A DNA stretch of 64,000 nucleotides from Armatimonadota bacterium. GTDB lineage: Bacteria > Armatimonadota > HRBIN16. The translations under genes and the position numbers were made by a program. The first letter of the stretch is position 1; each line of letters opens with the position of its first letter. Positions 1 to 64,000 of the stretch are shown piece by piece. The stretch covers positions 968,839 through 1,032,838 of the forward strand of contig BPGT01000001.1 of assembly GCA_026003175.1 (NCBI GenBank), read 5' to 3'. The notes beneath the pieces were generated by a model. That model did no database searches and was not told the DNA's origin. It was given only the letters and a program-made list of their open reading frames with translations.

Positions 1-384
1 AGTGGTGTGGGACCGAAGGCTGCGCTGAGCCTGCTCAGCGTGATGGACGCCGAGCAGCTGGCGATGGCGATTGCCGCCGAAGACATCAAACGCCTGACGG
101 GCGCGCCCGGAGTGGGCACCAAAATCGCACAGCGCATCGCGATGGAGCTGAAGGACAAGGCGGCGGAAATCGCGTGGGAGCGCAAGGTAGACCGTCTCGC
201 GGCAAAGGGCAAGCCGTTGCCTTCGGACCGGCTAGAAGACGCCGTAGAGGCTTTAATGGCACTAGGATACAGCCGAACCGACGCCCGACGTGCAGTGGAA
301 TCCGCCGCTAAATCGCTTCCTGCCGACGCCGAAACCGCCGCGGTGGTGCGCAGCGCGCTGCAGGTGTTGACTACAGGACGGTAA
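1..384 (+). CDS. ruvA: Holliday junction branch migration protein RuvA, C-terminal part (5' end outside window)
   Basis: The reading frame is open from base 1, so the gene is truncated by the window edge and about the last 127 residues are visible. The SGVGPKAALSLLS and GAPGVGTKIAQRIAMELK segments are the two helix-hairpin-helix DNA-binding motifs of RuvA domain II. The last 50 residues (LEDAVEALMALGYSRTDARRAV) match domain III, which contacts RuvB and controls its ATPase. RuvA binds the four-way junction and recruits the RuvB motor. The ruvB gene follows 75 bp downstream in the same direction, as in the usual ruvAB operon. Confidence 0.95.
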   Translation, partial: SGVGPKAALSLLSVMDAEQLAMAIAAEDIKRLTGAPGVGTKIAQRIAMELKDKAAEIAWERKVDRLAAKGKPLPSDRLEDAVEALMALGYSRTDARRAVESAAKSLPADAETAAVVRSALQVLTTGR

Positions 385-433
385 CAAAACATCGTTAACG
401 GTCGTCTAAAATGTAGACAGATGTATGGAATTG

Positions 434-452
434 CCCTCTGTGTGGCAGAGGG
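434..452 (+). repeat. Short hairpin repeat between ruvA and ruvB
   Basis: CCCTCTG, a TGTGG loop and CAGAGGG form a 7-bp stem, followed by GATAAGGGGTGAGGG. The flanks resemble the dispersed C-rich/G-rich hairpin family seen elsewhere in the window (2839-3033, 26231-26258). It may attenuate transcription between ruvA and ruvB, but it has no U-tract. Confidence 0.5.
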
Positions 453-459
453 ATAAGGG

Positions 460-1521
460 GTGAGGGAAAAGCGCACTATGCGCCGAACGGATGATGCCGA
501 AGAGCAGCGAATAGTGACCCCACGCCGGTGGGTGGAGGAAGCGGAAGAAGAGCTCAGTCTGCGCCCGCGCTGGTTGCGTGAGTTCATCGGCCAGGCGCGC
601 CTGAAGGAGAACCTGGGCATCTTTATCGAGGCGGCAAGACAGCGTGGCGAAGCGCTGGACCACGTCTTGCTGTTCGGTCCGCCTGGGCTGGGCAAGACCA
701 CCATCGCGCATATCATCGCCAACGAGATGGGCGCGCCCATCCGCTCCACCTCCGGTCCCGCCATCGAGCGACCAGGTGACCTCGCGGCGATCCTGACTAA
801 CCTGGAACCAAACAGTGTGCTGTTCATCGACGAGGTGCATCGCCTGAGCCGACCGGTGGAGGAGATACTCTACCCGGCAATGGAAGACTATCAGCTCGAT
901 CTGGTCATCGGCAAGGGACCGGCGGCGCGCACGATTAAGCTCGACCTGCCCCCCTTCACACTGGTAGGTGCAACTACCCGGGCGGGGCTGCTGACCTCGC
1001 CGTTGCGGGCGCGTTTCGGCATCGTGCTGTATTTCCAGTTCTACACGCCGGAGGAACTGCAGACCATCGTACTGCGCTCGGCTGAGATACTGAACGTGCC
1101 GATGGAGCGCGAGGGGGCAGCGGAGATTGCCCGACGTTCGCGCGGTACCCCGCGTATTGCCAACCGCTTGCTGAGGCGTGTGCGCGACTACGCCCAGGTG
1201 CGCGGCGACGGCGTTATCACCCAGCAGATTGCGGATGAGGCGCTGCAACTGCTGGAAGTAGATACGCTGGGGCTGGACGAATTTGACAGACGGTTCCTGC
1301 GCCTGATTATCGAGAAGTTCGACGGTGGCCCGGTGGGCATCGATACCCTTTCTGCCGCCACCAATGAGGAACGGGATACCATCGAGGACGTGTACGAGCC
1401 TTTCCTGATACAAATCGGCTTACTGAACCGTACCTCGCGAGGGCGAGTAGCAACGCGCCTCGCGTATGAACATCTGGGGCTACTGCCGAGAGGCGAGAGC
1501 CACCAGCAGCGCCTCTTATAG
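460..1521 (+). CDS. ruvB: Holliday junction branch migration ATPase RuvB
   Basis: This is the AAA+ hexameric motor that works with RuvA and RuvC to move Holliday junctions during recombinational repair. Visible motifs are Walker A GPPGLGKT (residues about 73-80), Walker B LFIDE (about 121-125), sensor 1 GATTRAG (about 170-176) and the RuvB C-terminal winged-helix segment with [18 protein letters not shown]. At 353 residues it has the normal family length. Translation may start at GTG 460 or at ATG 478; neither has a convincing ribosome-binding site. It follows ruvA in the same direction, and the next gene starts 13 bp after its stop codon. Confidence 0.97.
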
Positions 1522-1534
1522 GGAGGTGGAAAGC

Positions 1535-2803
1535 GTGTTCTGCACGCAATGCGGTGCATACAATACCGACAATAGCCGGTTTTGCCACCAGTGCGGACAT
1601 CGGCTACAGCCGGAACGCAAAATGCCAACGCTGGACGAGAGCGCGTTCCAGCTGGATTCGCCGGAGCAACAGGAGAAAATCCGGCAGCTGCTGAGCGACG
1701 CGCTGACGCATGAGGCGGAGGGACGGCTGAACGAAGCCATTCTGGCGTGTGAGGGCGTGCTGGTGCTGGACCCGGCGAACACATCCGCACACTCGTTGTT
1801 AGGGCTGATTTACGAGAAACAGGGCGAGTTGCAAAAGGCGATAGCGGAGTACGAGAAGGTAGTTGCGCTTAACCCGGATAGCGTAGCAGACCGCGCCAAG
1901 CTGGAGGAACTGCGTCGCCGCCTGCGGATGCCGACCCCCAAGCCTCCTCACAAGGAGATGAACCAGACGCCCCTGCTCATTGGCATCTTTGTCGCCGTCG
2001 GGCTGTTTGTGCTGGGACTGGCGGCGATGAATTATCAGCAACGTCCAGAGCCAGTGCAGAAGCAGACACAGCCGACTGCGTCGGCACAGCCCGCACCGCC
2101 GTCCACGGGCTACATTCCTTACGGCTGGTACACTCCTGCCTCGCCGGGTTATATCCAGCCCGGCGCTCCACAGATGCCGCCGACAAACCAACCCGTCACG
2201 CCACCGCGGGAACGCAGTGCAGAACGTCCATCCACTGAGAGCGCACGCACTGAAAGATTGCCATTACCTCCACTGCCTCCGTTGACGGTGGCTCCTTCAC
2301 CGCATTCTGGCATACCCCCTACCACGAGTAACCGCTCGCAGGACAGATCAGGTGGTGAGCAATCCGCTACAGAGGGGTCGGTGGTCATGCCGGATGTGCC
2401 TTTGCAGCCCGGAACAAGCAGACAACCTTCTGAACGCCAGCCGGTAATGGAGATTACCGTGCGCCCAGGCACAGGAGGCGGTAGCGGAGCAATCGCACCG
2501 CCACCCCCATCGATGGAGGCGGAAGACCTGATGCGAGTTGCCCAGCAGCACCAGCTGGCGGGCAGATACCGAGAGGCGATACCTCTCTACCAGAAGGCAC
2601 TGCAAGGTGCAACCGATAAGGGTTTTATCTACCAGCAGATTGGGCTATGCTATCAACGACTGGGTGAGACGGACTCCGCCCGCAATGCCTACCAGCAAGC
2701 TATTGCTGAGTACGAGCGTCAGATTGCAGCGGGACAGAACGTGGAGCGCGCAAGAAGAGGACTGGAAGCGGCGAAGCAAGGGCTGGCGGCATGTGGAGGG
2801 TAG
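1535..2803 (+). CDS. Zinc-ribbon, TPR and single-TM protein of unknown role
   Basis: The GTG at 1535 is chosen because GGGAGGTGG lies about 6 bp upstream; an in-frame ATG at 1466 lies inside ruvB. The 422-residue product begins with a rubredoxin-like zinc ribbon (CTQCGAYNTDNSRFCHQCG), followed by TPR-like helices (about 50-130) and one membrane segment (LLIGIFVAVGLFVLGLAAM, about 150-168). A long Pro/Ser/Gln-rich linker and a second pair of TPR helices (AGRYREAIPLYQKAL) end the protein. The order suggests a cytosolic zinc/TPR head with an extracytoplasmic TPR tail acting as a scaffold. No enzyme motif is seen. It probably shares a transcript with ruvB and the following TPR gene. Confidence 0.75.
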   Translation: MFCTQCGAYNTDNSRFCHQCGHRLQPERKMPTLDESAFQLDSPEQQEKIRQLLSDALTHEAEGRLNEAILACEGVLVLDPANTSAHSLLGLIYEKQGELQKAIAEYEKVVALNPDSVADRAKLEELRRRLRMPTPKPPHKEMNQTPLLIGIFVAVGLFVLGLAAMNYQQRPEPVQKQTQPTASAQPAPPSTGYIPYGWYTPASPGYIQPGAPQMPPTNQPVTPPRERSAERPSTESARTERLPLPPLPPLTVAPSPHSGIPPTTSNRSQDRSGGEQSATEGSVVMPDVPLQPGTSRQPSERQPVMEITVRPGTGGGSGAIAPPPPSMEAEDLMRVAQQHQLAGRYREAIPLYQKALQGATDKGFIYQQIGLCYQRLGETDSARNAYQQAIAEYERQIAAGQNVERARRGLEAAKQGLAACGG

Positions 2804-2809
2804 AACAGG

Positions 2810-4642
2810 ATGATGTGGAGTAGAAGATGTACAGAAATCACCTCACCCCCATCCCCTCTCCCTCGCAGGGAAGGGGGTCAGGGGGTTAGGTGGAACACAA
2901 CCTCACCCCCATCCCCTCTCCTAAGAGGAGAGGGGTGTAGACGCACTGTCGTGCATCCCTGTAAGCTGGGGTGTTTCTTCTGTTCCCCCTTCCCTCGCAG
3001 GGAAGGGGGTCAGGGGGTTAGGTTCCACCTAACCTCTCTGTACCTCGTTTTAATACTCGTGCTCCTCAGCGCTGTCTCCTTTGCCCAGCTGCCGGCACGT
3101 CGCCCGCTGGTGGTCATCTTCCCCGAAAAGGTGGAGGTCAAAAAGGACCAGCCCGACCTGAACGTAGGAATCGCCACTCCGCTGGCGGAACTGCTGGAAG
3201 CCACTCGTCGCGTGGATGTGCTGATTTACGACCCCTCTGCTCCATACATTCAGCGACTGGTGCAGGAAGGCACGCTGAAAGCCAACGATGCGCCCCCCCA
3301 GCCCTCCGCGGAACAGAAACGGCGCGTCGTGCAAGCACTGGATGGGCAGTTCGCCCTGACGGTACGCGCAGCATGGTCGGATAAACCTCCTGTGTTCCCC
3401 CGTCCCCCGCGAGGCAAAAAGATAGACCCCAACTTGCTGCAGAATCTGCCCACCACCTCGGTGGTTCAGGTTTCTGCAGTATGGATGCCGGTAGCAGGTG
3501 GGCGTTTGTGGCAGGTACAGCTGGAAAGCCAGCCGGTACAGCGTGCTCTGCCCGGAGGCGGGATGACCGTAGACCCGGTAAGCACCGCTCGCACCGCCGC
3601 CAGCAATCTGGTGGCTCGTCTGATGGCTGAGCCGATGGCAACGCTGGCACGGATAGACGTTACACAGAAAGAGGCACAGACTGCCGTTTCGCCTGGCGGA
3701 GCCCCATCGGAAGACGCCGATACGCTAATGAAACAGCTGCTGGAGGAAGGACAGAAATACGCCAGAGCGGGTGACCTCGCCAGCGCGATTGAATCCTATC
3801 GTAAGGCGGTGGACGCCAAGCCCACCGACCCCGAGCCTCGTCATCGCCTGATAGAGGCATACCTGCAAAGGCGGATGGAGGACGCAGCGGTAGCGGAGGG
3901 AATGCGCGCGGTGCAGATAGTATCGGATAGTACTCCCCTGCTACTCGTGCTGGCAGACGCTTACATGAGCGCGAACCGTCTGGACGAGGCGGAGACCCTG
4001 TATCGAAGGATGCTGGAGCGTGACCCTCAGAACGTCGTTGCATGGCTGCATTTAGGCGATTTGCTCTGGAATCGCGCTCGTATCACTGAGGCGGAGGAGT
4101 GCTACGCGCAAGCCGCGCAGAAATCGCCCACGGATACCGAGCCGCTGATGCGTCTGGCGAAGCTGCACCTTGCACGTGCTCAGTTTGCCCGGGCGCAGGA
4201 AGTGGTAGGCAGGCTATACGCCCTGCTGCCAGAAGAGGATGAAACACGGCGAGGCGAAGTGTACGCTACCCTGGTGGATGGTGTAGAGACGGGCATCACC
4301 CAGCTGGCGCAACGGGTCCAGGAGGCGATAGCCTCCTACAGCAACGGCGAGGTGACGCTGGAGACCCTCTTCAAGACACTGAAAGGGCTGGAAGCGCAGT
4401 GCAACGACCTGCAGCGCTTCACGCAGTCGCTCCAGCCCATCCCGCGCGTGCTAGACGCACACCAGCGGTTCCTGCTAGCGGGTAGCCTGCTCCAACAGTC
4501 GTTAGGAAGCCTGCTTTCGTTTGCTGAGACGAAAGAAACGCGCTATCAGGAAGAGGGGATGCTGTTGCGCAGTGAGGCGTTGCGCGAGTTGGCGAACGCT
4601 TCCCGCGCGCTGCGCGCCGCGCGGGCAGGGCAGCAGGGGTAA
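2810..4642 (+). CDS. Exported TPR-repeat protein with hairpin repeats in its 5' coding end
   Basis: The open frame encodes 610 residues. A hydrophobic export signal (LYLVLILVLLSAVSFAQ) appears only at about residues 78-94. The stretch before it is the translation of stacked C-rich/G-rich hairpin repeats (TSPPSPLPRREGGQGVR-type peptides occur three times). The mature part has a CsgG-like or uncharacterised N-terminal region, then at least four TPR units between about residues 300 and 470 (LASAIESYRKAV, LDEAETLYRRML, ITEAEECYAQAA) and a helical tail. The ATG at 2810 has GGAGGG 10 bp upstream, so it may be the ancestral start with the repeats inserted between it and the signal peptide. An internal GTG nearer the signal is the alternative. 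Function is unknown; a periplasmic assembly role is a guess. Confidence 0.7.
   Translation: MMWSRRCTEITSPPSPLPRREGGQGVRWNTTSPPSPLLRGEGCRRTVVHPCKLGCFFCSPFPRREGGQGVRFHLTSLYLVLILVLLSAVSFAQLPARRPLVVIFPEKVEVKKDQPDLNVGIATPLAELLEATRRVDVLIYDPSAPYIQRLVQEGTLKANDAPPQPSAEQKRRVVQALDGQFALTVRAAWSDKPPVFPRPPRGKKIDPNLLQNLPTTSVVQVSAVWMPVAGGRLWQVQLESQPVQRALPGGGMTVDPVSTARTAASNLVARLMAEPMATLARIDVTQKEAQTAVSPGGAPSEDADTLMKQLLEEGQKYARAGDLASAIESYRKAVDAKPTDPEPRHRLIEAYLQRRMEDAAVAEGMRAVQIVSDSTPLLLVLADAYMSANRLDEAETLYRRMLERDPQNVVAWLHLGDLLWNRARITEAEECYAQAAQKSPTDTEPLMRLAKLHLARAQFARAQEVVGRLYALLPEEDETRRGEVYATLVDGVETGITQLAQRVQEAIASYSNGEVTLETLFKTLKGLEAQCNDLQRFTQSLQPIPRVLDAHQRFLLAGSLLQQSLGSLLSFAETKETRYQEEGMLLRSEALRELANASRALRAARAGQQG
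2839..3033 (+). repeat. Cluster of three C-rich/G-rich hairpin repeats
   Basis: Three units of the type CCTCACCCCCATCCCCTCTC / CAGGGAAGGGGGTCAGGGGG lie at about 2839-2891, 2900-2940 and 2985-3033. Units 1 and 3 share CCTCGCAGGGAAGGGGGTCA and its flanks; the middle unit has the alternative arm CTAAGAGGAGAGGGG. Each can fold into a hairpin. All lie inside the open frame of the TPR gene. The same family forms the core of the 186-bp MITEs and hairpins near 26230, 27096 and 60837. Confidence 0.8.
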
Positions 4643-4670
4643 CGAGAAGTATGCGCAGGTTTCGATTACC

Positions 4671-5135
4671 TTACTTTTGCCCGGGTGCAGGAGGAGGCGT
4701 ACCTCCTGCTGATGTTGCTCCTGCAGCCGCAGGGCGTCTGCTATCGGGAAGGGAGCGCATCCTTTGCTTTGCCTGAGACGCAAGCGGTCCCTTTGGCGCA
4801 TCGTAAATCGCCTGCAAGTACCAGCGGCGGGCTTCGCTATATGCTTTTTGCTTTTCATGTACTGAGGCGATCTGGAAGGCGACCTGTGCTTTGTCTGCGC
4901 CTGCAGGTGCCAGGTGGTACGCTTTGTCCAGTAGGGTGCGTGCCTTCTCGGTGTTCCCTTTACGTTCCGCCTCGCTCGCCTGCTTTAGCAGCGATTTCCA
5001 CTCTGGCTGCTTGTTCTTAGCAGGCACATTGCTCTTTTTGTGGGGGGGCGGAGGGGCATTATGTGCAGATGGCACCTGCGCCAAACACACAGATGCCATC
5101 ATCCCCACTGCACAACAGACATGTAAAAACTTCAT
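4671..5135 (-). CDS. Small exported TPR-like protein
   Basis: The ATG at 5135 is preferred over GTG 5159: CGGAG lies about 10 bp upstream, and the product then starts directly with a signal peptide (MKFLHVCCAVGMMASVCLA). The 154-residue product has a basic/Pro linker, then about two TPR-like hairpins (LLKQASEAERKGNTEKARTL and VHEKQKAYSEARRWYLQAI) and a Pro/Gly-rich end. It is the last gene of a three-gene minus-strand operon behind a pilin-like gene and a tiny membrane protein, with only 4 bp between it and the preceding stop codon. No catalytic motif is visible. A periplasmic accessory of the pilin-like protein is an inference from position only. Confidence 0.65.
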   Translation of the reverse strand: MKFLHVCCAVGMMASVCLAQVPSAHNAPPPPHKKSNVPAKNKQPEWKSLLKQASEAERKGNTEKARTLLDKAYHLAPAGADKAQVAFQIASVHEKQKAYSEARRWYLQAIYDAPKGPLASQAKQRMRSLPDSRRPAAAGATSAGGTPPPAPGQK

Positions 5136-5139
5136 AATA

Positions 5140-5346
5140 TTAATACTCCGTTTGGGCACCCGTCTGTCCTTGCACAGTTCCCTTTTGTGTTGGGACAGGT
5201 GCCGTAGTTTGTGGCGCCCCTGGTGGTGGAGGGGGGGGAGCCGGATTACGGTTCATCATGTACCAGCCAATCGCCACTATCACTACCACCACAATGGCGA
5301 TAATTGTAATCGCTGCCGGCAGCGAAATCTCCTTCGATTTGCCCAT
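5140..5346 (-). CDS. Tiny single-pass membrane protein next to a pilin-like gene
   Basis: The product has 68 residues. ATG 5346 is chosen because AAGGAGGAC lies just upstream; an in-frame start at 5400 has no such site. One membrane segment (ITIIAIVVVVIVAIGWYMM, about 12-30) is followed by a Pro-rich tail (PPPPPPGAPQTTAPVPTQ). The gene sits 60 bp after the pilin-like gene. Similar tiny membrane proteins follow the pilin-like genes at 24945 and 29815. Function is unknown. Confidence 0.65.
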   Translation of the reverse strand: MGKSKEISLPAAITIIAIVVVVIVAIGWYMMNRNPAPPPPPPGAPQTTAPVPTQKGTVQGQTGAQTEY

Positions 5347-5406
5347 CCTGTCCTCCTTATTGCTATGCAGTGCCCCCCGATAGAACGGGGGGCGGCGCAC
5401 TTCATG

Positions 5407-6300
5407 TTATGGATGCTGGCTGAAGTCGTAGTCGGGTCGGAACAGCCACAGATGGCATCCGTCCGTCCAAGCATACAGAGGAAAGCCCTCTGGGTTGTAG
5501 CCGGTGTACGGGTCTACGCTCCAGTCGGTGTGTACATCCTGGTTCGGGCTGGTAACAGCACCCAGCCTGCGCCACTTGGCGTGACCGTCGGTCATGACAA
5601 AGTTGGCACCATTGTTGTGTATCCATTGCGTGCCGTCATGACCGAACCAGGCGCTGGTGCCTCCGTTGCCCGGCTGGCAACCGTTGTTCCACGGTTTGTA
5701 GCGGCAGGTAGGATCGGCTGCATCGCTACAGACGAGAGCAGGTTGGGTAAGAGCAAAGCCCTCCTTCTGTACCTTACCTCTAGCTTCCCACACGAGCGGC
5801 AGTTCTGCCGGTGCTACTACGCCCGCTTGCGGGTACTGCATCAACAGACCATTATAGTTGTAAGAGATTTTGCCCCAGGGCTTGCGGGGAGCTGCGTAAA
5901 GAGAGGGAAGATTGAGCCGACTCGGCGTGCCAGATGGACACGCCCAGATGTCCATGTTCTTCATGTAGGGCAGAGTACTGTTTGCCCAGAAGTAAGGGTA
6001 AGACTGGCAGCGGAAGTTATCCGGAGGGCAAATGTCCGGACGCCAGTCAGCAGGAAAGGCGTGCCAGTAGTTCCACAGCCAGCCGTTGCTCGTGTACCCC
6101 CCAGCGAGTGGGAACAGTTCATCGTAATCCTGGGTGTACATCAGGAAAGCAAGCCCAATTTGCTTGGTGTTGGACAAGCAGCTGGTCTGTCGCGCTTTCT
6201 CCCGCGCTTGCGAGAAGACGGGGAACAGGATAGCTGCCAGTATCGCGATAATGGCGATAACAACCAGCAGCTCGATCAGCGTGAAAGCACGTCGGGTCAT
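5407..6300 (-). CDS. Prepilin-like protein, DUF1559 / H-X9-DG type
   Basis: The 297-residue product starts with a class III signal, [18 protein letters not shown], with Glu at +5 of the predicted mature protein and a continuous hydrophobic helix, as in type IV pilins and type II pseudopilins. Then come the family features [10 protein letters not shown] and YTQDYDE and, near the C-terminus, [10 protein letters not shown]. Ala rather than Gly stands at -1. The start ATG 6300 has AAGGAGGTACC upstream. It heads the operon 6300-4671. Proteins of this family are abundant in Planctomycetota and Armatimonadota; their assembly state is not well established. No pilus ATPase or prepilin peptidase gene is in the window. 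Confidence 0.88.
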
Positions 6301-6370
6301 GTTGGTACCTCCTTCACCTCATGAAAGGTTTTAGTTTGTTACCGCGTCTACAATCTGGAATATTGCTTAT

Positions 6371-6400
6371 AGTCTACACGAAATGTAATTTATCTGTCAA
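6371..6400 (-). promoter_or_regulatory. Predicted sigma-70-type promoter for the pilin-like operon
   Basis: Read on the minus strand, TTGACA (6400-6395), an 18-bp spacer and TAGACT (6376-6371) precede the start at 6300 by about 70 bp. It is back to back with the rpsU promoter. Confidence 0.6.
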
Positions 6401-6439
6401 GATTTTTTTCGCCCGTGCAACTACGGTTTTTTTCGGCAG

Positions 6440-6468
6440 TTGCTTTTTGTGCTCGCCTTCGGTATAAT
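6440..6468 (+). promoter_or_regulatory. Predicted sigma-70-type promoter for rpsU
   Basis: TTGCTT (6440-6445), a 17-bp spacer and a perfect TATAAT (6463-6468) lie 47 bp before the rpsU start. Confidence 0.75.
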
Positions 6469-6515
6469 CTTGTGAGGAAAAACGTCCGATACCTTAAGTG
6501 AAGGAGGCATCTGCT

Positions 6516-6695
6516 TTGGCGCAGATTCAGGTTCTACCAAACGAGTCTCTGGACAGTGCTTTAAAGCGGTTCAAAAAGGAGCTGCAGAACGCGGGCATCC
6601 TGAAAGAGTATAAAGAGCACGAGCACTATACCAAGCCGAGCGACAAGCGCCGCAAACAGGAGGCGGCACGCAGGCGTAAACAGCGTTCGAAATAG
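6516..6695 (+). CDS. rpsU: 30S ribosomal protein S21
   Basis: The 59-residue product ([20 protein letters not shown] followed by a very basic tail, [15 protein letters not shown]) is the typical S21 length and pattern. The start is TTG 6516, because AAGGAGG (6501-6507) sits 8 bp upstream. The GTG at 6498 overlaps that site and would add six unneeded residues. S21 is a small-subunit protein that helps initiation by contacting the anti-Shine-Dalgarno region. A strong promoter lies immediately upstream, and the c-di-AMP phosphodiesterase gene follows after 113 bp with no clear terminator between. Confidence 0.93.
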
Positions 6696-6808
6696 AGAAC
6701 CGTTTTTGCCGCACCAGCACCGCGATGGTCTACCTACCGTCCAGCGAAAGCCGTGCAGTGGCATCTTGCTCGCCTGAGAAGGCATAAGGAGCTGAGCCAA
6801 CTAAGCCA

Positions 6809-9022
6809 ATGAGCAAACGAAGTGAACGTCAACGGTTACACGCAGTATCCACCTGGCTGCGGTACCGCTTGCTTCCGCGCTGGGACTGGCAACGGCTGGG
6901 CATCGCCACAGTTACCATCGCGGTGTTGTGTCTTGTCTTCTCCGGGCGGTTCATCCCGGACAAAGTGACTATGCAGGTAGGAGACATCAGTCCCCGTGAA
7001 ATCCGCGCTCACCGCACCGTGCGCTACGTAGATGTAGAGGAAACCCGCCGACTGCAGGAGATGGCGGCGAAGCAGGTAGACACCCTCTACGAACAGCTGC
7101 CCTTCGCCCGTGTGGATGCTCAACGGAGCGTGAAGGATGCCTTTGAATCGATTGCCCGCGCCCGCACCATGCGCCTCCCCGAAGCGTCCCGCTGGCTGAC
7201 TCAGCAGTTGCCTTTCCTATCCAACGAACTTGTGCGCGCTGCTCTGGAAATGCCCGCATCCGACCTGCAAAGGGCGCAAGGCGTCGCCCAAACGTTGGTC
7301 GATGAGGCGATGCAGCGCGAAATTCGCGCCGATACTGCCGACCTGGCGGAACGCAAGCGGGCGGTACAGGCAGCCTGTATGCAGAAGCTGGGACAGAACG
7401 TACTGGGCAGGCTCACTGCTGCAATATGTGCGCACGCTCTGCGCCCGAACCGCGTACCGGATGTCGCTCGCACGGAGGCGCTGCGCGAGCGCGAGAAACA
7501 CAGGGTATCGCCTGTATACCGCACCCTGGTGGCTGGCGATGTGGTCATCCGACGAGGCGAGCGGGTGACCGAACAACATATCGAAATGTTCACCGCGCTG
7601 GGGATGCGCAATCCCCGCCTGCACTGGGCCAGCGTGCTCGCCATCCTGATACTGGTGACGATGCTAGTGGTGTTGGCGGCTTTGCACATCGCCCACTATC
7701 ACCCTCGGGTGTATCAACAACCACGCCAGCTGTGGCTGATTTCGGTGGTGGTCACAGTCAGCGCGCTGGGCGTGAAGCTGGGCAGCAGTCTGTTAGGACT
7801 GCCGCTGTCGGGCGTGCAGCTGGGTTACCTGACAGTGATGAGCACGACCATGGCGGGCATGTTGTTGGCGGTGCTGGTATCGCCGCACCTGGCGACGTTG
7901 CTGGTGGGAATGCTGGCGATACAGTCCGCCCTGCTGATGAACGGCGAGATGCGCTTCGCTGCCATCAGCCTGATGAGCAGTCTGGTGGGCATCTATTCGG
8001 TGTGGCGATTGCACGACCGCTACGACCTGCTACGGGCAGGATTGTGGATTGGAGGCACCTCACTGTTGTTGACATGGGTGCTGGGCTGGATGAGCCAGGA
8101 AACCATTACCGAGCTGAGCGTCGGTTCAGCGTGGGCGGTGTTGATGAGCATGCTGGCAGTAGGCGGTTTCGCTATTTTTGTGGCAGTGCTGGAGCGACCG
8201 TTTGGGGCGGTGACGCACCTGCGCCTGCTGGAGCTCAGCTCGCCCGAACACCCTTTGCTGAAAGAGCTGATGTTGCGTGCACCCGGCACCTATGCACACA
8301 GCATCATGGTAAGCCATCTCGCGGACGCCGCTGCCAAAGCTATCGGCGCGGACAGCCTGCTGGCGCGAGTGGGATGCTATTATCACGATGTGGGCAAGAT
8401 GCGTCGTCCCGAGTTCTTTATCGAAAACCAGCGCATGGAGAACGTACACGACCGCCTCACCCCATCCCTCTCTGCGCTTATCATCGCTGCGCACGTCAAG
8501 GATGGTATCGAATTGGCAGACCAGTATCGCCTGCCCCGCCCCATTCGCGACATCATCGCCCAGCATCACGGAACGAGCCTCATCTCCTTCTTCTACCAGC
8601 AGGCGCTGGCAGGCTGCGAAATCCGAACGCCCGTGCTGGAGCAACAGTTCCGCTACAGTGGACCGAAGCCGCAGAGCAAGGAAGCCGGTATCGTGATGTT
8701 GGCGGATGCGGTGGAGGCGGCGTCGCGTTCGCTCTCGCGCCCCACCCCCGCGCGTATCGAAAGCCTGGTGGAGCATATTGTTCAGGAGAAAATAGCCGAC
8801 GGGCAGCTAGACGAATGCAGCTTGACGTTCAGCGAGGTACACAAGATCCAGGAGGCGTTCTGCCGATTACTGGTAGCGATGCTCCATTCTCGCGTGGAGT
8901 ATCCTTCATCGGCGGCGGTGACCCATGCAGATTACCATTACGAACCGACAGCCGCATCCTCTGAAGCGATCGTGGATGCGCCGAGCGATACGCCTCTTAC
9001 TGCGCCAGGAAGGCTGGAGTAA
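6809..9022 (+). CDS. pgpH: PgpH/YqfF-type 7TM-HD phosphodiesterase (cyclic di-AMP)
   Basis: The 737-residue product has an N-terminal membrane anchor (about 28-48), a large extracytoplasmic 7TMR-HDED-like domain (about 50-270), a block of seven membrane helices (about 275-475) and a cytosolic HD domain (about 495-660). The HD signature is YAHSIMVSHLADAA, then CYYHDVGKMRRPEFF and later IIAQHHGT. Characterised relatives hydrolyse c-di-AMP to pApA. The order pgpH-ybeY-dgkA-corC/CNNM is a conserved bacterial neighbourhood and supports the call. Its last 98 bp overlap ybeY in another frame. Confidence 0.9.
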   Translation: MSKRSERQRLHAVSTWLRYRLLPRWDWQRLGIATVTIAVLCLVFSGRFIPDKVTMQVGDISPREIRAHRTVRYVDVEETRRLQEMAAKQVDTLYEQLPFARVDAQRSVKDAFESIARARTMRLPEASRWLTQQLPFLSNELVRAALEMPASDLQRAQGVAQTLVDEAMQREIRADTADLAERKRAVQAACMQKLGQNVLGRLTAAICAHALRPNRVPDVARTEALREREKHRVSPVYRTLVAGDVVIRRGERVTEQHIEMFTALGMRNPRLHWASVLAILILVTMLVVLAALHIAHYHPRVYQQPRQLWLISVVVTVSALGVKLGSSLLGLPLSGVQLGYLTVMSTTMAGMLLAVLVSPHLATLLVGMLAIQSALLMNGEMRFAAISLMSSLVGIYSVWRLHDRYDLLRAGLWIGGTSLLLTWVLGWMSQETITELSVGSAWAVLMSMLAVGGFAIFVAVLERPFGAVTHLRLLELSSPEHPLLKELMLRAPGTYAHSIMVSHLADAAAKAIGADSLLARVGCYYHDVGKMRRPEFFIENQRMENVHDRLTPSLSALIIAAHVKDGIELADQYRLPRPIRDIIAQHHGTSLISFFYQQALAGCEIRTPVLEQQFRYSGPKPQSKEAGIVMLADAVEAASRSLSRPTPARIESLVEHIVQEKIADGQLDECSLTFSEVHKIQEAFCRLLVAMLHSRVEYPSSAAVTHADYHYEPTAASSEAIVDAPSDTPLTAPGRLE

Positions 9023-9395
9023 GGGGGACATCAGCATCGTGTTGACGGACGACGAAGCGATACGCTTTCTGAACCGCACCTATCGCGGCAAGGACGAGCC
9101 GACGGATGTGCTCTCCTTCTCGCTGCGCGATGCCTCAGCGGAAGCGACGAGGGTAGACTTTTGCTCGCTGGAGGAGGAGCTACCGCTGGGCGAGGTGTAC
9201 ATATCTATCCCGACCGCTTTGCGCCAAGCGCAGGCAGGAGGGCGCACGCTGGAAGAGGAAGTGGCTTTTCTGGCGGTACATGGGGTGCTACACCTGCTGG
9301 GTTACGAGGATGAGACCCAGGAGGGCTACGAGCAGATGTACCGGCGAGGCTGGGAGGTGGTACAAGCCACCCAACCGGGGCGTGATACCGTATGA
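8925..9395 (+). CDS. ybeY: Endoribonuclease / rRNA maturation factor YbeY with atypical metal site
   Basis: The 156-residue product has normal YbeY length and features: RXLNRTYRGKDEPTDVLSFSL, LGEVYISIP and the metal-site helix. YbeY normally carries HGxLHLxGYDH with three histidines binding zinc. Here the sequence is HGVLHLLGYED, so the first two His are present but the third is replaced by Asp (or by the preceding Glu). The protein may still bind metal with a carboxylate, may use another metal, or may be weakened. The ATG 8925 start lies inside pgpH (98-bp overlap); the stop overlaps the dgkA start as ATGA, suggesting translational coupling. Confidence 0.9.
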   Translation: MQITITNRQPHPLKRSWMRRAIRLLLRQEGWSKGDISIVLTDDEAIRFLNRTYRGKDEPTDVLSFSLRDASAEATRVDFCSLEEELPLGEVYISIPTALRQAQAGGRTLEEEVAFLAVHGVLHLLGYEDETQEGYEQMYRRGWEVVQATQPGRDTV

Positions 9396-10093
9396 GGATT
9401 GCCAAGAACCCACTGGATAGCTTCCGTTACGCCGTTGAGGGCATCATCTACACCTTCCGCACGCAGAAGCACATGCGCTTCCATTTCTTCAGTGTGGTGC
9501 TGGTGCTTTTGGTGGGGTTGCTGTTTCGGTTGGATAAGACCGAGATGGTCATCCTGCTGTTCACCGTGTCGATGGTGCTGGTAGCGGAGATGTTCAATAC
9601 CGCTGTGGAAGCGATTGTAGACCTCATTACCGATACCTACCACCCGCTGGCGAAGCTGGCGAAGGACATTGCAGCGGGAGCGGTGCTGGTAACTACCGTC
9701 AACGCTATCGTCGTGGGTTTTCTGCTGTTCCTGACCGAACAGCATCTGGACGAAATCCGCCTGAATCTGCACGAACACAAGCCTGAGCCAGTGGTGACTC
9801 TGGTCGTAGGCACAGTATTGCTGTTGCTGGTTATTATTCTGGGCAAAGTGTTCGGGCGTAAAGGCTCATTGTTACACGGAGGTGTCATCAGCGGTCATAG
9901 TGCGTTAGGCTTCTTTATGGCAATGACCATTATCTTCCTCTCCAATAACCTGTTGATGGCGATACTCGCGCTAAGCATGGCGGTGCTGATTGCACAGAGC
10001 CGTGTGGAAGGACGCATCCACACCCTGCAGGAGGTGCTGTTGGGTGCGTTGGTCGCTGTGCTGCTGGCGGGAGCCATCTACTGGCTGGCATGA
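9392..10093 (+). CDS. dgkA: Diacylglycerol/undecaprenol kinase fused to a PAP2-like phosphatase domain
   Basis: Residues about 1-115 are a DgkA domain with its signature EMFNTAVEAIVDLIT...AKLAKDIAAGAVL and three membrane helices. Residues about 140-233 form a second set of helices with ISGHSALGF and SRVEGRIHTLQE, resembling PAP2 motifs 2 and 3 (SGH and SR-x5-H-x3-D), but with Glu in place of the final Asp. The kinase half phosphorylates a lipid alcohol and the phosphatase half could reverse or complete undecaprenyl phosphate recycling. Such fusions are known. Start and stop both overlap neighbours by ATGA, so it is translated with ybeY and the CNNM gene. Confidence 0.88.
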   Translation: MRIAKNPLDSFRYAVEGIIYTFRTQKHMRFHFFSVVLVLLVGLLFRLDKTEMVILLFTVSMVLVAEMFNTAVEAIVDLITDTYHPLAKLAKDIAAGAVLVTTVNAIVVGFLLFLTEQHLDEIRLNLHEHKPEPVVTLVVGTVLLLLVIILGKVFGRKGSLLHGGVISGHSALGFFMAMTIIFLSNNLLMAILALSMAVLIAQSRVEGRIHTLQEVLLGALVAVLLAGAIYWLA

Positions 10094-11592
10094 ACGAGGA
10101 AGGAGGCGCAAGAGCAACCTTGACAACACAGAAAGACGAGTCCGATAGTCCCAGTCCCCAACCTTACCGCTGGATATGGTTGGTGCTGCTGGCAGCTGGC
10201 GCGTTGTACGCGCAAGGGACTTCTCCAGCGGAACAAACCACCGAGCAAACGCATTACCTTCGCGACCTGCTGTGGGTGGTGATGCTGATACTGGCGACCG
10301 CCTTCTTCGCGATGGTGGACAGCGCATTGCGCGCGATGCACGGCGCTCGCGTGCGTGACATGGTGGAGGAAGGTGTACCCAACGCGCGGCTGGTGGAGAA
10401 GCTGCTCTCTCAACCCGAACGCTCGATAGCCACCGCACAGGTCGGCATCGTGTTGAGCAGTTTTCTGGCGGCGGCGGTAGCGGCGACCGGGCTATCGCAG
10501 GGGATAGCCGTTCTTCTGCGACACATCGGGGAAGCCGACTGGTGGCAGAGGCAGTCCGAGCCGATAGCGGTATTCATCGTTACGGTGCTGACGGGCTTGC
10601 TTGCGCTGGTGGTAGGCACACTGGTGCCACGCACCATCGCCGAGAAACACGCGGAGAAGGTGGCATTGCGCTTGGCACGCCCGCTGTGGATATGCGCGTG
10701 GCTACTGTCGCCTCTGGTCGCCGCGGTGATTGCGCTTAGCAACGTGCTGGTGAGCCCCTTCAAAGTGAAGGTGGACTTCTCACCGCGCGTGCTGACCCCC
10801 GAGGAGATTATCAGCCTTGTAGACGCAGGCGAGGAGCAGGGCGTCATCGAGGAGGAAGAGCGCGAGATGATTCAATCCGTGCTCGAGTTCCCCGACACTA
10901 TCGTGCGCAAGGTGATGACGCCGCGCATCGACATGCATTGCGTACCGGTAGAAGCCTCCCTGCAAGAGGTGCTGGACATTATCCGCAACACGGGTCACTC
11001 GCGCATTCCCGTCTACGAGGGCACGGTGGACAACATCATCGGCGTCGTGTACGCCAAAGACCTGCTCAGGCTCTATCCGCATCTGGAGCCGTTTGATATG
11101 CGCAAGGTGATGCGCCCGCCGTACTTCATCCCCGAAACGAAGAAGGTAGACGAGCTGATGCGCGAGTTCAGGGCGAAGAAGACGCAAATCGCCATCGTGC
11201 GCGACGAGTACGGCGGTACGTCGGGGTTGGTCACACTGGAAGACATTCTGGAAGAGCTGGTGGGCGAGATTCATGACGAGTACGACGTGGAGGAGACGCC
11301 ATTCGAGCAGGTAGACGAGCATACCTATCGCACCGACGGGCGCACGCCGGTGGATGACGTGAACGATAAGACCGGCTTGCACCTGCCCACCGATGAGTAC
11401 GACACGATTGGCGGATTCGTGTTCGGGCTGTTTGGTAGACCTGCACAAGCGGGTGAGCAAATTTCCTACGGTCGCGCCAACTTCGTGGTGGAAGAGGCAG
11501 ACGGCAGGCGTATTCGCAAGCTGCGCATTGAGGTAGCTCCGGCAGAGGTAGAGGAAGAGGAGGCAGAGGAACCGCAGGAGAGCGTTCCATAA
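10090..11592 (+). CDS. CNNM/CorC-family membrane protein (DUF21-CBS-CorC_HlyC)
   Basis: The 500-residue product has an N-terminal hydrophobic stretch, a DUF21 transmembrane domain (about 50-240), paired CBS domains (about 270-390; VMTPRIDMHCVP, GHSRIPVYEG, IVRDEYGGTSGLVTLEDILE) and a C-terminal CorC_HlyC domain (about 405-480), then an acidic tail. Family members are linked to magnesium or cobalt export and are often labelled hemolysin-like; experimental support is for divalent metal transport. Its start overlaps the dgkA stop. A MITE inserted 83 bp beyond its stop. Confidence 0.88.
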   Translation: MNEEGGARATLTTQKDESDSPSPQPYRWIWLVLLAAGALYAQGTSPAEQTTEQTHYLRDLLWVVMLILATAFFAMVDSALRAMHGARVRDMVEEGVPNARLVEKLLSQPERSIATAQVGIVLSSFLAAAVAATGLSQGIAVLLRHIGEADWWQRQSEPIAVFIVTVLTGLLALVVGTLVPRTIAEKHAEKVALRLARPLWICAWLLSPLVAAVIALSNVLVSPFKVKVDFSPRVLTPEEIISLVDAGEEQGVIEEEEREMIQSVLEFPDTIVRKVMTPRIDMHCVPVEASLQEVLDIIRNTGHSRIPVYEGTVDNIIGVVYAKDLLRLYPHLEPFDMRKVMRPPYFIPETKKVDELMREFRAKKTQIAIVRDEYGGTSGLVTLEDILEELVGEIHDEYDVEETPFEQVDEHTYRTDGRTPVDDVNDKTGLHLPTDEYDTIGGFVFGLFGRPAQAGEQISYGRANFVVEEADGRRIRKLRIEVAPAEVEEEEAEEPQESVP

Positions 11593-11675
11593 CCTTAATG
11601 AAACGTCGCCTTCCTTGTCGTTGCGAGACTGCCTCGTCACAGTAAGAATCAAGTGCTCTGCGGAGGGGACATACT

Positions 11676-11861
11676 GAGGGTGTTCGAAATTGCTGGTTGA
11701 ATGGATAGATAACCTAACCCCCTTGCCCCCTTCCCTGCAAGGGAAGGGGGAACGCCCCTCTCCTCGTAGGAGAGGGGACGGGGGTGAGGTAAGGCAGGGA
11801 TAGCAAGAACGCCTCTCTCCTTGCGCTACAACCAACTTCTCAACAATTCTCGAACACCCTC
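11676..11861 (+). mobile_element. 186-bp MITE, copy 1
   Basis: This is a non-autonomous element with inverted ends: GAGGGTGTTCGA at the left, and the right end read in reverse starts GAGGGTGTTCGAGAATTG. It is flanked by a perfect 9-bp direct repeat GGACATACT at 11667-11675 and 11862-11870. The interior holds two C-rich/G-rich hairpins. It is identical to copy 3 (43073-43258) and differs from copy 2 (12989-13174) at two positions. It contains no credible gene. The right target duplication ends in the first T of the TTGACA box of the following lacI-type gene. Confidence 0.93.
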
Positions 11862-11869
11862 GGACATAC

Positions 11870-11898
11870 TTGACATCCCGAAGCAGGTTTGCTACAAT
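11870..11898 (+). promoter_or_regulatory. Strong sigma-70-type promoter of the LacI-family gene
   Basis: A perfect TTGACA (11870-11875), a 17-bp spacer and TACAAT (11893-11898) lie 43 bp before the ATG. The MITE target duplication abuts the -35 box. Confidence 0.85.
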
Positions 11899-11910
11899 CA
11901 AACAAAGTAT

Positions 11911-11926
11911 TCTTAAACGATTAAGA
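11911..11926 (+). promoter_or_regulatory. Likely LacI-family operator (autoregulation)
   Basis: TCTTAAACGATTAAGA is an inverted repeat of two 6-bp arms around a central CG, the usual layout of LacI-family operators. It lies just after the predicted transcription start (about 11905), where a bound repressor would block its own gene. Confidence 0.65.
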
Positions 11927-11940
11927 GTAAGGGATATGCG

Positions 11941-12972
11941 ATGCCTACTCAACGCAAGCGGTGCACCATAAAGGAGGTTGCTGCGCGAAGCGGGGTGTCG
12001 GTAGCCACAGTCTCCAACGTGCTGCAGAATAAGAGCCATCTCTACTCTCCGCAAACCGCCCAGCGCGTGTGGCAGGCGGTGCGGGAGCTCGGCTACCGTC
12101 CCAGCTCGGTCGCGCGCAGTCTTATCCGGCAACGTACCGACACGATCGGGATCATCCTGGAAGAACGCCAGGAGGTGGTACTGGACCCCTATGTGATGAT
12201 CGTGCTGGAGGGCATTCTGGAGTATACTGTCCCACGCAATTATCCTGTTAAAATAGTCAGCATGTTGTATCAGCAAAGTGCCGATAGCTTCCTGGCGCAT
12301 GTGGACGACGGTTCAGTGGATGGCGTAGTGCTGGTGGCACCCCGCACACACAGCGCCGCATTACAGTGGGCTCAACAGGCAGACATCCCCGCGGTAGTGG
12401 TAGGCAGCACCCTGCCCGATACTCCCCTGCCCTGTGTGGACGTGGACGATACCGCAGCCATTTACCAGGCGGTGCGCTGGCTGATTGAGCTGGGGCACCA
12501 GCGTATCGGACACATCGCCGGACCACAAACGCAGTGGAGCGCCAAAAGGCGACTACAAGCGTACTGTCAGGCGATGCAGGACGCGGGCATCGCGGTGAAG
12601 CCAGAGTGGGTGGTGGAAGGAAAGTACACCCCTCCCTCCGGCAAGGAAGCGATGGAACAGTTGCTAAACACAGCTGCGGAGTTGACGGCAGTTGTGTGTG
12701 GTAACGATTGGATGGCGATGGGTGCGATGGAAGCCGTTTATCAGAGGGGTTTGCGCGTGCCTGAGGATATTTCCCTGCTGGGCTTCGACGACATCGACAG
12801 CGCACAGTGGGTTACTCCACCGCTTACCACAATGCGCCAGCCGATGCGACAAATCGGTGCGAAAGCCGCCGAAATGTTGATAAACCAGATTGAGACGGGC
12901 AAGCGCTCACACGAGGTCGTGTTGTTTTCCGCTGAGATGGTTGTGCGTCAAAGCGTTGCCCCACCGAAGTAA
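11941..12972 (+). CDS. LacI-family transcriptional regulator
   Basis: The 343-residue product has an N-terminal LacI helix-turn-helix and hinge (CTIKEVAARSGVSVATVSNVL, then GYRPSSVARSL) and a periplasmic-binding-protein-like effector domain (about 65-340; WLIELGHQRIGHIAGP, VCGNDWMAMGA, LLGFDDID). Length is normal. The fucI gene follows in the same direction after a MITE, so an L-fucose or related deoxysugar signal is plausible but not shown. A strong promoter and an inverted-repeat operator lie upstream. The gene is bracketed by MITE copies 1 and 2 in the same orientation, so recombination between them could delete it. Confidence 0.93.
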   Translation: MPTQRKRCTIKEVAARSGVSVATVSNVLQNKSHLYSPQTAQRVWQAVRELGYRPSSVARSLIRQRTDTIGIILEERQEVVLDPYVMIVLEGILEYTVPRNYPVKIVSMLYQQSADSFLAHVDDGSVDGVVLVAPRTHSAALQWAQQADIPAVVVGSTLPDTPLPCVDVDDTAAIYQAVRWLIELGHQRIGHIAGPQTQWSAKRRLQAYCQAMQDAGIAVKPEWVVEGKYTPPSGKEAMEQLLNTAAELTAVVCGNDWMAMGAMEAVYQRGLRVPEDISLLGFDDIDSAQWVTPPLTTMRQPMRQIGAKAAEMLINQIETGKRSHEVVLFSAEMVVRQSVAPPK

Positions 12973-12988
12973 CGGCTTTTGGCGAAAA

Positions 12989-13174
12989 GAGGGTGTTCGA
13001 AATCGCTGGTTGAATGGATAGATAACCTAACCCCCTTGCCCCCTTCCCTGCAAGGGAAGGGGGAACGCCCCTCTCCTCGCAGGAGAGGGGACGGGGGTGA
13101 GGTAAGGCAGGGATAGCAAGAACGCCTCTCTCCTTGCGCTACAACCAACTTCTCAACAATTCTCGAACACCCTC
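12989..13174 (+). mobile_element. 186-bp MITE, copy 2
   Basis: Same length, ends and orientation as copies 1 and 3, with two T-to-C differences (GAAATCGCTGG near the left end, CTCGCAGG in the second hairpin loop). The flanking 9-bp duplication is TGGCGAAAA at 12980-12988 and 13175-13183, different from the other copies, so it inserted independently. It lies 17 bp after the LacI-family stop and 88 bp before fucI. Confidence 0.93.
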
Positions 13175-13261
13175 TGGCGAAAAGGACTCCCCTTGCCCTG
13201 TCCCGAATTGCTAATTAGTCCTGTATCTACGAAAACTCACCTCATCGAGGAGGGATAACCC

Positions 13262-15064
13262 ATGGCACACCCGAAGAACCCGCCTGTCAACCGACTGAAG
13301 GGCGACCTGCCCAAAATCGGCATTCGCCCCACCATCGACGGAAGGCGACAGGGCGTTCGCGAAAGTCTGGAAGGGCAGACAATGGCGATGGCGCGGTCGG
13401 TTGCCAAACTGCTCACCGAGAACCTGCGTCATGCGTGCGGACTGCCCGTAGAGTGTGTGATTGCCGATACCTGCATCGGCGGTCTGGCGGAAAACGCCGC
13501 GTGCGAGCAAAAGTTCCAACGTGAGGGCGTCGGCGTCAGCATTACCGTCACCCCCTGCTGGTGCTACGGTTACGAAACGATGGACTTTGACCCCTATCGC
13601 CCCAAGGCGGTATGGGGCTTTAACGGCACGGAACGCCCCGGCGCGGTATACCTTGCGGCGGTGATGGCAGCGCACGCACAAAAGGGCTTGCCTGCGTTCA
13701 GCATCTACGGACGTGATGTGCAGGATGCCACCGATACCTCCATTCCCGACGATGTGAAGGAGAAACTGCTGCGCTTTGCCAAAGCGGGGCTGGCGGTCGC
13801 CACCATGCGCGGTAGAACTTACGTGTCGATGGGGAACGTGTCGATGGGCATTGCTGGTTCTCTGGTAGACCAGGACTTTCTGCAGCGCTATCTGGGCATG
13901 AGCGTGATGACCGTCGACATGGTGGAGTTCGTGCGGCGCATGGAGCGAGGTATCTACGACGAAGAGGAGTTCCGCCGCGCCATGGCGTGGGTGAAAGAGT
14001 ACTGTAAAGAGGGCAAAGACTACAACCCCCCCGACAAGCAGATGAGCCGGGCCGAAAAGGACCGTGCGTGGGAAATCAGCGTGAAAATGGCGCTGATCGC
14101 CCGAGACCTGATGGTGGGCAACCCCAGACTGGCGCAAATCGGCTATGAGGAAGAGGCACTGGGTTTCAACGGCATCGCCGGTGGGTTCCAGGGACAGCGC
14201 CAGTGGACCGACCACCTGCCCAACGGCGACTTCTTGGAGGCGATACTCAACTCGTCGTTTGACTGGAACGGCATCCGCCAGCCGTACATCCTCGCCACGG
14301 AGAACGACCACCTCAACGGTATCTGCATGTTGTGGGGACACCTGCTGACTGGTACGGCGCAAATCTTCGCCGACGTGCGCACCTACTGGAGCCCGGACGC
14401 GGTGAAGCGTGTGACCGGCTGGACGCCTACGGGTATAGCGGAGGGCGGCTTCATCCACCTCATCAACTCCGGTCCCGCTGCGCTGGACGGTACAGGACAG
14501 CAGGAGATAGACGGTAAACCCGCTATCAAGCCGTGGTGGGACGTCACCCCCAATGAGGTGGACCGCTGTCTGCAAGCCACCACGTGGCACTGCGCCATGC
14601 TGGAGTACTTCCGGGGCGGCGGGTGGTCTACCCGATTCCGCACGCGAGGTGGGATGCCCGTCACCATGTTCCGTCTGGGGCTGGTGCATGGGCTGGGACC
14701 AGTCCTGCAGATTGCAGAGGGGTATACCATCGAACTGCCAGACGAGGTGCATACTATTCTGGATGAGCGCACCAACCCCACCTGGCCCACCACCTGGTTC
14801 GTGCCCAACGTGACAGGGCAAGGAGCGTTCCGCGATGTGTACACAGTGATGGCGCACTGGGCGGCGAACCACGGCACGCTGAGCTACGGGCATATCGGCG
14901 CGGAACTGATCACGCTGGCATCTGCGCTGCGTATTCCGGTGGCAATGCATAATGTGCCTGTGGAGCGCGTCTTCCGCCCACATGCGTGGGGGCTGTTGGG
15001 CACTTCCGATCCTGAAGCGGCGGACTATCGCGCCTGCCAAACGTTCGGGCCGCTGTACGGGTAG
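13262..15064 (+). CDS. fucI: L-fucose isomerase
   Basis: The enzyme interconverts L-fucose and L-fuculose (and often D-arabinose and D-ribulose) using Mn2+. The 600-residue product matches FucI along its length: [73 protein letters not shown] and the C-terminal [12 protein letters not shown]. The family's Glu, Asp and His metal ligands fall in the [18 protein letters not shown] regions and appear intact. ATG 13262 has GAGGAGG upstream. No fuculokinase, aldolase or fucose transporter is in the window. The upstream LacI-type regulator and the downstream convergent glycosidases may belong to the same sugar pathway. Confidence 0.97.
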
Positions 15065-15287
15065 CAGAAACATGGGGGCACGGAGCAATCGTGCCCCCGC
15101 TTATCCCGCAAACACATAGCGGTTGTGCTATGCTTACCCATGCGACAGTAACACTCTGCTTGCGAAGCACCTCATGCTTCGCAATGACATCAGGCAACGT
15201 TCACGTGTCATTGCGAGGGAGCGTGGCAACCGAAGCAATCTCCCACTACATCTTTGCAACAGAGCATGATGGATACATTCCCGCGAG
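15065..15287. other. Intergenic region: terminator plus dispersed repeat
   Basis: The hairpin terminator of fucI (15074-15098) is followed by a repeat at about 15155-15245. This has TGCGAAGCACCTCATGCTTC, then GTGTCATTGCGAGGGAGCG and GAAGCAATCTCCC. It is a GTCATTGCGAG-type intergenic repeat like those at 18981-19060 and 36172-36325. No gene is seen. Confidence 0.65.
15074..15098 (+). terminator. Hairpin terminator after fucI
   Basis: GGGGGCACG (15074-15082), a 7-base loop and CGTGCCCCC (15090-15098) form a perfect 9-bp stem. It starts 10 bp after the fucI stop. The U-tract is weak. Confidence 0.65.
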
Positions 15288-17252
15288 CTACATCTCATCC
15301 CACACTATGACACACCCCAGTGCAGGCAGTTCCACCGGTGCTTTTGCATCACCAGCAACCCGAACCTCACCTGTTTCAGGCAGCCACAGGCTAGCGCGGT
15401 GCGCCGTATCGGGCAGTTTCAGGGTACATCGCCTGTCTTGAGGGGAGAGGTTGAACAGGCAATATAAAGTACCCCCATTGTGGCGGTAGCGGGTTACCCA
15501 GATTTCGGGTGAGATGGGCTCTATCTGCACCCCACACCCTGCCTGCCGAAGCGCCGCAGCCATTTTGTCATCGACGTTGGCAACACTCTGAGCACGGCGC
15601 CTCAAAGACTGCACCAGCTGGCTCACCTGTTCATCGCTCTCGTTGAGGCTTGCTGCATGGCGGGGCGGTTCCCCAACCAGCACAACGGCCACACCGTTCT
15701 GTGCCATCTTCAGCACCTGCTGCAGGGTAGCGATATGAATGGCGTCGGTGGATGGAATGACCAGCGCTTTGTAGCGCTCCTTTGCCACGCGGAACTGTTT
15801 CCTGCCGATTTGCGCTTTCTGCACCGCTGCTTCGTCCACAATGTCGAAGTCTATCTGATGCTGCAGTAGCCACCGACACAGGTTCACAAACCCATCGTCT
15901 ATCTCGTTCAGTCGGCGGCTGGGATGGGGCTGGTACATTGAGAGCGTGGTGGGGTAAAAGTTTGCCTGTACACCTGCGATGGGATACAGCACCGCCACGT
16001 CGCACTCATGCTGTGCTTCGCGCAGGAGCAGGCTTAACCGTCCGACATGCGCGTTGTATTGCGCGTAATCCGCGCGACGCTGTTCGGTGTTGTTCGGGTG
16101 TGTCGCGCCGTATGGGTCAGGATAGTACGAGGTGATGGTGTTGATGCCCAGCAGATATTGCAGGCTGGCAGTGGCTTTCATCTGCTGCAGTGTGGCGCGT
16201 CTACCGCCCATTTGCTCGGCGAAGTCGGAGGTTTCGCTCATGGTTTCAGTGCGCCCCATCACGTGCGCTGCTGAGGAGATGAGTTTGGGCACCAGGAAAC
16301 CGTTGCCCGCTGCAAGCGCAAGCGGGTCGGAAGAGAGGATGTCAATGCCTGGGATGTCCATTCGCTTCAGGCAGGTAAAGAGGTCACCGTAGTACATCAC
16401 GTGCCACAACAGCTTCTCCTCCGCCAGCAGGTGCCCACTGGAGGCGATACCATGCCTGCGGCACCATTGCTGAATCTGCCCGAAGTACCGCTCCGCTACC
16501 AGCTGTGCCACCACCTCGTAAAAGTCGCATCGCACCCCCTGATAGTCGCCCGTATCGGTGTACAAGCTTTCCAGATGAGGCATCAGGTCGTAGCCCTTGC
16601 GCCGTTTAAACTGCGCGGGCATATCCTCTACCCAGGGCAAGGCGGGCAGGGCATCGGCAGGTGGGCGGATGTAGGTGGTCATCAGCGAGGGTTCGTCGGT
16701 AAAGATAGCATGTACTTGTTTGCCGAGGTTGGGCACACGGCGGGCGTATGCTTCATGGGTGACCTCGATAAAGACGCGTGTCGCCTGCGGATTCAGCAGG
16801 TTCACATAGCGCCGTTTTTTGTACACGTTCTCGGTGCAGTGCGTGCCCTCGTACATGCGCTGCAATTCGTAGCGCGGTTTGCCGTCCGCGCCCACCTTGC
16901 GCACCAGCCCTATCGCCTCCAGGTCGGGGTTGCGCTCCAGCACCAGCCCCCCTGCCGCGCCGCTGGGGTACCCCTCTTCATCGTACAACCACAGGTGCAG
17001 CCCCAATTCCTCCGCCACCCTCAGCCCCGTGAGGAAAATGCGCCATTGTTCCTCGCTGCGCATGTAGTGCTTGAAACTCACATTGCACACCAGTCCGCCA
17101 ATGCCCGTCGCCTTCAACCATTCTATGCGCTGGCGAAGGGTGACTTCATCCATGCCAAAGCTGTCGAAGTTGTGAATAATTTGCAGAGTACGGTAGCGAT
17201 TGGGTGGGTTGCGGAATAGTGCTCTCAAAGCGTCTGTTTTCTGCGCGTCCAC
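15288..17252 (-). CDS. Putative glycoside hydrolase (GH106-like superfamily)
   Basis: The 654-residue product has no signal peptide. The N-terminal half is TIM-barrel-like with LWLYDEEGYPSGAAGG (about 87-102), a motif common to large GH106-type alpha-L-rhamnosidase relatives, and later HAIFTDEP, which could carry a catalytic acid. Residues about 430-570 (VAVLYPIAGVQ, FDIVDEAAV, ALVIPSTDAI) resemble the class I amidotransferase-like domain often attached to such barrels; the C-terminus is a beta-sandwich. GTG 17252 is chosen because of GGAGG 6 bp upstream. It follows the 17280-18935 gene by 27 bp, so they form an operon. Substrate is unknown; rhamnose- or fucose-containing glycans are a guess from the nearby fucI. 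Confidence 0.6.
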   Translation of the reverse strand: MDAQKTDALRALFRNPPNRYRTLQIIHNFDSFGMDEVTLRQRIEWLKATGIGGLVCNVSFKHYMRSEEQWRIFLTGLRVAEELGLHLWLYDEEGYPSGAAGGLVLERNPDLEAIGLVRKVGADGKPRYELQRMYEGTHCTENVYKKRRYVNLLNPQATRVFIEVTHEAYARRVPNLGKQVHAIFTDEPSLMTTYIRPPADALPALPWVEDMPAQFKRRKGYDLMPHLESLYTDTGDYQGVRCDFYEVVAQLVAERYFGQIQQWCRRHGIASSGHLLAEEKLLWHVMYYGDLFTCLKRMDIPGIDILSSDPLALAAGNGFLVPKLISSAAHVMGRTETMSETSDFAEQMGGRRATLQQMKATASLQYLLGINTITSYYPDPYGATHPNNTEQRRADYAQYNAHVGRLSLLLREAQHECDVAVLYPIAGVQANFYPTTLSMYQPHPSRRLNEIDDGFVNLCRWLLQHQIDFDIVDEAAVQKAQIGRKQFRVAKERYKALVIPSTDAIHIATLQQVLKMAQNGVAVVLVGEPPRHAASLNESDEQVSQLVQSLRRRAQSVANVDDKMAAALRQAGCGVQIEPISPEIWVTRYRHNGGTLYCLFNLSPQDRRCTLKLPDTAHRASLWLPETGEVRVAGDAKAPVELPALGCVIVWDEM

Positions 17253-17279
17253 GTCTTGCCTCCATACGATGAAAGCAGT

Positions 17280-18935
17280 TTATCTACCCCAGAGCAAATC
17301 GCCGAAAGCCCCTACCAGCTCGTACTTGCGCTCCCAGGTGGTGTACATAAAGCCGGTAACGCCCTTCGTCTTCTGCGCCAGATTGTGCCACTCCTTCGCC
17401 TCGTCCAGGTTGGGAGCCTCGTAGTAACAGGCGATAAGCGTGCGGAAGCCCTCTCTGGCAAAGAAGTTCAGACTTTCTGCTCGCGGTGCTCCACCCCACA
17501 CCGCGATTATCGTATCTTTCGGGATATACTTCCATGAGCCGGTGAAGTCGCCCTGCACGAGATAGTAGTTGGCACGGGCATTGTGGTTCGGATCAAACAT
17601 GTCCGACCACACGTACACCTGCACTTTGGGGTTTATCTTGCGCAAAATCTGCACCTGCCTCGTGACGCATTCGCCCAGCAGCTTTGCCATATCTCTGCCC
17701 TGACAGGCGGCGCACGTACCTCCCATGCGCACCTCGTCCATGCTCAGTATCACCCTGTCGAACTTCAGGTGTTCCCAAAGTAGTTTTGCCTCGTGCTCAT
17801 AGATGTCGTACAGGGATGGTTCTGCCATGCATACGGTCACCTGGCTCTCGTAGATGACCATCGGATGATACCAGCTGACACGCAACCGCTGCCCATCGCG
17901 GATTCGACTGCCGGGCAGCAGTTTTAAGGGTGGGGCGGGACGGTCGACGTTCCAGAAGGAGAAATCGGGGTCCACCAGAGGTGCGTAGTCTCTGCCTTCC
18001 TCGTAGGTTACGGAGCCATCCTCGCTTTTGATGGTGACCGGTGTGCCCGGACGGCGCAGAACGTTGATTGGTCCGACCTCTTCTATCGTCCAGTCGTCCA
18101 CCCAGAACTTGCCGGACTGTCCTCCCCAGATACCCACATATACCAGCACCTTCTCATTGCCCAGACTGTTGAAAATAATGGTGAGCTTGCGCCAGTCGGA
18201 GGTCTCGGGCACGTCGAAGCTGCGCGGGGCGAGGTCACGGTCGCCTGCCAGCACCAGCAAGCGCAGGTTCGATCGGGGACGCAACCCCTCGGTTTTCACC
18301 CACACACTCATACGGTAGCATCGGTAGGGGTGTACGCGCACCTCCTGCATCACACGGGCGTTGCCGGCAGGCTGGGCACGAAAGTTCTCAAAGCGCAACG
18401 AGGCTTTGCCACTGTGCACAACCTGCGTATCGGGAAACGAAACCATCCCCGGCTCATCGTGGAAGTTGAAAGCCTTCATGCGGTTGCCATCGAAGTCTTC
18501 AAAACCGCCGTTCACAATGGAACCAGGTGGGTCGGGTACATGTCGCGCCTCGTTGCCCTGCACCACGAAAAGCGCGTCCTGTACCGGCATACCCTCCGCC
18601 AGATGACGGTCATGCCATAGCGTACCTCCCCCGTATCCCACCGAAAAGATGGAGGGGATGATTTCCAGATTCAGTCGCTCGCAGGTTTGCTTTACCTGCT
18701 GAAGACGACGGAAGTATTCCGGCGGTTGCTTACATAGCGCATCCAGATTCGCCGAGAGCACCGCGCCGTTGTAGCCGTGTTTCGCTGCCTCTTCCAGTAC
18801 GGCAGTGATTTGCGTTACATCATCGTCGCGGTTCAGCCCCCAGCCGAAAATCCACACCCAGCGGTCCTGGTAGCCCTGCGCGAGTACCATGCTACCCCAT
18901 CCGATAAGAATCAGCAACATGAGCAAATAGCGCAT
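17280..18935 (-). CDS. Exported glycosidase-like protein with inserted carbohydrate-binding-type domain
   Basis: Start ATG 18935 has AGGAGGTG 7 bp upstream; the in-frame GTG at 18944 lies inside that site. The 551-residue product has a signal peptide (MRYLLMLLILIGWGSMVLA), a TIM-barrel-like first part (AKHGYNGAVLSANLDAL), an inserted galactose-binding-like beta-sandwich (about 150-290; GSIVNGGFEDFDGN, SGKASLRFEN, GKFWVDDW) and the rest of the barrel (FDRVILSMDEVRMGGTC, VYVWSDMFDPNHNA). The MDE(V) pair could act as in GH20-like barrels. It is secreted, so it probably acts outside the cytoplasm, in an operon with the cytoplasmic glycosidase-like gene downstream. Substrate unknown. Confidence 0.55.
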   Translation of the reverse strand: MRYLLMLLILIGWGSMVLAQGYQDRWVWIFGWGLNRDDDVTQITAVLEEAAKHGYNGAVLSANLDALCKQPPEYFRRLQQVKQTCERLNLEIIPSIFSVGYGGGTLWHDRHLAEGMPVQDALFVVQGNEARHVPDPPGSIVNGGFEDFDGNRMKAFNFHDEPGMVSFPDTQVVHSGKASLRFENFRAQPAGNARVMQEVRVHPYRCYRMSVWVKTEGLRPRSNLRLLVLAGDRDLAPRSFDVPETSDWRKLTIIFNSLGNEKVLVYVGIWGGQSGKFWVDDWTIEEVGPINVLRRPGTPVTIKSEDGSVTYEEGRDYAPLVDPDFSFWNVDRPAPPLKLLPGSRIRDGQRLRVSWYHPMVIYESQVTVCMAEPSLYDIYEHEAKLLWEHLKFDRVILSMDEVRMGGTCAACQGRDMAKLLGECVTRQVQILRKINPKVQVYVWSDMFDPNHNARANYYLVQGDFTGSWKYIPKDTIIAVWGGAPRAESLNFFAREGFRTLIACYYEAPNLDEAKEWHNLAQKTKGVTGFMYTTWERKYELVGAFGDLLWGR

Positions 18936-19312
18936 GGCAAGCACCTCCTGAGTTTGCCACGAGGAGTGGCGGTCGATGACACGAGAAAACGGCTCGGCAG
19001 GAGCCTCGCCCTCCAGAGCGTATCCTTGCGAGCGTCAGCGAAGTCATCCCCTCCGCCTCCAGTGCAGTGATCCGTTGGCCTCTTTCACGGCTGAAGCCGT
19101 TCCCTCGCAAACCCTATTCGGCCAGCGAAGGCTGGATTCGTCTGAATGGGTGCGGCTTCAGCCGCAAACGCTCAGGGAGATTCTTCGCTGTTTACCTGGA
19201 GTGCTTATGCACGCCACATCGTTTCTCTACTGTGAGAAACATTCCTGCACGGCGTCTTGCCGTGAAGCGGTGGTCTGATGCACCAGGCGTGAAGTTATGC
19301 TATACTGAAAAT
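18936..19312. repeat. Intergenic region with two dispersed repeat types
   Basis: At 18981-19060 there is a repeat with ACGAGAAAACGGCTCGGCAG, GAGCCTCGCCCTCC, CTTGCGAGCGTCAGCGA and ATCCCCTCCGC. A closely matching block lies at 36172-36243. At about 19085-19170 shorter inverted units carry GGCTGAAGCCGTTCCCTCGC and GGCTTCAGCCGC, similar to 37263-37283. No gene is seen. The gmk promoter closes the region. Confidence 0.65.
19298..19306 (+). promoter_or_regulatory. Extended -10 promoter giving a leaderless gmk transcript
   Basis: TGCTATACT at 19298-19306 is an extended -10 element. Only six bases separate it from ATG 19313, so transcription should start at or within a base or two of the ATG. No Shine-Dalgarno sequence is present and no good -35 box is seen. 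Confidence 0.6.
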
Positions 19313-19882
19313 ATGGCTAAACTCTTCGTTCTGTCCGGTCCCAGCGGTGTAGGCAAAGACACCTTGCTGCAGCTTCTGCTTCGGCGGGTACCGGATGTCG
19401 TCAAGTGCCTGACCGCCACCACGCGCCCTCCGCGCGAAGGGGAACAGCACGGTGTGGACTATCTCTTCCTCTCGCAAGAGGAGTTTGCACGCTGGATTGC
19501 GGAAGACAAGTTTCTGGAGTACGCCCGCTATAACCAGGCATACTATGGGACACCTCGCCACCTGACGGAGGAGTGGCTGGCGAAGGGGCTGGATGTTATC
19601 CTGAAGATTGAAGTACAGGGTGGTTTGCAGGTACGCCGGCGCGTGCCCGATGCGGTGCTTATCTTTGTGCAGCCGCCCAGTATGGAGGCGTTGCGTCAGC
19701 GGTTAATGGCGCGTGGTACGGATACACCGGAGCAGATAGAACATCGATTGCGCATTGCCGAGCAGGAGATGCAAGCGATGCCACACTACGACTATCTGGT
19801 GACCAACGACGACCTGGAGCAGGCGGTAGACCTGTTGCGATGTATTCTTCTCGCCGAGCGCGCGCGCATCCCGAAGAGGTGA
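19313..19882 (+). CDS. gmk: Guanylate kinase
   Basis: The enzyme phosphorylates GMP to GDP with ATP. The 189-residue product has the P-loop GPSGVGKD (about 9-16), the GMP-binding segment TATTRPPREGEQHGVDYLFL and the lid region LEYARYNQAYYGTP, all family signatures. Walker A has Asp after Lys (GKD) where most homologues have Ser or Thr. In-frame starts further upstream lie in repeat sequence and are rejected. coaBC follows after 3 bp; the rpoZ gene that often sits between them is absent. Confidence 0.96.
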   Translation: MAKLFVLSGPSGVGKDTLLQLLLRRVPDVVKCLTATTRPPREGEQHGVDYLFLSQEEFARWIAEDKFLEYARYNQAYYGTPRHLTEEWLAKGLDVILKIEVQGGLQVRRRVPDAVLIFVQPPSMEALRQRLMARGTDTPEQIEHRLRIAEQEMQAMPHYDYLVTNDDLEQAVDLLRCILLAERARIPKR

Positions 19883-19885
19883 GAC

Positions 19886-21088
19886 ATGTCTGTCTTTGAA
19901 GGAAAGCATATCCTGCTGGGCGTCACGGGCAGTATCGCAGCATACAAAGCGGCGGATATCGCTTCCAAGCTCACGCAGGCAGGAGCAGAGGTGGACGTGG
20001 TGCTCACAGAGCGTGCTCGCCGCTTCATCACGGAAGTAACCTTCCGTGCCATTACCCGCCGCCCGGTGTTGATTGACCTCTTCGATGAACCCGAGGAGCG
20101 GCAAATCGCGCATATCCATCTGGCGAAGCGGGCGGATGTGCTTCTGATAGCCCCTGCTACCGCCAACATTCTGGCGAAGCTGGCAGTGGGTATCGCCGAC
20201 GATTTGCTGAGCACCCTCGCGCTGGCAACGCAGGCGAAAATAGTGATTGCCCCCGCGATGAACACCGTCATGTGGCAGCATCCCGCCACACAACACAACG
20301 TGAGGGTTTTGGAAGAGAGGGGTGTCACCTTTGTATACCCCACCGAGGGGATGCTTGCCTGTGGAGACATGGGAGCGGGCAAATTAGCAGATACCCCCGC
20401 CATCCTCGCGGCGGTAGAGGCGGTGCTGAACCCTCCCCTGCGCGGCGTGCACATTCTGGTCACTGCCGGACCGACGGAAGAACCGATAGATGCGGTGCGC
20501 CATCTCTCCAACCCCTCTTCGGGCAAAATGGGCTATGCGATTGCCGAAGAGGCAATCCGGCAAGGAGCAGAAGTGACGCTAGTCACCGGACCTACCTTGC
20601 TGGAGCCTCCCGCCGGCGCGAAAGTGGTGCGCGTGCGCACCGCACAGCAGATGCTGGATGCTTGCCTGCAAGTATATGACGAAGTGGATGTCGTCATCGC
20701 CACCGCCGCCGTCAGCGACTACCGCCCCGCCGAAGTGTGGCAGGGCAAGCGCAAGAAAGGCGAGGAGGAATGGACGATTTGCCTGGTGCCCAACCCGGAC
20801 ATCCTGCGCATCCTGGGCGAGCATAAAGGCAAGCACATCCTGGTGGGCTTTGCAGCGGAAACGCAGGAGCTGCTGGAGAATGCACTGGCGAAACTGCGTG
20901 AGAAGAACCTGGACCTGATCGTAGCGAACGACGTTTCGCAAGAAGGCTCCGGCTTTCGCACCGACACCAATCGGGTGACCCTCTTGTGGGCAGATGGCAG
21001 GCAAGAACCACTGCCCCTCATGACCAAGCGTGAGGTGGCACATCGCCTGCTGGAGGTGATCAGGGAACAATTGCTTCCGGGCGGATAG
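19886..21088 (+). CDS. coaBC: Bifunctional phosphopantothenoylcysteine decarboxylase/synthetase
   Basis: The product makes 4'-phosphopantetheine precursors of coenzyme A. Residues about 1-180 are the flavin-dependent CoaC half (LGVTGSIAAYKAADI, APAMNTVMWQHPAT and the Cys-bearing ACGDMGAGKLAD loop). Residues about 185-400 are the CoaB half (VTAGPTEEPIDAVRHLSN, SSGKMGYAIAEEA, AAVSDYRPAE, VANDVSQEGSGF). At 400 residues the length is normal. It starts 3 bp after gmk and should be cotranscribed with it. The short GAGGTGAGAC before ATG 19886 is an adequate ribosome site. Confidence 0.96.
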   Translation: MSVFEGKHILLGVTGSIAAYKAADIASKLTQAGAEVDVVLTERARRFITEVTFRAITRRPVLIDLFDEPEERQIAHIHLAKRADVLLIAPATANILAKLAVGIADDLLSTLALATQAKIVIAPAMNTVMWQHPATQHNVRVLEERGVTFVYPTEGMLACGDMGAGKLADTPAILAAVEAVLNPPLRGVHILVTAGPTEEPIDAVRHLSNPSSGKMGYAIAEEAIRQGAEVTLVTGPTLLEPPAGAKVVRVRTAQQMLDACLQVYDEVDVVIATAAVSDYRPAEVWQGKRKKGEEEWTICLVPNPDILRILGEHKGKHILVGFAAETQELLENALAKLREKNLDLIVANDVSQEGSGFRTDTNRVTLLWADGRQEPLPLMTKREVAHRLLEVIREQLLPGG

Positions 21089-21486
21089 CGGATTTGCTCG
21101 TCCCAATCCGCTAAGAGCATAAGGCGCAGGCTAAAGCCTGCGGCTACAATGAGTATTTGGGGACGGATTCGCTTTCCTGTCATCCTGGATGTAGCCGCAA
21201 CCTTCAGGTTGCGCTCCTAAGCGAAGAGTCTCTTTAGTATGCGGGGAAAGCGGACCGCCGATAGATAGATGGTAAACAGAAGTGTTTTAGCTACGAAAGA
21301 AAGTACTTCTGCTGAATTTTCATACGGATTTCCGTAAAACGCAGGGTTTTGGTACGGTTTATGCATATTAAGTAGAATGGGGAGTTTCCGTAAGGAACGG
21401 GCGAAAAGCGCTTTTACCGCGTGTAGTATTACACGGTGTGGGAAGGACATGCGCGTCACTATTCAGGAAGGAGGGTGTACTCAAAA
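21089..21486. other. Intergenic region with repeat pair and a possible promoter
   Basis: At about 21121-21222 two divergent units, GCAGGCTAAAGCCTGCGGCTACA and GTAGCCGCAACCTTCAGGTTGCGCTCC, form a larger inverted arrangement typical of dispersed intergenic repeats. Farther on, TTGGTA (21348-21353) and TAGAAT (21373-21378) with a 19-bp gap are a weak promoter candidate for the next gene, giving a leader of about 100 bases. No gene is supported. Confidence 0.45.
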
Positions 21487-22692
21487 ATGCGTTTCGCCAG
21501 GGTTTGTCTCGCTGCCGTCCTGGTGTTTGCAGTGGGGCTTCTGTGTATCATCCCACGACCGGCGGCGGCACAGGTCTTCACGGTAGGTGGCTACTCATGG
21601 GACATAGCGAACGGTCCCACACGTGCTCTTCCTGTGCAGCCCGACAACGTGAGCGGTTTCAGCTTCTACGACTCCGACTTTCTGTATGATCAGCCCAGTT
21701 TCGACCGTAGCAAGACTATCGGGTGGATCATGAACGGCAGTCCCACAGGGCGAGCGCGCTTTGTGGAGCTGGGTAATCCTACCGATCCTACTGTGCGCAA
21801 AATCTTTCTGGTAGACTGGGAAGGCAAGCGACTGCCCAACCTGCCTGGCGAAGACTTTGTGGTATACGAGGTCGGTTCGCTGGGCGCACCAGAAGGGTTC
21901 ATGGTAGCAGTACGCAAAAAAGGGTCTACCGAGTTCAGCCTGTGGCGTTACGAGTTTGCTAACTCTTTTACCACCGGCTACAACGTCTTCGCCACGGCGT
22001 ACGACCTCAGCGACTTCGGTCTTCAGGACGGAGAAACTATCGACGCCATCATGATTGGCAACCTCATCGACGCCGACCGTGTGGACTCTCCAAGCGGACA
22101 GGGTAACGTGATACTTGGGGGCGGAAGTGGATACGTCCCGCTGCAGGGACCACAATCTGCTACACCGAACCAGCCCTATCCCAGCACCCGGTTCGACGCA
22201 GACATCGTGTACGTGGCGGCGCTGCACAACATTCTGCCCGCAGGCTTCTCTGTCAGTGGAACCGTGACCCTTACCGACTACGGGGGCGATATCACGCAGG
22301 TGCCGATCGACGTGGAGCTGAGGCAGGATGGCAATGTGGTGCGCTCTGAGCAGATTAACCTGAATGCTGACGGCTCCTACACCATCACCGACGTGGCAGA
22401 CGGCACGTATGACGTGGCATTCAAAGCCAGCCACTGGCTGCGTGTGGTGGTGCCGGGTGTAGTGGTATCTGGCGCGGATGTTACCGGCGTGGACGTATCG
22501 CTGATAAACGGCGACATCGACGGCGACAACGAGGTGACCCTGTTCGACTTCGGCGCGCTGGTCGCCGCCTTTGGCAGCATCCCCGGTGACGCAAACTGGA
22601 ACCCCGATGCCGACCTGGACGGAGACGAAGAGGTAACCCTGTTCGATTTCGGCGTCCTGGTACGCAACTTCGGCGCCATCGGCGACGAGTAA
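21487..22692 (+). CDS. Exported protein with C-terminal dockerin-like calcium repeats
   Basis: ATG 21487 follows GGAAGGAGGGTG and opens directly into a signal peptide (MRFARVCLAAVLVFAVGLLC ... PAAA). The 401-residue product has a beta-rich middle part of unknown fold, a carboxypeptidase-regulatory-like beta-sandwich (about 255-335; FSVSGTVTLTDYGG, ADGSYTITDVADGTY) and two dockerin type I EF-hand repeats at the end (GDIDGDNEVTLFDFGALV and ADLDGDEEVTLFDFGVLV). Dockerin-like tails bind cohesins in cellulosomes but are also common in non-cellulosomal exported proteins of these phyla. A strong terminator follows, so this is probably a single-gene unit. Confidence 0.75.
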   Translation: MRFARVCLAAVLVFAVGLLCIIPRPAAAQVFTVGGYSWDIANGPTRALPVQPDNVSGFSFYDSDFLYDQPSFDRSKTIGWIMNGSPTGRARFVELGNPTDPTVRKIFLVDWEGKRLPNLPGEDFVVYEVGSLGAPEGFMVAVRKKGSTEFSLWRYEFANSFTTGYNVFATAYDLSDFGLQDGETIDAIMIGNLIDADRVDSPSGQGNVILGGGSGYVPLQGPQSATPNQPYPSTRFDADIVYVAALHNILPAGFSVSGTVTLTDYGGDITQVPIDVELRQDGNVVRSEQINLNADGSYTITDVADGTYDVAFKASHWLRVVVPGVVVSGADVTGVDVSLINGDIDGDNEVTLFDFGALVAAFGSIPGDANWNPDADLDGDEEVTLFDFGVLVRNFGAIGDE

Positions 22693-22703
22693 GCAGTCTA
22701 GAG

Positions 22704-22743
22704 GCACGGGATTCGAATCGCCCTTCCGAATCCCGTGCTTTTT
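22704..22743 (+). terminator. Intrinsic terminator after the dockerin-like gene
   Basis: GCACGGGATTCG (22704-22715) and CGAATCCCGTGC (22727-22738) form a perfect 12-bp stem followed by TTTTT. Confidence 0.9.
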
Positions 22744-23049
22744 CCAGAGAGAGCAAAATCCCTTGACAAGTCTATCTGCATTGACTAAACTTATTACCAG
22801 TGTTGTAATATTAGATGTACGAATATGGAACACGAGTGAAGTATAAAACGTCTAAACAACCAGCAGTGTATCCAGTGTCAACCCTTGCTGTTGTTCTGAG
22901 CGCAAGCGAAGAATCTTGTGTTATCGTTGCGTGGAGAGACTTCGCTAGCGTCCAGCATGACAAGAGGTGTAGTAGCCTGAGATATTATTCTGGTCAATAG
23001 CCAACAGGCTTTGACATATCCTACATTAGGTCAGGAGGGTGAAACGGTG
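22744..23049. other. Intergenic region: possible promoter and degenerate repeat
   Basis: TTGACA (22763-22768), 17 bp and TAAACT (22786-22791) is a plausible promoter for the pilin-like genes, giving a leader of about 250 bases. Within that leader, at about 22890-22970, are TTCTGAGCGCAAGCGAAGAATC and GAGAGACTTCGCTAGCGTCC, a dispersed repeat type. A ribosome site AGGAGGGTGAAACGG precedes 23050. No gene is supported. Confidence 0.5.
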
Positions 23050-23763
23050 ATGAAGCGACATGCTTTCACGCTGATCGAGCTGCTGGTCGTGATAGCAATT
23101 ATCGCGATACTGGCAGCCATCCTGTTCCCGGTGTTCGCACGCGCGCGAGAGTCTGCCCGCAACGCCAACTGCCTGTCCAACATGAACCAGATTGGCAAGG
23201 CGTTCAGCATGTACGTGCAGGATTATGACCGCATCATCCCCAATGGCACAAACCGCTACGACGCCTATGCTTATGGACAGTTGCCTCCATGCGAGGACAC
23301 GTTGCAGGCAGGCTGCTTCTACAGCGTGCAGTACCAGCTAACGCCCTACATCAAGAACCAGCAGGTCTGGAAGGACCCCAGTGATTCGGGCGACCGTCCG
23401 CCACTGGCACAGGGGGTAGCCGCTGTGAGTAACTACTACAATCAGTTCGGCTCCTCGTACTACTACGTGATGCGCCGCCTGAATAACTTCGACCAGACGC
23501 AGCTGGCGATGTCTTCCGACTGGGAGCGCGGGGTTGTTGCTGACCTGCGCTACTCGCAGGTGTTCGTCTTCCACGACGGCGGGCATGGTCCACATACCAC
23601 CGGCACCTCTCGTAGCGATACCACGCTGCAGTCTTTCCCGGAGAGGTGGCACAACGACACCATGATCAACCTGTTGTTCGCGGACGGACACACCAAGTCC
23701 ACCCCATACGACCAGTATGTGAAGCTGCGCCGGGGCGGCATCTGGGTCTGGAACGCTAACTAA
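23050..23763 (+). CDS. Prepilin-like protein, DUF1559 / H-X9-DG type
   Basis: The 237-residue product starts [18 protein letters not shown] with Glu +5 and Ala -1, then [12 protein letters not shown] and YVQDYDR. It has a compact body and near the C-terminus [12 protein letters not shown] 23050 is preferred to the adjacent GTG 23047; AGGAGGGT lies 12 bp before it. This is the first of three same-strand pilin-like genes. It is shorter than its neighbours and lacks the usual HxxG(A/S)N residues before the DGH, having [10 protein letters not shown]. Membrane-anchored or pilus-like exported subunit by family knowledge; its partner proteins are unknown. Confidence 0.85.
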
Positions 23764-23801
23764 ACGGCGCGTAACACTTACCATGAAGGAGGGGCATCAT
23801 C

Positions 23802-24656
23802 ATGAAACACAAACAGGGTTTCACACTTATCGAGCTACTGGTAGTTGTGGCGATTATCGCCATCCTTGCCGCTATCCTGTTCCCGGTGTTCGCGCAGGCG
23901 GTCGAACAGTCCAAGCAGTCGTCCTGCCAGTCTAACCTGAAGCAGATGGGATTGGCGATACTGATGTACATCCAGGACTACGACGACCGTTTCCCGTGGG
24001 CGCAGTCGCCACCCATTAACGTGAGCCAGCATGCGCCCGACTCCGGCCCAGGTGGGTGCATCGACTGGTACGCGGGACCCTCCCCGCTGGACCTTCTGGG
24101 GTCGCACAACGTGCAATTCGTGGACGACCCGCGAGGAGGCAGGGCGGTTACCGCACTGATCGGGGTTGGCGATCTGGCTCTGCCATACGTGCAGGACTTG
24201 ATTGTGCCTTACGTGAAAAACGAGGGCATCTTCCGCGACCCGGCAGACCGCGGTACCGACAACCAGTGGGCGTGTGAAGGGGTCGGCAAGGGCTGGATGG
24301 TGATGCGCTGGCCCGGCGTGGGCATCGGTTCCAGCTACATCTATAACCAAGGGCTTGTCTACTCGCCCGGTATCATTAATGACAACGGACGGGTCAGCAA
24401 CTGGACGAACATGCCACAGTACTGGAACCTGGGACAGGCGTCCATCCAACGCGTAGCAGAAGTGGCGATGCTGTGGGATACCGGCTACTGGCACCGCGTT
24501 GCCAGCAACACCCCGCCCGACTCGTACTTGACGGGCGATGGCTCTCACGCATACAACATCGCTTTTGTAGACGGACACGTGAAGAACGTGCCTGCGCCGA
24601 GCTTCACCTACAACATGAACTCGCCGATTTACCTCTATCGCAACCCCACGCAATAG
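23802..24656 (+). CDS. Prepilin-like protein, DUF1559 / H-X9-DG type
   Basis: The 284-residue product begins [19 protein letters not shown]. It is the only one of the five pilin-like proteins here with the canonical Gly at -1. It keeps [23 protein letters not shown] and, near the end, [22 protein letters not shown] precedes ATG 23802. It lies 38 bp after the previous pilin-like gene and ends in a hairpin terminator. The Cys pair in the body (GGCIDW and WACEG) could form a disulfide. Role inferred from family only. Confidence 0.87.
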
Positions 24657-24665
24657 CAATGAACC

Positions 24666-24690
24666 GCCCCTTCCCCACCCGGGAAGGGGC
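24666..24690 (+). terminator. Hairpin terminator after the second pilin-like gene
   Basis: GCCCCTTCCC (24666-24675), a 5-base loop and GGGAAGGGGC (24681-24690) form a perfect 10-bp stem followed by TCTGTCTC. Confidence 0.7.
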
Positions 24691-24762
24691 TCTGTCTCTA
24701 TCTCAATCTCAAATCACCCTGAGAAATTTACCGGAAAATTCCTCTCTCCACCCAATAAGCTA

Positions 24763-24791
24763 TTGACAAAATTTCCAGCAAGGTGCAGAAT
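24763..24791 (+). promoter_or_regulatory. Predicted promoter for the 24945-26221 operon
   Basis: Perfect TTGACA at 24763-24768, 17-bp spacer, CAGAAT (4 of 6) at 24786-24791. Confidence 0.55.
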
Positions 24792-24944
24792 AAAGTACCA
24801 CTCCTCTCGCAGCGGTCACGAGGTATTGTGCGAGAAGGAGGGATCGGGTTTTCTTTCGCGAAAATACGTATACACAGATGTCTTACGCCTTCAGGCGTTC
24901 GGCATATTTATCGCACATCTAAGATCAGGAGGGTCAAAACGGTA

Positions 24945-25763
24945 ATGAGACAACGTGCTTTTACGCTCATTGAGCTGCTGGTGGTTATCGCGATTATCGC
25001 GATACTGGCAGCCATCCTGTTCCCCGTCTTCTCGCAGGCTCGAGAAGCGGCGCGCAAGTCGTCGTGTCTGTCCAACTCCAAGCAGTTCGGCACGGCGATC
25101 CTGATGTACGCCCAGGACTACGATGAGGCTATCGTGCCGTGGTTCAAGATTCGGGAGTACCCCGGGCAGCCCCTGAACGAGCGTTTCTGGTTCGGGCTAC
25201 TACATCCTTACATCAAGAGCACTCTGGTGCCTCCAGACCCCGGCAGAACGTACACCCAAGGCGGGCAGCCTGCCGGATTGCATCGATGTCCCTCGTGGAG
25301 CGCGGAGAGGTACATGGAAGGCGTGAACATGCCTGACTGCTACCCGGGCGAAATGGACGCTTACTGGCCGCCCACCCAGGTCTTCGCGCACTATGGCATC
25401 GTGTTCCAGATGGCGTCGCGTGGTGGCGCGGGCACTCCGGAGAACCCCTACTATCACTTCCCGGGCAGCCTGTGTTACCCCGCTGCAAGCGGTGGACTGA
25501 CCCGCTACATGCCCGAAATCAAGCGACCGGCGGAGACCATCTTGATCGGCGACGGCATTACCTTCCTGGACAAAGGACCCACCTACGTGGTCATCTCCAT
25601 CGGTTGCGAATCACAGAAGATCCACCAGGACGGTGCGAACTTTACTTTCCTGGATGGACACGCCAAGAACATCAAGCGCAACCCGGAGCGCTATCTGGCG
25701 ACCACCGTCGAGAACGGACAGACCGTGTACTACGAGCGCTACTTCACTTTCTCGATGGAGTAA
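24945..25763 (+). CDS. Prepilin-like protein, DUF1559 / H-X9-DG type
   Basis: The 272-residue product starts [18 protein letters not shown] (Ala -1, Glu +5), then [24 protein letters not shown] and, near the end, [24 protein letters not shown] lies before ATG 24945; upstream in-frame starts fall in the leader and are rejected. Two small membrane-protein genes follow at 4 and 242 bp. It has its own promoter, separate from the two pilin-like genes before it. Confidence 0.88.
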
Positions 25764-25767
25764 TCTC

Positions 25768-25950
25768 ATGCGGAGAGGCATCGCCAGAGCGGTACTGCTC
25801 GTGTTGAGCCTGTTGTGGCTCGTTGTCATTGCACTGAGCATCACTGCCTGCGGAAAAAAAGAAGATCCAAAGGCAGAGGGCTACTACGAGGGACCGATGC
25901 TCCCCAAGAGCCAGAGAACGGGGACACCCGCTCAAGGGACGACTAATTAG
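25768..25950 (+). CDS. Tiny predicted lipoprotein behind a pilin-like gene
   Basis: The 60-residue product has a hydrophobic N-terminus ending in a lipobox-like SITAC with Cys at about 28, so it is probably a lipoprotein. A short charged segment follows, then GYYEGPMLPKSQR. The same tail motif occurs in the next gene (26006-26221). It starts 4 bp after the pilin-like stop and lacks a clear ribosome site, suggesting translational coupling. Function unknown. Confidence 0.65.
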   Translation: MRRGIARAVLLVLSLLWLVVIALSITACGKKEDPKAEGYYEGPMLPKSQRTGTPAQGTTN

Positions 25951-25954
25951 CCGA

Positions 25955-25979
25955 AGCCCCCGCCAATCAGGCGGGGGCT
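25955..25979 (+). terminator. Hairpin between two tiny membrane-protein genes
   Basis: AGCCCCCGCC (25955-25964), a 5-base loop and GGCGGGGGCT (25970-25979) form a perfect 10-bp stem. The U-tract is weak (GTTGACT), so partial read-through into the next gene is likely. Confidence 0.65.
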
Positions 25980-26005
25980 GTTGACTCCGTTAGGAGGAAA
26001 TTGCA

Positions 26006-26221
26006 ATGGGTGGAACTGGCGCGAAGAGGAACGTGGTCATTCTGTTGCTTGTAGGCGTTGTACTGGTAGGCATAGCGATGCTACTGCGCTACCAGGTACA
26101 GAAGGAAGAGCCCCCGCCCCCCGGCTACTATGAGGGACCGATGCTTCCCAAGTCACAACGTATGGGACCGCCAGGCGGTGGAGGTGCCCCCCCAGCAGGA
26201 GGCGGGCAGACCACCCGCTAA
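26006..26221 (+). CDS. Tiny single-pass membrane protein sharing a tail motif with its neighbour
   Basis: The 71-residue product has one membrane helix (VVILLLVGVVLVGIAMLL, about 9-26), then QVQKEEPPPPGYYEGPMLPKS and a Gly/Pro-rich end. The GYYEGPMLPKSQR core is nearly identical to that of 25768-25950, although the membrane parts differ. TTAGGAGGAAAT is a good ribosome site before ATG 26006. This is the last gene of the pilin-like cluster. Confidence 0.68.
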   Translation: MGGTGAKRNVVILLLVGVVLVGIAMLLRYQVQKEEPPPPGYYEGPMLPKSQRMGPPGGGGAPPAGGGQTTR

Positions 26222-26229
26222 ACGCAAGA

Positions 26230-26323
26230 ACCCCCTCTCCCAACGCTGCGAGAGGGGGCTGGGAGTGAGGGTTACACCTTCTCGGGCACGACGTAGGGCT
26301 TCCGGTACTCGCGGGTGAGCAGT
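26230..26323. repeat. 94-bp direct repeat, copy A (left of the toxin-antitoxin pair)
   Basis: It has the same length as copy B (27094-27187). The first 17 bp are identical, the next 19 bp differ in the hairpin, and the last 58 bp (26266-26323) are identical. Those 58 bp are the 3' end of the Gfo/Idh gene including its stop codon, so this copy is a displaced gene fragment. Confidence 0.92.
26231..26258. terminator. Hairpin terminator between convergent genes
   Basis: CCCCCTCTC (26231-26239) and GAGAGGGGG (26250-26258) form a 9-bp stem around a 10-base loop. It can stop transcription from the small membrane-protein gene (+) and from the toxin gene (-). Confidence 0.6.
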
Positions 26324-26326
26324 GGG

Positions 26327-26767
26327 CTATTCTTTCCCAAGGGTGGCTTCGCCCAGAAAAATCGGTACGCCGCACTGCTGCATTGCTTGGCGCAGGGGGG
26401 TGTCTTGAGTGGCGAGCGGTAACCTCATCTGTATCGCCAGCTGAAGATAAGAGGCATCGTAGGTGGATAGCTGGTGCTGTCGCGCCACTCGCAGTACCTC
26501 GTCAAACACAGTGGTCGCAGATACTACACTCACAGTGATGGGCAGCTGCTGTAACAGCGTGAGAAAACGTTCGATGTGTAAATCGTCTACCCTGCCTCGT
26601 CGTTGAGCTACCAACAGAGCGTTGCCCACCTCGAGGGGCCAAATGGCGGGCACGAACGCTTGCGTATCACTCAAGGACTCCAGGACCTTGTCTGCGTAAG
26701 CACTTGCTTCATCCTCGAATGCCCACGAGAGGGTTATCGAAGCATCCAGGACAAAGGCATCTTTCAT
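26327..26767 (-). CDS. PIN-domain toxin (VapC-like ribonuclease)
   Basis: The 146-residue product has the PIN acidic residues in order: FVLDASI near the N-terminus, PLEVGNALL, STYDASYLQLA and LATQDTPL. VapC-type toxins are Mg2+-dependent ribonucleases that cut tRNA or rRNA. ATG 26767 is chosen because its A is the last base of the antitoxin stop codon (TGATG), a typical coupled arrangement; the GTG at 26770 is the alternative. The gene ends 3 bp from the 94-bp repeat copy A. Confidence 0.88.
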   Translation of the reverse strand: MKDAFVLDASITLSWAFEDEASAYADKVLESLSDTQAFVPAIWPLEVGNALLVAQRRGRVDDLHIERFLTLLQQLPITVSVVSATTVFDEVLRVARQHQLSTYDASYLQLAIQMRLPLATQDTPLRQAMQQCGVPIFLGEATLGKE

Positions 26768-27012
26768 CACAAGCGACCTTCCTCAATCATCTCGCGTATG
26801 GATAGCCCTGCTAATCGCACTCCTTTGCGTAGTGCTCGTAGATCCTCGATAGCCTGTCGGGTATCTGAAGAAGGCATTGAAGACCTGCCTGCGGGTGAAA
26901 GAACCGCAACGGGGATTCCCCTGCGGGTAATGATAATCTGTTCTCCTTGCGCCACCCGTTCTATCAGTCGGGAAAGATGCTTTTGCGCTTCGTGCAAGCT
27001 GGTCGTGGTCAA
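26767..27012 (-). CDS. Phd/YefM-family antitoxin
   Basis: The product has 81 residues. The start TTG 27012 is chosen because AGGAGGTGAC lies 8 bp upstream; an ATG at 27039 overlaps the predicted -10 box and is unlikely to be transcribed whole. TSLHEAQKHLSRLIERVAQG then QIIITRRGIPVAVLSP is the Phd/YefM DNA-binding fold, and the helical C-terminal tail would wrap the toxin. Antitoxins of this family repress their own promoter. Confidence 0.88.
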   Translation of the reverse strand: MTTTSLHEAQKHLSRLIERVAQGEQIIITRRGIPVAVLSPAGRSSMPSSDTRQAIEDLRALRKGVRLAGLSIREMIEEGRL

Positions 27013-27037
27013 CTCCGTCACCTCCTGACGCAATTTC

Positions 27038-27066
27038 ATTATAACACGTGCTTGAGGATTGGCAGC
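27038..27066 (-). promoter_or_regulatory. Predicted promoter of the toxin-antitoxin operon
   Basis: On the minus strand, CTGCCA (27065-27060), a 16-bp gap and a perfect TATAAT (27043-27038) with TG just before it (extended -10). Transcription should start about 15 bases before TTG 27012. The promoter lies inside the segment between the two 94-bp repeats. Confidence 0.6.
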
Positions 27067-27093
27067 CAGTAGACCCCGCCCGGTAAACACAAT

Positions 27094-27187
27094 ACCCCCT
27101 CTCCCAACGCCTTGGGAGAGGGGTGGGGGTGAGGGTTACACCTTCTCGGGCACGACGTAGGGCTTCCGGTACTCGCGGGTGAGCAGT
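27094..27187. repeat. 94-bp direct repeat, copy B (native 3' end of the Gfo/Idh gene)
   Basis: It contains the last 17 codons and stop of the oxidoreductase gene (minus strand) plus its hairpin terminator. The partner copy is at 26230-26323. Confidence 0.92.
27096..27123 (-). terminator. Terminator of the Gfo/Idh gene
   Basis: CCCCTCTCCCAA (27096-27107), loop CGCC and TTGGGAGAGGGG (27112-27123) form a perfect 12-bp stem 12 bp after the stop codon. Confidence 0.7.
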
Positions 27188-28578
27188 CGGTTCGCCCGCG
27201 AATCACGCCCGCAGGTTTCGTGTTCGGTATCTATCCGCAGTTCGCGCCCCAAACGATATTTTGTTTCCCGCAACACGATGTTGTTCGCCGCGAGGTGCTC
27301 CTCGAAGCGGGCGAAGGTCTCGTAAGCCTCTTTGTTATCCCCGAAAGCTTTCTTCTCGGCGTCAAACGGCACCAGCTCACCCAGCCGATAGGAGACGTTG
27401 CCCAGGTGGCACAACGCGCTGGAGAGATGTCCCTCCTCGATGTCGGCGTGCAGGTCGGTGTGCTTTCGGCTACGCACGGCGTCGAGAAAGTTGCGCATGT
27501 GGTCGCCGCCCGCGTTGAACTCAGTTACCTTGTTGCCGTCGTTGTCGAACACAATCGCCTGGCTGTAGCTGGGGATGACCATGATGCCCTTCTCGCCGTA
27601 GAAGATGTTGCCCACCTTTACACCCTTCAGGTCGGGCGTTTCCAATCCACGCACCTCGAAGATGAGCTGGCAGTCGCCATAGTCGCAGAAGACCAGTTCA
27701 GTGTTAGGCGTCTCGCCGTCGTCCACATAGCCGAAACGCCCCCCCAAGCCCAGCACCTTGTTCGGCAGGGTGTGTTTGTTCAGCCCCCAACGGGCGATGT
27801 CCATCTGGTGCACACCCTGATTGCCCAGGTCGCCGTTGCCGTAGTCCCAGAACCAGTGCCAGTCGTAGTGGAATCGCTGCCGCATCACCGGCTTTTTGGG
27901 CGCGGGTCCCAGCCAGATGTCGTAGTCCACTGTAGCGGGTGGTTCCTGCGGACCGGGCACTTTGCCGATGGAGTCGCGTCGCTTGTAGCATAGTCCGCGT
28001 GCCAGATATATCTTGCCCAGATTGCCCTCGTGTAGATACTGTATCGCCTGACGGATGCCTTCGGCAGAGCGAATCTGCGTACCACCCTGGCAGATGCGCC
28101 CCAGCTGGCGGGCGATTTGCACCGTACGCCGTCCCTCCCACACGTTGTGGCTGGTGGGTTTCTCCACGTACACGTCCTTACCCGCCATCATCGCCCAGAT
28201 AGCGGCAAGTGCGTGCCAGTGGTTGGGCGTGGCGATGGTCACCACGTCCACATCTTTGTCTTCCAGCAGCTTGCGGAGGTCCTGATAGGTTTTGGGTTTG
28301 GGTCTGCCCGCATCTTCCACAATCTTCAAGCCAACGGGCCACACCGCCTCGTCCACATCGCACAGCGCCACGAGGTCTACGTCAGGCTGAGCAAGCAGCT
28401 GGCGGATGTGGCTTTTGCCCTGTCCGTTGAAGCCGATGACCGCCGCGCCGATGCGGTCATTGGGGCTGGCTTGCTTACGAGCCGCCTTGACCGAAGCGAA
28501 AACGGGAGCGGGCAACGCAGTGACCGCCAGCAGTGCCAGAGAGTCCTGTAAGAATCGTCGTCGTGAGAGCTTATGCAT
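27136..28578 (-). CDS. Tat-exported Gfo/Idh/MocA-family oxidoreductase
   Basis: ATG 28578 follows GGGGGAAGGAACG; the earlier in-frame start at 28629 has none. The 480-residue product begins with a twin-arginine signal (LSRRRFLQDSLALLAVTALP), then a Rossmann NAD(P)-binding domain (GAAVIGFNGQGKSH, LVALCDVDEA), the family's VEKPTSHN motif and a C-terminal domain with GNQGVHQMDIARWGL. Such enzymes oxidise or reduce sugars and inositols; exported forms often act on glycan-derived sugars. The last 17 codons are duplicated at 26266-26323 beyond the toxin-antitoxin pair. Substrate unknown. Confidence 0.9.
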   Translation of the reverse strand: MHKLSRRRFLQDSLALLAVTALPAPVFASVKAARKQASPNDRIGAAVIGFNGQGKSHIRQLLAQPDVDLVALCDVDEAVWPVGLKIVEDAGRPKPKTYQDLRKLLEDKDVDVVTIATPNHWHALAAIWAMMAGKDVYVEKPTSHNVWEGRRTVQIARQLGRICQGGTQIRSAEGIRQAIQYLHEGNLGKIYLARGLCYKRRDSIGKVPGPQEPPATVDYDIWLGPAPKKPVMRQRFHYDWHWFWDYGNGDLGNQGVHQMDIARWGLNKHTLPNKVLGLGGRFGYVDDGETPNTELVFCDYGDCQLIFEVRGLETPDLKGVKVGNIFYGEKGIMVIPSYSQAIVFDNDGNKVTEFNAGGDHMRNFLDAVRSRKHTDLHADIEEGHLSSALCHLGNVSYRLGELVPFDAEKKAFGDNKEAYETFARFEEHLAANNIVLRETKYRLGRELRIDTEHETCGRDSRANRLLTREYRKPYVVPEKV

Positions 28579-28676
28579 CGTTCCTTCCCCCTTCGGCTGA
28601 TTGCCTGCGTAATTGTCTTCGCATTCCATTCATTTTCCCTTTCGCCGTTCGCGCAGGGTTTCCTTTGCTCAGGCAC

Positions 28677-28710
28677 AAAAAGCCCGGTATGCCCTGCGCG
28701 GGCATACCGG
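28677..28710 (-). terminator. Intrinsic terminator of the minus-strand pilin-like operon
   Basis: CCGGTATGCC (28684-28693) and GGCATACCGG (28701-28710) form a perfect 10-bp stem. Read on the minus strand it is followed by a T-rich run (28681-28677). Confidence 0.85.
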
Positions 28711-28770
28711 CACAAGCAGATTAGCTCGCTAATCGAGTTGCTTGTGTTACCGCGCGATGAGAGTAATAGC

Positions 28771-28959
28771 TTACCGCTCCTCACGCGAAATCGCACCCGC
28801 AGGAGATCCTATCCTCTGCTCGCCTGCCACTACCTCTTGGCGATACTTGATGTACTCGGCGGTACGTTTCCGATCCTGCCACCAGAGTCCGCCCACGAGT
28901 ATCAGTATCGCCACGACAATGGCAGCAACGACCCAACCCCAGTGCACTTCTTTGTTCAT
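28771..28959 (-). CDS. Tiny single-pass membrane protein behind a pilin-like gene
   Basis: The 62-residue product has one membrane helix (WGWVVAAIVVAILILVGGLW, about 7-26) and a charged cytosolic or periplasmic tail (QDRKRTAEYIKYRQEVVAG). AAGGAGGCGGAG precedes ATG 28959. It lies 10 bp after the pilin-like stop and is followed by a terminator, so the two genes form a closed operon. It lacks the GYYEGPMLPKSQR tail of the other cluster. Confidence 0.68.
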   Translation of the reverse strand: MNKEVHWGWVVAAIVVAILILVGGLWWQDRKRTAEYIKYRQEVVAGEQRIGSPAGAISREER

Positions 28960-28969
28960 CTCCGCCTCC

Positions 28970-29815
28970 TTACTGCAGGCACTTCTGCAGGAACGGTCTA
29001 CCCGGTGCTCTGGCGATGACTTTGTTCTTGTAGGCAGTACAGATAACCAGCTGTGCGTTCGGGTCTTCTTCGCCTGCCCACATGCACGTCCTGTCGGGGT
29101 TGACCGTCTGCATGAAACGGTACCACTTAGCGTGGCCGTCGACGAAAACGTAGTTGGAGCCGCCGTTGTGGATACCGCAGTCTATATCGTGGATGGAGTT
29201 GCGCACGTCAGGGCAGGTGCCGTAGAACTCAGCAAGCAGTATCAGCGATGCTGGGGTGGCAAACCGAGCAAGAGGTGCCCCAATTGCTGTCCATCCATAA
29301 TACGGATTCTGCATACCGGGGTCATAGTTGTTCAGGTACACAACCGGCGATACGGCATAGTGGTTCACTTTGTAAGTGTACAGTCGACTCCCGGCGGTAC
29401 CATCGCAAGTGGGGTCGGTGGACCAAACGCCTCTTTGGGGATTCGAGGTGCAGACCAGCAGCCCATAGTTCTTCATATATGGTTGCACCAGGTCCTGGAA
29501 AGAAGCAAAGGGCCCAACGCATTCGATGTAGTACGGCGGGCTTATCGAATCGTTAGCGCAGGAAAGTCGCCCCGGCAAAGGCGCTGTCGCGCACGTGCCG
29601 TCTCCGCCGCACGTCTTGGCAGGCGACGTGGTTTCGTCGTAGTCCTGCAAGTACATGGCTGCCGCGAGCCCAACCTGTTTGGTATTGCTCAGGCAGGTGA
29701 TGCTGCGCGCCTTTTCCCGTGCCTGGGCGAACACCGGGAACAGAATCGCCGCCAGTATCGCGATAATCGCTATCACGACCAGCAGCTCAATGAGCGTAAA
29801 GGCGTTGCGTTTCAT
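28970..29815 (-). CDS. Prepilin-like protein, DUF1559 / H-X9-DG type
   Basis: The 281-residue product starts [18 protein letters not shown] (Ala -1, Glu +5), then [19 protein letters not shown] and, near the end, [35 protein letters not shown] precedes ATG 29815; in-frame starts as far as 29947 are rejected because they would place 44 residues before the signal. Several Cys in the body ([17 protein letters not shown]) suggest disulfides outside the membrane. It heads a two-gene operon. Confidence 0.88.
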
Positions 29816-29888
29816 CGGACATACCTCCTGTCGTTTATTTATGCGCTTAATCAAGAGGCAGTGCCACGCACTACCTCTGACAGCCTCA

Positions 29889-30887
29889 TCAAGAGCGCGA
29901 TGAAGAACCACGAGCCACGAACCGGGCGGGTAATACCACTCCTTCAATCTCCTTACCCGGCTGCTCCAGCCGCTGCCTGAACAGCCTCCATGCCTGTTGA
30001 CACATCTCTTCTACCGGCTGCACGATGGTGCTGATTTCCGGGTACGTATATTGCGTTTCGTGAATGCCGTCGCAGCCCACCAGCGCAGCATCCTCTGGCA
30101 CACGCACCCCTATATCGTATAGTGCGCGCAGGCAGGTTATCGCCATATCGTCGTTGTGGCAGAAAATACCGTCGGGTGTTCCATGCTGTTGAAAGTACTC
30201 TCTCAACAGGCGACGCACCTCGGCGCGGGGAACGTCGCGCAGGGCGATGTACTCTAGCGGAATGTCTGCCTCCTGCAGCACCGACCGGTACGCCTCGTAG
30301 CGCGGCTCTCCGGAGGATTGATTGGGGTCGTGCGCCACATATGCGATGCGCCGGCAACCGTTGTCCACGAGATGCTGCACCGCTTCCCGCGCAGCCGGAT
30401 ACAGGTCGATGCCTACATGGTCGCATTCTGTCACGTAGAACACCCCCATACTCACTACCGGTAAACGCCTTTGTGGATACTGCTGTAACAACAGCCTGAG
30501 GTGTTCTGTACACTCGTGGGCTAATACACCGTCCACATCGCTGAGATGCACCCATACCGCCTCCTCGCGCACGGAGGCGAAGTCCCGGATGATGACCTCG
30601 TAGCCGTCCGCATACGCGCACTGGGCGCACTGGTGCATCACCCATGCGTGGAAGGGCGAGTGCAAGCCGTGCTTCCAGATAGCCACCGTCTGCGTCTTAC
30701 CGCCGACTAATGCCTGCGCTTGCCGATTCGGGCGATAACCGAGTTCGCGGGCAGTATCCAGGATGCGCTGGCGCGTGGCTGCTGAGACCATAGTCCCCTG
30801 CACCCCGCGCAGCACCTGCGACACCACCGTCGCTGAGACGCCTACTCGCGCCGCTATGTCTTTAATGGTTGCCCTTTTCGTGAGCAT
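29889..30887 (-). CDS. LacI-family transcriptional regulator
   Basis: The 332-residue product has the LacI helix-turn-helix ([20 protein letters not shown]), the hinge [14 protein letters not shown] and the effector domain (about 65-332; [39 protein letters not shown]). A perfect-spacing promoter and the palindrome TTAACGTTAA lie upstream, suggesting autoregulation. The 3' end lies 73 bp before the start of the pilin-like gene on the same strand. Effector and other targets are unknown; exported sugar-related genes nearby are candidates. Confidence 0.93.
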
Positions 30888-30911
30888 GGTGACTACTTTA
30901 ACTTTCAGCGT

Positions 30912-30921
30912 TTAACGTTAA
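30912..30921 (-). promoter_or_regulatory. Likely LacI-family operator
   Basis: TTAACGTTAA is a perfect palindrome with a central CG, located just downstream of the predicted -10 box and 25 bp before the regulator's ATG. Confidence 0.6.
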
Positions 30922-30932
30922 GGTTCATCTTT

Positions 30933-30961
30933 ATCATATCACAGGCTGCAGAGATTGTCAA
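30933..30961 (-). promoter_or_regulatory. Strong sigma-70-type promoter of the second LacI-family gene
   Basis: On the minus strand, TTGACA (30961-30956), a 17-bp spacer and TATGAT (30938-30933). Confidence 0.82.
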
Positions 30962-31036
30962 TAGGTTTTTTAGGAAATGCGCCGGGAGATTGTTATCAGG
31001 GCTGCCCAGTCACCTAATGGCGGGACAGCAGTTGGT

Positions 31037-32257
31037 TTACTCATACCTTAACGCTTCTATCGGCTCCTTCCGCGCGGCGCGGATGGCGGGTGCGACGCCA
31101 AACACTATCCCCACCAGCACGCTCACCCCGAATGCCAGAGCAATCGCCCCGAACGTCATCTGCGGCTTGAGCACGGTAGTACGGCAGAACACTTCCACCG
31201 CCACCGTCGCCACAAGGATGCCTAGCACGCCGCCGGCGAGCGACAGAATCACCGCCTCGGTTAGAAACTGCCAGAAGATGTCACGCTGCCGTGCCCCTAC
31301 TGCCTTGCGGATACCGATTTCGCGCGTGCGCTCGGTGACGGAGACCAGCATGATGTTCATGATGCCCACACCGCCCACAATCAGCGAGATGCTGCTGATA
31401 CCTGCTAGCGCAATCTGCAACAGGTTCAGCACCGTGTAGATGAGCTTCAGCAGGTCTTTTTGTGTGAGCACCGTGAAATCTTCGTTGCCCAGATGACTTT
31501 GGCGTATAGCGGTTTTGACCCGCCCGATCAGGCTTTCGGGATGCACACCAGGCACCGCTTGTACCACGATGCGGTGTATCTGCTCCGAGTGCATCGCCTG
31601 CTGCGCGGCGGTAAGTGGCAGAAAAATGAGGTGGTCCCATCCCATATTGCCGAAGATGCCGCTCGATTCGTCGTGCTGTAGCACGCCCACCACCCGAAAC
31701 GACACTCGATTTACCACAACACGCCTCCCTACCGCCGAGGCGTCGCCGAACAGCTCCTGTTTCACACCATGCGCCAGCACGCACACGCGCTCGGTCTCTT
31801 CTTGTGGGGTAAAAAACCTGCCCTCCGCCAGCGGCGTGTTGCGCACCTGCTGCCATGTGGACTCGGTCGCCAGTACGATGGCGGTCGCCGCCCAGCGGTC
31901 GCCATGGCGTGCGCCACCCGCGATGAACATAATGGGTACCGCCCGTTTCACGCCGGACACGCGCTCCACCGCCTGTATGTCTTCGCGGGTGAGGGTGCTC
32001 AGCCCCAGCACGCTCATTGGGTTGAAGGGTTGCGAGGAGTCGATGCGCCCGGAGACCACAAACAGCAGATTCGCCCCAAACTGTTCTATCTGCCGGGTAA
32101 CCTCCGCTTTCACTCCCTGCACGATGGAGATAAGCAGCAGCACCGACGCCACGCCCATGATCACCCCTAGCATCGTGAGCAGGGAGCGCAGCCGATGGTC
32201 CAGCAGCGCACGCCACGCTACCGGCAAATAATCACACCACGCTAGCTGACCGCGCAT
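31037..32257 (-). CDS. MacB/FtsX-type ABC transporter permease
   Basis: The 406-residue product has the N-terminal helix after a charged lead (LLTMLGVIMGVASVLLLISI), a large extracytoplasmic MacB_PCD domain (about 50-275) and three FtsX helices. These include LIVGGVGIMNIMLVSVTERT and, at the end, VAPAIRAARKEPIEALRYE. Such permeases pair with a MacB-like ATPase to export lipoproteins, peptides or drugs. No ATPase or MacA-like partner gene is adjacent. ATG 32257 lies 26 bp inside the preceding URO-D-like gene, so translation is probably coupled. Confidence 0.9.
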   Translation of the reverse strand: MRGQLAWCDYLPVAWRALLDHRLRSLLTMLGVIMGVASVLLLISIVQGVKAEVTRQIEQFGANLLFVVSGRIDSSQPFNPMSVLGLSTLTREDIQAVERVSGVKRAVPIMFIAGGARHGDRWAATAIVLATESTWQQVRNTPLAEGRFFTPQEETERVCVLAHGVKQELFGDASAVGRRVVVNRVSFRVVGVLQHDESSGIFGNMGWDHLIFLPLTAAQQAMHSEQIHRIVVQAVPGVHPESLIGRVKTAIRQSHLGNEDFTVLTQKDLLKLIYTVLNLLQIALAGISSISLIVGGVGIMNIMLVSVTERTREIGIRKAVGARQRDIFWQFLTEAVILSLAGGVLGILVATVAVEVFCRTTVLKPQMTFGAIALAFGVSVLVGIVFGVAPAIRAARKEPIEALRYE

Positions 32258-33221
32258 AGCTCAGGAACACTTGATATGCCCACTCATCCCACTCGGGCTG
32301 AGCGCCGATGCCCTTCAGGTCGGGATAGTTCTTGGCGATGAACCCGCCACCAAACAGCTCTACCATGCGGTGCGCCTCCCGCTCGATGAGTTCGCGGTTT
32401 CCTGTCGGCAGCACGCGCTGGATGTCTACCGGCGAGTATAGACACAGGTTCAGCTCGCGCAACTTCGCCGCCAATCGCTCCAGACCGTACAACGCAGGCT
32501 GGTCGAACTGCACACAGCAAATACCCACCTCCGCCACGTCTTCCAAAACATCCCACACATACCCGCAAGAGTGCATAATAACTTGGACGCCATGCCGCCT
32601 TGCCGTGCGACATAGCCTCGCGAACAGCGGCTTGAAAATCTCGCGCCACATGGAAGGGTGTATCAGCAGGCGGTCCTGCACCCCCCAATCCTCGGCGAAC
32701 ATCACCGCGTCCGCGCCCGCTTCCGCATACAGCGCGATGATGCGCTCCAGCAAGGCAGTTACACGCTCGTGCAGCTCGTCGATGTGTTCGCGCTCCAGTA
32801 CCAGGTCGGCGAAATAGTTCTCCATCTTGCGCAGGTAACGGCAAATCGCGAAGGGGAAGCCCGGCAGATAGCCCACGCGATATCGCTCGGTTTCTATAGC
32901 GAACCGCTGACGCACGCTTGCGTAGCGTTTTGGGTTGTCCATGTCGGGCAGCTGGTAGTCTTTCAACTTCGCCCAGTCGTCCAGTGCAGGCTGGAATACC
33001 TCGCCCCGTTGACCGCCGTATACCGAGCGATACCAAATGTTGCCCCACTCATCGGTGAAGTATTCTACCTCGCCCTCTACCCACCGCTGCTGCTGCCACG
33101 TTTCGGAAGGCGAGAAACCGGCGAAACAGAAGTCGTTCATCCTGCCTTTGTCGAAGTCCATGCCGATCCGCGGCGGGTTGTCGCGCTCTAAGTTGCGGCG
33201 TATCACTTCACGTGGTGTCAT
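32232..33221 (-). CDS. Uroporphyrinogen decarboxylase (URO-D)-superfamily protein
   Basis: ATG 33221 is preferred because AGGGAGG lies 6 bp upstream; the ATG at 33227 touches that site. The 329-residue product has a URO-D-type barrel: PGFPFAICRYLRKMENYF, AGADAVMFAEDWGVQDRLL, VIMHSCGYVWDVLEDVAEVG and the C-terminal region. This branch is closer to methyltransferase or sugar-linked URO-D-like proteins than to HemE: the HemE N-terminal arginine motif is not seen. Function unknown. Its two ends overlap the RNA methyltransferase gene (14 bp) and the permease gene (26 bp). Confidence 0.75.
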   Translation of the reverse strand: MTPREVIRRNLERDNPPRIGMDFDKGRMNDFCFAGFSPSETWQQQRWVEGEVEYFTDEWGNIWYRSVYGGQRGEVFQPALDDWAKLKDYQLPDMDNPKRYASVRQRFAIETERYRVGYLPGFPFAICRYLRKMENYFADLVLEREHIDELHERVTALLERIIALYAEAGADAVMFAEDWGVQDRLLIHPSMWREIFKPLFARLCRTARRHGVQVIMHSCGYVWDVLEDVAEVGICCVQFDQPALYGLERLAAKLRELNLCLYSPVDIQRVLPTGNRELIEREAHRMVELFGGGFIAKNYPDLKGIGAQPEWDEWAYQVFLSYARSASVV

Positions 33222-34164
33222 CGGCATCCTCCCTCTTACGTATCAAACACACAAAGAAGCCCTCCATCTGCGCAGATGGCAAAATCCGCCGTGCATGGCG
33301 AACTGCTTCAGGGAACACACGCCCTTCCCATTCACCCAGCGCGGGAGCCATGCCCTCTACCTCCAGTGGAACAGGCAAGACCTCTATTGCCTCACCGAAC
33401 TTTTTCAGCGCGTGGGCGATAATCCCCTCGTTTTCCTCCGGTGCGAAAGTGCAGGTGCAGTACACCAGCCTACCGCCAGGCTTCAGGCATCGTACCGCCG
33501 AATAGATAAGCGATTTCTGTTTGCGCACCATGTCGGCGATTTTCTTCAGGCTCCAGTAGCGAAAGGCAGCGGGGTCATCGGCGCGGAACCTGCCCTCGCT
33601 AGAGCAGGGAGCGTCCAGCAACACCGCGTCGAATCGGCTCTGCCACTTTTTCCACAACCATTCGCCCTCCGCCTGCATCGTCTGCACGAAGCTCGCGCCG
33701 TGCCGTTGCAGGTTCTCGCGCATCTTGAAGAACCGACCGCGTACCGCCTCTACCGCTACCAGATTGCCTTCGCCCCGCATCATCGCCGCTATCTGCAGCG
33801 TTTTGCCACCGGGCGCAGCGCACAGGTCCAATACCTCTTCGCCAGGCTGTGGAGCCAGTACCAGCGGTGGTATCATGCTGGAGAGATTCTGCACGTATAC
33901 AAGCGCATTTTGCACCCATTCCGAAGCCAGCAACGCCTCACGCTGCTCGGAAGGTATCCAGAAGGCATCGGGATACCAGGCTACGGGGTGCACCGCAAAT
34001 CCGGCTTCGCGCAACCTGCAAAACACCACCTCGCGTTCTACCAGCAGGGTATTCACCCTCGCCCCGACGGCGGGCAGCCCGTGGAAGGTGCGTACACACT
34101 GCTCGTACCGCTCCGGCGGAACGATTCGCGATAGCCGTTGCAAAAAGAGTTCGGGTAGGTCCAT
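33208..34164 (-). CDS. RsmB/NOP-family RNA (cytosine-C5) methyltransferase
   Basis: The 318-residue product has the SAM-binding core (VLDLCAAPGGKTLQIA, NLVAVEAVRGRF, FDAVLLDAPCSSEGRF) and the second catalytic Cys in LVYCTCTFAPEENE. Both cysteines of the family (PCS and TCT) are present. It modifies cytosine in rRNA or tRNA; the exact target is unknown. ATG 34164 is preferred over the start at 34185 because the predicted -10 box lies between them. The transcript looks leaderless. Confidence 0.9.
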   Translation of the reverse strand: MDLPELFLQRLSRIVPPERYEQCVRTFHGLPAVGARVNTLLVEREVVFCRLREAGFAVHPVAWYPDAFWIPSEQREALLASEWVQNALVYVQNLSSMIPPLVLAPQPGEEVLDLCAAPGGKTLQIAAMMRGEGNLVAVEAVRGRFFKMRENLQRHGASFVQTMQAEGEWLWKKWQSRFDAVLLDAPCSSEGRFRADDPAAFRYWSLKKIADMVRKQKSLIYSAVRCLKPGGRLVYCTCTFAPEENEGIIAHALKKFGEAIEVLPVPLEVEGMAPALGEWEGRVFPEAVRHARRILPSAQMEGFFVCLIRKREDADDTT

Positions 34165-34171
34165 CGGATAG

Positions 34172-34180
34172 AGTATACCA
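34172..34180 (-). promoter_or_regulatory. Extended -10 promoter for a leaderless transcript
   Basis: On the minus strand TGGTATACT ends 7 bases before ATG 34164. No ribosome site is present. The same layout is seen before gmk. Confidence 0.55.
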
Positions 34181-34333
34181 TGCACGCCTCCTGCCGAGCC
34201 GATAGCCCCTCTGTAGTCCTCCCCTTAGGCAGGGGGACACGGGTGAGGATAAACCGGCTCACCAGCAGGTTTCCACTCATTACAGGGCGAATCCTTACCC
34301 CAAGAAGCCTTTGTCGCAGCGGAAGGAGAAGAG

Positions 34334-36145
34334 ATGCTTCGTCGGGTAGTTCGCCACATGCTATCGCTTGCCTGGTGGGGTTACCTCATCCTTGCCCTGC
34401 TTCCATTACAGGCGCAAACCGCCGTCAAGCCGCTGGGCGAAGGAGTGGTGCTGAAACAGTACGTGCAGCCCTTCTACAACAGCCCGCAGATAGTGAACGT
34501 GCTGGAGGTAGACCTGCGCAACCCTGCGGTGCGCATCGACGCGGAGGTAGGCACGGGCAAGGTATATCGCCCCGACCCCACCGGTGGACGGGAGATAGTG
34601 AGCGAAACGGTACAGCGGCTGGGTGCGCTGGCAGCGGTCAACGCCGACTTCTTTCCCTGGACCGGCGACCCCTTAAACCTGCACATTCAGGGCGGGGAGC
34701 TGGTTAGTGAGCCTTCGTCGGAGCGTGCGGTGTTTGGCTTGACGGAGGACAGGATGGTGCTCTTCGGTGCGCCGGTGTGGCGGGGCGAAGTAGTGGTACA
34801 GGGGATAGACCCCATCCCGCTGAACGGCATCAACCGCCCTGTGCAGCAGAATGAATGCGTTCTGGTCACGCCGCGCTGGGGGGAGACGTACCCCGCACCC
34901 GACGGCGCAGTGGTTTGGCGGCTGGGCGAGATGCAAGGTGTGCCTGCGCTAGGCAAGGAGATGCACGCGCGGCTGGAAGAGATAGTCAACGCACAGAGCC
35001 CTCATCCTGTGCCTGAACAGGGTGCTCTGCTGGTGGCTCTGGGCAGTGCAGGCGAGCGGTTGCGCACGCTCTCTGCAGGTACTGCAGTGACCTTACGCTT
35101 CTCTATCGAACCGGGGCAGGAGATGGTGGTACTGGCTCCTCAAAACGGCAGGTCGAACACACAACTGGCTTCACGCGGTTACTGGATACGCCAGAGCGGT
35201 GTGGAGTACTGGAGCAGGGCGAGCATGGCGGTGGGCGGCGGTCCGTGGCTATTGCGTGACGGGCAGATACTGATCGATGCGCCTGAGCAAGGATTTAACT
35301 CGAGCTTCTCGGACAACCGCCATCCGCGCACAGCGGTTGGGGTCACTGCGGACGGTAAGCTGCTGCTGGTGACGGTGGACGGGCGCCAGCCGATGTCGGG
35401 CGGGATGACCCTGCATGAGCTGGCGCAGTTGATGAAACTGCTGGGCGCGACGGACGCCATCAATCTGGACGGTGGCGGCTCCACCACGATGGCGATACGC
35501 GGTGGGCTGGTGCTCAACAGCCCTTCGGAGGGTAAGGAGCGCCCTGTGGCGAACGCGGTGGTGGTGTATGCGCCACGCCCTGCGGTAGTAGAAGCGGTGG
35601 ATGTCCAGATCGAGCCGTCTTCCGTTACCGTGCGTTCAGGGCAGAGCGTGCGGTTTACGGTGCGTTCGCCGGAGAAGGGACAGGCGTTGAACCCCGACAG
35701 CATCCTCTTTGGCACCACAGGCGGCATCGGTTTCGTGGACCAGAAAGGGTTATTCACCGCCTTCAAGATGGGCAAGGGCACGGTGAGCGCGCTTCTGCCC
35801 GATAACCGCGTGTTGCAGGCAGAGGTAACCGTGCTGCCCGGCGACCCAGCACGAATCTTGCTCGTTCAGCCCCGCACGGTTCCCTCGAGCAACGAACGGT
35901 TTGAGGTAGTGGTACGTGTGGTGGACCGGGCTGGCAATCCATGCGCCAACGTGAGCGTGCAGCTGCGGGGGCAGGGAGCCTATCCCGAGAAGGATAGCAC
36001 CATCACCGATGCCAGTGGTGCGGCACGCTTCTTCGCCAGTTGGGATGCAACGGTTGCCGCGGAGAAGAGCGTGTTGACGTTGACCGTCACAGGCGTGGAG
36101 GGCGTTTCTTCTCTGCAGATAAAGAGACCGACGAAGTCACAATAG
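34334..36145 (+). CDS. Exported NAGPA-type phosphodiester glycosidase with Ig-like C-terminal domains
   Basis: The 603-residue product has a signal peptide (about 1-28, ending LLPLQAQ), a NAGPA/phosphodiester glycosidase domain (about 45-425; ALAAVNADFF, GGPWLLRDG, RHPRTAVGVTADG, LGATDAINLDGGGSTTM) and two C-terminal beta-sandwich domains of bacterial Ig-like type (about 430-600). Related enzymes release sugars from phosphodiester-linked glycans; in bacteria the family is tied to exopolysaccharide metabolism. AAGGAGAAGAG precedes ATG 34334. A dispersed repeat block separates it from the next gene. Confidence 0.85.
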   Translation: MLRRVVRHMLSLAWWGYLILALLPLQAQTAVKPLGEGVVLKQYVQPFYNSPQIVNVLEVDLRNPAVRIDAEVGTGKVYRPDPTGGREIVSETVQRLGALAAVNADFFPWTGDPLNLHIQGGELVSEPSSERAVFGLTEDRMVLFGAPVWRGEVVVQGIDPIPLNGINRPVQQNECVLVTPRWGETYPAPDGAVVWRLGEMQGVPALGKEMHARLEEIVNAQSPHPVPEQGALLVALGSAGERLRTLSAGTAVTLRFSIEPGQEMVVLAPQNGRSNTQLASRGYWIRQSGVEYWSRASMAVGGGPWLLRDGQILIDAPEQGFNSSFSDNRHPRTAVGVTADGKLLLVTVDGRQPMSGGMTLHELAQLMKLLGATDAINLDGGGSTTMAIRGGLVLNSPSEGKERPVANAVVVYAPRPAVVEAVDVQIEPSSVTVRSGQSVRFTVRSPEKGQALNPDSILFGTTGGIGFVDQKGLFTAFKMGKGTVSALLPDNRVLQAEVTVLPGDPARILLVQPRTVPSSNERFEVVVRVVDRAGNPCANVSVQLRGQGAYPEKDSTITDASGAARFFASWDATVAAEKSVLTLTVTGVEGVSSLQIKRPTKSQ

Positions 36146-36349
36146 GCACTTTTTGCGGGGGGACTACCCAGGCAACGGCTCGACAGGAGCCTCGCCCTCC
36201 GGTGCGGTGTCATTGCGAGCGTTAGCGAGGCAATCCCCTCCGCACCACCAGCAAGGAGATTGATTCGGCACTTCGTGCCTCGCAATGATACGAGAAACGG
36301 CTTGGCGGGAGCTTTGTCCCGCCGAGAGACCTTTTGGGGAGGTGACACA
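36146..36349. repeat. Intergenic GTCATTGCGAG-type repeat block
   Basis: About 36172-36325 holds GGCTCGACAGGAGCCTCGCC, GTGTCATTGCGAGCGTTAGC, GCACTTCGTGCCTCGCAATG and GCGGGAGCTTTGTCCCGC. The first part matches 18990-19055 closely. A ribosome site GGGGAGGTGAC precedes GTG 36350. No gene is seen in the block. Confidence 0.7.
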
Positions 36350-37234
36350 GTGCGAACAGGAGTTATCGGCTTGGGCATCATGGGTGGGGCGATAGCCGAA
36401 CGGTTGCTCGTCACTGGGCACGAGGTGGTGGTGTACAACCGTACGCGCGAGAAGGCGCAGCCTCTTCTGGAAAAAGGCGCCCGGTGGGCGGATTCGCCCG
36501 CCGAAGTGGCTCGCCAGAGCGAGGTGGTTATCTCTATCGTCACCGACCCGGCGGCGGTGGAGCAGATTGCCTTCGGTGAGAAGGGCATCCTGCACGCACT
36601 CTCCCCGCAGAGCGTGCATTGCGACATGAGCACGGTGTCTGTGGCGTGGACTCGCCACATCGCGAACACCTACCGGCAGGTGGGCAAGCGGTTCGTGCAG
36701 GCGCCGGTGCTGGGCGGTAGAAAGCAGATCCTGGAGGGCACGCTGCTGGTGTTCGGTGGGGGCGCGGAAGAGGACGTTCAACACTGCGAACCTGTATGGC
36801 GAGCCTTCTCGGATAAAATATGGCATTTCCCCACCGCCGAGCAGGCGACCACCACCAAGCTAGCGTGCAACATGCTCATCGCGCACATGATGGTGGGACT
36901 GGGGCAGTCTCTGCTTTTTGCTGCCAAAGGAGACGTGTCGCCCGCCACGCTCATCGACATTCTATCCAAATCCAACCTCGGCGCGCCGATGTACTCCACC
37001 AAGGGCAAGGCGTTGCTGGAGCGTAACTTTCAGGCGAATTTCTTCGTGCGCCACTTGCTCAAAGACCTCTCTCTGGCGGAGGATGCCGCCCGCGAGACGA
37101 ACACCATGCTGCCGTTGAACGCGCTCACGCGCGAGCTGTTCGTCGCCGCGATGCAGCAGGGCTACGCCGATGAGGACTACTCGGCGGTGGTGAAGGTGAT
37201 GGAGGGGCTGGCGGGGATTCGGCTGGGCAGCTGA
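36350..37234 (+). CDS. NAD(P)-dependent beta-hydroxyacid dehydrogenase family protein
   Basis: GTG 36350 is chosen because GGGGAGGTGAC is just upstream and the product then starts directly with the Rossmann motif VIGLGIMGGAIAERLL. An upstream in-frame start lies in repeat sequence. The 294-residue product has the family's substrate motif region (FVQAPVLGGRKQILEGTLLV), the catalytic Lys segment (TTKLACNMLIAH) and an all-helical C-terminal domain. Relatives include 3-hydroxyisobutyrate dehydrogenase, tartronate semialdehyde reductase and GLYR1-like enzymes. Substrate cannot be fixed from sequence. It ends 31 bp from the convergent deacetylase gene. Confidence 0.88.
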   Translation: MRTGVIGLGIMGGAIAERLLVTGHEVVVYNRTREKAQPLLEKGARWADSPAEVARQSEVVISIVTDPAAVEQIAFGEKGILHALSPQSVHCDMSTVSVAWTRHIANTYRQVGKRFVQAPVLGGRKQILEGTLLVFGGGAEEDVQHCEPVWRAFSDKIWHFPTAEQATTTKLACNMLIAHMMVGLGQSLLFAAKGDVSPATLIDILSKSNLGAPMYSTKGKALLERNFQANFFVRHLLKDLSLAEDAARETNTMLPLNALTRELFVAAMQQGYADEDYSAVVKVMEGLAGIRLGS

Positions 37235-37265
37235 AGCAGAGGACGCACCACAAAAACATTCGCGG

Positions 37266-37985
37266 CTAAAGCCGTTCCCTCACAAGCGAAGCTCGACATG
37301 GGGTACGCCTCCACGCCCGCCACAGCCGATACAGTAACCCTGTTGCGCCGTCGCTGTAGGCAATCGGTACGCGGGGGAGGGTAAGCAGGTCATCGTGCAA
37401 ACAAACCAACCCCTTACGCACTGTGCAAGCGACCTGGTAACCCGCTTCCTGAACCATTTGCACAACCTGCTCGTTGAAATCGCCGTAAGGGTAACAGAAG
37501 CTGAGCACTTCCGCACCGATGATCTGCTGCAGGTCTTCCTTGCATTGCATAATCTCCCTGCGAGCGTCCTCTGGAGGCAGGCGAGTGAGGTAGGGGTGGG
37601 TAAGAGTATGCGCCCCTACTTCCCAGCCCTGCGCGTGTAGTTCGACAAGCTGCTGGTGGCTCATCGTGCGGTGGCGGTGACGCGGCGCCCAATCCGCTTC
37701 CTGTGCCAGCCGACCGCTGATGGCAAACACGGTAGCCGACCACCCACAGGCTTGCAGCACAGGCAGTGCATGTTCATACACGCCGAGCAGGGCGTCGTCG
37801 AAGGTGAATACCACCGTGCGTCGGGGAAGGTGGTGTGCTGACAGATGTTCTGCCAGTTCACGAAGGGTGATAGCGTGAAACCCCAGTGTGTGCAGCAGAC
37901 GACATTGCCTTGCTAGAGCCTGCGGAGAAACGTTGAGGTGGCGTTCCCTCTCGCCCACGTTATGATACATCAGGATGGGTACCAT
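37266..37985 (-). CDS. Polysaccharide deacetylase family protein (CE4)
   Basis: The 239-residue product has the NodB-homology motifs: TFDDA (about 61-65) with the catalytic/metal Asp pair, HTLTHP with the two metal-binding His, and CYPYGDFNE (motif 3). It removes acetyl groups from N-acetylated sugars in a polymer. No signal peptide is seen. It begins 2 bp after the stop of a glycosyltransferase gene, suggesting a shared role in glycan synthesis or modification. Confidence 0.9.
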   Translation of the reverse strand: MVPILMYHNVGERERHLNVSPQALARQCRLLHTLGFHAITLRELAEHLSAHHLPRRTVVFTFDDALLGVYEHALPVLQACGWSATVFAISGRLAQEADWAPRHRHRTMSHQQLVELHAQGWEVGAHTLTHPYLTRLPPEDARREIMQCKEDLQQIIGAEVLSFCYPYGDFNEQVVQMVQEAGYQVACTVRKGLVCLHDDLLTLPRVPIAYSDGATGLLYRLWRAWRRTPCRASLVRERL

Positions 37986-37987
37986 CT

Positions 37988-39100
37988 TCAGGCAGTCAGT
38001 ACTCGCGCATATACCGCCTCGATGTGGCTTACCATGCGCTCCGGCGTGTAGTACTGGCAGGCGAATGTGCGGGCGGTTTGTCCCAGGCGATGGCGCAGGT
38101 CCGCACTGGTTAGCAGTTCGTTTAGCGCGTGCGCCAGCGAGGCGGCGGTGAGGTCCACCAGCATCCCCGTTTCCCCATCACGCACCAGTTCGGGCAGACC
38201 TCCTACCCGCGTAGCAACGACGGGCTTGCCCAATGCCATCGCTTCCAGTACCGCCATCCCGAAGGTCTCCGAACGTGAGGGCAGCGTGACCACATCCACC
38301 GCCTGCATCAGGCGAGCAACGTCGGCACGCAAGCCGGTAAAAGTGACGTGAGGAAGCAGTCCCAGCTCCTTCGCACGCTGTCGGGTGTGCCGGGCAAAGT
38401 CACCCTCCATACTGCCGACGAAGAGCACATGCACGCTGGGGTGCAAGCGCAACACCTGTGGCAATGCCTCCAGCAACAGGTCCTGTCCCTTGATAGGGGT
38501 CACTTTAGCGAAAACACCGATGAGCTTGCTATTAGGAGGCAGACCGAACTCATCTCGCACCTCCAGCGGCGCATTCGCGTTTTCGCCGTTCAGAGAAACA
38601 AAATCGGTAGCGTTGTAGACGGTCTGCACCTCGCTGGCGGGCACGCCGTATTCGATAAGCCAGCGTCTGACCGCTTCCGAGACGGCGATAAGCGGGTTGC
38701 CCAAACGCGATAGCCAGCGGTATGCAGGGTCAGAAGTGAATACATGAACCGTGGAGACCACCGGCTTGCGCGTTACCAATCCCAGCAGCAAACCGTAGTA
38801 CGCAGCACGGGTGAGATGGGTATGGATAATATCTATTCGTTGTTCACGCACCACACGTACAAGGCGCCGCAGCGTCATCACCGAGCCGGCGCCACGCATC
38901 GGCAGCGGTAGGGTATGCACGCCTGCACGCTGTAGCTCCTGCGGAAGCCAGTTGTGCGGGGGGCAAACGGTAATCACATGATGCCCCTGCTGCTGGAGGG
39001 TCCTGCAGAGGAGTACGAGATGTCTTTCAGCACCGGAGGTTGCCGAGCTGGAAACCACCTGTAAAACACGCCACCTTTTTGTCGGATCGTGTACCTTCAT
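37988..39100 (-). CDS. Glycosyltransferase, GT4-type
   Basis: The 370-residue product has a GT-B fold: an N-terminal acceptor domain (SATSGAERHLVLLCRTL, IIHTHLTRAAYYG) and the GT4 donor domain (GVFAKVTPIKGQDLLLEALP, VTLPSRSETFGMAVLEAM, which holds the ExxxxxxxE motif, and GGLPELVRDGETGMLV). It transfers a sugar from a nucleotide donor, probably for surface polysaccharide or lipid glycans. A promoter lies just upstream of ATG 39100. Confidence 0.92.
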   Translation of the reverse strand: MKVHDPTKRWRVLQVVSSSATSGAERHLVLLCRTLQQQGHHVITVCPPHNWLPQELQRAGVHTLPLPMRGAGSVMTLRRLVRVVREQRIDIIHTHLTRAAYYGLLLGLVTRKPVVSTVHVFTSDPAYRWLSRLGNPLIAVSEAVRRWLIEYGVPASEVQTVYNATDFVSLNGENANAPLEVRDEFGLPPNSKLIGVFAKVTPIKGQDLLLEALPQVLRLHPSVHVLFVGSMEGDFARHTRQRAKELGLLPHVTFTGLRADVARLMQAVDVVTLPSRSETFGMAVLEAMALGKPVVATRVGGLPELVRDGETGMLVDLTAASLAHALNELLTSADLRHRLGQTARTFACQYYTPERMVSHIEAVYARVLTA

Positions 39101-39123
39101 AATCAGACGGGCATCGGTCTATA

Positions 39124-39153
39124 ATTATAGCCTTTCGGGTCGTTTGCAATCAA
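39124..39153 (-). promoter_or_regulatory. Predicted promoter of the glycosyltransferase-deacetylase operon
   Basis: On the minus strand TTGATT (39153-39148), an 18-bp spacer and a perfect TATAAT (39129-39124), 23 bases before ATG 39100. Confidence 0.7.
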
Positions 39154-39166
39154 CATCGGCATTACT

Positions 39167-39748
39167 CTACTCGCACATCAGGTCGCATACTTGCAGCAAC
39201 GCTTCCACCACACGCGGGTCAAATTGTAAACCTGCACAACGTCGAATCTCTGCTTTCGCTTCTTCCACGCTCAGGGGCTCTTTCCATGGTGCGCCATGTG
39301 TCAGGATATCGTATGTCTCCGCCACTGCAATAATACGCGCTCCAAGCGGTATCTCCTCACCAGCCAGTCCGTCGGGGTAGCCAGTACCATCCCAGCGTTC
39401 ATGATGGTGCTTAATGAGGGGTAGGGTTGGCTGCAGCGCTTGCACCGCGCCTAATATCTCTAAAGCCAGCGTGGCATGCTGTCGCATAATCTTGATTTCC
39501 TCTTCGCTCAGACTGCCCAGCTTGCCCAGAATGCTTTCCGAAATCGCTACTTTGCCTATATCGTGCAGTTCCGCCGCGCGGCGCAGGTGTAACAGCTCCT
39601 CGTCGCTCATGCCCAGCTTCTCGCCAGTGGCGACAGCCAGAACCGCCACCCGTGCGCTGTGCAGGTCTGCGCCTTTCTCGCGCATCGCTGCCACACGCAC
39701 CAGCGCCCTGACGGTATCGTTAATCGCTCGATTCACCGGGTCATGCAT
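39167..39748 (-). CDS. HD-GYP domain phosphohydrolase
   Basis: ATG 39748 follows GGAGGTGAAACCGACC. The 193-residue product is almost only the HD-GYP domain: HSARVAVLAVATGEKLG, RRAAELHDIGKVAI, IKHHHERWDGTGYPDGLAG and ARIIAVAETYD. The HD pair and the GYP motif are intact, so it may hydrolyse cyclic di-GMP. There is no sensor domain. Its start overlaps the selA stop by 8 bp. Confidence 0.9.
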   Translation of the reverse strand: MHDPVNRAINDTVRALVRVAAMREKGADLHSARVAVLAVATGEKLGMSDEELLHLRRAAELHDIGKVAISESILGKLGSLSEEEIKIMRQHATLALEILGAVQALQPTLPLIKHHHERWDGTGYPDGLAGEEIPLGARIIAVAETYDILTHGAPWKEPLSVEEAKAEIRRCAGLQFDPRVVEALLQVCDLMCE

Positions 39749-41183
39749 GGTCGGTTTCACCTCCAGAGCATCCAGTCATGGCGCGCGTTGCCGCCTGTAC
39801 CAGCAGATCCAACTCGTCATCCAGCAAGGTACGTGGGTCGATGACCACCTCATTTTGTTCGATACGGGCAAACACGGCGGGTTCCTGCCAGCGCAGAGCG
39901 CGCGCCAGCTGTTGAGCGTTTATCTGTAATGGTCGCAGGCAGACCAGCGTAGTAGGCAGCTGTTGACCGGGCAGGCTCCCACCGCCTACAGCAGACATCC
40001 CCTCGCGCAGGCGCACCGCCACTTTCTCTGCAGGCAGCACAGCCTGCAGGCTCTGCTTTAATCGCCGCGCCCGCCGCCGAATCTGCTCGGCAGACATTGC
40101 CAGCGCGCGAAGGACCGGAATCTCACGAACCGCCTCCTGCGGGTTCAGGTAGAGACGCAGGGTCGCCTCCAGCGCAGCAAGAGTCAGTTTATCCACACGA
40201 AGAGCACGGTGCAACGGATGCCTGCGAATGCGCTGTACAATCTCCCTGCGCCCCAGAATGATACCCGCCTGCGGACCTCCGAGAAGCTTGTCACCGCTAC
40301 AGGTGACCACATCGCACCCCGCCTGCACACTCTCTTGCAGGGTGGGCTCGTGTTCCAGCCCAAACTGCTCGGTAGCGGCGAGGCATCCACTGCCCACGTC
40401 ATCCAGCACCGGCAGGTTGTATTTGTGCGCCAGCAACGCCAAATCCCCTGCGGATACCTCTTCGGTAAAGCCGACGATACGGAAGTTGCTGGGATGGCAA
40501 CGCAACAACAAGGCAGTCTCTGAGGTGATCGCCCGCTCATAGTCCGACAAGCGCGTGCGGTTAGTGGTGCCCACTTCCACCAGTTTTGCCCCACTTTGCG
40601 CGATGATGTCCGGCATCCGAAACGCCCCTCCGATTTCCACCAGCTGCCCGCGCGAGATGATGACCTCTTTACCCTGCGCTAGCACCGTCACCGCCAGCAG
40701 CACCGCTCCTGCGTTGTTGTTTACAACGGTAGCATCTTCCGCACCGGTCAACCGGCACAGCAGTTCACGTATATGGTCGATACGGTCCCCTCGCTCGCCG
40801 GTTTCGCGGTCAATTTCCAGCATCGAGTGACCCTGAGCCACCTCCGCCACCGCCTTACAGGCAGCTTCCGCCAGCACGGCACGCCCCAAACCGGTATGCA
40901 GGACGACCCCCGTTGCGTTGATGACACGGCGCAGGGTGAGTGTGCGCCATCGTTCCGTCGCTCGTAAGGCTTCCTGCACTACCGACGACAGGTCGGTCGG
41001 TACCGGCTCACCTGCTTTCAGGCGTTCACGAAGCCGAACAAGCGTTTCACGCACGCAATCCACAACCAGTTCGCGCCCGTGTTCAGCTATCGCCTCTTGC
41101 ACCCGCTTATCCTGCAGCACACGCGACACAGCAGGAAGCTGGCGCAAACCGGACCGGTTATTCTCCGTGCTCTGCGTTTCCAT
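39741..41183 (-). CDS. selA: L-seryl-tRNA(Sec) selenium transferase
   Basis: The enzyme converts seryl-tRNA(Sec) to selenocysteyl-tRNA(Sec). The 480-residue product matches SelA: LPAVSRVLQDKRVQEAI at the N-terminus, NATGVVLHTGLGRAVL, NNNAGAVLLAVTVLAQGKEV and the PLP lysine in CSGDKLLGGPQAG. ATG 41183 is preferred to TTG 41204, though neither has a good ribosome site. SelB, SelD and tRNA-Sec genes are not in the window. An HD-GYP gene is coupled to it. Confidence 0.95.
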   Translation of the reverse strand: METQSTENNRSGLRQLPAVSRVLQDKRVQEAIAEHGRELVVDCVRETLVRLRERLKAGEPVPTDLSSVVQEALRATERWRTLTLRRVINATGVVLHTGLGRAVLAEAACKAVAEVAQGHSMLEIDRETGERGDRIDHIRELLCRLTGAEDATVVNNNAGAVLLAVTVLAQGKEVIISRGQLVEIGGAFRMPDIIAQSGAKLVEVGTTNRTRLSDYERAITSETALLLRCHPSNFRIVGFTEEVSAGDLALLAHKYNLPVLDDVGSGCLAATEQFGLEHEPTLQESVQAGCDVVTCSGDKLLGGPQAGIILGRREIVQRIRRHPLHRALRVDKLTLAALEATLRLYLNPQEAVREIPVLRALAMSAEQIRRRARRLKQSLQAVLPAEKVAVRLREGMSAVGGGSLPGQQLPTTLVCLRPLQINAQQLARALRWQEPAVFARIEQNEVVIDPRTLLDDELDLLVQAATRAMTGCSGGETDHA

Positions 41184-41256
41184 GACGTGCAAACAGTTGG
41201 CCAATTAATTTTTCAGAACTTCACACAAGAGATGAGGCTGGGATGAGGTCCCCGTT

Positions 41257-42996
41257 CTACTCATTCGGTGGGAACTCTACCTGCGCCCACCACTTCGGCT
41301 CGACATCGGGAAAGATGTTATCGCGCTCTTCCGCCTCACCCAGAGCGCCCCACTCCTCAGCGGATGGCTCCTCACTCCGCGCTACCCGCTCCAGCAGGCT
41401 CACCAGCATCTGGAAACGGTCGGCATGCCACTGTGCTCGCAACTCGGCGTAATCTCGCGCCGACCACGTGCTGATGAGAAACTGCCAGTCGGAGGACTGT
41501 AGCAGCAGCAACTCGCGGGCGATTTGCTTCAGGATGGTCTGCACCTTCGGGTTGTCACCGTACTGCCTCGCCAGGCGCACCATCTCGCGCTCGGCGGGGT
41601 AAATACGCTTCCACGTCCACTCCGTCCACTCGTTCAGCCATACCCAGTGGTAGCCGCCTTCGCCCCATGAGCCTTCCGGCAGCTGCACCACCGTTTGGGG
41701 CGGGTGAAGATGCAGGTACTTGCCGCAGGTGATGGGATGAATTTCAGGATGCGTTTCCATGCCTCTGCGCACCCAGTACAGCCATTCGGGACCTTCGAAC
41801 CACCAGTGCCCGTACAACTCGGTGTCGTACATGGCAGTGATGATACCGCTTTGACCGGTGGATTGCACGTGCTCGCTGAGTACCTCGTGTGCGAGGTCTA
41901 CAAAATGTCTCGCGTGTTCCTGAATGCGCTCGAACGCCTTCGCCAGCTCGTACGGTTGCTTCTTGCCCAAATCGTTTTTCGGACGGGAAATACGCCAGTA
42001 ACGCAACCCCCCGGGCGGTTGTTTCTTGTGGAACTCCAGGTAGTACTCGTCGCCCGGGTAGCCGGAGTCCGCGCTCCACACCTGCACCCCGGTGCGCGGG
42101 TCGCGTGTGAAGACAGCAACAGGGGGTTTGGGTTCGCCGGACGAGTTCACCAGATACACATAGTATGGCGACTTTTCCACTTCCTCTGGGCGGTACTGCA
42201 CGCTAAACTGCTCCCATAGTTCTCGCAAGGGCTTGAACCGCTCGGCGTAGACGCCTATCGCCTCGCCGCCCTTCAGCAAGTGCGAATCGATGAAAAAGTA
42301 CTCGATACCGTTTTCCGCTAAAATCTCCTCTACCCCTTTGCGCAGCCAGGGTTCGGAGGGTTTTCCTTCGAAGTCCACCGGATAGTTCCAGCGGTAGCGC
42401 GGGCGGTAAGCGCATTCTGGCAGCCAGAATCCTCGCGGTGCTCTGCCGAACAGTCGCTTGTAGGTCTGCACCCCCTGCTTGATTTGCGCCTGCACCGCCT
42501 CATCAGTTCCCAGCAGGGGCAGATAGCCGTGCGTTGCCGCGCTGGTCAGGATTTCCACATGCCCAGCGTCTTGCAGGTCACGGAATGCACCGATGATGTC
42601 CGACCGATAGCGTTCCCGAAAATCGGTTAAAGTTTTACTGAAAAACCAGTACCAGTAATCCGCCAACGCGGCCATGCCCAGGTTTTTCTCGCTCAGGAAC
42701 TCTTTTCGATTCAACTCGGCGGCGGCGATTTTATCCTGCAGCCAAGCCTCGAACTCGGAGACGAACGCCGGCTGCACCAACTGCTCCGCCAGTACCGGTG
42801 TGATGCCAATGGTAAACTGCGGTGAGATGCCTTCCTTGATCAGCCGGTAACAGGTATTCAGCAGCGGTATGTATGTCTCGGCAGCGCTTTCCGATAGCCA
42901 GTCCATACCGTGCGGACTGCGCCCGTGTGCCAGCACGTATGGAATATGCGAGTGCAACACAAAGGCAAAGTAACCGAGCGGTTTTGCGTTTTCCAA
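41257..42996 (-). CDS. GH57-family glycoside hydrolase, probable 1,4-alpha-glucan branching enzyme
   Basis: The 579-residue product fits the GH57/DUF1957 branching enzymes: FVLHSHIPYVLAHG at the start, GFWLPECAYRPRY with the likely nucleophile Glu, MYDTELYGHWWFEGP with the acid/base Asp, and a C-terminal helical domain with SSDWQFLISTWSARDYAE. Such enzymes form alpha-1,6 branches in glycogen. TTG 42996 is chosen because AAGGAGG lies 8 bp upstream. A promoter with perfect TTGACA lies between it and the third MITE. Confidence 0.9.
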   Translation of the reverse strand: MENAKPLGYFAFVLHSHIPYVLAHGRSPHGMDWLSESAAETYIPLLNTCYRLIKEGISPQFTIGITPVLAEQLVQPAFVSEFEAWLQDKIAAAELNRKEFLSEKNLGMAALADYWYWFFSKTLTDFRERYRSDIIGAFRDLQDAGHVEILTSAATHGYLPLLGTDEAVQAQIKQGVQTYKRLFGRAPRGFWLPECAYRPRYRWNYPVDFEGKPSEPWLRKGVEEILAENGIEYFFIDSHLLKGGEAIGVYAERFKPLRELWEQFSVQYRPEEVEKSPYYVYLVNSSGEPKPPVAVFTRDPRTGVQVWSADSGYPGDEYYLEFHKKQPPGGLRYWRISRPKNDLGKKQPYELAKAFERIQEHARHFVDLAHEVLSEHVQSTGQSGIITAMYDTELYGHWWFEGPEWLYWVRRGMETHPEIHPITCGKYLHLHPPQTVVQLPEGSWGEGGYHWVWLNEWTEWTWKRIYPAEREMVRLARQYGDNPKVQTILKQIARELLLLQSSDWQFLISTWSARDYAELRAQWHADRFQMLVSLLERVARSEEPSAEEWGALGEAEERDNIFPDVEPKWWAQVEFPPNE

Positions 42997-43034
42997 ATCT
43001 CGAGCCTCCTTGCATGTGCCCTGTGGTCGTTGTA

Positions 43035-43064
43035 AGCATAGCAGTTTTGCTGTGTAGATGTCAA
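43035..43064 (-). promoter_or_regulatory. Predicted promoter of the GH57 gene
   Basis: On the minus strand TTGACA (43064-43059), an 18-bp spacer and TATGCT (43040-43035). The first T of the -35 box is the terminal base of the MITE target duplication. Confidence 0.75.
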
Positions 43065-43072
43065 CTTGCGGC

Positions 43073-43258
43073 GAGGGTGTTCGAAATTGCTGGTTGAATG
43101 GATAGATAACCTAACCCCCTTGCCCCCTTCCCTGCAAGGGAAGGGGGAACGCCCCTCTCCTCGTAGGAGAGGGGACGGGGGTGAGGTAAGGCAGGGATAG
43201 CAAGAACGCCTCTCTCCTTGCGCTACAACCAACTTCTCAACAATTCTCGAACACCCTC
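43073..43258 (+). mobile_element. 186-bp MITE, copy 3
   Basis: Identical in sequence and length to copy 1 (11676-11861), same orientation. The 9-bp target duplication is ACTTGCGGC at 43064-43072 and 43259-43267. It separates the divergent promoters of the GH57 gene and pncA. Confidence 0.93.
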
Positions 43259-43269
43259 ACTTGCGGCGG

Positions 43270-43299
43270 TTGCATATCACGCGGGGAGTGTGACACAAT
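43270..43299 (+). promoter_or_regulatory. Possible promoter of pncA
   Basis: TTGCAT (43270-43275), 18 bp and CACAAT (43294-43299), starting 3 bp beyond the MITE target duplication. The boxes are only moderate. Confidence 0.4.
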
Positions 43300-43321
43300 A
43301 GATTGTACGGGAGGTGAGAAC

Positions 43322-43930
43322 ATGGCGGACACTGCGTTGCTCATAGTGGATGTGCAAAACGATTTTTGCCCGGGCGGCGCATTGCCCGTACCGGAAGGAG
43401 ATAGGGTAGTACCCGTGCTGAACCGCGCCATCGAGCGGTTCCGGCAGTTGGGCGCGCCTGTTATCGCCTCGCGCGACTGGCATCCCGAAAAGAGCACGCA
43501 CTTCGCTGCGTATGGGGGGCAGTGGCCCGTGCATTGCGTGCAGAATACCGAGGGCGCGGCGTTCCATCCCGACCTGCGTCTGCCCGAAGACGCCATCATC
43601 GTGTCCAAAGGGATGGGCGAGGATGAAGATGCCTATTCCGTGTTTGACGCCCGCACGGAAGACGGTATGCCACTGGAAGACCTGCTCAAGGCAAAAGGCG
43701 TCAAGCGGCTGGTGGTCGGGGGGCTGGCAACTGATTACTGCGTGCGTGCATCGGTGCTGGGTGCACTGGAACGCGGCTTCGAGGTGCTGGTGCTCAAGGA
43801 CGCGGTGCGAGGTGTAGACGTGCAGCCGGGCGATAGTGAGAGGGCACTAGCGGAGATGCAGAGCAAAGGCGCGAAGCTGGTCGCACTGGAAGAGGTCTCC
43901 CTACAGTCGTTATCAGGCAGCAACCGGTAA
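43322..43930 (+). CDS. pncA: Nicotinamidase / isochorismatase family hydrolase
   Basis: The 202-residue product has the nicotinamidase triad: Asp10 (LLIVDVQNDF), Lys96 (IIVSKGM) and Cys140 (GLATDYCVRAS). The metal-site residues Asp52, His54 and His60 lie in SRDWHPEKSTHF. It converts nicotinamide to nicotinate for NAD salvage. GGGAGGTGAGAAC precedes ATG 43322. Its last 18 bp overlap the 3' end of the convergent GGDEF gene. Confidence 0.93.
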   Translation: MADTALLIVDVQNDFCPGGALPVPEGDRVVPVLNRAIERFRQLGAPVIASRDWHPEKSTHFAAYGGQWPVHCVQNTEGAAFHPDLRLPEDAIIVSKGMGEDEDAYSVFDARTEDGMPLEDLLKAKGVKRLVVGGLATDYCVRASVLGALERGFEVLVLKDAVRGVDVQPGDSERALAEMQSKGAKLVALEEVSLQSLSGSNR

Positions 43931-45917
43931 TTGCTCCACGCGGTTTCGCCCGCGCTGTTTCGCCAGATAGAGCGCCTGATCGGCAGCGGCAAGCAGGGTC
44001 ACTTTATCAGAGCCGTGTGCCGGATACTCAGCGACGCCCGCGCTGAGCGTCACACGGAAGACGATCGCCCCGCTCAGCGTATGGAAGAGATGTTGTTGTA
44101 CAGCTTTGCACAACCGTTGCGCCACGTCCATCGCCTCCTGGAGTGGGGTCTCCGGTAGGATCACCAGAAACTCCTCGCCCCCGTAGCGAAAGACCATCTC
44201 CGTCTCCCGCAGGTTCTCTACCAGCCTGCGGCTGACCTCCTGGAGCACCATGTCGCCTGTAGCATGCCCCCAAGTATCGTTTACCTGTTTGAAGTGGTCC
44301 ACATCCACCAGAATCAGGCTGAACCGCTTATCGTATCGCTGGCTGCGGCGGATCTCCTCATCCAGCCGCACCTCCATGTAACGGCGGTTGAACACCCCCG
44401 TCAAGCCGTCTGTAAGCGCCAATAGTCCAATCGAACGGGTGAAGCGCGATACCTCTATCACCTGCGCAAACTGACTGGCAACGGACGTGATTTGTTCCAT
44501 GTGGCGTTCACCAAAGTAGCCTGGCGTGCTGTGGGCGGCGAGTAACACACCCTCCACGTGCCCCCGCACCAGTAGAGGTACTCCTATCAGACTGGCAAAC
44601 ACCCGCTTTGAGGCAGCGCGGACAAGCCTTGGCTCGGCAGAGACATGGGGCAGGTAGAGCGGCCGAGCCTGTTGTGCTACCCAGCCGGCGATTCCTCCAT
44701 CTGCATCAAACTCCTGTTCCATCAGCCGAACAGGCTCGCCAACCGCCGCTGCAATCTGGAGCGAGCCCGACCCCTGGTCGCGGAGATAGAGCGTAACAAA
44801 CGGAGCAGGCAGCAGGTCTGCAACCGTGGAGACAAACTTCTTGCCCGAATCTTCTACAGACTGAGAACTCAGGGACAACTTGCCAATCTCATAGAGCGCA
44901 TTCAGCATCCTATTTTCCTGCTGAAGGAGATAGTGCTGCCCTGAGGTGCGCAACGCCAGTGTAACCACATCTCGTACCTGCCGGAACCGCTCACGGGCGA
45001 TGTTCTCTCCATCGGTGTTCTGCCAGCCAAACAGCGCTATCGCTCCCACGATGCCCCGTTCATCGTGTAGCAGGAAAGCCTGTACCCCCTTCGCCAGACG
45101 ATGAGCACAAAGCGCTTTTGAACTGTTCCAGAGCTGCTCGAAGAGCGGTCGCCTCATCTTGCAGGCGAAGAGGTTGTGGTATGGCAATACTGACGGGTAC
45201 ATTTCGCGAATCTGTAGCATGAGCCAGTCGCAGGGACGAGTCGTACTCCTCGTAAAGCCACAGGGCGCCTTCTTTCGCCCCAGTATATTCACGCAGCACG
45301 GATAGTAGCCGCCGCGCTACTTCGCCCGGTTCTTTCGTTAGAGTAGCTATCCGTAGCATTTGCAACCGAACGTGTTCCATCTGGCGCTGTGCCATCAGCT
45401 CGCGATAAGCGGCGACCATCTGTTGATATTGATAGCGCAGTTGGCGGTGCGCTTCACGTTCCTGCTCCCATTGCTCACGTAGATCATCCGGTAGAGGCAA
45501 CAGTAAACCATCGTCGTCCTCATCGGCTGGTTTCTCTGCCAGTGCAAAACCGAGATATAGCCACAGTATCCCAAACAATACAGCCCACCAAACGAAACCT
45601 CTGTCGAATTGCCATACATAGATAAAGGGAGCCGGTACCAATAGCAACGCCACCGAACGTGCGACTTGCCGATGAACGGCAATCACCCATGCGCTAAGCG
45701 GTAGCCATTCAGGAGAATAAGCCTGTAAGACAGACACTGCCAGCACATCCAAGCCAGCTGCCAGTCGGCTTTTCGGCTTCACTGCCGCGAGCAGCAATAC
45801 CCCTCCCGCGATGCCGGTGACGAGCTGCTGCAGAGGCGCGGTATACCAACTCCATGCTACCACTGCCAGCGCCAGCACCAGCCGCAAAGCTACCTGGGAT
45901 ATACTCAGGGGCTCCAT
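43913..45917 (-). pseudogene. Membrane GAF-GAF-GGDEF diguanylate cyclase, interrupted by a frameshift
   Basis: Two overlapping frames form one protein. The first, from ATG 45917, has five or more membrane helices, a coiled-coil (EQEREAHRQLRYQYQQMV) and the start of a GAF domain. It then runs into a stop at 45060. The second frame continues the GAF domain (ALCAHRLAKGVQAFLLHDE), followed by a second GAF (about ASKRVFASLIGVPLLVRG) and GGDEF (LTDGLTGVFNRRYM, VDVDHFKQVNDTWGH, RYGGEEFLVIL). One extra base in the A4 run (T4 at 45116-45119 on the plus strand) restores a single frame if removed. The GGEEF site is intact, so the gene would make c-di-GMP if read through. It may be a real mutation, an assembly error or a population variant. 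ATG 45917 overlaps the ftcD end. Confidence 0.8.
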
Positions 45918-46822
45918 TCTGGATCCAGCCACAGGTCCAGGATACGCTCCTCGTTCAATACCGGGTTCTGCAAGTAGTGCGCCGCTACCCCGGCGATCGC
46001 AGACGCAGGCGCGACGCCTACCAGCTCCGTTTCCAGTATCTGCACGCCCTGCTCCGCTGCAAGCTGGCGTACGTATTCCACTATCCACCAGAGCGGACTC
46101 TGCTCAGGTTGCGTGAGATTCAGTGACACCTGCGCGATGCCTCGCGAGGCAAGAAATAGCCCCAGCGCACGCACTCCCGCCAGCTGAGCGATATGCTCAC
46201 GCTCACGACGAATAGTACCAGCAATATGCTGTGCTACCTCCACACGATCGGTGTCCAGGTTGATATTGAAAGCAATGAGAGGTCCACGCGCGCCCACAAC
46301 GACTGCTCCCGCCGTTGGGTGGAGAAGAGATGGACCGGCGTCTGGTGCGCGGTCGCCCGTTAACGAACGCCCAACCCATCGTTCAAACCCTCCACGCCGG
46401 ATGGTCGGCAGGTCTGCCGGTCTGCCGGGCAGTGCGGCATGTTCATAGAAGTACACCGGCACCTCCAGCTCATGCGCGATACGATACCCTACCTCGCGTG
46501 CGACCTGTGCACAGGCTGACATTTCCACGTTTCGGAGGGGAATAAAGGGCATCACATCCACCGCGCCGATGCGCGGATGTACTCCCTGGTGGTGTCGCAA
46601 GTCTATCCGCTCCACTGCTACCCGGGCACAGCGAAAAGCCGCTTCCGCCACCGCGCCCGGTTCACCCAGAAAGGTCAACACGGTGCGGTGATGGTCGGGG
46701 TCTACCGATACGTTCACCAACCGAACACCAGGCACTTCACATACAGCGAACGCGAGCGCATCCACCGTATCGCGATGGCGTCCTTCACTGAAGTTCGGCA
46801 CGCACTCTATCACCTGACGCAT
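45905..46822 (-). CDS. ftcD: Glutamate formimidoyltransferase
   Basis: The enzyme transfers the formimino group of formiminoglutamate to tetrahydrofolate in histidine breakdown. ATG 46822 opens MRQVIECVPNFSEGR, the family's N-terminal signature. Other motifs are DPDHHRTVLTFLG, HHQGVHPRIGAVDVMPFIP and YFYEHAA. The 305-residue product contains only the transferase domains; the cyclodeaminase half found in mammals is missing, as in many bacteria. AAGGAGGAAAGG lies 15 bp upstream, rather far. In-frame starts up to 47077 lie in the promoter region and are rejected. Confidence 0.93.
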   Translation of the reverse strand: MRQVIECVPNFSEGRHRDTVDALAFAVCEVPGVRLVNVSVDPDHHRTVLTFLGEPGAVAEAAFRCARVAVERIDLRHHQGVHPRIGAVDVMPFIPLRNVEMSACAQVAREVGYRIAHELEVPVYFYEHAALPGRPADLPTIRRGGFERWVGRSLTGDRAPDAGPSLLHPTAGAVVVGARGPLIAFNINLDTDRVEVAQHIAGTIRREREHIAQLAGVRALGLFLASRGIAQVSLNLTQPEQSPLWWIVEYVRQLAAEQGVQILETELVGVAPASAIAGVAAHYLQNPVLNEERILDLWLDPEWSP

Positions 46823-47242
46823 TGGCGTAAGCCCTTTCCTCCTTCCTAAAGATATTCGGCGAAAAAAGCGGTCAACATCATGATAACCGATATCTGCCTC
46901 GCTCTGTCGATAACATGGAAACATCACGAAAGGAAAATGCAGAGGAACAACTTTTTCAGCAAAATCACTGGCAAACTGCTTGACGTTTGCGCAAGGTCGT
47001 GGTATAGTAGTTAATGAACTCGGTATGGCATTTCCACCGCGAAAGTGGTGAATGCATATCGGGGCACTCTCTGACAAGAACAGAAGAGCACCGAACGGCA
47101 GAGGGAGACGCGATGCGCGAGGTAACCCTGGAGGCTCCGCAAAGCGAACTCCCCAGCCAGAAGGTGTGCCCTCTCTGTTCCGGGAAGTGGGTGCTCCGAA
47201 CGGTACAGTACACTTCCATCAAGGAACAAGGAGGAGGGTACG
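46823..47242. other. Divergent intergenic region with the long leader of an SLH porin gene
   Basis: A strong plus-strand promoter (46980-47008) predicts a leader of about 228 bases before ATG 47243. The leader has several short open frames. One, from 47113, has a CPLC motif (VCPLCSGKW) but shows no ribosome site and runs into the porin frame region; it is not annotated as a gene. Long leaders are common for abundant S-layer and porin transcripts. Confidence 0.55.
46980..47008 (+). promoter_or_regulatory. Strong sigma-70-type promoter of the SLH porin gene
   Basis: TTGACG (46980-46985), a 17-bp spacer and TATAGT (47003-47008). Confidence 0.78.
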
Positions 47243-49174
47243 ATGAAACGTCTGTTGATCGGCTTAGGTGTCGCCATCGCGATTACCTTCGCTGGCAACG
47301 CCTGGGCACAGGTGCCCCCCGATGTTCCACCCGGGCACTGGGCGTATGATGCTATCGAGCAGCTGATTGCCGATGGCATCCTGAAGGGCTACCCGGATGG
47401 GACGTTTAAGGGCAAGGCGCCGCTGACGCGGTATGAGTTCGCTATCGCCATCCGCGATGCGCTCGCCGCGATCCAGCAAAAGATCGATGAGGTTCGGGCG
47501 CAAATCCCGAGGGGAACTGCCCCCCAGCCTCAGCAACCTCAGCCTCCCGTTACTCCTCAACCCGGGATTTCTCCGGAGGAGCGCGCGAAGCTGCAGGCTA
47601 TCCCTGCAGACACTGCACAGAGGCTGCAGCGCCTGGACGAGGCAATCGCGCGGATTAACCGCCTCGCCACGGAGTTCCAGGATGAGCTGGCTTCGCTGGG
47701 CGTGGACGTGGAATCCGCCAAGCGCGACCTTGCCAACCTGCGCAAGCGCGTAGAGGCGATCGAGGAAGAGATGAAGCGGTTCCGCCTCAGCGGTGACGTG
47801 ACCTTCGTGGTGCGCGGCACCAACAGCATCGACAACCGCACCGCGATCGACCAGAACGCGCAGCCTACCGCGACCGGTGGCTTGCTGGGCAACCTGAACG
47901 TGCTGCATGAGCTGGGGCTGAACATCAGCAGCAAGCTCAGCGACACCGCTTCCGCTGATGTGAGCCTGGTGGTCGGCAACTGGTTGCCGTACCTGGGCTC
48001 GGCATCGCAGTTCGGTGCTCGCCCGGCAGCGACCAACACCGACATCGTGCTGTGGAAGGCCGCGGTCAACGCGCCGATTAGCGTGTTCGGCACCGAGGTT
48101 AACCTGACCATCGGTCGCTTCGAGAACCGCATCAACCCGTTGACCCTGTGGCGACCCGATGTGGACGTCTACACTACCATCGATCGCTACGACAACGGCT
48201 ATTACAGCATGGACGGTGTGAAGGCTGCGGTTGGGTTCGGCTCGGTGCAAATCGGGCTGTTCGCAGCACGCAACAACTCCATCAACACCAACAACGGCGG
48301 GAACTTCATGTCGCTCAATGGTGGCATCGGCGCGACTCCGAACATCGCTGCTGCTCACCCCGCAGTGGCGACGGTGGCGGGCATCGGCGCGTTCGATAGC
48401 AGCGCAGGTGCAACCGTGGACGTGAACCTGGGTGAGAAGGTGAGCCTGAGCGGTGAAGTCATCACCGCCAAGAAGGCAACCGCTGCTGTTGCCCCCTTCG
48501 GCAACGTGAACCGCCTGAACGTGTACGGCGGTCACCTGAAGGCGAACCTGATCGACCGCCTGACCATCACCGCCGACTACGCCCAGAGCGACCTGCTGCT
48601 GCAGGAGAGCAATGTCAACAACAAAGACAACTGGGCGCTGCTGGTGGGTGTTGGTTACACCTTCAGCGAGAACCTGTCGCTGAGCGCAGGCTATCGTGAG
48701 GTGCGCCCGTACTTCGCCGCCCCCGGCTATTGGGGACGCATCGGCTACTGGCACAACCCAACCGACATCAAGGGTGCCGATGTGGCACTGGCATGGAAGC
48801 TGGGTTCGTTCGCCGTCGATGCGAAGGGCGGCTTCTACAAGGGCAGCAACCGCCCGGCGAGCTTCGTCGGCAAGGACGATGAGATTACTCACATCGCTGC
48901 CGGCGTGCTGTGGAACGCCACCGAGAAGCTGAACCTGAACGTCTCCTACGAGGGCGTTCTGTGGAACCTTAAGACCTCCGCAGCCGGCGCCAAGCCGACG
49001 GAGAACTACGTCACGCTGGGCGTGGACTACAAGGTGAGCGACAACGCATTGCTCAAACTGCTCTACCAGGTCGTGGACTTCAACGCCAAGGGAGTCGTCC
49101 CATGGCGAGTGATACCGGGGGACGACAAAGCCCGCGCTGGTGTGGCAGTGGCGCAGTTCAGCGTGAAGTTCTAA
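47243..49174 (+). CDS. SLH-domain outer-membrane porin
   Basis: The 643-residue product has a signal peptide (1-22, ending GNAWA), one SLH domain (about 25-75; PPGHWAYDAIEQLIADGI, LTRYEFAIAI), a Pro/Gln linker, a coiled coil (about 110-185) and a long beta-barrel-like region ending in ARAGVAVAQFSVKF. The terminal Phe is the usual outer-membrane barrel signature. The design matches OmpM-like and cyanobacterial/Thermus porins: SLH and coiled coil reach peptidoglycan or secondary polymer while the barrel sits in the outer membrane. AAGGAGGAGGGTACG precedes ATG 47243. A second copy follows after a terminator. Confidence 0.92.
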   Translation: MKRLLIGLGVAIAITFAGNAWAQVPPDVPPGHWAYDAIEQLIADGILKGYPDGTFKGKAPLTRYEFAIAIRDALAAIQQKIDEVRAQIPRGTAPQPQQPQPPVTPQPGISPEERAKLQAIPADTAQRLQRLDEAIARINRLATEFQDELASLGVDVESAKRDLANLRKRVEAIEEEMKRFRLSGDVTFVVRGTNSIDNRTAIDQNAQPTATGGLLGNLNVLHELGLNISSKLSDTASADVSLVVGNWLPYLGSASQFGARPAATNTDIVLWKAAVNAPISVFGTEVNLTIGRFENRINPLTLWRPDVDVYTTIDRYDNGYYSMDGVKAAVGFGSVQIGLFAARNNSINTNNGGNFMSLNGGIGATPNIAAAHPAVATVAGIGAFDSSAGATVDVNLGEKVSLSGEVITAKKATAAVAPFGNVNRLNVYGGHLKANLIDRLTITADYAQSDLLLQESNVNNKDNWALLVGVGYTFSENLSLSAGYREVRPYFAAPGYWGRIGYWHNPTDIKGADVALAWKLGSFAVDAKGGFYKGSNRPASFVGKDDEITHIAAGVLWNATEKLNLNVSYEGVLWNLKTSAAGAKPTENYVTLGVDYKVSDNALLKLLYQVVDFNAKGVVPWRVIPGDDKARAGVAVAQFSVKF

Positions 49175-49190
49175 CCTGAAGCGCGCCATC

Positions 49191-49222
49191 AACCCCCTCC
49201 GGCTTGCCGGAGGGGGTTTTCG
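49191..49222 (+). terminator. Intrinsic terminator between the two SLH porin genes
   Basis: CCCCCTCCGG (49193-49202), loop CTTG and CCGGAGGGGG (49207-49216) form a perfect 10-bp stem followed by TTTTCGTTT. Confidence 0.9.
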
Positions 49223-49300
49223 TTTCGAGAGGGGCAGGACTTCCATACGCTTTGGCGAATCACTGCTTAACTAATTTGCCTGCCAGACAGGAGGTGCATC

Positions 49301-51271
49301 GTGAAACATTCTGTGCCGCCTGTGGTTCTGTCAATCGTTCTGGGGGTATGCATCATCGCGTCCGCCCAGCAGGATGTTCCCCCCGGACACTGGGCGTACG
49401 AAGCGGTCCAAGCGCTGATCCGCCAAGGCATTCTGAAAGGCTATCCCGACGGTTCCTTCCGGGGTATATCGCCAGTGACGCGCTACGAGTTCGCCGTTGC
49501 CCTGCGTGATGCCCTACAAGAGGTATCGCGCCGTGTGCAAAGCTTATCGAACGAAATACGTCGGGTACCTTCCCAGCCCGCGCCTCTCATTGTGACACCT
49601 CCACCGTCTCCCGGTTTAACCCCTGAGGAGCAGGAGAAGCTGCGCGCCCTTCCCGATAACGTCGGCGAGCGATTACAGAGACTGGAAGAGCAGGTACACA
49701 CACTGAACCGTCTACTGGAGGAGTTCGGGCGCGACCTGCAAACGCTAGGCGAGGATGTGCATCGTCTGCGCTCCGAGATTTCGGGGGCAGACCGCCAGAT
49801 TCGCTCGCTGGAGCAGCGAATACGTCAGCGAGCACAAGTGAGCGGCACGCTGGAACTGATTGGGCGCGGCGCACATGGTATCGACGGCAAGGGCGCAGTA
49901 GACCAGAACGGCTACGCTTTCAGGGGCGGTCTGTTGAACAACGTACATACCACACAGGAGCTGAACTTGCAGGTGCGCGCAGATATTTCGCCATCAGTGC
50001 GTGCTGAAGCCGTACTGACAGTGGGAAATGCCCTGACCTACTTTGGCTCCGCCTCGCAATTTGCGCCTGGCGTGTTGCGTGCGCCGGGCGCGACCGACTT
50101 CCTTGTATGGAAAGCAGATATGCGTTTCCCTGTTTCGCTTTTCGGCAGGCGGGGTAGCATATCAGCAGGCAGGATAGAGAATCGAATGACCCCGTTAACA
50201 TTGTGGCGTCCCGATGTGGATGTATATACCCTGCTGCCGCGCTATGACAGCGGCTATTACAGCATGGACGGATTGAAGTTCCAGATGGATACCGATTTGG
50301 TGAGCCTGATGCTCTACGCCGCCCGGCATAACACGGTGAGCACCAACCTCTTGTCCGACTTCATGCGGGTATCCGCAGGTAACGACGCAGTGAACCTGTT
50401 CCAGCCGGGCAACCCCCTGCGCCAGCGTCCTAACCGCATCCCCTACGGCATCGTGCACGCGCGACACAGCACTGGCGCATCTGCTACCTTCCGGCTGGGA
50501 CGCACCATCAGCGTGGGCACGCAGTTTCTGACTTTAGACGCCTGGCGGGACGTTCCTACGGTCTTTGGCATCGTGAATCAGGTGAATGTGTGGGGGTGGC
50601 AGCTGGACATTGCACCATCTGAACGGTGGAGCCTCGCTGCCGTTTACTCGCAAAGCGACCTGTTGCATCATGGCGATAACCGATTGAACAGGGATAACTG
50701 GGCATTTCTCGCACGAGTGCAGTACAGCGCAGGCGAAAAGGCTCTGGTGTGGGCTGGTTATCGCGACTTCCGCCCCTACTTTGCGCCCCCCGGCTACTGG
50801 GGGCGTATCGGCTACTGGCACAACCCCACCGACCTGCGCGGCATAGATGTTGGACTGCGGGCGCGCATCGGCAGTGTGGCGCTCGATGCTCGCGGGGGGT
50901 TCTATACCGGCACAGGTAAAGCCGCTCCTCCTGCAGGCTTCGGCACAGACGATGAAGTAGCCCATCTGGTAGTGCACACACAATGGCAGCCTTTCTCTCG
51001 CTGCGGCTTCAGCCTGACCTACGAAGGGGTGCTGTGGAACCTGAGGGATCCCCAGCGTTTCAACCCCGGCGCGGGATTATCCGCCCCAGGCAAGCCAACG
51101 GAGCACTATGCCACCTTTGGTGTACGATACGACCTCAGTAGGGATACCATGCTGCGTGCACTGTATCAGGCGATTTTCACAGACGCGAAGGGCGTGGCTT
51201 CTTATTCCTTGCTGGGCAGTGACAAGGAGCGAGGGGGGGTAGCAGTCATCCAGCTGAATACAGCGTTTTGA
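49301..51271 (+). CDS. SLH-domain outer-membrane porin, paralogue of the preceding gene
   Basis: GTG 49301 follows ACAGGAGGTGCATC. The 656-residue product repeats the layout of 47243-49174: signal peptide, one SLH domain (PPGHWAYEAVQALIRQGI, VTRYEFAVALRD), coiled coil (about 105-180) and barrel. Shared barrel segments include LTLWRPDVDVYT and APPGYWGRIGYWHNPTDLRG; it also ends in Phe (AVIQLNTAF). The divergence is large enough to suggest an old tandem duplication. No separate strong promoter was identified in the short gap, so it may depend on read-through or a weak promoter. Confidence 0.9.
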   Translation: MKHSVPPVVLSIVLGVCIIASAQQDVPPGHWAYEAVQALIRQGILKGYPDGSFRGISPVTRYEFAVALRDALQEVSRRVQSLSNEIRRVPSQPAPLIVTPPPSPGLTPEEQEKLRALPDNVGERLQRLEEQVHTLNRLLEEFGRDLQTLGEDVHRLRSEISGADRQIRSLEQRIRQRAQVSGTLELIGRGAHGIDGKGAVDQNGYAFRGGLLNNVHTTQELNLQVRADISPSVRAEAVLTVGNALTYFGSASQFAPGVLRAPGATDFLVWKADMRFPVSLFGRRGSISAGRIENRMTPLTLWRPDVDVYTLLPRYDSGYYSMDGLKFQMDTDLVSLMLYAARHNTVSTNLLSDFMRVSAGNDAVNLFQPGNPLRQRPNRIPYGIVHARHSTGASATFRLGRTISVGTQFLTLDAWRDVPTVFGIVNQVNVWGWQLDIAPSERWSLAAVYSQSDLLHHGDNRLNRDNWAFLARVQYSAGEKALVWAGYRDFRPYFAPPGYWGRIGYWHNPTDLRGIDVGLRARIGSVALDARGGFYTGTGKAAPPAGFGTDDEVAHLVVHTQWQPFSRCGFSLTYEGVLWNLRDPQRFNPGAGLSAPGKPTEHYATFGVRYDLSRDTMLRALYQAIFTDAKGVASYSLLGSDKERGGVAVIQLNTAF

Positions 51272-51343
51272 GAGGCTACAGGAATCTGCTCATTCAGTGG
51301 TAAAATATGGACGGTGTATAAAACTCGGGGAGGTTAGAGTGAA

Positions 51344-52513
51344 TTGGTACGCATCTGCGCAAAAAGCGTTCTGTGGCTGAGCGTGATAACAGGTATTGTG
51401 TTTACGCTGGGGGGGTGCAAACCCGCTTCCAAGCCCGGAGCAAACAGCAGATCGGGCGACATCCCTGTGGGTGTCTATCTTTCATTCACAGGTAGTACCG
51501 CTACTTTCGGTGAGTCCACGTTCAAGGGTATCCTGCTGGCAACAGAAGAGGTCAACGCGCGAGGAGGGATTAACGGCAGGAAAATCGTGTTGCATCAAGA
51601 GGACGACCGCAGCGACGCTCAGGAAGCGCGTAGCGCAGTTACCAAACTGATACAACGAGATGGCGTGGTCGCGGTGTTGGGTGAAGTGGCAAGTTCGCGT
51701 AGCCTCGCAGCGGCGCCGATTTGCCAGGAGAACAAAATCCCGATGATTAGCCCATCCTCCACCAATCCTCAGGTTACCCAGGTTGGTGATTATATCTTTC
51801 GGGTGTGTTTCATCGACCCCTTCCAGGGAGCGGTTATGGCGAAGTTCGCTGCCGAAACGCTCAAGGTAAAACGTGTAGCTGTGTTGACCGATGTTAAGAA
51901 CGACTATAGCGTAGGATTGGCAAAATATTTCAAGGAGACCTTCACCAAGTTAGGAGGGCAGATCGTTGCCGAGAAATCTTACAGCGAAGGCGACCCCGAT
52001 TTCCGGGCACAGCTCACAGCGATTAAAGCGGCAAATCCCGAGGCTATTTTTGTCCCGGGTTATTATTCGGAAGTAGGCACCATTGCGCGGCAGGCACGGG
52101 AGCTGGGCATTCGGGTACCCTTCCTGGGCGGGGATGGTTGGGACTCGCCAAAGCTTGTAGAGGGCGCAGGTAATGCGCTGGAAGGAAGCTACTTTAGCAA
52201 CCACTACTCGCACGAGTCCACCGATCCTGCAGTGCAAGGGTTTGTTGCAAAGTTCAAGCAAAGATTTAACGGGGAGGTACCGGATGCTCTGGCAGCGCTG
52301 GGATACGATGCAGCGAACATCCTTTTTGACGCCATCAGGCGAGCCGGCTCTCCTGAGCCAACCAAGATCCGTGATGCGCTGGCGCAAACAAAAGACTTTC
52401 CCGGTGTGACGGGTAAAATCACCATCGACGCGGACCGGAATGCAGTAAAACCCGCTGTTATCCTCCAGATAAGGGGTAAAGAATTCAAATACGTGCAGAC
52501 CATTCAACCTTGA
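51344..52513 (+). CDS. Liv/HAAT-type ABC transporter substrate-binding lipoprotein
   Basis: TTG 51344 follows GGGGAGG by 10 bp. The 389-residue product has a lipobox TLGGC with Cys25, then the leucine/branched-chain binding-protein fold: VGVYLSFTGSTATFGEST, VNARGGINGRKIVL, VAVLGEVASSRSLAAAPIC, IPMISPSSTNPQVT and LAALGYDAANILFDAI. It captures an amino acid, amide or urea-type ligand outside the membrane. All four other transporter genes follow in order with overlaps. Ligand cannot be told from sequence; the gcv genes in the same operon point to glycine or a related amino acid. Confidence 0.93.
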   Translation: MVRICAKSVLWLSVITGIVFTLGGCKPASKPGANSRSGDIPVGVYLSFTGSTATFGESTFKGILLATEEVNARGGINGRKIVLHQEDDRSDAQEARSAVTKLIQRDGVVAVLGEVASSRSLAAAPICQENKIPMISPSSTNPQVTQVGDYIFRVCFIDPFQGAVMAKFAAETLKVKRVAVLTDVKNDYSVGLAKYFKETFTKLGGQIVAEKSYSEGDPDFRAQLTAIKAANPEAIFVPGYYSEVGTIARQARELGIRVPFLGGDGWDSPKLVEGAGNALEGSYFSNHYSHESTDPAVQGFVAKFKQRFNGEVPDALAALGYDAANILFDAIRRAGSPEPTKIRDALAQTKDFPGVTGKITIDADRNAVKPAVILQIRGKEFKYVQTIQP

Positions 52514-53415
52514 TGGAAGTCTATTTGCAACAGCTAATCAACGGTGTGCAATATGGCAGCATCTACGCGCTGATCGCCGTGGGCTACACAATGGTGTATG
52601 GGGTGCTCCGGCTCATCAACTTTGCTCATGGCGATATATACATGTTAGGAGCATTTGTGGCGTACTATGTGGTAACCGGATTGGCTCTGCATCAGCATCC
52701 CAGCGTTGGCAATTTCTTGTTCGTGTTGATAGTTTCTATGGCAGTATGCGCGCTTGCGGGCGTGTTGATTGAGCGTCTGGCTTATCGCCCTATTCGCAAC
52801 GCCCCACGTTTAACCGCGTTGATTACTGCCATCGGTGTATCGCTTTTGCTGGAAAACGGTGGCATTGTTGTGTTCGGTGCGGACCCAAAGTACATCCCAA
52901 CGGTGTTGCAGAACAGCGTTGCCCCACGCGGGGGACTGTACATTAGCCATGGGCAAGTAATTATGCTGGCAGCCTCCGTGTTGTTTATGCTCATCCTGCG
53001 CTTTATCGTGATGAACACCCGCTTCGGGCGAGCGGTGCGCGCTATCTCTTACGATATCGATGCCGCCAGGCTTATGGGTATCGACGTGGACCGTGCCATT
53101 ACACTCACCTTCGCCTTGGGTTCCGCACTAGCTGGGGCGGCCGGGATGATGGTGGCGACCTTCACCAGCGTCAAAATTACCCCTCTCTTTGGGTTGCTGC
53201 CCGGTGTCAAAGCGTTCGTCGCAGCAGTGCTGGGGGGCATTGGAAACATCCCGGGTGCGGTGCTTGGAGGTATCCTGATGGGGGTGATAGAAGCCTTTGT
53301 CGGAGGCTCGGCACTGACTACCTACCGCGACGCCATCGCCTTCATGATTCTCATCATCGTTCTCCTGCTGCGCCCGGGAGGCATCCTGGGCAAAACGGTT
53401 GTGGAGAAGGTGTAA
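52513..53415 (+). CDS. livH: Liv/HAAT-type ABC permease, LivH-like
   Basis: ATG 52513 overlaps the stop of the binding-protein gene (TGATG), so translation is coupled; the codon at 52510 is not needed. The 300-residue product has about eight helices and the LivH signatures QLINGVQYGSIYALIAVGY, YGVLRLINFAHGDIYMLGAF and VKAFVAAVLGGIGNIPGAVL. It forms the membrane channel with LivM. Confidence 0.95.
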   Translation: MEVYLQQLINGVQYGSIYALIAVGYTMVYGVLRLINFAHGDIYMLGAFVAYYVVTGLALHQHPSVGNFLFVLIVSMAVCALAGVLIERLAYRPIRNAPRLTALITAIGVSLLLENGGIVVFGADPKYIPTVLQNSVAPRGGLYISHGQVIMLAASVLFMLILRFIVMNTRFGRAVRAISYDIDAARLMGIDVDRAITLTFALGSALAGAAGMMVATFTSVKITPLFGLLPGVKAFVAAVLGGIGNIPGAVLGGILMGVIEAFVGGSALTTYRDAIAFMILIIVLLLRPGGILGKTVVEKV

Positions 53416-53419
53416 GCAC

Positions 53420-54469
53420 ATGAGCCGTTGGCAGTTCTGGCTGTGGCGTGTACTGTCGGTGGGCGTCTCGCTAGTAGCGCTGCTCGGCACCAACGCCCTG
53501 GTTGCTTCGCTGCGCTCTGCCGGTTGGCTGGATGAGTACACCTATCGCGTCATGATGCTGTGCGGCATCAATATCCTGCTGGCAGTCAGCCTCAACCTGA
53601 TTAACGGTATTACCGGACAGTTTTCTATCGGACATGCTGGATTTCAGGGGGTAGGAGCGTATACCTCGGCAGCCTTCACCGTTTTTGTGGTATCACCCTG
53701 GATGCGTGAGCGAGGACTATATGGCACCCCGATAGGTGATAGCGCGCTCCTGATAGCGGGCATCATGGCGGGAGCGGTGTCTGCTTCGCTGGCAGGGCTG
53801 TTTGTCGGCATCCCATCCCTGCGACTGCGAGGCGACTATCTGGCTATCGCCACCCTGGGCTTCGGGGAAATTATCCGTGTGACCATTTTGAACGTCGAGC
53901 AGGTCGGCGGCGCCCGAGGGTTCTATGGTATTCCGCTCCTGACCACCTTTTTCTGGTTGTACCTGGCGGTCATCGTGCTGCTGGCTTTGTCGCGCAATTT
54001 GTTGGTTTCAACGCAGGGGCTCGCTTTCCTGGCTGTACGCGATGACGAAATTGCTGCCGAGGCGATAGGAGTCCATAGCACGCGCATCAAGGTCATCGCC
54101 TTTGTCACGGGAGCCTGTTTTGCAGGTATCGCCGGTGCTCTCTACGCCCACTTTGATGGCTATCTCAACCCTGATAACTTTCGTCTAGACCAGTCGATCA
54201 TTATCTTGACGATGGTGGTGCTGGGCGGACAGGGCAGTATTACCGGTTCGGTGCTTTCTTCGGTGTTACTGACCGTCGTGCTGGAGTGGCTACGGTTCTT
54301 GCCGACCATCACGATAGGGGGGCGGGCATTTTCTCCATCCGAATTACGTATGGTCTTCTTCTCGCTGATGCTTATCCTGCTCATGCTATGGCGTCAGACC
54401 GGATTGCTAGGGCGTCGCGAGTTTGGATGGCATGTGGTACGGCAGTACTGGAGGTTACTGAGAACGTAG
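53420..54469 (+). CDS. livM: Liv/HAAT-type ABC permease, LivM-like
   Basis: ATG 53420 follows GAGAAGGTG; an in-frame GTG at 53399 overlaps livH. The 349-residue product has about nine helices and the LivM signatures LAVSLNLINGITGQFSIGHA, GDYLAIATLGFGEIIRV, AVRDDEIAAEAIG and LTMVVLGGQGSITGSVL. It is adjacent to the next gene with no gap. Confidence 0.95.
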   Translation: MSRWQFWLWRVLSVGVSLVALLGTNALVASLRSAGWLDEYTYRVMMLCGINILLAVSLNLINGITGQFSIGHAGFQGVGAYTSAAFTVFVVSPWMRERGLYGTPIGDSALLIAGIMAGAVSASLAGLFVGIPSLRLRGDYLAIATLGFGEIIRVTILNVEQVGGARGFYGIPLLTTFFWLYLAVIVLLALSRNLLVSTQGLAFLAVRDDEIAAEAIGVHSTRIKVIAFVTGACFAGIAGALYAHFDGYLNPDNFRLDQSIIILTMVVLGGQGSITGSVLSSVLLTVVLEWLRFLPTITIGGRAFSPSELRMVFFSLMLILLMLWRQTGLLGRREFGWHVVRQYWRLLRT

Positions 54470-55240
54470 ATGGAGCCTCTGCTCAGCGTACAGGACTGTA
54501 CCATGCGTTTCGGGGGATTGACCGCGGTCAAGGGGTTGAACCTGCAGCTGTTTCCGCAGGAGTTGGTGGGGCTTATCGGTCCGAACGGCGCGGGGAAGAC
54601 CACAGTGTTCAATTTGCTCACAGGTGTCTACCGCCCCGTAGAAGGACACATCATCTTTCAGGGGCGTGATATTACCGGCTGGAAGCCACACGCCATTGCC
54701 AGACTAGGCATCGCACGCACTTTCCAGAATATCCGCTTGTTCGGCTCGATGACGGTGTTACAAAACGTAAAGGTGGGGGCACGTCTACACATGCGCACCG
54801 GCTTGTGGCATGCCACGTGGCGCACCTACTCTATGCTGACGGAGGAGCAGGAAGTAGAAAGGGAAGCCTGGCATTTGTTGCGCGAGATGGGGCTTGATGA
54901 TATGGCACATCACCTGGCTCATAATTTGCCTTACGGTAAACAGAGACGTTTGGAGATCGCCCGTGCGCTGGCAACACATCCACGCCTGCTTTTGCTGGAT
55001 GAGCCTGCGGCAGGCATGAACCCTCAAGAGACCGCCGACTTGATGGAGCTCATCCGCCGCTTGCGCGACGAGTACAATGTTACTATCCTGCTTATTGAAC
55101 ACGACATGAAAGTGGTTATGGGTATCTGCGAGCGGGTTATCGTGCTGGACTACGGCGAGGAGATTGCGCAGGGTACCCCACAGGAAATACGAACCAATCC
55201 GCGTGTTATCGAAGCGTACCTGGGGGAGGCGCCCGTATGA
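54470..55240 (+). CDS. livG: Liv/HAAT-type ABC ATPase, LivG-like
   Basis: The 256-residue product has Walker A GPNGAGKTT, a LivG-type insertion after the Q-loop (GIARTFQNIRLF), a signature-like LPYGKQRRLEIARAL in place of the classical LSGGQ, Walker B LLLLDEPAAGMNP and the H-loop IEHDMKV. The variant signature is usual for LivG. The stop overlaps the livF start as ATGA. Confidence 0.95.
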   Translation: MEPLLSVQDCTMRFGGLTAVKGLNLQLFPQELVGLIGPNGAGKTTVFNLLTGVYRPVEGHIIFQGRDITGWKPHAIARLGIARTFQNIRLFGSMTVLQNVKVGARLHMRTGLWHATWRTYSMLTEEQEVEREAWHLLREMGLDDMAHHLAHNLPYGKQRRLEIARALATHPRLLLLDEPAAGMNPQETADLMELIRRLRDEYNVTILLIEHDMKVVMGICERVIVLDYGEEIAQGTPQEIRTNPRVIEAYLGEAPV

Positions 55241-55959
55241 GTGTGCAGGAAAGAATGCTCGAGATTGAAATGCTCAACGTGCGCTACGGTCCTATTCACG
55301 CACTGCGCGACGTATCCCTGTACGTCGGCAAAGGAGAAATCGTTACCATTGTTGGCGCAAACGGGGCGGGTAAGAGCACCCTGCTGCGCACAATTAGCGG
55401 ACTGGTACGCCCCTGTAGCGGCACAATCGTCTTCGATGGTGAGGATATTACCCGTGAACCTCCGCACGAGATCGTGCGGCGTGGACTGTGTCACGCTCCG
55501 GAAGGGAGGCGCATTTTCGCTAATATGACCGTGCGTGAGAACTTGCTACTGGGTGCCTCTGTGCATAGCAATCCCGACACCTTGATACAGGATTTCGAGC
55601 GTGTATTTGCTATTTTCCCGCGCCTGAAGGAGCGTGAACACCAAATTGCTGGTACCCTGTCAGGCGGAGAGCAGCAGATGCTGGCTATCGGAAGAGCGCT
55701 GATGTCTCGCCCGAAGATGCTGATGCTGGATGAACCCTCCTTAGGATTAGCCCCGAACCTGGTACAGGAGATATTCCGCACGATCGAGGGCATCAACCGC
55801 GAGGGTACTACAGTGTTGCTGGTGGAGCAGAACGCACACATGGCGTTGCACATTGCACATCGGGGCTATGTGCTGGAAACGGGCGAAGTGGTACTGGCGG
55901 ATTACGCGGAGAATCTGCTACGCAACGAGGCCGTACGCAGTGCGTACTTAGGGGAATGA
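55237..55959 (+). CDS. livF: Liv/HAAT-type ABC ATPase, LivF-like
   Basis: The 240-residue product has Walker A GANGAGKST, the signature LSGGEQQMLAIGRALMS, Walker B LMLDEPSLGLAP and the LivF-type end (RGYVLETGEVVLADYAENLL). With LivG it powers the transporter. Both ends overlap neighbours by ATGA. Confidence 0.95.
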   Translation: MSVQERMLEIEMLNVRYGPIHALRDVSLYVGKGEIVTIVGANGAGKSTLLRTISGLVRPCSGTIVFDGEDITREPPHEIVRRGLCHAPEGRRIFANMTVRENLLLGASVHSNPDTLIQDFERVFAIFPRLKEREHQIAGTLSGGEQQMLAIGRALMSRPKMLMLDEPSLGLAPNLVQEIFRTIEGINREGTTVLLVEQNAHMALHIAHRGYVLETGEVVLADYAENLLRNEAVRSAYLGE

Positions 55960-56807
55960 ACCATCCGAGTGTGAGAAATGTCGCTCGAATCGCTATAATA
56001 CTGCTGTTAATTGTCAGTGGAACAAAGGAGTACACTCGCCGTTTGGAACGTTCTGCAGAGCGACAAATCTTGCAGCAGCTGGGCGGGATCGGGCAGGTAC
56101 AGGTGCATATCCAGCCACGTTGGGGCGCGCTGGGCGTGTTGCTAGCAAGGGCAGAAACCATTCGGGTTCATGCCTCCGGCTTCCACACCGCACAGATGCC
56201 TTTTTTCACCGAAGCACCTGTTCGCGCCTGGCAAGGCAAAGCAGACAGAGTGCAGATTGTGCTGGAGGATTTTTATCTGGGAGGGCTGCCCGTACGCCAT
56301 ATGGAAGCAACCATACCCGGCGTCTCTCTGGATTCCAGGGAGGCAGCTCTGCGCCTGCGCATCCGCCTGTTCAGCGCAGGCTGGGGCAACGGGTGGGTGA
56401 CCCTCGACGAAGAAAGCCTGAATGAATTCATAAAACGCCGCCTGCCAGAGGTACGATCTCCGCATGTGCGAGTAACGCCTTCGGAAGTGCGTATCACAGG
56501 GCAGCTGGTGGTGTTGCTCACCCCGTGGCAGTTTGAGGTAACAGGCGGTGTGGGCGTGCGTGAGGGGCGACAGGTGGTGGTGGAGAACGTGCAGGTGCGT
56601 GTGGAGGGAGAGGACCTCCCATCAGCGGTCGTGCAAAAGATAGTTGATACGCTGAATCCGGTGCTGGATGTGCAGCGCGACCTGCGCCTTGGCGGTGCGT
56701 TCGTGGTAGAGCGCGTGGAACAGGGAAACGGTTTTGTGAAACTGATCGGGCGGGCAACGGTGCCGCCTCGGAAACAAGGAGGAGTCAATGGCGACAGAAA
56801 ACAGTGA
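55956..56807 (+). CDS. DUF2993 (LmeA-like) protein
   Basis: The 283-residue product has one N-terminal membrane or signal helix (VARIAIILLLIVSG) and a DUF2993-like tandem beta-helix domain (LERSAERQILQQLGGI, VQIVLEDFYLGGLPVR, VTLDEESLNEFIKRRLPEV, LDVQRDLRLGGAFVVERVE). DUF2993 proteins such as mycobacterial LmeA bind phospholipids in the envelope. Its start overlaps livF by ATGA and its end overlaps gcvT by 20 bp, so it links the transporter and glycine cleavage genes on one transcript. Role here unknown. Confidence 0.78.
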   Translation: MNHPSVRNVARIAIILLLIVSGTKEYTRRLERSAERQILQQLGGIGQVQVHIQPRWGALGVLLARAETIRVHASGFHTAQMPFFTEAPVRAWQGKADRVQIVLEDFYLGGLPVRHMEATIPGVSLDSREAALRLRIRLFSAGWGNGWVTLDEESLNEFIKRRLPEVRSPHVRVTPSEVRITGQLVVLLTPWQFEVTGGVGVREGRQVVVENVQVRVEGEDLPSAVVQKIVDTLNPVLDVQRDLRLGGAFVVERVEQGNGFVKLIGRATVPPRKQGGVNGDRKQ

Positions 56808-57876
56808 ACTTCGACGTACTCCCCTCGCCGATGCACACCCCCGGATGGGGGCGCGTATGGTGGATTTCGCTGGATGGTGGATGCCTGTGCAATACGTCGG
56901 CATCATGCATGAAGCGCGCGCTGTGCGCGAAAACGTGGGCATGTTCGATATCAGCCACATGGGCAGGTTCCATCTACGAGGGGATGAAGCCATCCCTGCG
57001 CTGGAGAAATTGACCACTAACGACATTTCCGCACTGATCGATGGCGCGGCGCAGTATTCGCTGCTCACCAACCCGCAGGGTGGTGTTATCGACGACATCA
57101 TCGTCTACCGCCTGGCTTCCAACCACCTGCTGGTGGTGGTGAACGCCGCCAACGCCGACAAAGACAAGGGTTGGATACAACAGCATTTGCCGCCATCGGT
57201 TTCTCTGCAGGATGCTACCGCACAGACCGCCATGATAGCCGTGCAGGGTCCGAAAGCCATCGGTCTGGTGAGCCATCTCTTCTCGCAAAACCTGGCAGAA
57301 CTGCCTCGCTTCCACGCGACAGCCAGCCAATGGCGCGGATATTCGGTGCTTGTAGCGCGTACCGGCTACACGGGCGAAGACGGCGTGGAAGTGATTATCG
57401 ACGCTTCGGCGGCGGAGTTGCTGTGGAGCATCTTGCATGAGGCAGGAGCAACCCCCTGTGGGTTGGGAGCGCGGGATGTGCTGCGCATCGAAGCGGGATA
57501 CCCCCTGTACGGACACGAGCTGAACGAGCACATCAACCCCATCGAAGCGGGGCTGAGTTGGGTGGTCAGCAAAAGCAAAGAGTTCATCGGCGCGGAGGTT
57601 ATCCGCCGTATCCGCGAGCAGGGCGCGGCACGCAAGCTGGTCGGACTGGAGGTAGAGGGGCGTATGGTGGCGAGGCAGGGTTACCTCGTGCAGGTAAACG
57701 GGCAGACCGTTGGCGAAATAACCAGCGGAACCTTCTCGCCAACACTGGAGAAGAGCATTGCGATGGCTTTCGTGAGCAGTGAACACGCCAGAATGCGCAG
57801 CGAGGTGCAGGTAGACATGCGCGGCAGGCTGGTGTCGGCGCGGATAGTGTCCAGAAGGTTCGTTAGTCACGTATAA
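56788..57876 (+). CDS. gcvT: Glycine cleavage system T protein (aminomethyltransferase)
   Basis: AAGGAGGAGTCA precedes ATG 56788. The 362-residue product has the GcvT signatures: GARMVDFAGWWMPVQYVGI, VGMFDISHMG, YSLLTNPQGGVIDDIIVYRL, ARTGYTGEDGVEV, GLGARDVLRIEAGYPLYG and IGAEVIRRIREQG. It transfers the aminomethyl carbon from the H protein to tetrahydrofolate. It is the first of three gcv genes. Confidence 0.96.
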   Translation: MATENSELRRTPLADAHPRMGARMVDFAGWWMPVQYVGIMHEARAVRENVGMFDISHMGRFHLRGDEAIPALEKLTTNDISALIDGAAQYSLLTNPQGGVIDDIIVYRLASNHLLVVVNAANADKDKGWIQQHLPPSVSLQDATAQTAMIAVQGPKAIGLVSHLFSQNLAELPRFHATASQWRGYSVLVARTGYTGEDGVEVIIDASAAELLWSILHEAGATPCGLGARDVLRIEAGYPLYGHELNEHINPIEAGLSWVVSKSKEFIGAEVIRRIREQGAARKLVGLEVEGRMVARQGYLVQVNGQTVGEITSGTFSPTLEKSIAMAFVSSEHARMRSEVQVDMRGRLVSARIVSRRFVSHV

Positions 57877-57891
57877 AGCGTGGAGGTTAGT

Positions 57892-58284
57892 ATGAACATC
57901 CCGAACGATTTACGATATTCTAAAACCGACGAGTGGGTGCGTGTGGATGGCAACATCGCCACCATCGGCATCACCGATTACGCCCAATCCGAGCTGGGCG
58001 ACATCGTGTACGTGGAACTGCCGGAACCCGGCCGCGTGCTGCAGGCAGATGAAATGTTTGGCACCGTGGAGTCGGTGAAGGCGGTAGCAGACCTGTACGC
58101 GCCGGTAGCGGGTGAGGTGGTGGAGACCAACCCGGCAGTTACCGAGCGTTACGAGCTGTTAAACGAAGACCCTTACGGCGAGGGCTGGCTGATTAAGGTG
58201 CAGATGGCAGACCCATCGGAGGTAGATAAGCTGCTTACCGCCGAGCAGTACGCGGCATACATCGAGGAGCGGCAGAAAGCATGA
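57892..58284 (+). CDS. gcvH: Glycine cleavage system H protein
   Basis: ATG 57892 follows GGAGGTTAGT; an in-frame start at 57880 overlaps that site. The 130-residue product carries the lipoyl-lysine Lys63 in GTVESVKAVADLYAP, with LRYSKTDEWVRVDG at the start and EDPYGEGWLIKV toward the end. It shuttles the aminomethyl group between P, T and L proteins. Its stop overlaps gcvPA by ATGA. Confidence 0.96.
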   Translation: MNIPNDLRYSKTDEWVRVDGNIATIGITDYAQSELGDIVYVELPEPGRVLQADEMFGTVESVKAVADLYAPVAGEVVETNPAVTERYELLNEDPYGEGWLIKVQMADPSEVDKLLTAEQYAAYIEERQKA

Positions 58285-59624
58285 GCTATATCCCACATAC
58301 CGACGCCGACCGCGAGCGGATGCTCCGCACCATCGGCGTGGAAAGTATCGATGACCTGTTTGCGGAGATACCGGAGGAACTGCGCTTCAAGGGACTACTG
58401 AATCTGCCCAGAGGTATGGACGAGATTGCGCTGCGGGCACATATCCAGAAGCTCGCCGCGCAGAACATGGACGCCTCGCGGTGTGTGTGCTTCCTGGGCG
58501 CAGGGATTTACGACCACTTCTCTCCGGCGATTATCGAAGCCATCCTCTCGCGTGGAGAGTTCCTCACCGCCTATACGCCATACCAGCCGGAGGTCAGCCA
58601 GGGCATCCTGCAGGCAATGTTTGAGTACCAGACGATGATATGCCAGCTGACCGGTATGCAGGTGAGCAATGCCTCCATGTATGATGGAGCCACCGCACTG
58701 GCGGAAGCGGCGCTCATGGCATGGCATCACACTGGACGCAGGCGGATCGCGATTTCGCAAAGCGTCCATCCCCATTATCGCCACGTAGTACACACCTACG
58801 CCAGAGCCGCCGACTTGAATGTAGATGAAATCCCCTGTGGTGAGAATGGCATCACCGCACTCGACGCTCCGATAGCCGATGATGTCGCATGCGTGCTATG
58901 GCAGCACCCCAACTTCTTCGGCAACCTGGAGCCGATGGCGGAACTGACTACGCAGGCGCACAAGCACGGTGCACTGGCTATCGTGGCAACTGACCCCATC
59001 GCGCTGGGCATCCTGAAACCACCGGGCGAATATGGTGTGGATGTGGTGGTGGGTGAAGGGCAGCCCTTGGGACTATCAATGGGTTTCGGGGGTCCGTTGC
59101 TGGGGTTTTACGCGTGTAAGGAGGAGTACGTCCGTCGCCTACCCGGACGCATCATCGGTGAGACCGTAGATATAGAGGGACGCAGGGGCTTCGTCATGAC
59201 CCTGCGCACGCGCGAGCAGGATATCCGCCGCGAGCGGGCGACCTCGAACATCTGCACCAATGAAGCGCTGATGGCGCTGGCAGCAGCGGTTTACCTAAGC
59301 GCAATGGGTAAGCAGGGCTTGCGCCAGGTCGCCAATCTGTGTTTGCAAAAGGCGCACTATCTGGCGAAGCGGCTGGCAGAGCTTCCGGGCGTGCAGATGG
59401 TCTATCCGCGAGCGCGCTTCTTCAAAGAGTTCGTGGTCAGTCTGCCGCGCCCGGCAGAGGAGGTGGTGCAGGCGTTGCTGCCTGACTATCTGGCGGGGCT
59501 ACCGTTGAGCCGCTACGAGCAGGGGCGTGAACACCATCTGCTAATAGCGGTGACCGAAAATCGTACCCGCCAGGAGATGGACGACTTTGCGCAGGCGATG
59601 CGCAGGGCTCTTAGCGAAGAGTAA
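58281..59624 (+). CDS. gcvPA: Glycine dehydrogenase (decarboxylating) subunit 1
   Basis: The 447-residue product is the N-terminal half of the two-subunit P protein: YIPHTDADRERMLRTIGV, FLGAGIYDHFSPAIIEAI, YTPYQPEVSQGILQAMFEYQ, MYDGATALAEAA and TREQDIRRERATSNICTNEA. The PLP lysine lies on subunit 2 (gcvPB), which is not downstream: the next gene is a TPR protein after a new promoter. gcvPB and gcvL must be elsewhere in the genome. Confidence 0.96.
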   Translation: MSYIPHTDADRERMLRTIGVESIDDLFAEIPEELRFKGLLNLPRGMDEIALRAHIQKLAAQNMDASRCVCFLGAGIYDHFSPAIIEAILSRGEFLTAYTPYQPEVSQGILQAMFEYQTMICQLTGMQVSNASMYDGATALAEAALMAWHHTGRRRIAISQSVHPHYRHVVHTYARAADLNVDEIPCGENGITALDAPIADDVACVLWQHPNFFGNLEPMAELTTQAHKHGALAIVATDPIALGILKPPGEYGVDVVVGEGQPLGLSMGFGGPLLGFYACKEEYVRRLPGRIIGETVDIEGRRGFVMTLRTREQDIRRERATSNICTNEALMALAAAVYLSAMGKQGLRQVANLCLQKAHYLAKRLAELPGVQMVYPRARFFKEFVVSLPRPAEEVVQALLPDYLAGLPLSRYEQGREHHLLIAVTENRTRQEMDDFAQAMRRALSEE

Positions 59625-59644
59625 TCCACCATGCAAAATGCATC

Positions 59645-59673
59645 TTGCTTTTGTGGTCGAAAACTGCTATACT
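59645..59673 (+). promoter_or_regulatory. Predicted promoter of the TPR-membrane protein operon
   Basis: TTGCTT (59645-59650), 17 bp and TATACT (59668-59673) preceded by TGC (extended -10). It separates the gcv genes from the next operon. Confidence 0.75.
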
Positions 59674-59785
59674 TTGGGTGACGCTATCGCTCGAAGGGTC
59701 GGGTAGCGGGAGAAATGGACTTATTATTTATTATCTCGCCAGGAGCGTGGATGAGGGATATCTGAGACTGGAGGGCTACCGGGCT

Positions 59786-60139
59786 ATGGGGGATGTGCAG
59801 TCCCACATCGAGCGTGGCGTTGCGTATAAAATCAACGGGCAGTACGACGAAGCGCTGGCGGAGTTGCGGCAGGCAGTGCAGCTCGCTCCCAACAACGCAG
59901 AGGCGCACCACCAGCTCGGGCTGGTACTGGGGTTCATTGGAGAGTTCGAACAGTCGTTGGCAGAGCTGGAACGGGCAGTGCAGATAGACGGGCGAAACGT
60001 GGTCATCCGCAACGACCTCGCGCTCACCTACGCGATGCTTGGTATGTACGAGGAAGCTCGCGCGCAGTTCGAGGAGGTGTTGCGTCAGGACCCTACCAAT
60101 GAGGTCGCGCTCAAGCAAATCCAGTTTCTCCAGTTCTAG
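59786..60139 (+). CDS. Small TPR protein
   Basis: ATG 59786 has GGAGGG 10 bp upstream; in-frame starts before it include GTG 59750, which cannot be excluded. The 117-residue product is about three TPR units (YDEALAELRQAVQLAPNNAE, FEQSLAELERAVQIDGRN, YEEARAQFEEVLRQDPTNEV). It is soluble with no signal and likely an adaptor. Its last 41 bp overlap the next gene. Confidence 0.8.
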   Translation: MGDVQSHIERGVAYKINGQYDEALAELRQAVQLAPNNAEAHHQLGLVLGFIGEFEQSLAELERAVQIDGRNVVIRNDLALTYAMLGMYEEARAQFEEVLRQDPTNEVALKQIQFLQF

Positions 60140-62423
60140 AGAAACCGCGCTGGCGGGGCTGATACTGGCTCTGCTGGTGTGGTTGTTTCTCTTTCCCGTA
60201 TTGACGGGCGGGCGTGTGTGGCTTCCCACACGCCTGTTGTTTCATGTATACCCCTATCGCGCCCTTGCCACCGAGCCGCCGCCTCCCTGGAACCCGCTGA
60301 TGTGGGATGGCGCAGCGCAGTTCGGCGTGTGGCGGTTGTACACCGCAAAGATATGGCGCGAAGGATGGCTGCCCCTGTGGAACCCCCACCAGGGCATGGG
60401 ATATCCCCTCTACGCCAACAGCCAGTCCGCCATTTTCTACCCGCCCAATGCGCTTTTTGCATGGCTGCAGGAAAAAGCGTTCGGATGGCTCGCGGCGTGG
60501 CATCTGTGGTGGGCGGGAATGGGCACATGGCTGCTGCTTCGCAGGCAGGTAGGCACAGGGTTTGCTGCTGCACTGGTAGGCGGTATCGCCTTTGCCTTTT
60601 CACTGTGGATGGTCACGTGGCAATATCTGCCCACCGTACCGGCAACCGCTTCGTGGCTACCGTGGGTCATGCTGGCAGCTGCCCGCTGGATAGAACAGCC
60701 ATGTGTGCGTCGAGCCACGTGGTGGGGAGCGACAATTGGCTTCTGCTTGCTGGCAGGACACCTGCAGATTGCGTTTTACGTATTGGGAGCAGGAATGCTG
60801 CTGGTTGCATGTTTGGCGTTGCGGCATCGAAAGAACCTCTCCCCTGTTCCTCCTCTCACGGGGAGAGGGGGAATAGCAGGAAGCTTTGTGCTCGCCTTTG
60901 TGATTGCCCTTGCGCTGAGCGCGCCGCAGGTGCTGCCCGCTGTGGAGATGTCGCGCCTCTCCCATCGACGCGCTCCGGCAACGGCGGAAGGATACTCCGC
61001 TTACGTGGGCAGCGCGATGCCCTTCGCCCATCTGATTACCCTCTTCCTGCCCGACTTTTTCGGTCATCCGGGTGTCGCCCGTACCGACGCGCCCGATATA
61101 AGCACCTATTGGGGCAAGGGTAACGCCGCTGAGTTTGCCTGCTTCGTGGGTGTGCCTGCGCTTCTGCTGGCGGCTTTGGGGCTTTTCAGCCGCCGTTCCG
61201 CATGGCGTCTTTACGGGCTGTTGCTGGCGGCGCTGGCGATGCTTCTAGCTCTGGGTACGCCTCTCAATGCCTTGCTCTATTTCGGTGTGCCCGGTTTCAG
61301 CGCTACTGGTTCCCCTGCACGAGTGCTGGTGCTGTGGGCTTTCGGCGTAGCGCTGCTGGCAGGGATGGGCACAGACAGATTAGCCTCTGCTTCACGAAAG
61401 GAGTGGTTGTTCGCAGTGGGGACGCTGGTGGTGCTGCTCGCTGGCAGCCTGTTCGCTGCACGGGATGTGACGCTACAGGCTCTGGGGGAAGAATCTTTTC
61501 CTGAATGGCTTGGTACACAAATGCCGGTGCTCCTGCAGGGTATCGCTTTGGCTGTGATGGGGGCAGGTGTGGTGGTTCTGGGGTGCAAGAGGCGGTGGAA
61601 TCACCTGTGGACGCAGGGTATCCTGGTGGCGTGTGTGCTGGGCAGTCTCTGGGTTGCCGATGTCGGTTACAACCCAACCGCTCCGCCCGAAAGCGTGTAT
61701 CCGGCAACACCGCTGCTGAAAACGGCACAGGCTCTTACCGAAGGCAGGTGGCGCATCTTTGCCGTGCAGAGCGGCTGGAGCCTGTATCGTGCTCCTCGGG
61801 CGATTTTACCGCCCAATCTCGCAACGGCAGCAGGGCTATATGACCTGCAAATCTATGACTCGCTGATGCCGTTGCACTTCAAACGCTGGCTGGACGCCCT
61901 GAACCATAGAGACTCTGCACCTGTAGAGAATGGGAATATGGCGCTGGGATGGCGTACGCCTGCTGACCGCCTGGCGGAGGCTGGAGTGAAGGTGGTGCTG
62001 GCGATGCAGCCGCTTACCGAACCGGGGCTGCGACTGATTGCGGGAAACGCGGAAGGGTATCTTTACGAAGTGATTGGAGCGCGCTTATGGGTGCGCACCG
62101 CAGAAGGTCGCGAGTGTGCTTTCCGCTGGTTGGGTGGTAACCGTCTACAGATTACCCTGCCTGAGGGGGCGCAGGAGGTGTATGTGATGCAGACCTTCTA
62201 CCCGGGCTGGAAGGTAGAACCATTGGGCTGGGTAGAACCGGTAGACGAGGCTTTCCAGCGGGTTCGTTTGCCTGCGGGAATGCAGGTCGTGACGTTGCGC
62301 TTTGCTCCTGACTTGTTAAAGGTATGCCTCTACTTCGCGCTGGCTGCAGTAGGGTGGCTGCTTTTTTGCTTTACAGGCAGGATGTTTCACGCCGAAAATC
62401 GAAACATGGAACAACCCTGTTGA
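60099..62423 (+). CDS. Large multi-pass membrane protein, YfhO-like
   Basis: ATG 60099 lies inside the TPR gene and is the closest start before the first helix (ALAGLILALLVWLFLFPVL). The 774-residue product has about 12-13 helices in its first 570 residues and a hydrophilic C-terminal part with a last helix (YFALAAVGWLLFCF). Features such as LFHVYPYRALA, WNPHQGMGYPLYANSQS, ANSQSAIFYPPNALF and YPGWKVEPLG resemble YfhO/GT-C-type proteins that add sugars to envelope polymers. At about residues 245-260 a hairpin repeat is read in frame (KNLSPVPPLTGRGGIAG). Role in envelope glycosylation is inference. Confidence 0.75.
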   Translation: MRSRSSKSSFSSSRETALAGLILALLVWLFLFPVLTGGRVWLPTRLLFHVYPYRALATEPPPPWNPLMWDGAAQFGVWRLYTAKIWREGWLPLWNPHQGMGYPLYANSQSAIFYPPNALFAWLQEKAFGWLAAWHLWWAGMGTWLLLRRQVGTGFAAALVGGIAFAFSLWMVTWQYLPTVPATASWLPWVMLAAARWIEQPCVRRATWWGATIGFCLLAGHLQIAFYVLGAGMLLVACLALRHRKNLSPVPPLTGRGGIAGSFVLAFVIALALSAPQVLPAVEMSRLSHRRAPATAEGYSAYVGSAMPFAHLITLFLPDFFGHPGVARTDAPDISTYWGKGNAAEFACFVGVPALLLAALGLFSRRSAWRLYGLLLAALAMLLALGTPLNALLYFGVPGFSATGSPARVLVLWAFGVALLAGMGTDRLASASRKEWLFAVGTLVVLLAGSLFAARDVTLQALGEESFPEWLGTQMPVLLQGIALAVMGAGVVVLGCKRRWNHLWTQGILVACVLGSLWVADVGYNPTAPPESVYPATPLLKTAQALTEGRWRIFAVQSGWSLYRAPRAILPPNLATAAGLYDLQIYDSLMPLHFKRWLDALNHRDSAPVENGNMALGWRTPADRLAEAGVKVVLAMQPLTEPGLRLIAGNAEGYLYEVIGARLWVRTAEGRECAFRWLGGNRLQITLPEGAQEVYVMQTFYPGWKVEPLGWVEPVDEAFQRVRLPAGMQVVTLRFAPDLLKVCLYFALAAVGWLLFCFTGRMFHAENRNMEQPC
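60833..60875 (+). repeat. Hairpin repeat inside the YfhO-like coding region
   Basis: CTCTCCCC (60837-60844) and GGGGAGAG (60860-60867) form an 8-bp stem, and the sequence continues GGGG. It belongs to the C-rich/G-rich family seen in the MITE core. The frame stays open through it. Confidence 0.7.
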
Positions 62424-62444
62424 CCACTGTTTCGGGGGTAAGCG

Positions 62445-63458
62445 ATGCGTGTCTGGTGGGCATGGACCATTTTGCTGGTTTGCTGGTGCGTGCCGCTGTG
62501 GGCGGATGCGATGGGCTTTGTGAAGGCTCGTCAGAGCCTGAAGGCAACGCCGGTGGGCGGTATCGGCTATCTGCAACAGAACGTAGACGTGTACCGCGGC
62601 AAGGTAGTGGAGCTGACCGCCACCGTGAAAGGCGTCAGCCAAGTAGGCGATGCGCGGGTAGTGGTATTGCAGTCACCGGACGGTGCATCGGCTTGTCCGC
62701 GCACCACTCAGCCTTTGCAGCCACAGCTGGGAGCGCAGCTGCGGGTACTTCTGCGCATCGGGGAAGAGAACCTTGTCGGGCTAAGCGATGTGGAGCTGGT
62801 TCACGCCGTGCACGAGGCGGACATTGCACAATGGGAGGCACAACAAAGAAAAAAGCAGGAAGCGATGAAGCCTCCTCAGCGTACCACTCGCGCCCTTACC
62901 TCGCGCTTCAATACCCCCATGCGCACCAGTCAGGGGACGGTTATCACCTTTGAACAATGGCATAGCGCTGTGTACGACGCTTACGCCCGCGCAATCTCAC
63001 GCTTCAACCCGAAGCTGAAGCCCCAGCAGGTGGAGGTCATTACCAATAGCATTCTGGCTTTTAGCTGGTACTACCGTGTAGACCCTCGCCTGGTGGTGGC
63101 GATGGTGCTGGCAGAGTCGGGCTTTCGTCCTGATGCAGTATCGCGAGCGGGAGCAATGGGGCTAGGACAGCTAATGCCACGTACCGCGCGTGGTTTGGGG
63201 GTGAGCAATCCTTTTGACCCTGTGCAGAACCTGGCGGGGGCTATACGCCTGTTGCACGGGCATCTGAACACCTATTCCGGCGGTCGTGCTTACCGCGAAG
63301 GTACGGTGAGCTGGAATGATATTATCCTCGCGATGGCGGCGTATAACGCTGGCTCCGGCGCGGTGCGCAAATACGGCGGCGTACCCCCCTACCGCGAGAC
63401 GCAAAACTACGTGAAGCGGGTGATCGATCTGTATAAGCAGCTGTGCGGGATGAAGTGA
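62445..63458 (+). CDS. Lytic transglycosylase (SLT family) with N-terminal extension
   Basis: The 337-residue product has a signal peptide (about 1-20), an OB-like or uncharacterised domain (about 25-125), a linker and a C-terminal SLT domain (about 190-335). The catalytic Glu is about residue 224 in [30 protein letters not shown] and [15 protein letters not shown] are typical SLT motifs. It cuts peptidoglycan between MurNAc and GlcNAc, forming 1,6-anhydroMurNAc. It begins 21 bp after the YfhO-like gene, so is probably cotranscribed. Confidence 0.92.
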
Positions 63459-63465
63459 CCTGCTC

Positions 63466-63924
63466 TCATGCTCCGAACAGCTCGATAATCTTCTGCCGCC
63501 TGAAGGAAAAAATCTCCTCAATGCGTGGACGGACTATCAGACGATTGGTTAAGCCGTCTATCACCGGAACAGGCAGGGCATAATACACCAGGTCGGTCAT
63601 GTGCACGCCGCCCTCCACCGGCACAAAGGTATGCCTGTGGTGCCAGAACCGGTAGGGACCAAAGCGCTGTTCGTCCACGAAAAAGCGTAACGGTTCCACA
63701 TGGGTAATCTCGGTCACCCAGAACATTGGGATCCCGAACACAGGACGTACTGTATAGGCAATAATGATGCCCGGTTCCATCCTGTCCGGTACCGGCGTCA
63801 GAATATCGAAGCCCATGTAGGGCGGCGTGATGACCTTCAGGTTAGCAGGACTACAGAAGAAATCCCACACCTTTTCCAGCGGAGCGGGTATGGTCTGCTC
63901 GGCTTCAAAACGAAAGAGTTTCAT
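63466..63924 (-). CDS. SRPBCC-family protein (polyketide cyclase/START-like)
   Basis: ATG 63924 is preferred: the predicted TATAAT lies only 10 bp before it and an in-frame start at 63951 lies upstream of that box. The 152-residue product has the SRPBCC fold start (LFRFEAEQTIPAPLEKVWDFF), then ITPPYMGFDIL and the closing helix (EEIFSFRRQKIIELFG). Members bind hydrophobic ligands or act in cell-division or lipid processes (including YfcH-linked proteins). No specific role can be given. Confidence 0.85.
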   Translation of the reverse strand: MKLFRFEAEQTIPAPLEKVWDFFCSPANLKVITPPYMGFDILTPVPDRMEPGIIIAYTVRPVFGIPMFWVTEITHVEPLRFFVDEQRFGPYRFWHHRHTFVPVEGGVHMTDLVYYALPVPVIDGLTNRLIVRPRIEEIFSFRRQKIIELFGA

Positions 63925-63934
63925 GGCGTTCTTT

Positions 63935-63940
63935 ATTATA
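63935..63940 (-). promoter_or_regulatory. -10 box giving an almost leaderless SRPBCC transcript
   Basis: A perfect TATAAT on the minus strand ends 10 bases before ATG 63924, leaving a leader of only about 3-4 bases. No ribosome site is present. Confidence 0.5.
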
Positions 63941-64000
63941 CCCCCTCGCACTATTGGATTGAACCCTGAGCCAGCAAGTTTTCCCCACTGACTTGAAGAC

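What the first reader, a model, noticed from the sequence alone, without database searches (positions are those of the whole stretch)
2810..3050. Three hairpin repeats separate a start codon from its export signal
The TPR protein's signal peptide begins about 78 codons after ATG 2810, and the gap is filled by three repeat-derived peptides. If translation starts at 2810 the export signal is buried; if it starts at an internal codon, the repeats form a structured leader that could control translation. Either way a repeat invasion has reshaped a gene's 5' end.
Basis: partly seen in the sequence, partly recalled or inferred. Interest (0 to 1): 0.5.

Follow-up and report, generated by a model that had tools for sequence, protein, structure and literature searches.

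The report
Hairpin repeats translated inside signal peptides
In a genus of uncultured bacteria, arrays of hairpin DNA repeats sit in frame inside the export signals of several unrelated secreted-protein genes, probably because that stretch of protein is cut off and discarded.

Summary
In detail: a repeat array (four stem-loops by folding, not three) lies between ATG 2810 and the hydrophobic core of a Sec-type signal peptide. Five have a short, repeat-free signal peptide at the same place; five carry arrays of different length at the same n-region/h-region boundary, and in 4 of these 5 the array is open and in frame with the ATG beside the upstream gene. So the array is most likely translated from 2810 as an enlarged n-region, not a 5' leader. 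The pattern recurs: 8 families of secreted or lipoprotein genes carry these repeats in frame before the core (29 gene copies: 23 clear arrays, 6 decayed remnants). Against it: two more copies are out of frame, one in-frame copy has a stop ten codons into its mature part, and one glycosidase-like gene holds an internal array. Best reading: palindromic repeats, comparable to Rickettsia palindromic elements, persist inside genes mainly where the coded segment is cleaved off, and their arginine-rich peptide can serve as n-region. Export and cleavage are inferred, not shown.

The parts
2795..2800 (+). Shine-Dalgarno-like GGAGGG, at the end of the upstream gene
   Evidence: sequence; not tested experimentally
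2810..2839 (+). start codon and original n-region MMWSRRCTEI
   Evidence: same place and similar residues in repeat-free and repeat-bearing orthologues
2841..2890 (+). stem-loop 1 (repeat copy 1), coding SPPSPLPRREGGQGVR
2900..2938 (+). repeat copy 2 with stem-loop 2 (2910-2938), coding TSPPSPLLRGEGC
2939..2983 (+). spacer between repeat copies 2 and 3; holds GTG 2951, an internal start codon found only in this genome
2984..3036 (+). repeat copy 3 with stem-loop 3 (2985-3009) and a further stem-loop (3014-3036), coding SPFPRREGGQGVRFHLTS
3029..3085 (+). signal-peptide h-region and c-region LTSLYLVLILVLLSAVSFA, cleavage inferred before Q93
   Evidence: translation; conserved ..FAQ in the orthologues; no signal-peptide predictor was run
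3086..4642 (+). mature TPR-repeat protein and stop codon
   Evidence: Pfam TPR families; 75-88% identity in nine congeneric genomes

Best explanation
A family of G+C-rich palindromic repeats, found mostly outside genes, was inserted in frame between the n-region and the h-region of this gene's signal peptide and later changed copy number. Translation starts at ATG 2810 and reads through the array, giving a precursor with a long proline-, glycine- and arginine-rich n-region (TSPPSPLLRGEG..SPFPRREGGQGVR). The h-region and cleavage site follow, so the Sec pathway can still take the protein and signal peptidase removes the whole repeat-coded part; the mature protein is unchanged. Similar insertions happened in seven other secreted-protein families of the genus. 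In-frame arrays are kept mainly where the coded peptide is discarded and where the repeat's arginines can stand in for n-region charge. SHOWN by sequence: insertion relative to repeat-free orthologues (five families looked up), same start region, frame retention in most copies, recurrence. INFERRED: translation itself, export, cleavage, and that tolerance rather than benefit explains retention.
For: Repeat-free orthologues: TPR 5 of 10 genomes; Big_7 family 2 of 10, amylase 4 of 10, 733-aa family 5 of 9, lipoprotein 2 of 8 (two more loci cut by a contig end). In-frame arrays: TPR 4 of 5; 23 of 25 clear arrays over 8 families are in frame from a start codon to the core (22 of 25 if the amylase of G008, whose mature part stops after ten codons, is not counted). 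Copies found without use of an open frame: 7 of 9 in frame (6 of 9 leaving out that amylase); binomial tail against one third 0.008 (0.042). Net charge of the last 12 residues before the core is +1 to +4 in 25 of 29 rows. Control: hairpin spacing is a multiple of 3 in 13 of 15 cases within genes, 15 of 51 elsewhere, 1 of 6 in the out-of-frame array.
Against: Two arrays are out of frame: TPR in G009 and the 733-aa family in G000. The amylase of G008 has a stop ten codons into the mature part. One array is internal, in a glycosidase-like gene. Net charge before the core is 0 in 2 and -1 in 2 of 29 rows. Many copies were found through open frames and share ancestry, so the frame statistics are weaker than they look. 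No proteomic, transcript or signal-peptide-predictor evidence.
Confidence: 0.75

Rival explanations
1. The array is a structured 5' leader: translation starts at an internal codon (GTG 2951, or CTG 3038 in the core) and the hairpins regulate it.
For: The hairpins are strong. GTG 2951 is in frame in this genome; CTG at -20 codons recurs in G000, G003, G004 and G008.
Against: GTG 2951 is absent from the other species; the recurring CTG and -13 codons are residues of the core, and starting there would leave no n-region. A leader need not stay open and in frame with the upstream ATG, yet 4 of 5 do. Start codons in other families likewise lie upstream of the array.
Confidence: 0.1
2. The long repeat-coded n-region is beneficial, for instance by slowing translation or changing targeting, and is kept by selection.
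For: The arrangement recurs in 8 families and decayed remnants persist in frame. Long signal peptides with extra functions are known in autotransporters (PMC2805444, passages).
Against: Length varies widely between species (pre-regions of 40-235 residues), and several species do without in each of the five families looked up. Array units differ by replacements within one array.
Confidence: 0.12
3. The array has destroyed the export signal or the gene; the open frame is chance or recent decay.
For: TPR in G009 and the 733-aa family in G000 are out of frame, and the amylase of G008 is interrupted.
Against: In this gene 519 mature codons remain open and 87% identical to G003 and G004. Arrays with six or more hairpins elsewhere are closed in all six frames in 10 of 12 cases, within genes in 0 of 3 (openness partly defined the classes).
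Confidence: 0.05

Closest known systems
Rickettsia palindromic elements (RPE; review PMC10969869, passages seen)
   Same: Palindromic repeats with a stop-free frame, present between genes and in frame inside unrelated genes; the protein must tolerate the extra peptide.
   Different: Here mainly tandem arrays, mainly at signal-peptide n-regions; RPE insertions are described in many kinds of genes. No sequence comparison with RPE was made.
[quoted passage not shown] pestis (PMC2759123, passages seen)
   Same: A small mobile repeat supplies residues of a predicted signal peptide.
   Different: One gene there, with the repeat contributing to the signal itself; here 8 families, the native core kept, and repeat-free orthologues available for five.
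186-bp MITE of this genome (11676, 12989, 43073)
   Same: Carries a two-hairpin module of the same repeat family, inside inverted-repeat ends with 9-bp target duplications.
   Different: The array at 2840-3036 has no such ends: the end-to-end pattern finds only the three MITEs in the window.
Long autotransporter signal peptides with an extended N-terminal region (PMC2805444, passages seen)
   Same: A long N-terminal stretch before an ordinary Sec core.
   Different: There a conserved extension in one secretion class; here repeat-derived, variable in length, in unrelated proteins.

Membership tests
RPE-like in-frame palindromic repeats | palindromic repeat dispersed through the genome | tested here: met
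   98 + 112 core matches against 0 + 1 control; stem-loops z -2.9 to -6.2
RPE-like in-frame palindromic repeats | in-frame presence inside unrelated genes, absent from some orthologues | tested here: met
   29 rows in 8 families; repeat-free orthologues in the five families looked up; two copies out of frame
RPE-like in-frame palindromic repeats | sequence relationship to Rickettsia elements | not tested
   no comparison made
MITE | terminal inverted repeats and target-site duplication | tested here: not met
   found for three 186-bp elements in the window, not at the array 2840-3036
REP elements mobilised by RAYT transposases | associated RAYT (Y1) transposase | not tested
   no transposase search was made
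Sec signal peptide | hydrophobic core and small-residue cleavage site after a positive n-region | tested here: met
   by translation and hydropathy (maximum 3.02 over 12 residues, charge +2 before the core); no predictor run
Sec signal peptide | cleavage and export in the cell | not testable with these tools
   needs experiment
Autotransporter extended signal peptide | conserved extension motif | not tested
   the extension here is repeat-derived; no motif comparison was run

The most novel reading that the evidence does not exclude
Signal-peptide n-regions are a general refuge inside genes for repeat elements: because the segment is cleaved off and needs little beyond positive charge, palindromic repeats whose open frame codes arginine-rich peptides can insert, expand to some 200 codons and persist across species in many secreted-protein genes, acting as portable n-regions.
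Probability: 0.5. Interest if true: 0.72.

Novelty: new variant of a known kind. Interest (0 to 1): 0.6.

Why it matters
In-frame palindromic repeats are known, but the proteins must tolerate them. Here the arrays seen inside genes fall mainly in the one coded segment that is thought to be discarded, which gives a simple, testable rule for where mobile repeats may live inside genes. It also offers a natural series of n-regions from about ten to over 200 residues on related signal peptides, and it warns that gene callers and signal-peptide predictors may misplace starts or miss secreted proteins in such genomes.

Tried and rejected
Structured 5' leader: disfavoured, because the frame with the upstream ATG is kept and GTG 2951 is not shared. 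Hairpins blocking the start: folding 2700-3150 and 2770-3060 gave context-dependent pairing (unpaired probability 0.25 and 0.19 for 2793-2798, 0.54 and 0.33 for 2810-2815); I draw nothing from it. Rfam, window 2500-3300, gathering threshold: no match. Phylum search with a repeat-plus-signal-peptide profile: 26 of 291 genomes matched at E 1e-4, ten of them this genus; the three places viewed in one other genome (G217) showed no signal peptide after the repeat; the other matching genomes were not looked at. I first took the G000 C2:265 kb array for noncoding; on the other strand it lies inside a glycosidase-like gene, and I moved it to the within-gene class before the last count. Two long frames through arrays (L252, L224) have no Pfam match and look like chance frames. 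Arrays in open frames before GlnE-, epimerase-, prepilin-, Era- and regulator-like genes were counted as upstream, because the gene's frame has a stop before the array or a start codon follows it; N-terminal extensions there are not excluded (most of these gene names were recognised by eye). For small arrays openness does not discriminate: with 1-2 hairpins 0 of 59 elsewhere and 0 of 5 within genes are closed in all six frames, with 3-5 hairpins 2 of 13 and 0 of 4. The 'not in print' statement rests on six paper searches and on passages of three papers.

Full report
What is there. The window lies in a 4.1-Mb, 7-contig genome (G000:C1:968839-1032838), with nine further genomes of the genus on hand. 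Three named records encoding close relatives are metagenome bins, one titled 'Armatimonadetes bacterium'. ATG 2810 opens a 610-codon frame whose later part is a TPR protein. After ten residues (MMWSRRCTEI) come three repeat copies that fold into four stem-loops, then LTSLYLVLILVLLSAVSFA|Q, by eye a Sec-type core and cleavage site. Six bases separate the upstream gene's stop from the ATG, and GGAGGG stands at 2795-2800.

The repeat. The 18-nt hairpin core has 98 + 112 matches in G000 with up to two mismatches, against 0 + 1 for the control pattern. One frequent form is the middle of a 186-bp MITE with ends GAGGGTGTTCGA..TCGAACACCCTC; its three copies in the window have identical 9-bp flanks. 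Other copies occur singly or in arrays of up to 14 hairpins; of 104 clusters in the G000 and G004 loci held at that point, 7 carried the MITE sequence. The array at 2840-3036 has no MITE ends.

Orthologues of this gene. All nine other genomes have it (75-88% identity). G001, G002, G005, G006 and G007 have repeat-free signal peptides at the same place, for example MRMSRRSGKTCLLVVVLVLLSISAFAQ in G002. G000, G003, G004, G008 and G009 carry arrays of different length at the same boundary. In G000, G003, G004 and G008 an ATG close to the upstream gene's stop is in frame with the core, 96, 99, 62 and 170 codons before the conserved RRPLV, with no stop between; in G009 the ATG frame closes after 56 codons and no ATG is in frame with the core. 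Shared internal start-like codons are only those inside the core. On a tree of joined proteins, presence of the TPR array needs at least three changes; G006, without array, lies among array-bearing species.

It recurs. The repeat peptide has hits in all 10 genomes (G000 capped at 150 scored candidates; G003 89, G004 75 and G009 99 hits at E 1, where the last list is cut). I fetched places with long stop-free frames, then others around repeat sites, and looked up orthologues of four families. Seven further families show the arrangement: a Big_7-domain protein, an alpha-amylase, a 733-residue protein without a Pfam match, a lipoprotein with lipobox-like LLASC, a solute-binding protein, an NPCBM-domain protein and one unknown. 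tabulates 29 gene copies in which start codon, array and core share one open frame: 23 with clear arrays, 6 with decayed remnants. I chose the start codons; two are GTG. From start to cleavage or lipobox anchor the pre-regions, core included, are 40-235 residues. In 19 of the 23 clear arrays (counted by eye) the last unit ends in a G/E-x-R or G-(L/I)-G shortly before the core. The last 12 residues before the core have net charge +1 to +4 in 25 of 29, 0 in 2 and -1 in 2. The first hairpin begins 29-50 nt after the start in 21 of the 27 rows where the pattern found one. Of these 29 copies, 25 continue to a stop near the expected end, three run to the end of the locus, and one, the amylase of G008, stops ten codons into the mature part.

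Copies against the rule. TPR in G009 and the 733-residue family in G000 are out of frame; the latter's 14-hairpin array has irregular spacing (88, 95, 97, 95, 96, 97). The lipoprotein locus of G000 is 99.4% identical to that of G004 over 3.55 kb, has its array in frame but the gene matches in two pieces, and was not counted.

How strong is the frame signal? Overall 23 of 25 clear arrays are in frame (binomial tail against one third 1.5e-9), but many were found because the frame is open. Copies found without that, as orthologues, are: TPR 3 of 4, Big_7 family 1 of 1 (G003), amylase 2 of 2 (G004, G008), 733-residue family 0 of 1 (G000), lipoprotein 1 of 1 (G004); together 7 of 9 (tail 0.008), or 6 of 9 (0.042) leaving out the interrupted amylase. 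Copies share ancestry, so these are guides, not probabilities.

Control. Of 97 non-MITE clusters in fetched G000 (48) and G004 (49) loci (not a complete census), I judged 12 within genes, 1 out of frame and 84 elsewhere. Hairpin spacings are multiples of 3 in 13 of 15 within genes, 15 of 51 elsewhere, 1 of 6 in the out-of-frame array. Of arrays with six or more hairpins, 10 of 12 elsewhere are closed in all six frames, against 0 of 3 within genes. Openness helped define the classes, so this supports but does not prove.

Where in genes? Of the 12 within-gene clusters, 11 stand at a signal-peptide n/h boundary (the near-identical lipoprotein locus counted in both genomes) and one is internal: five 26-codon units in a glycosidase-like protein of G000, read from the other strand (its Pfam match to Glyco_hydro_42, E 0.0017, is below the curated cut-off). 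By family it is 8 against 1 over all genomes looked at. Hydropathy was not used in choosing the long frames, but it helped me to accept the unknown G004 family, and the second copies of the solute-binding and NPCBM families came from a profile that includes the core. A few arrays before other genes were called untranslated because a start codon follows, which favours my reading.

Mechanism. Most likely the repeats arise at many places, mostly outside genes, and inside genes survive where the coded peptide is harmless. A signal peptide's n-region needs positive charge and little else and is removed with the signal peptide (general knowledge), so the mature protein does not change; the favoured frame of the repeat codes arginine-rich ends (PRREGGQGVR) able to act as n-region. 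That export still works is inferred from intact cores, cleavage sites and mature parts.

Known and new. [quoted passage not shown] pestis gene (PMC2759123, passages). Long signal peptides are known from autotransporters (PMC2805444, passages). In six searches (listings only apart from these passages) I saw no report of hairpin arrays recurrently occupying signal-peptide n-regions. Hence: a new variant of a known kind.

Noticed in passing
11676-11861, 12989-13174, 43073-43258: Three copies of a 186-bp MITE with inverted-repeat ends and identical 9-bp flanks; it carries the two-hairpin module, and many places with the same score as its copies are listed in the genome.
   Followed up: partly
L060:2-2782 (minus strand), G000 C2 about 265 kb: A glycosidase-like protein holds five 26-codon repeat units in its middle, in frame, read from the strand opposite to the usual one.
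   Followed up: partly
L192 / L111 (G000 C5 about 97 kb): A 14-hairpin array before the 733-residue family gene is out of frame and irregularly spaced, while the downstream frame is intact.
   Followed up: partly
L201 and L205: The lipoprotein loci of G004 and G000 are 99.4% identical over 3.55 kb, far above the 83-88% protein identity of other genes compared between them: a recent transfer or a binning error.
   Followed up: no
L180 (G008 C96): The amylase gene of G008 has a stop codon ten codons into the mature part, while the array before it is open.
   Followed up: no
18988-19020, 36174-36206, 36296-36328: A different short dispersed repeat (AACGGCTCGGCAGGAGCCTCGCCCTCC..); similar reading NGSAGASPS also turns up beside hairpin clusters elsewhere.
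   Followed up: no
26230-26326 and 27094-27190: A 97-nt duplication that includes one hairpin of this kind and the adjoining sequence, 92% identical.
   Followed up: no
L051 (G000 C1 about 1118 kb): A six-hairpin array begins directly after the stop of a gene ending VPEPATMALFGLGLAAVGGLVRRKRG, a PEP-CTERM-like tail (label recalled).
   Followed up: no
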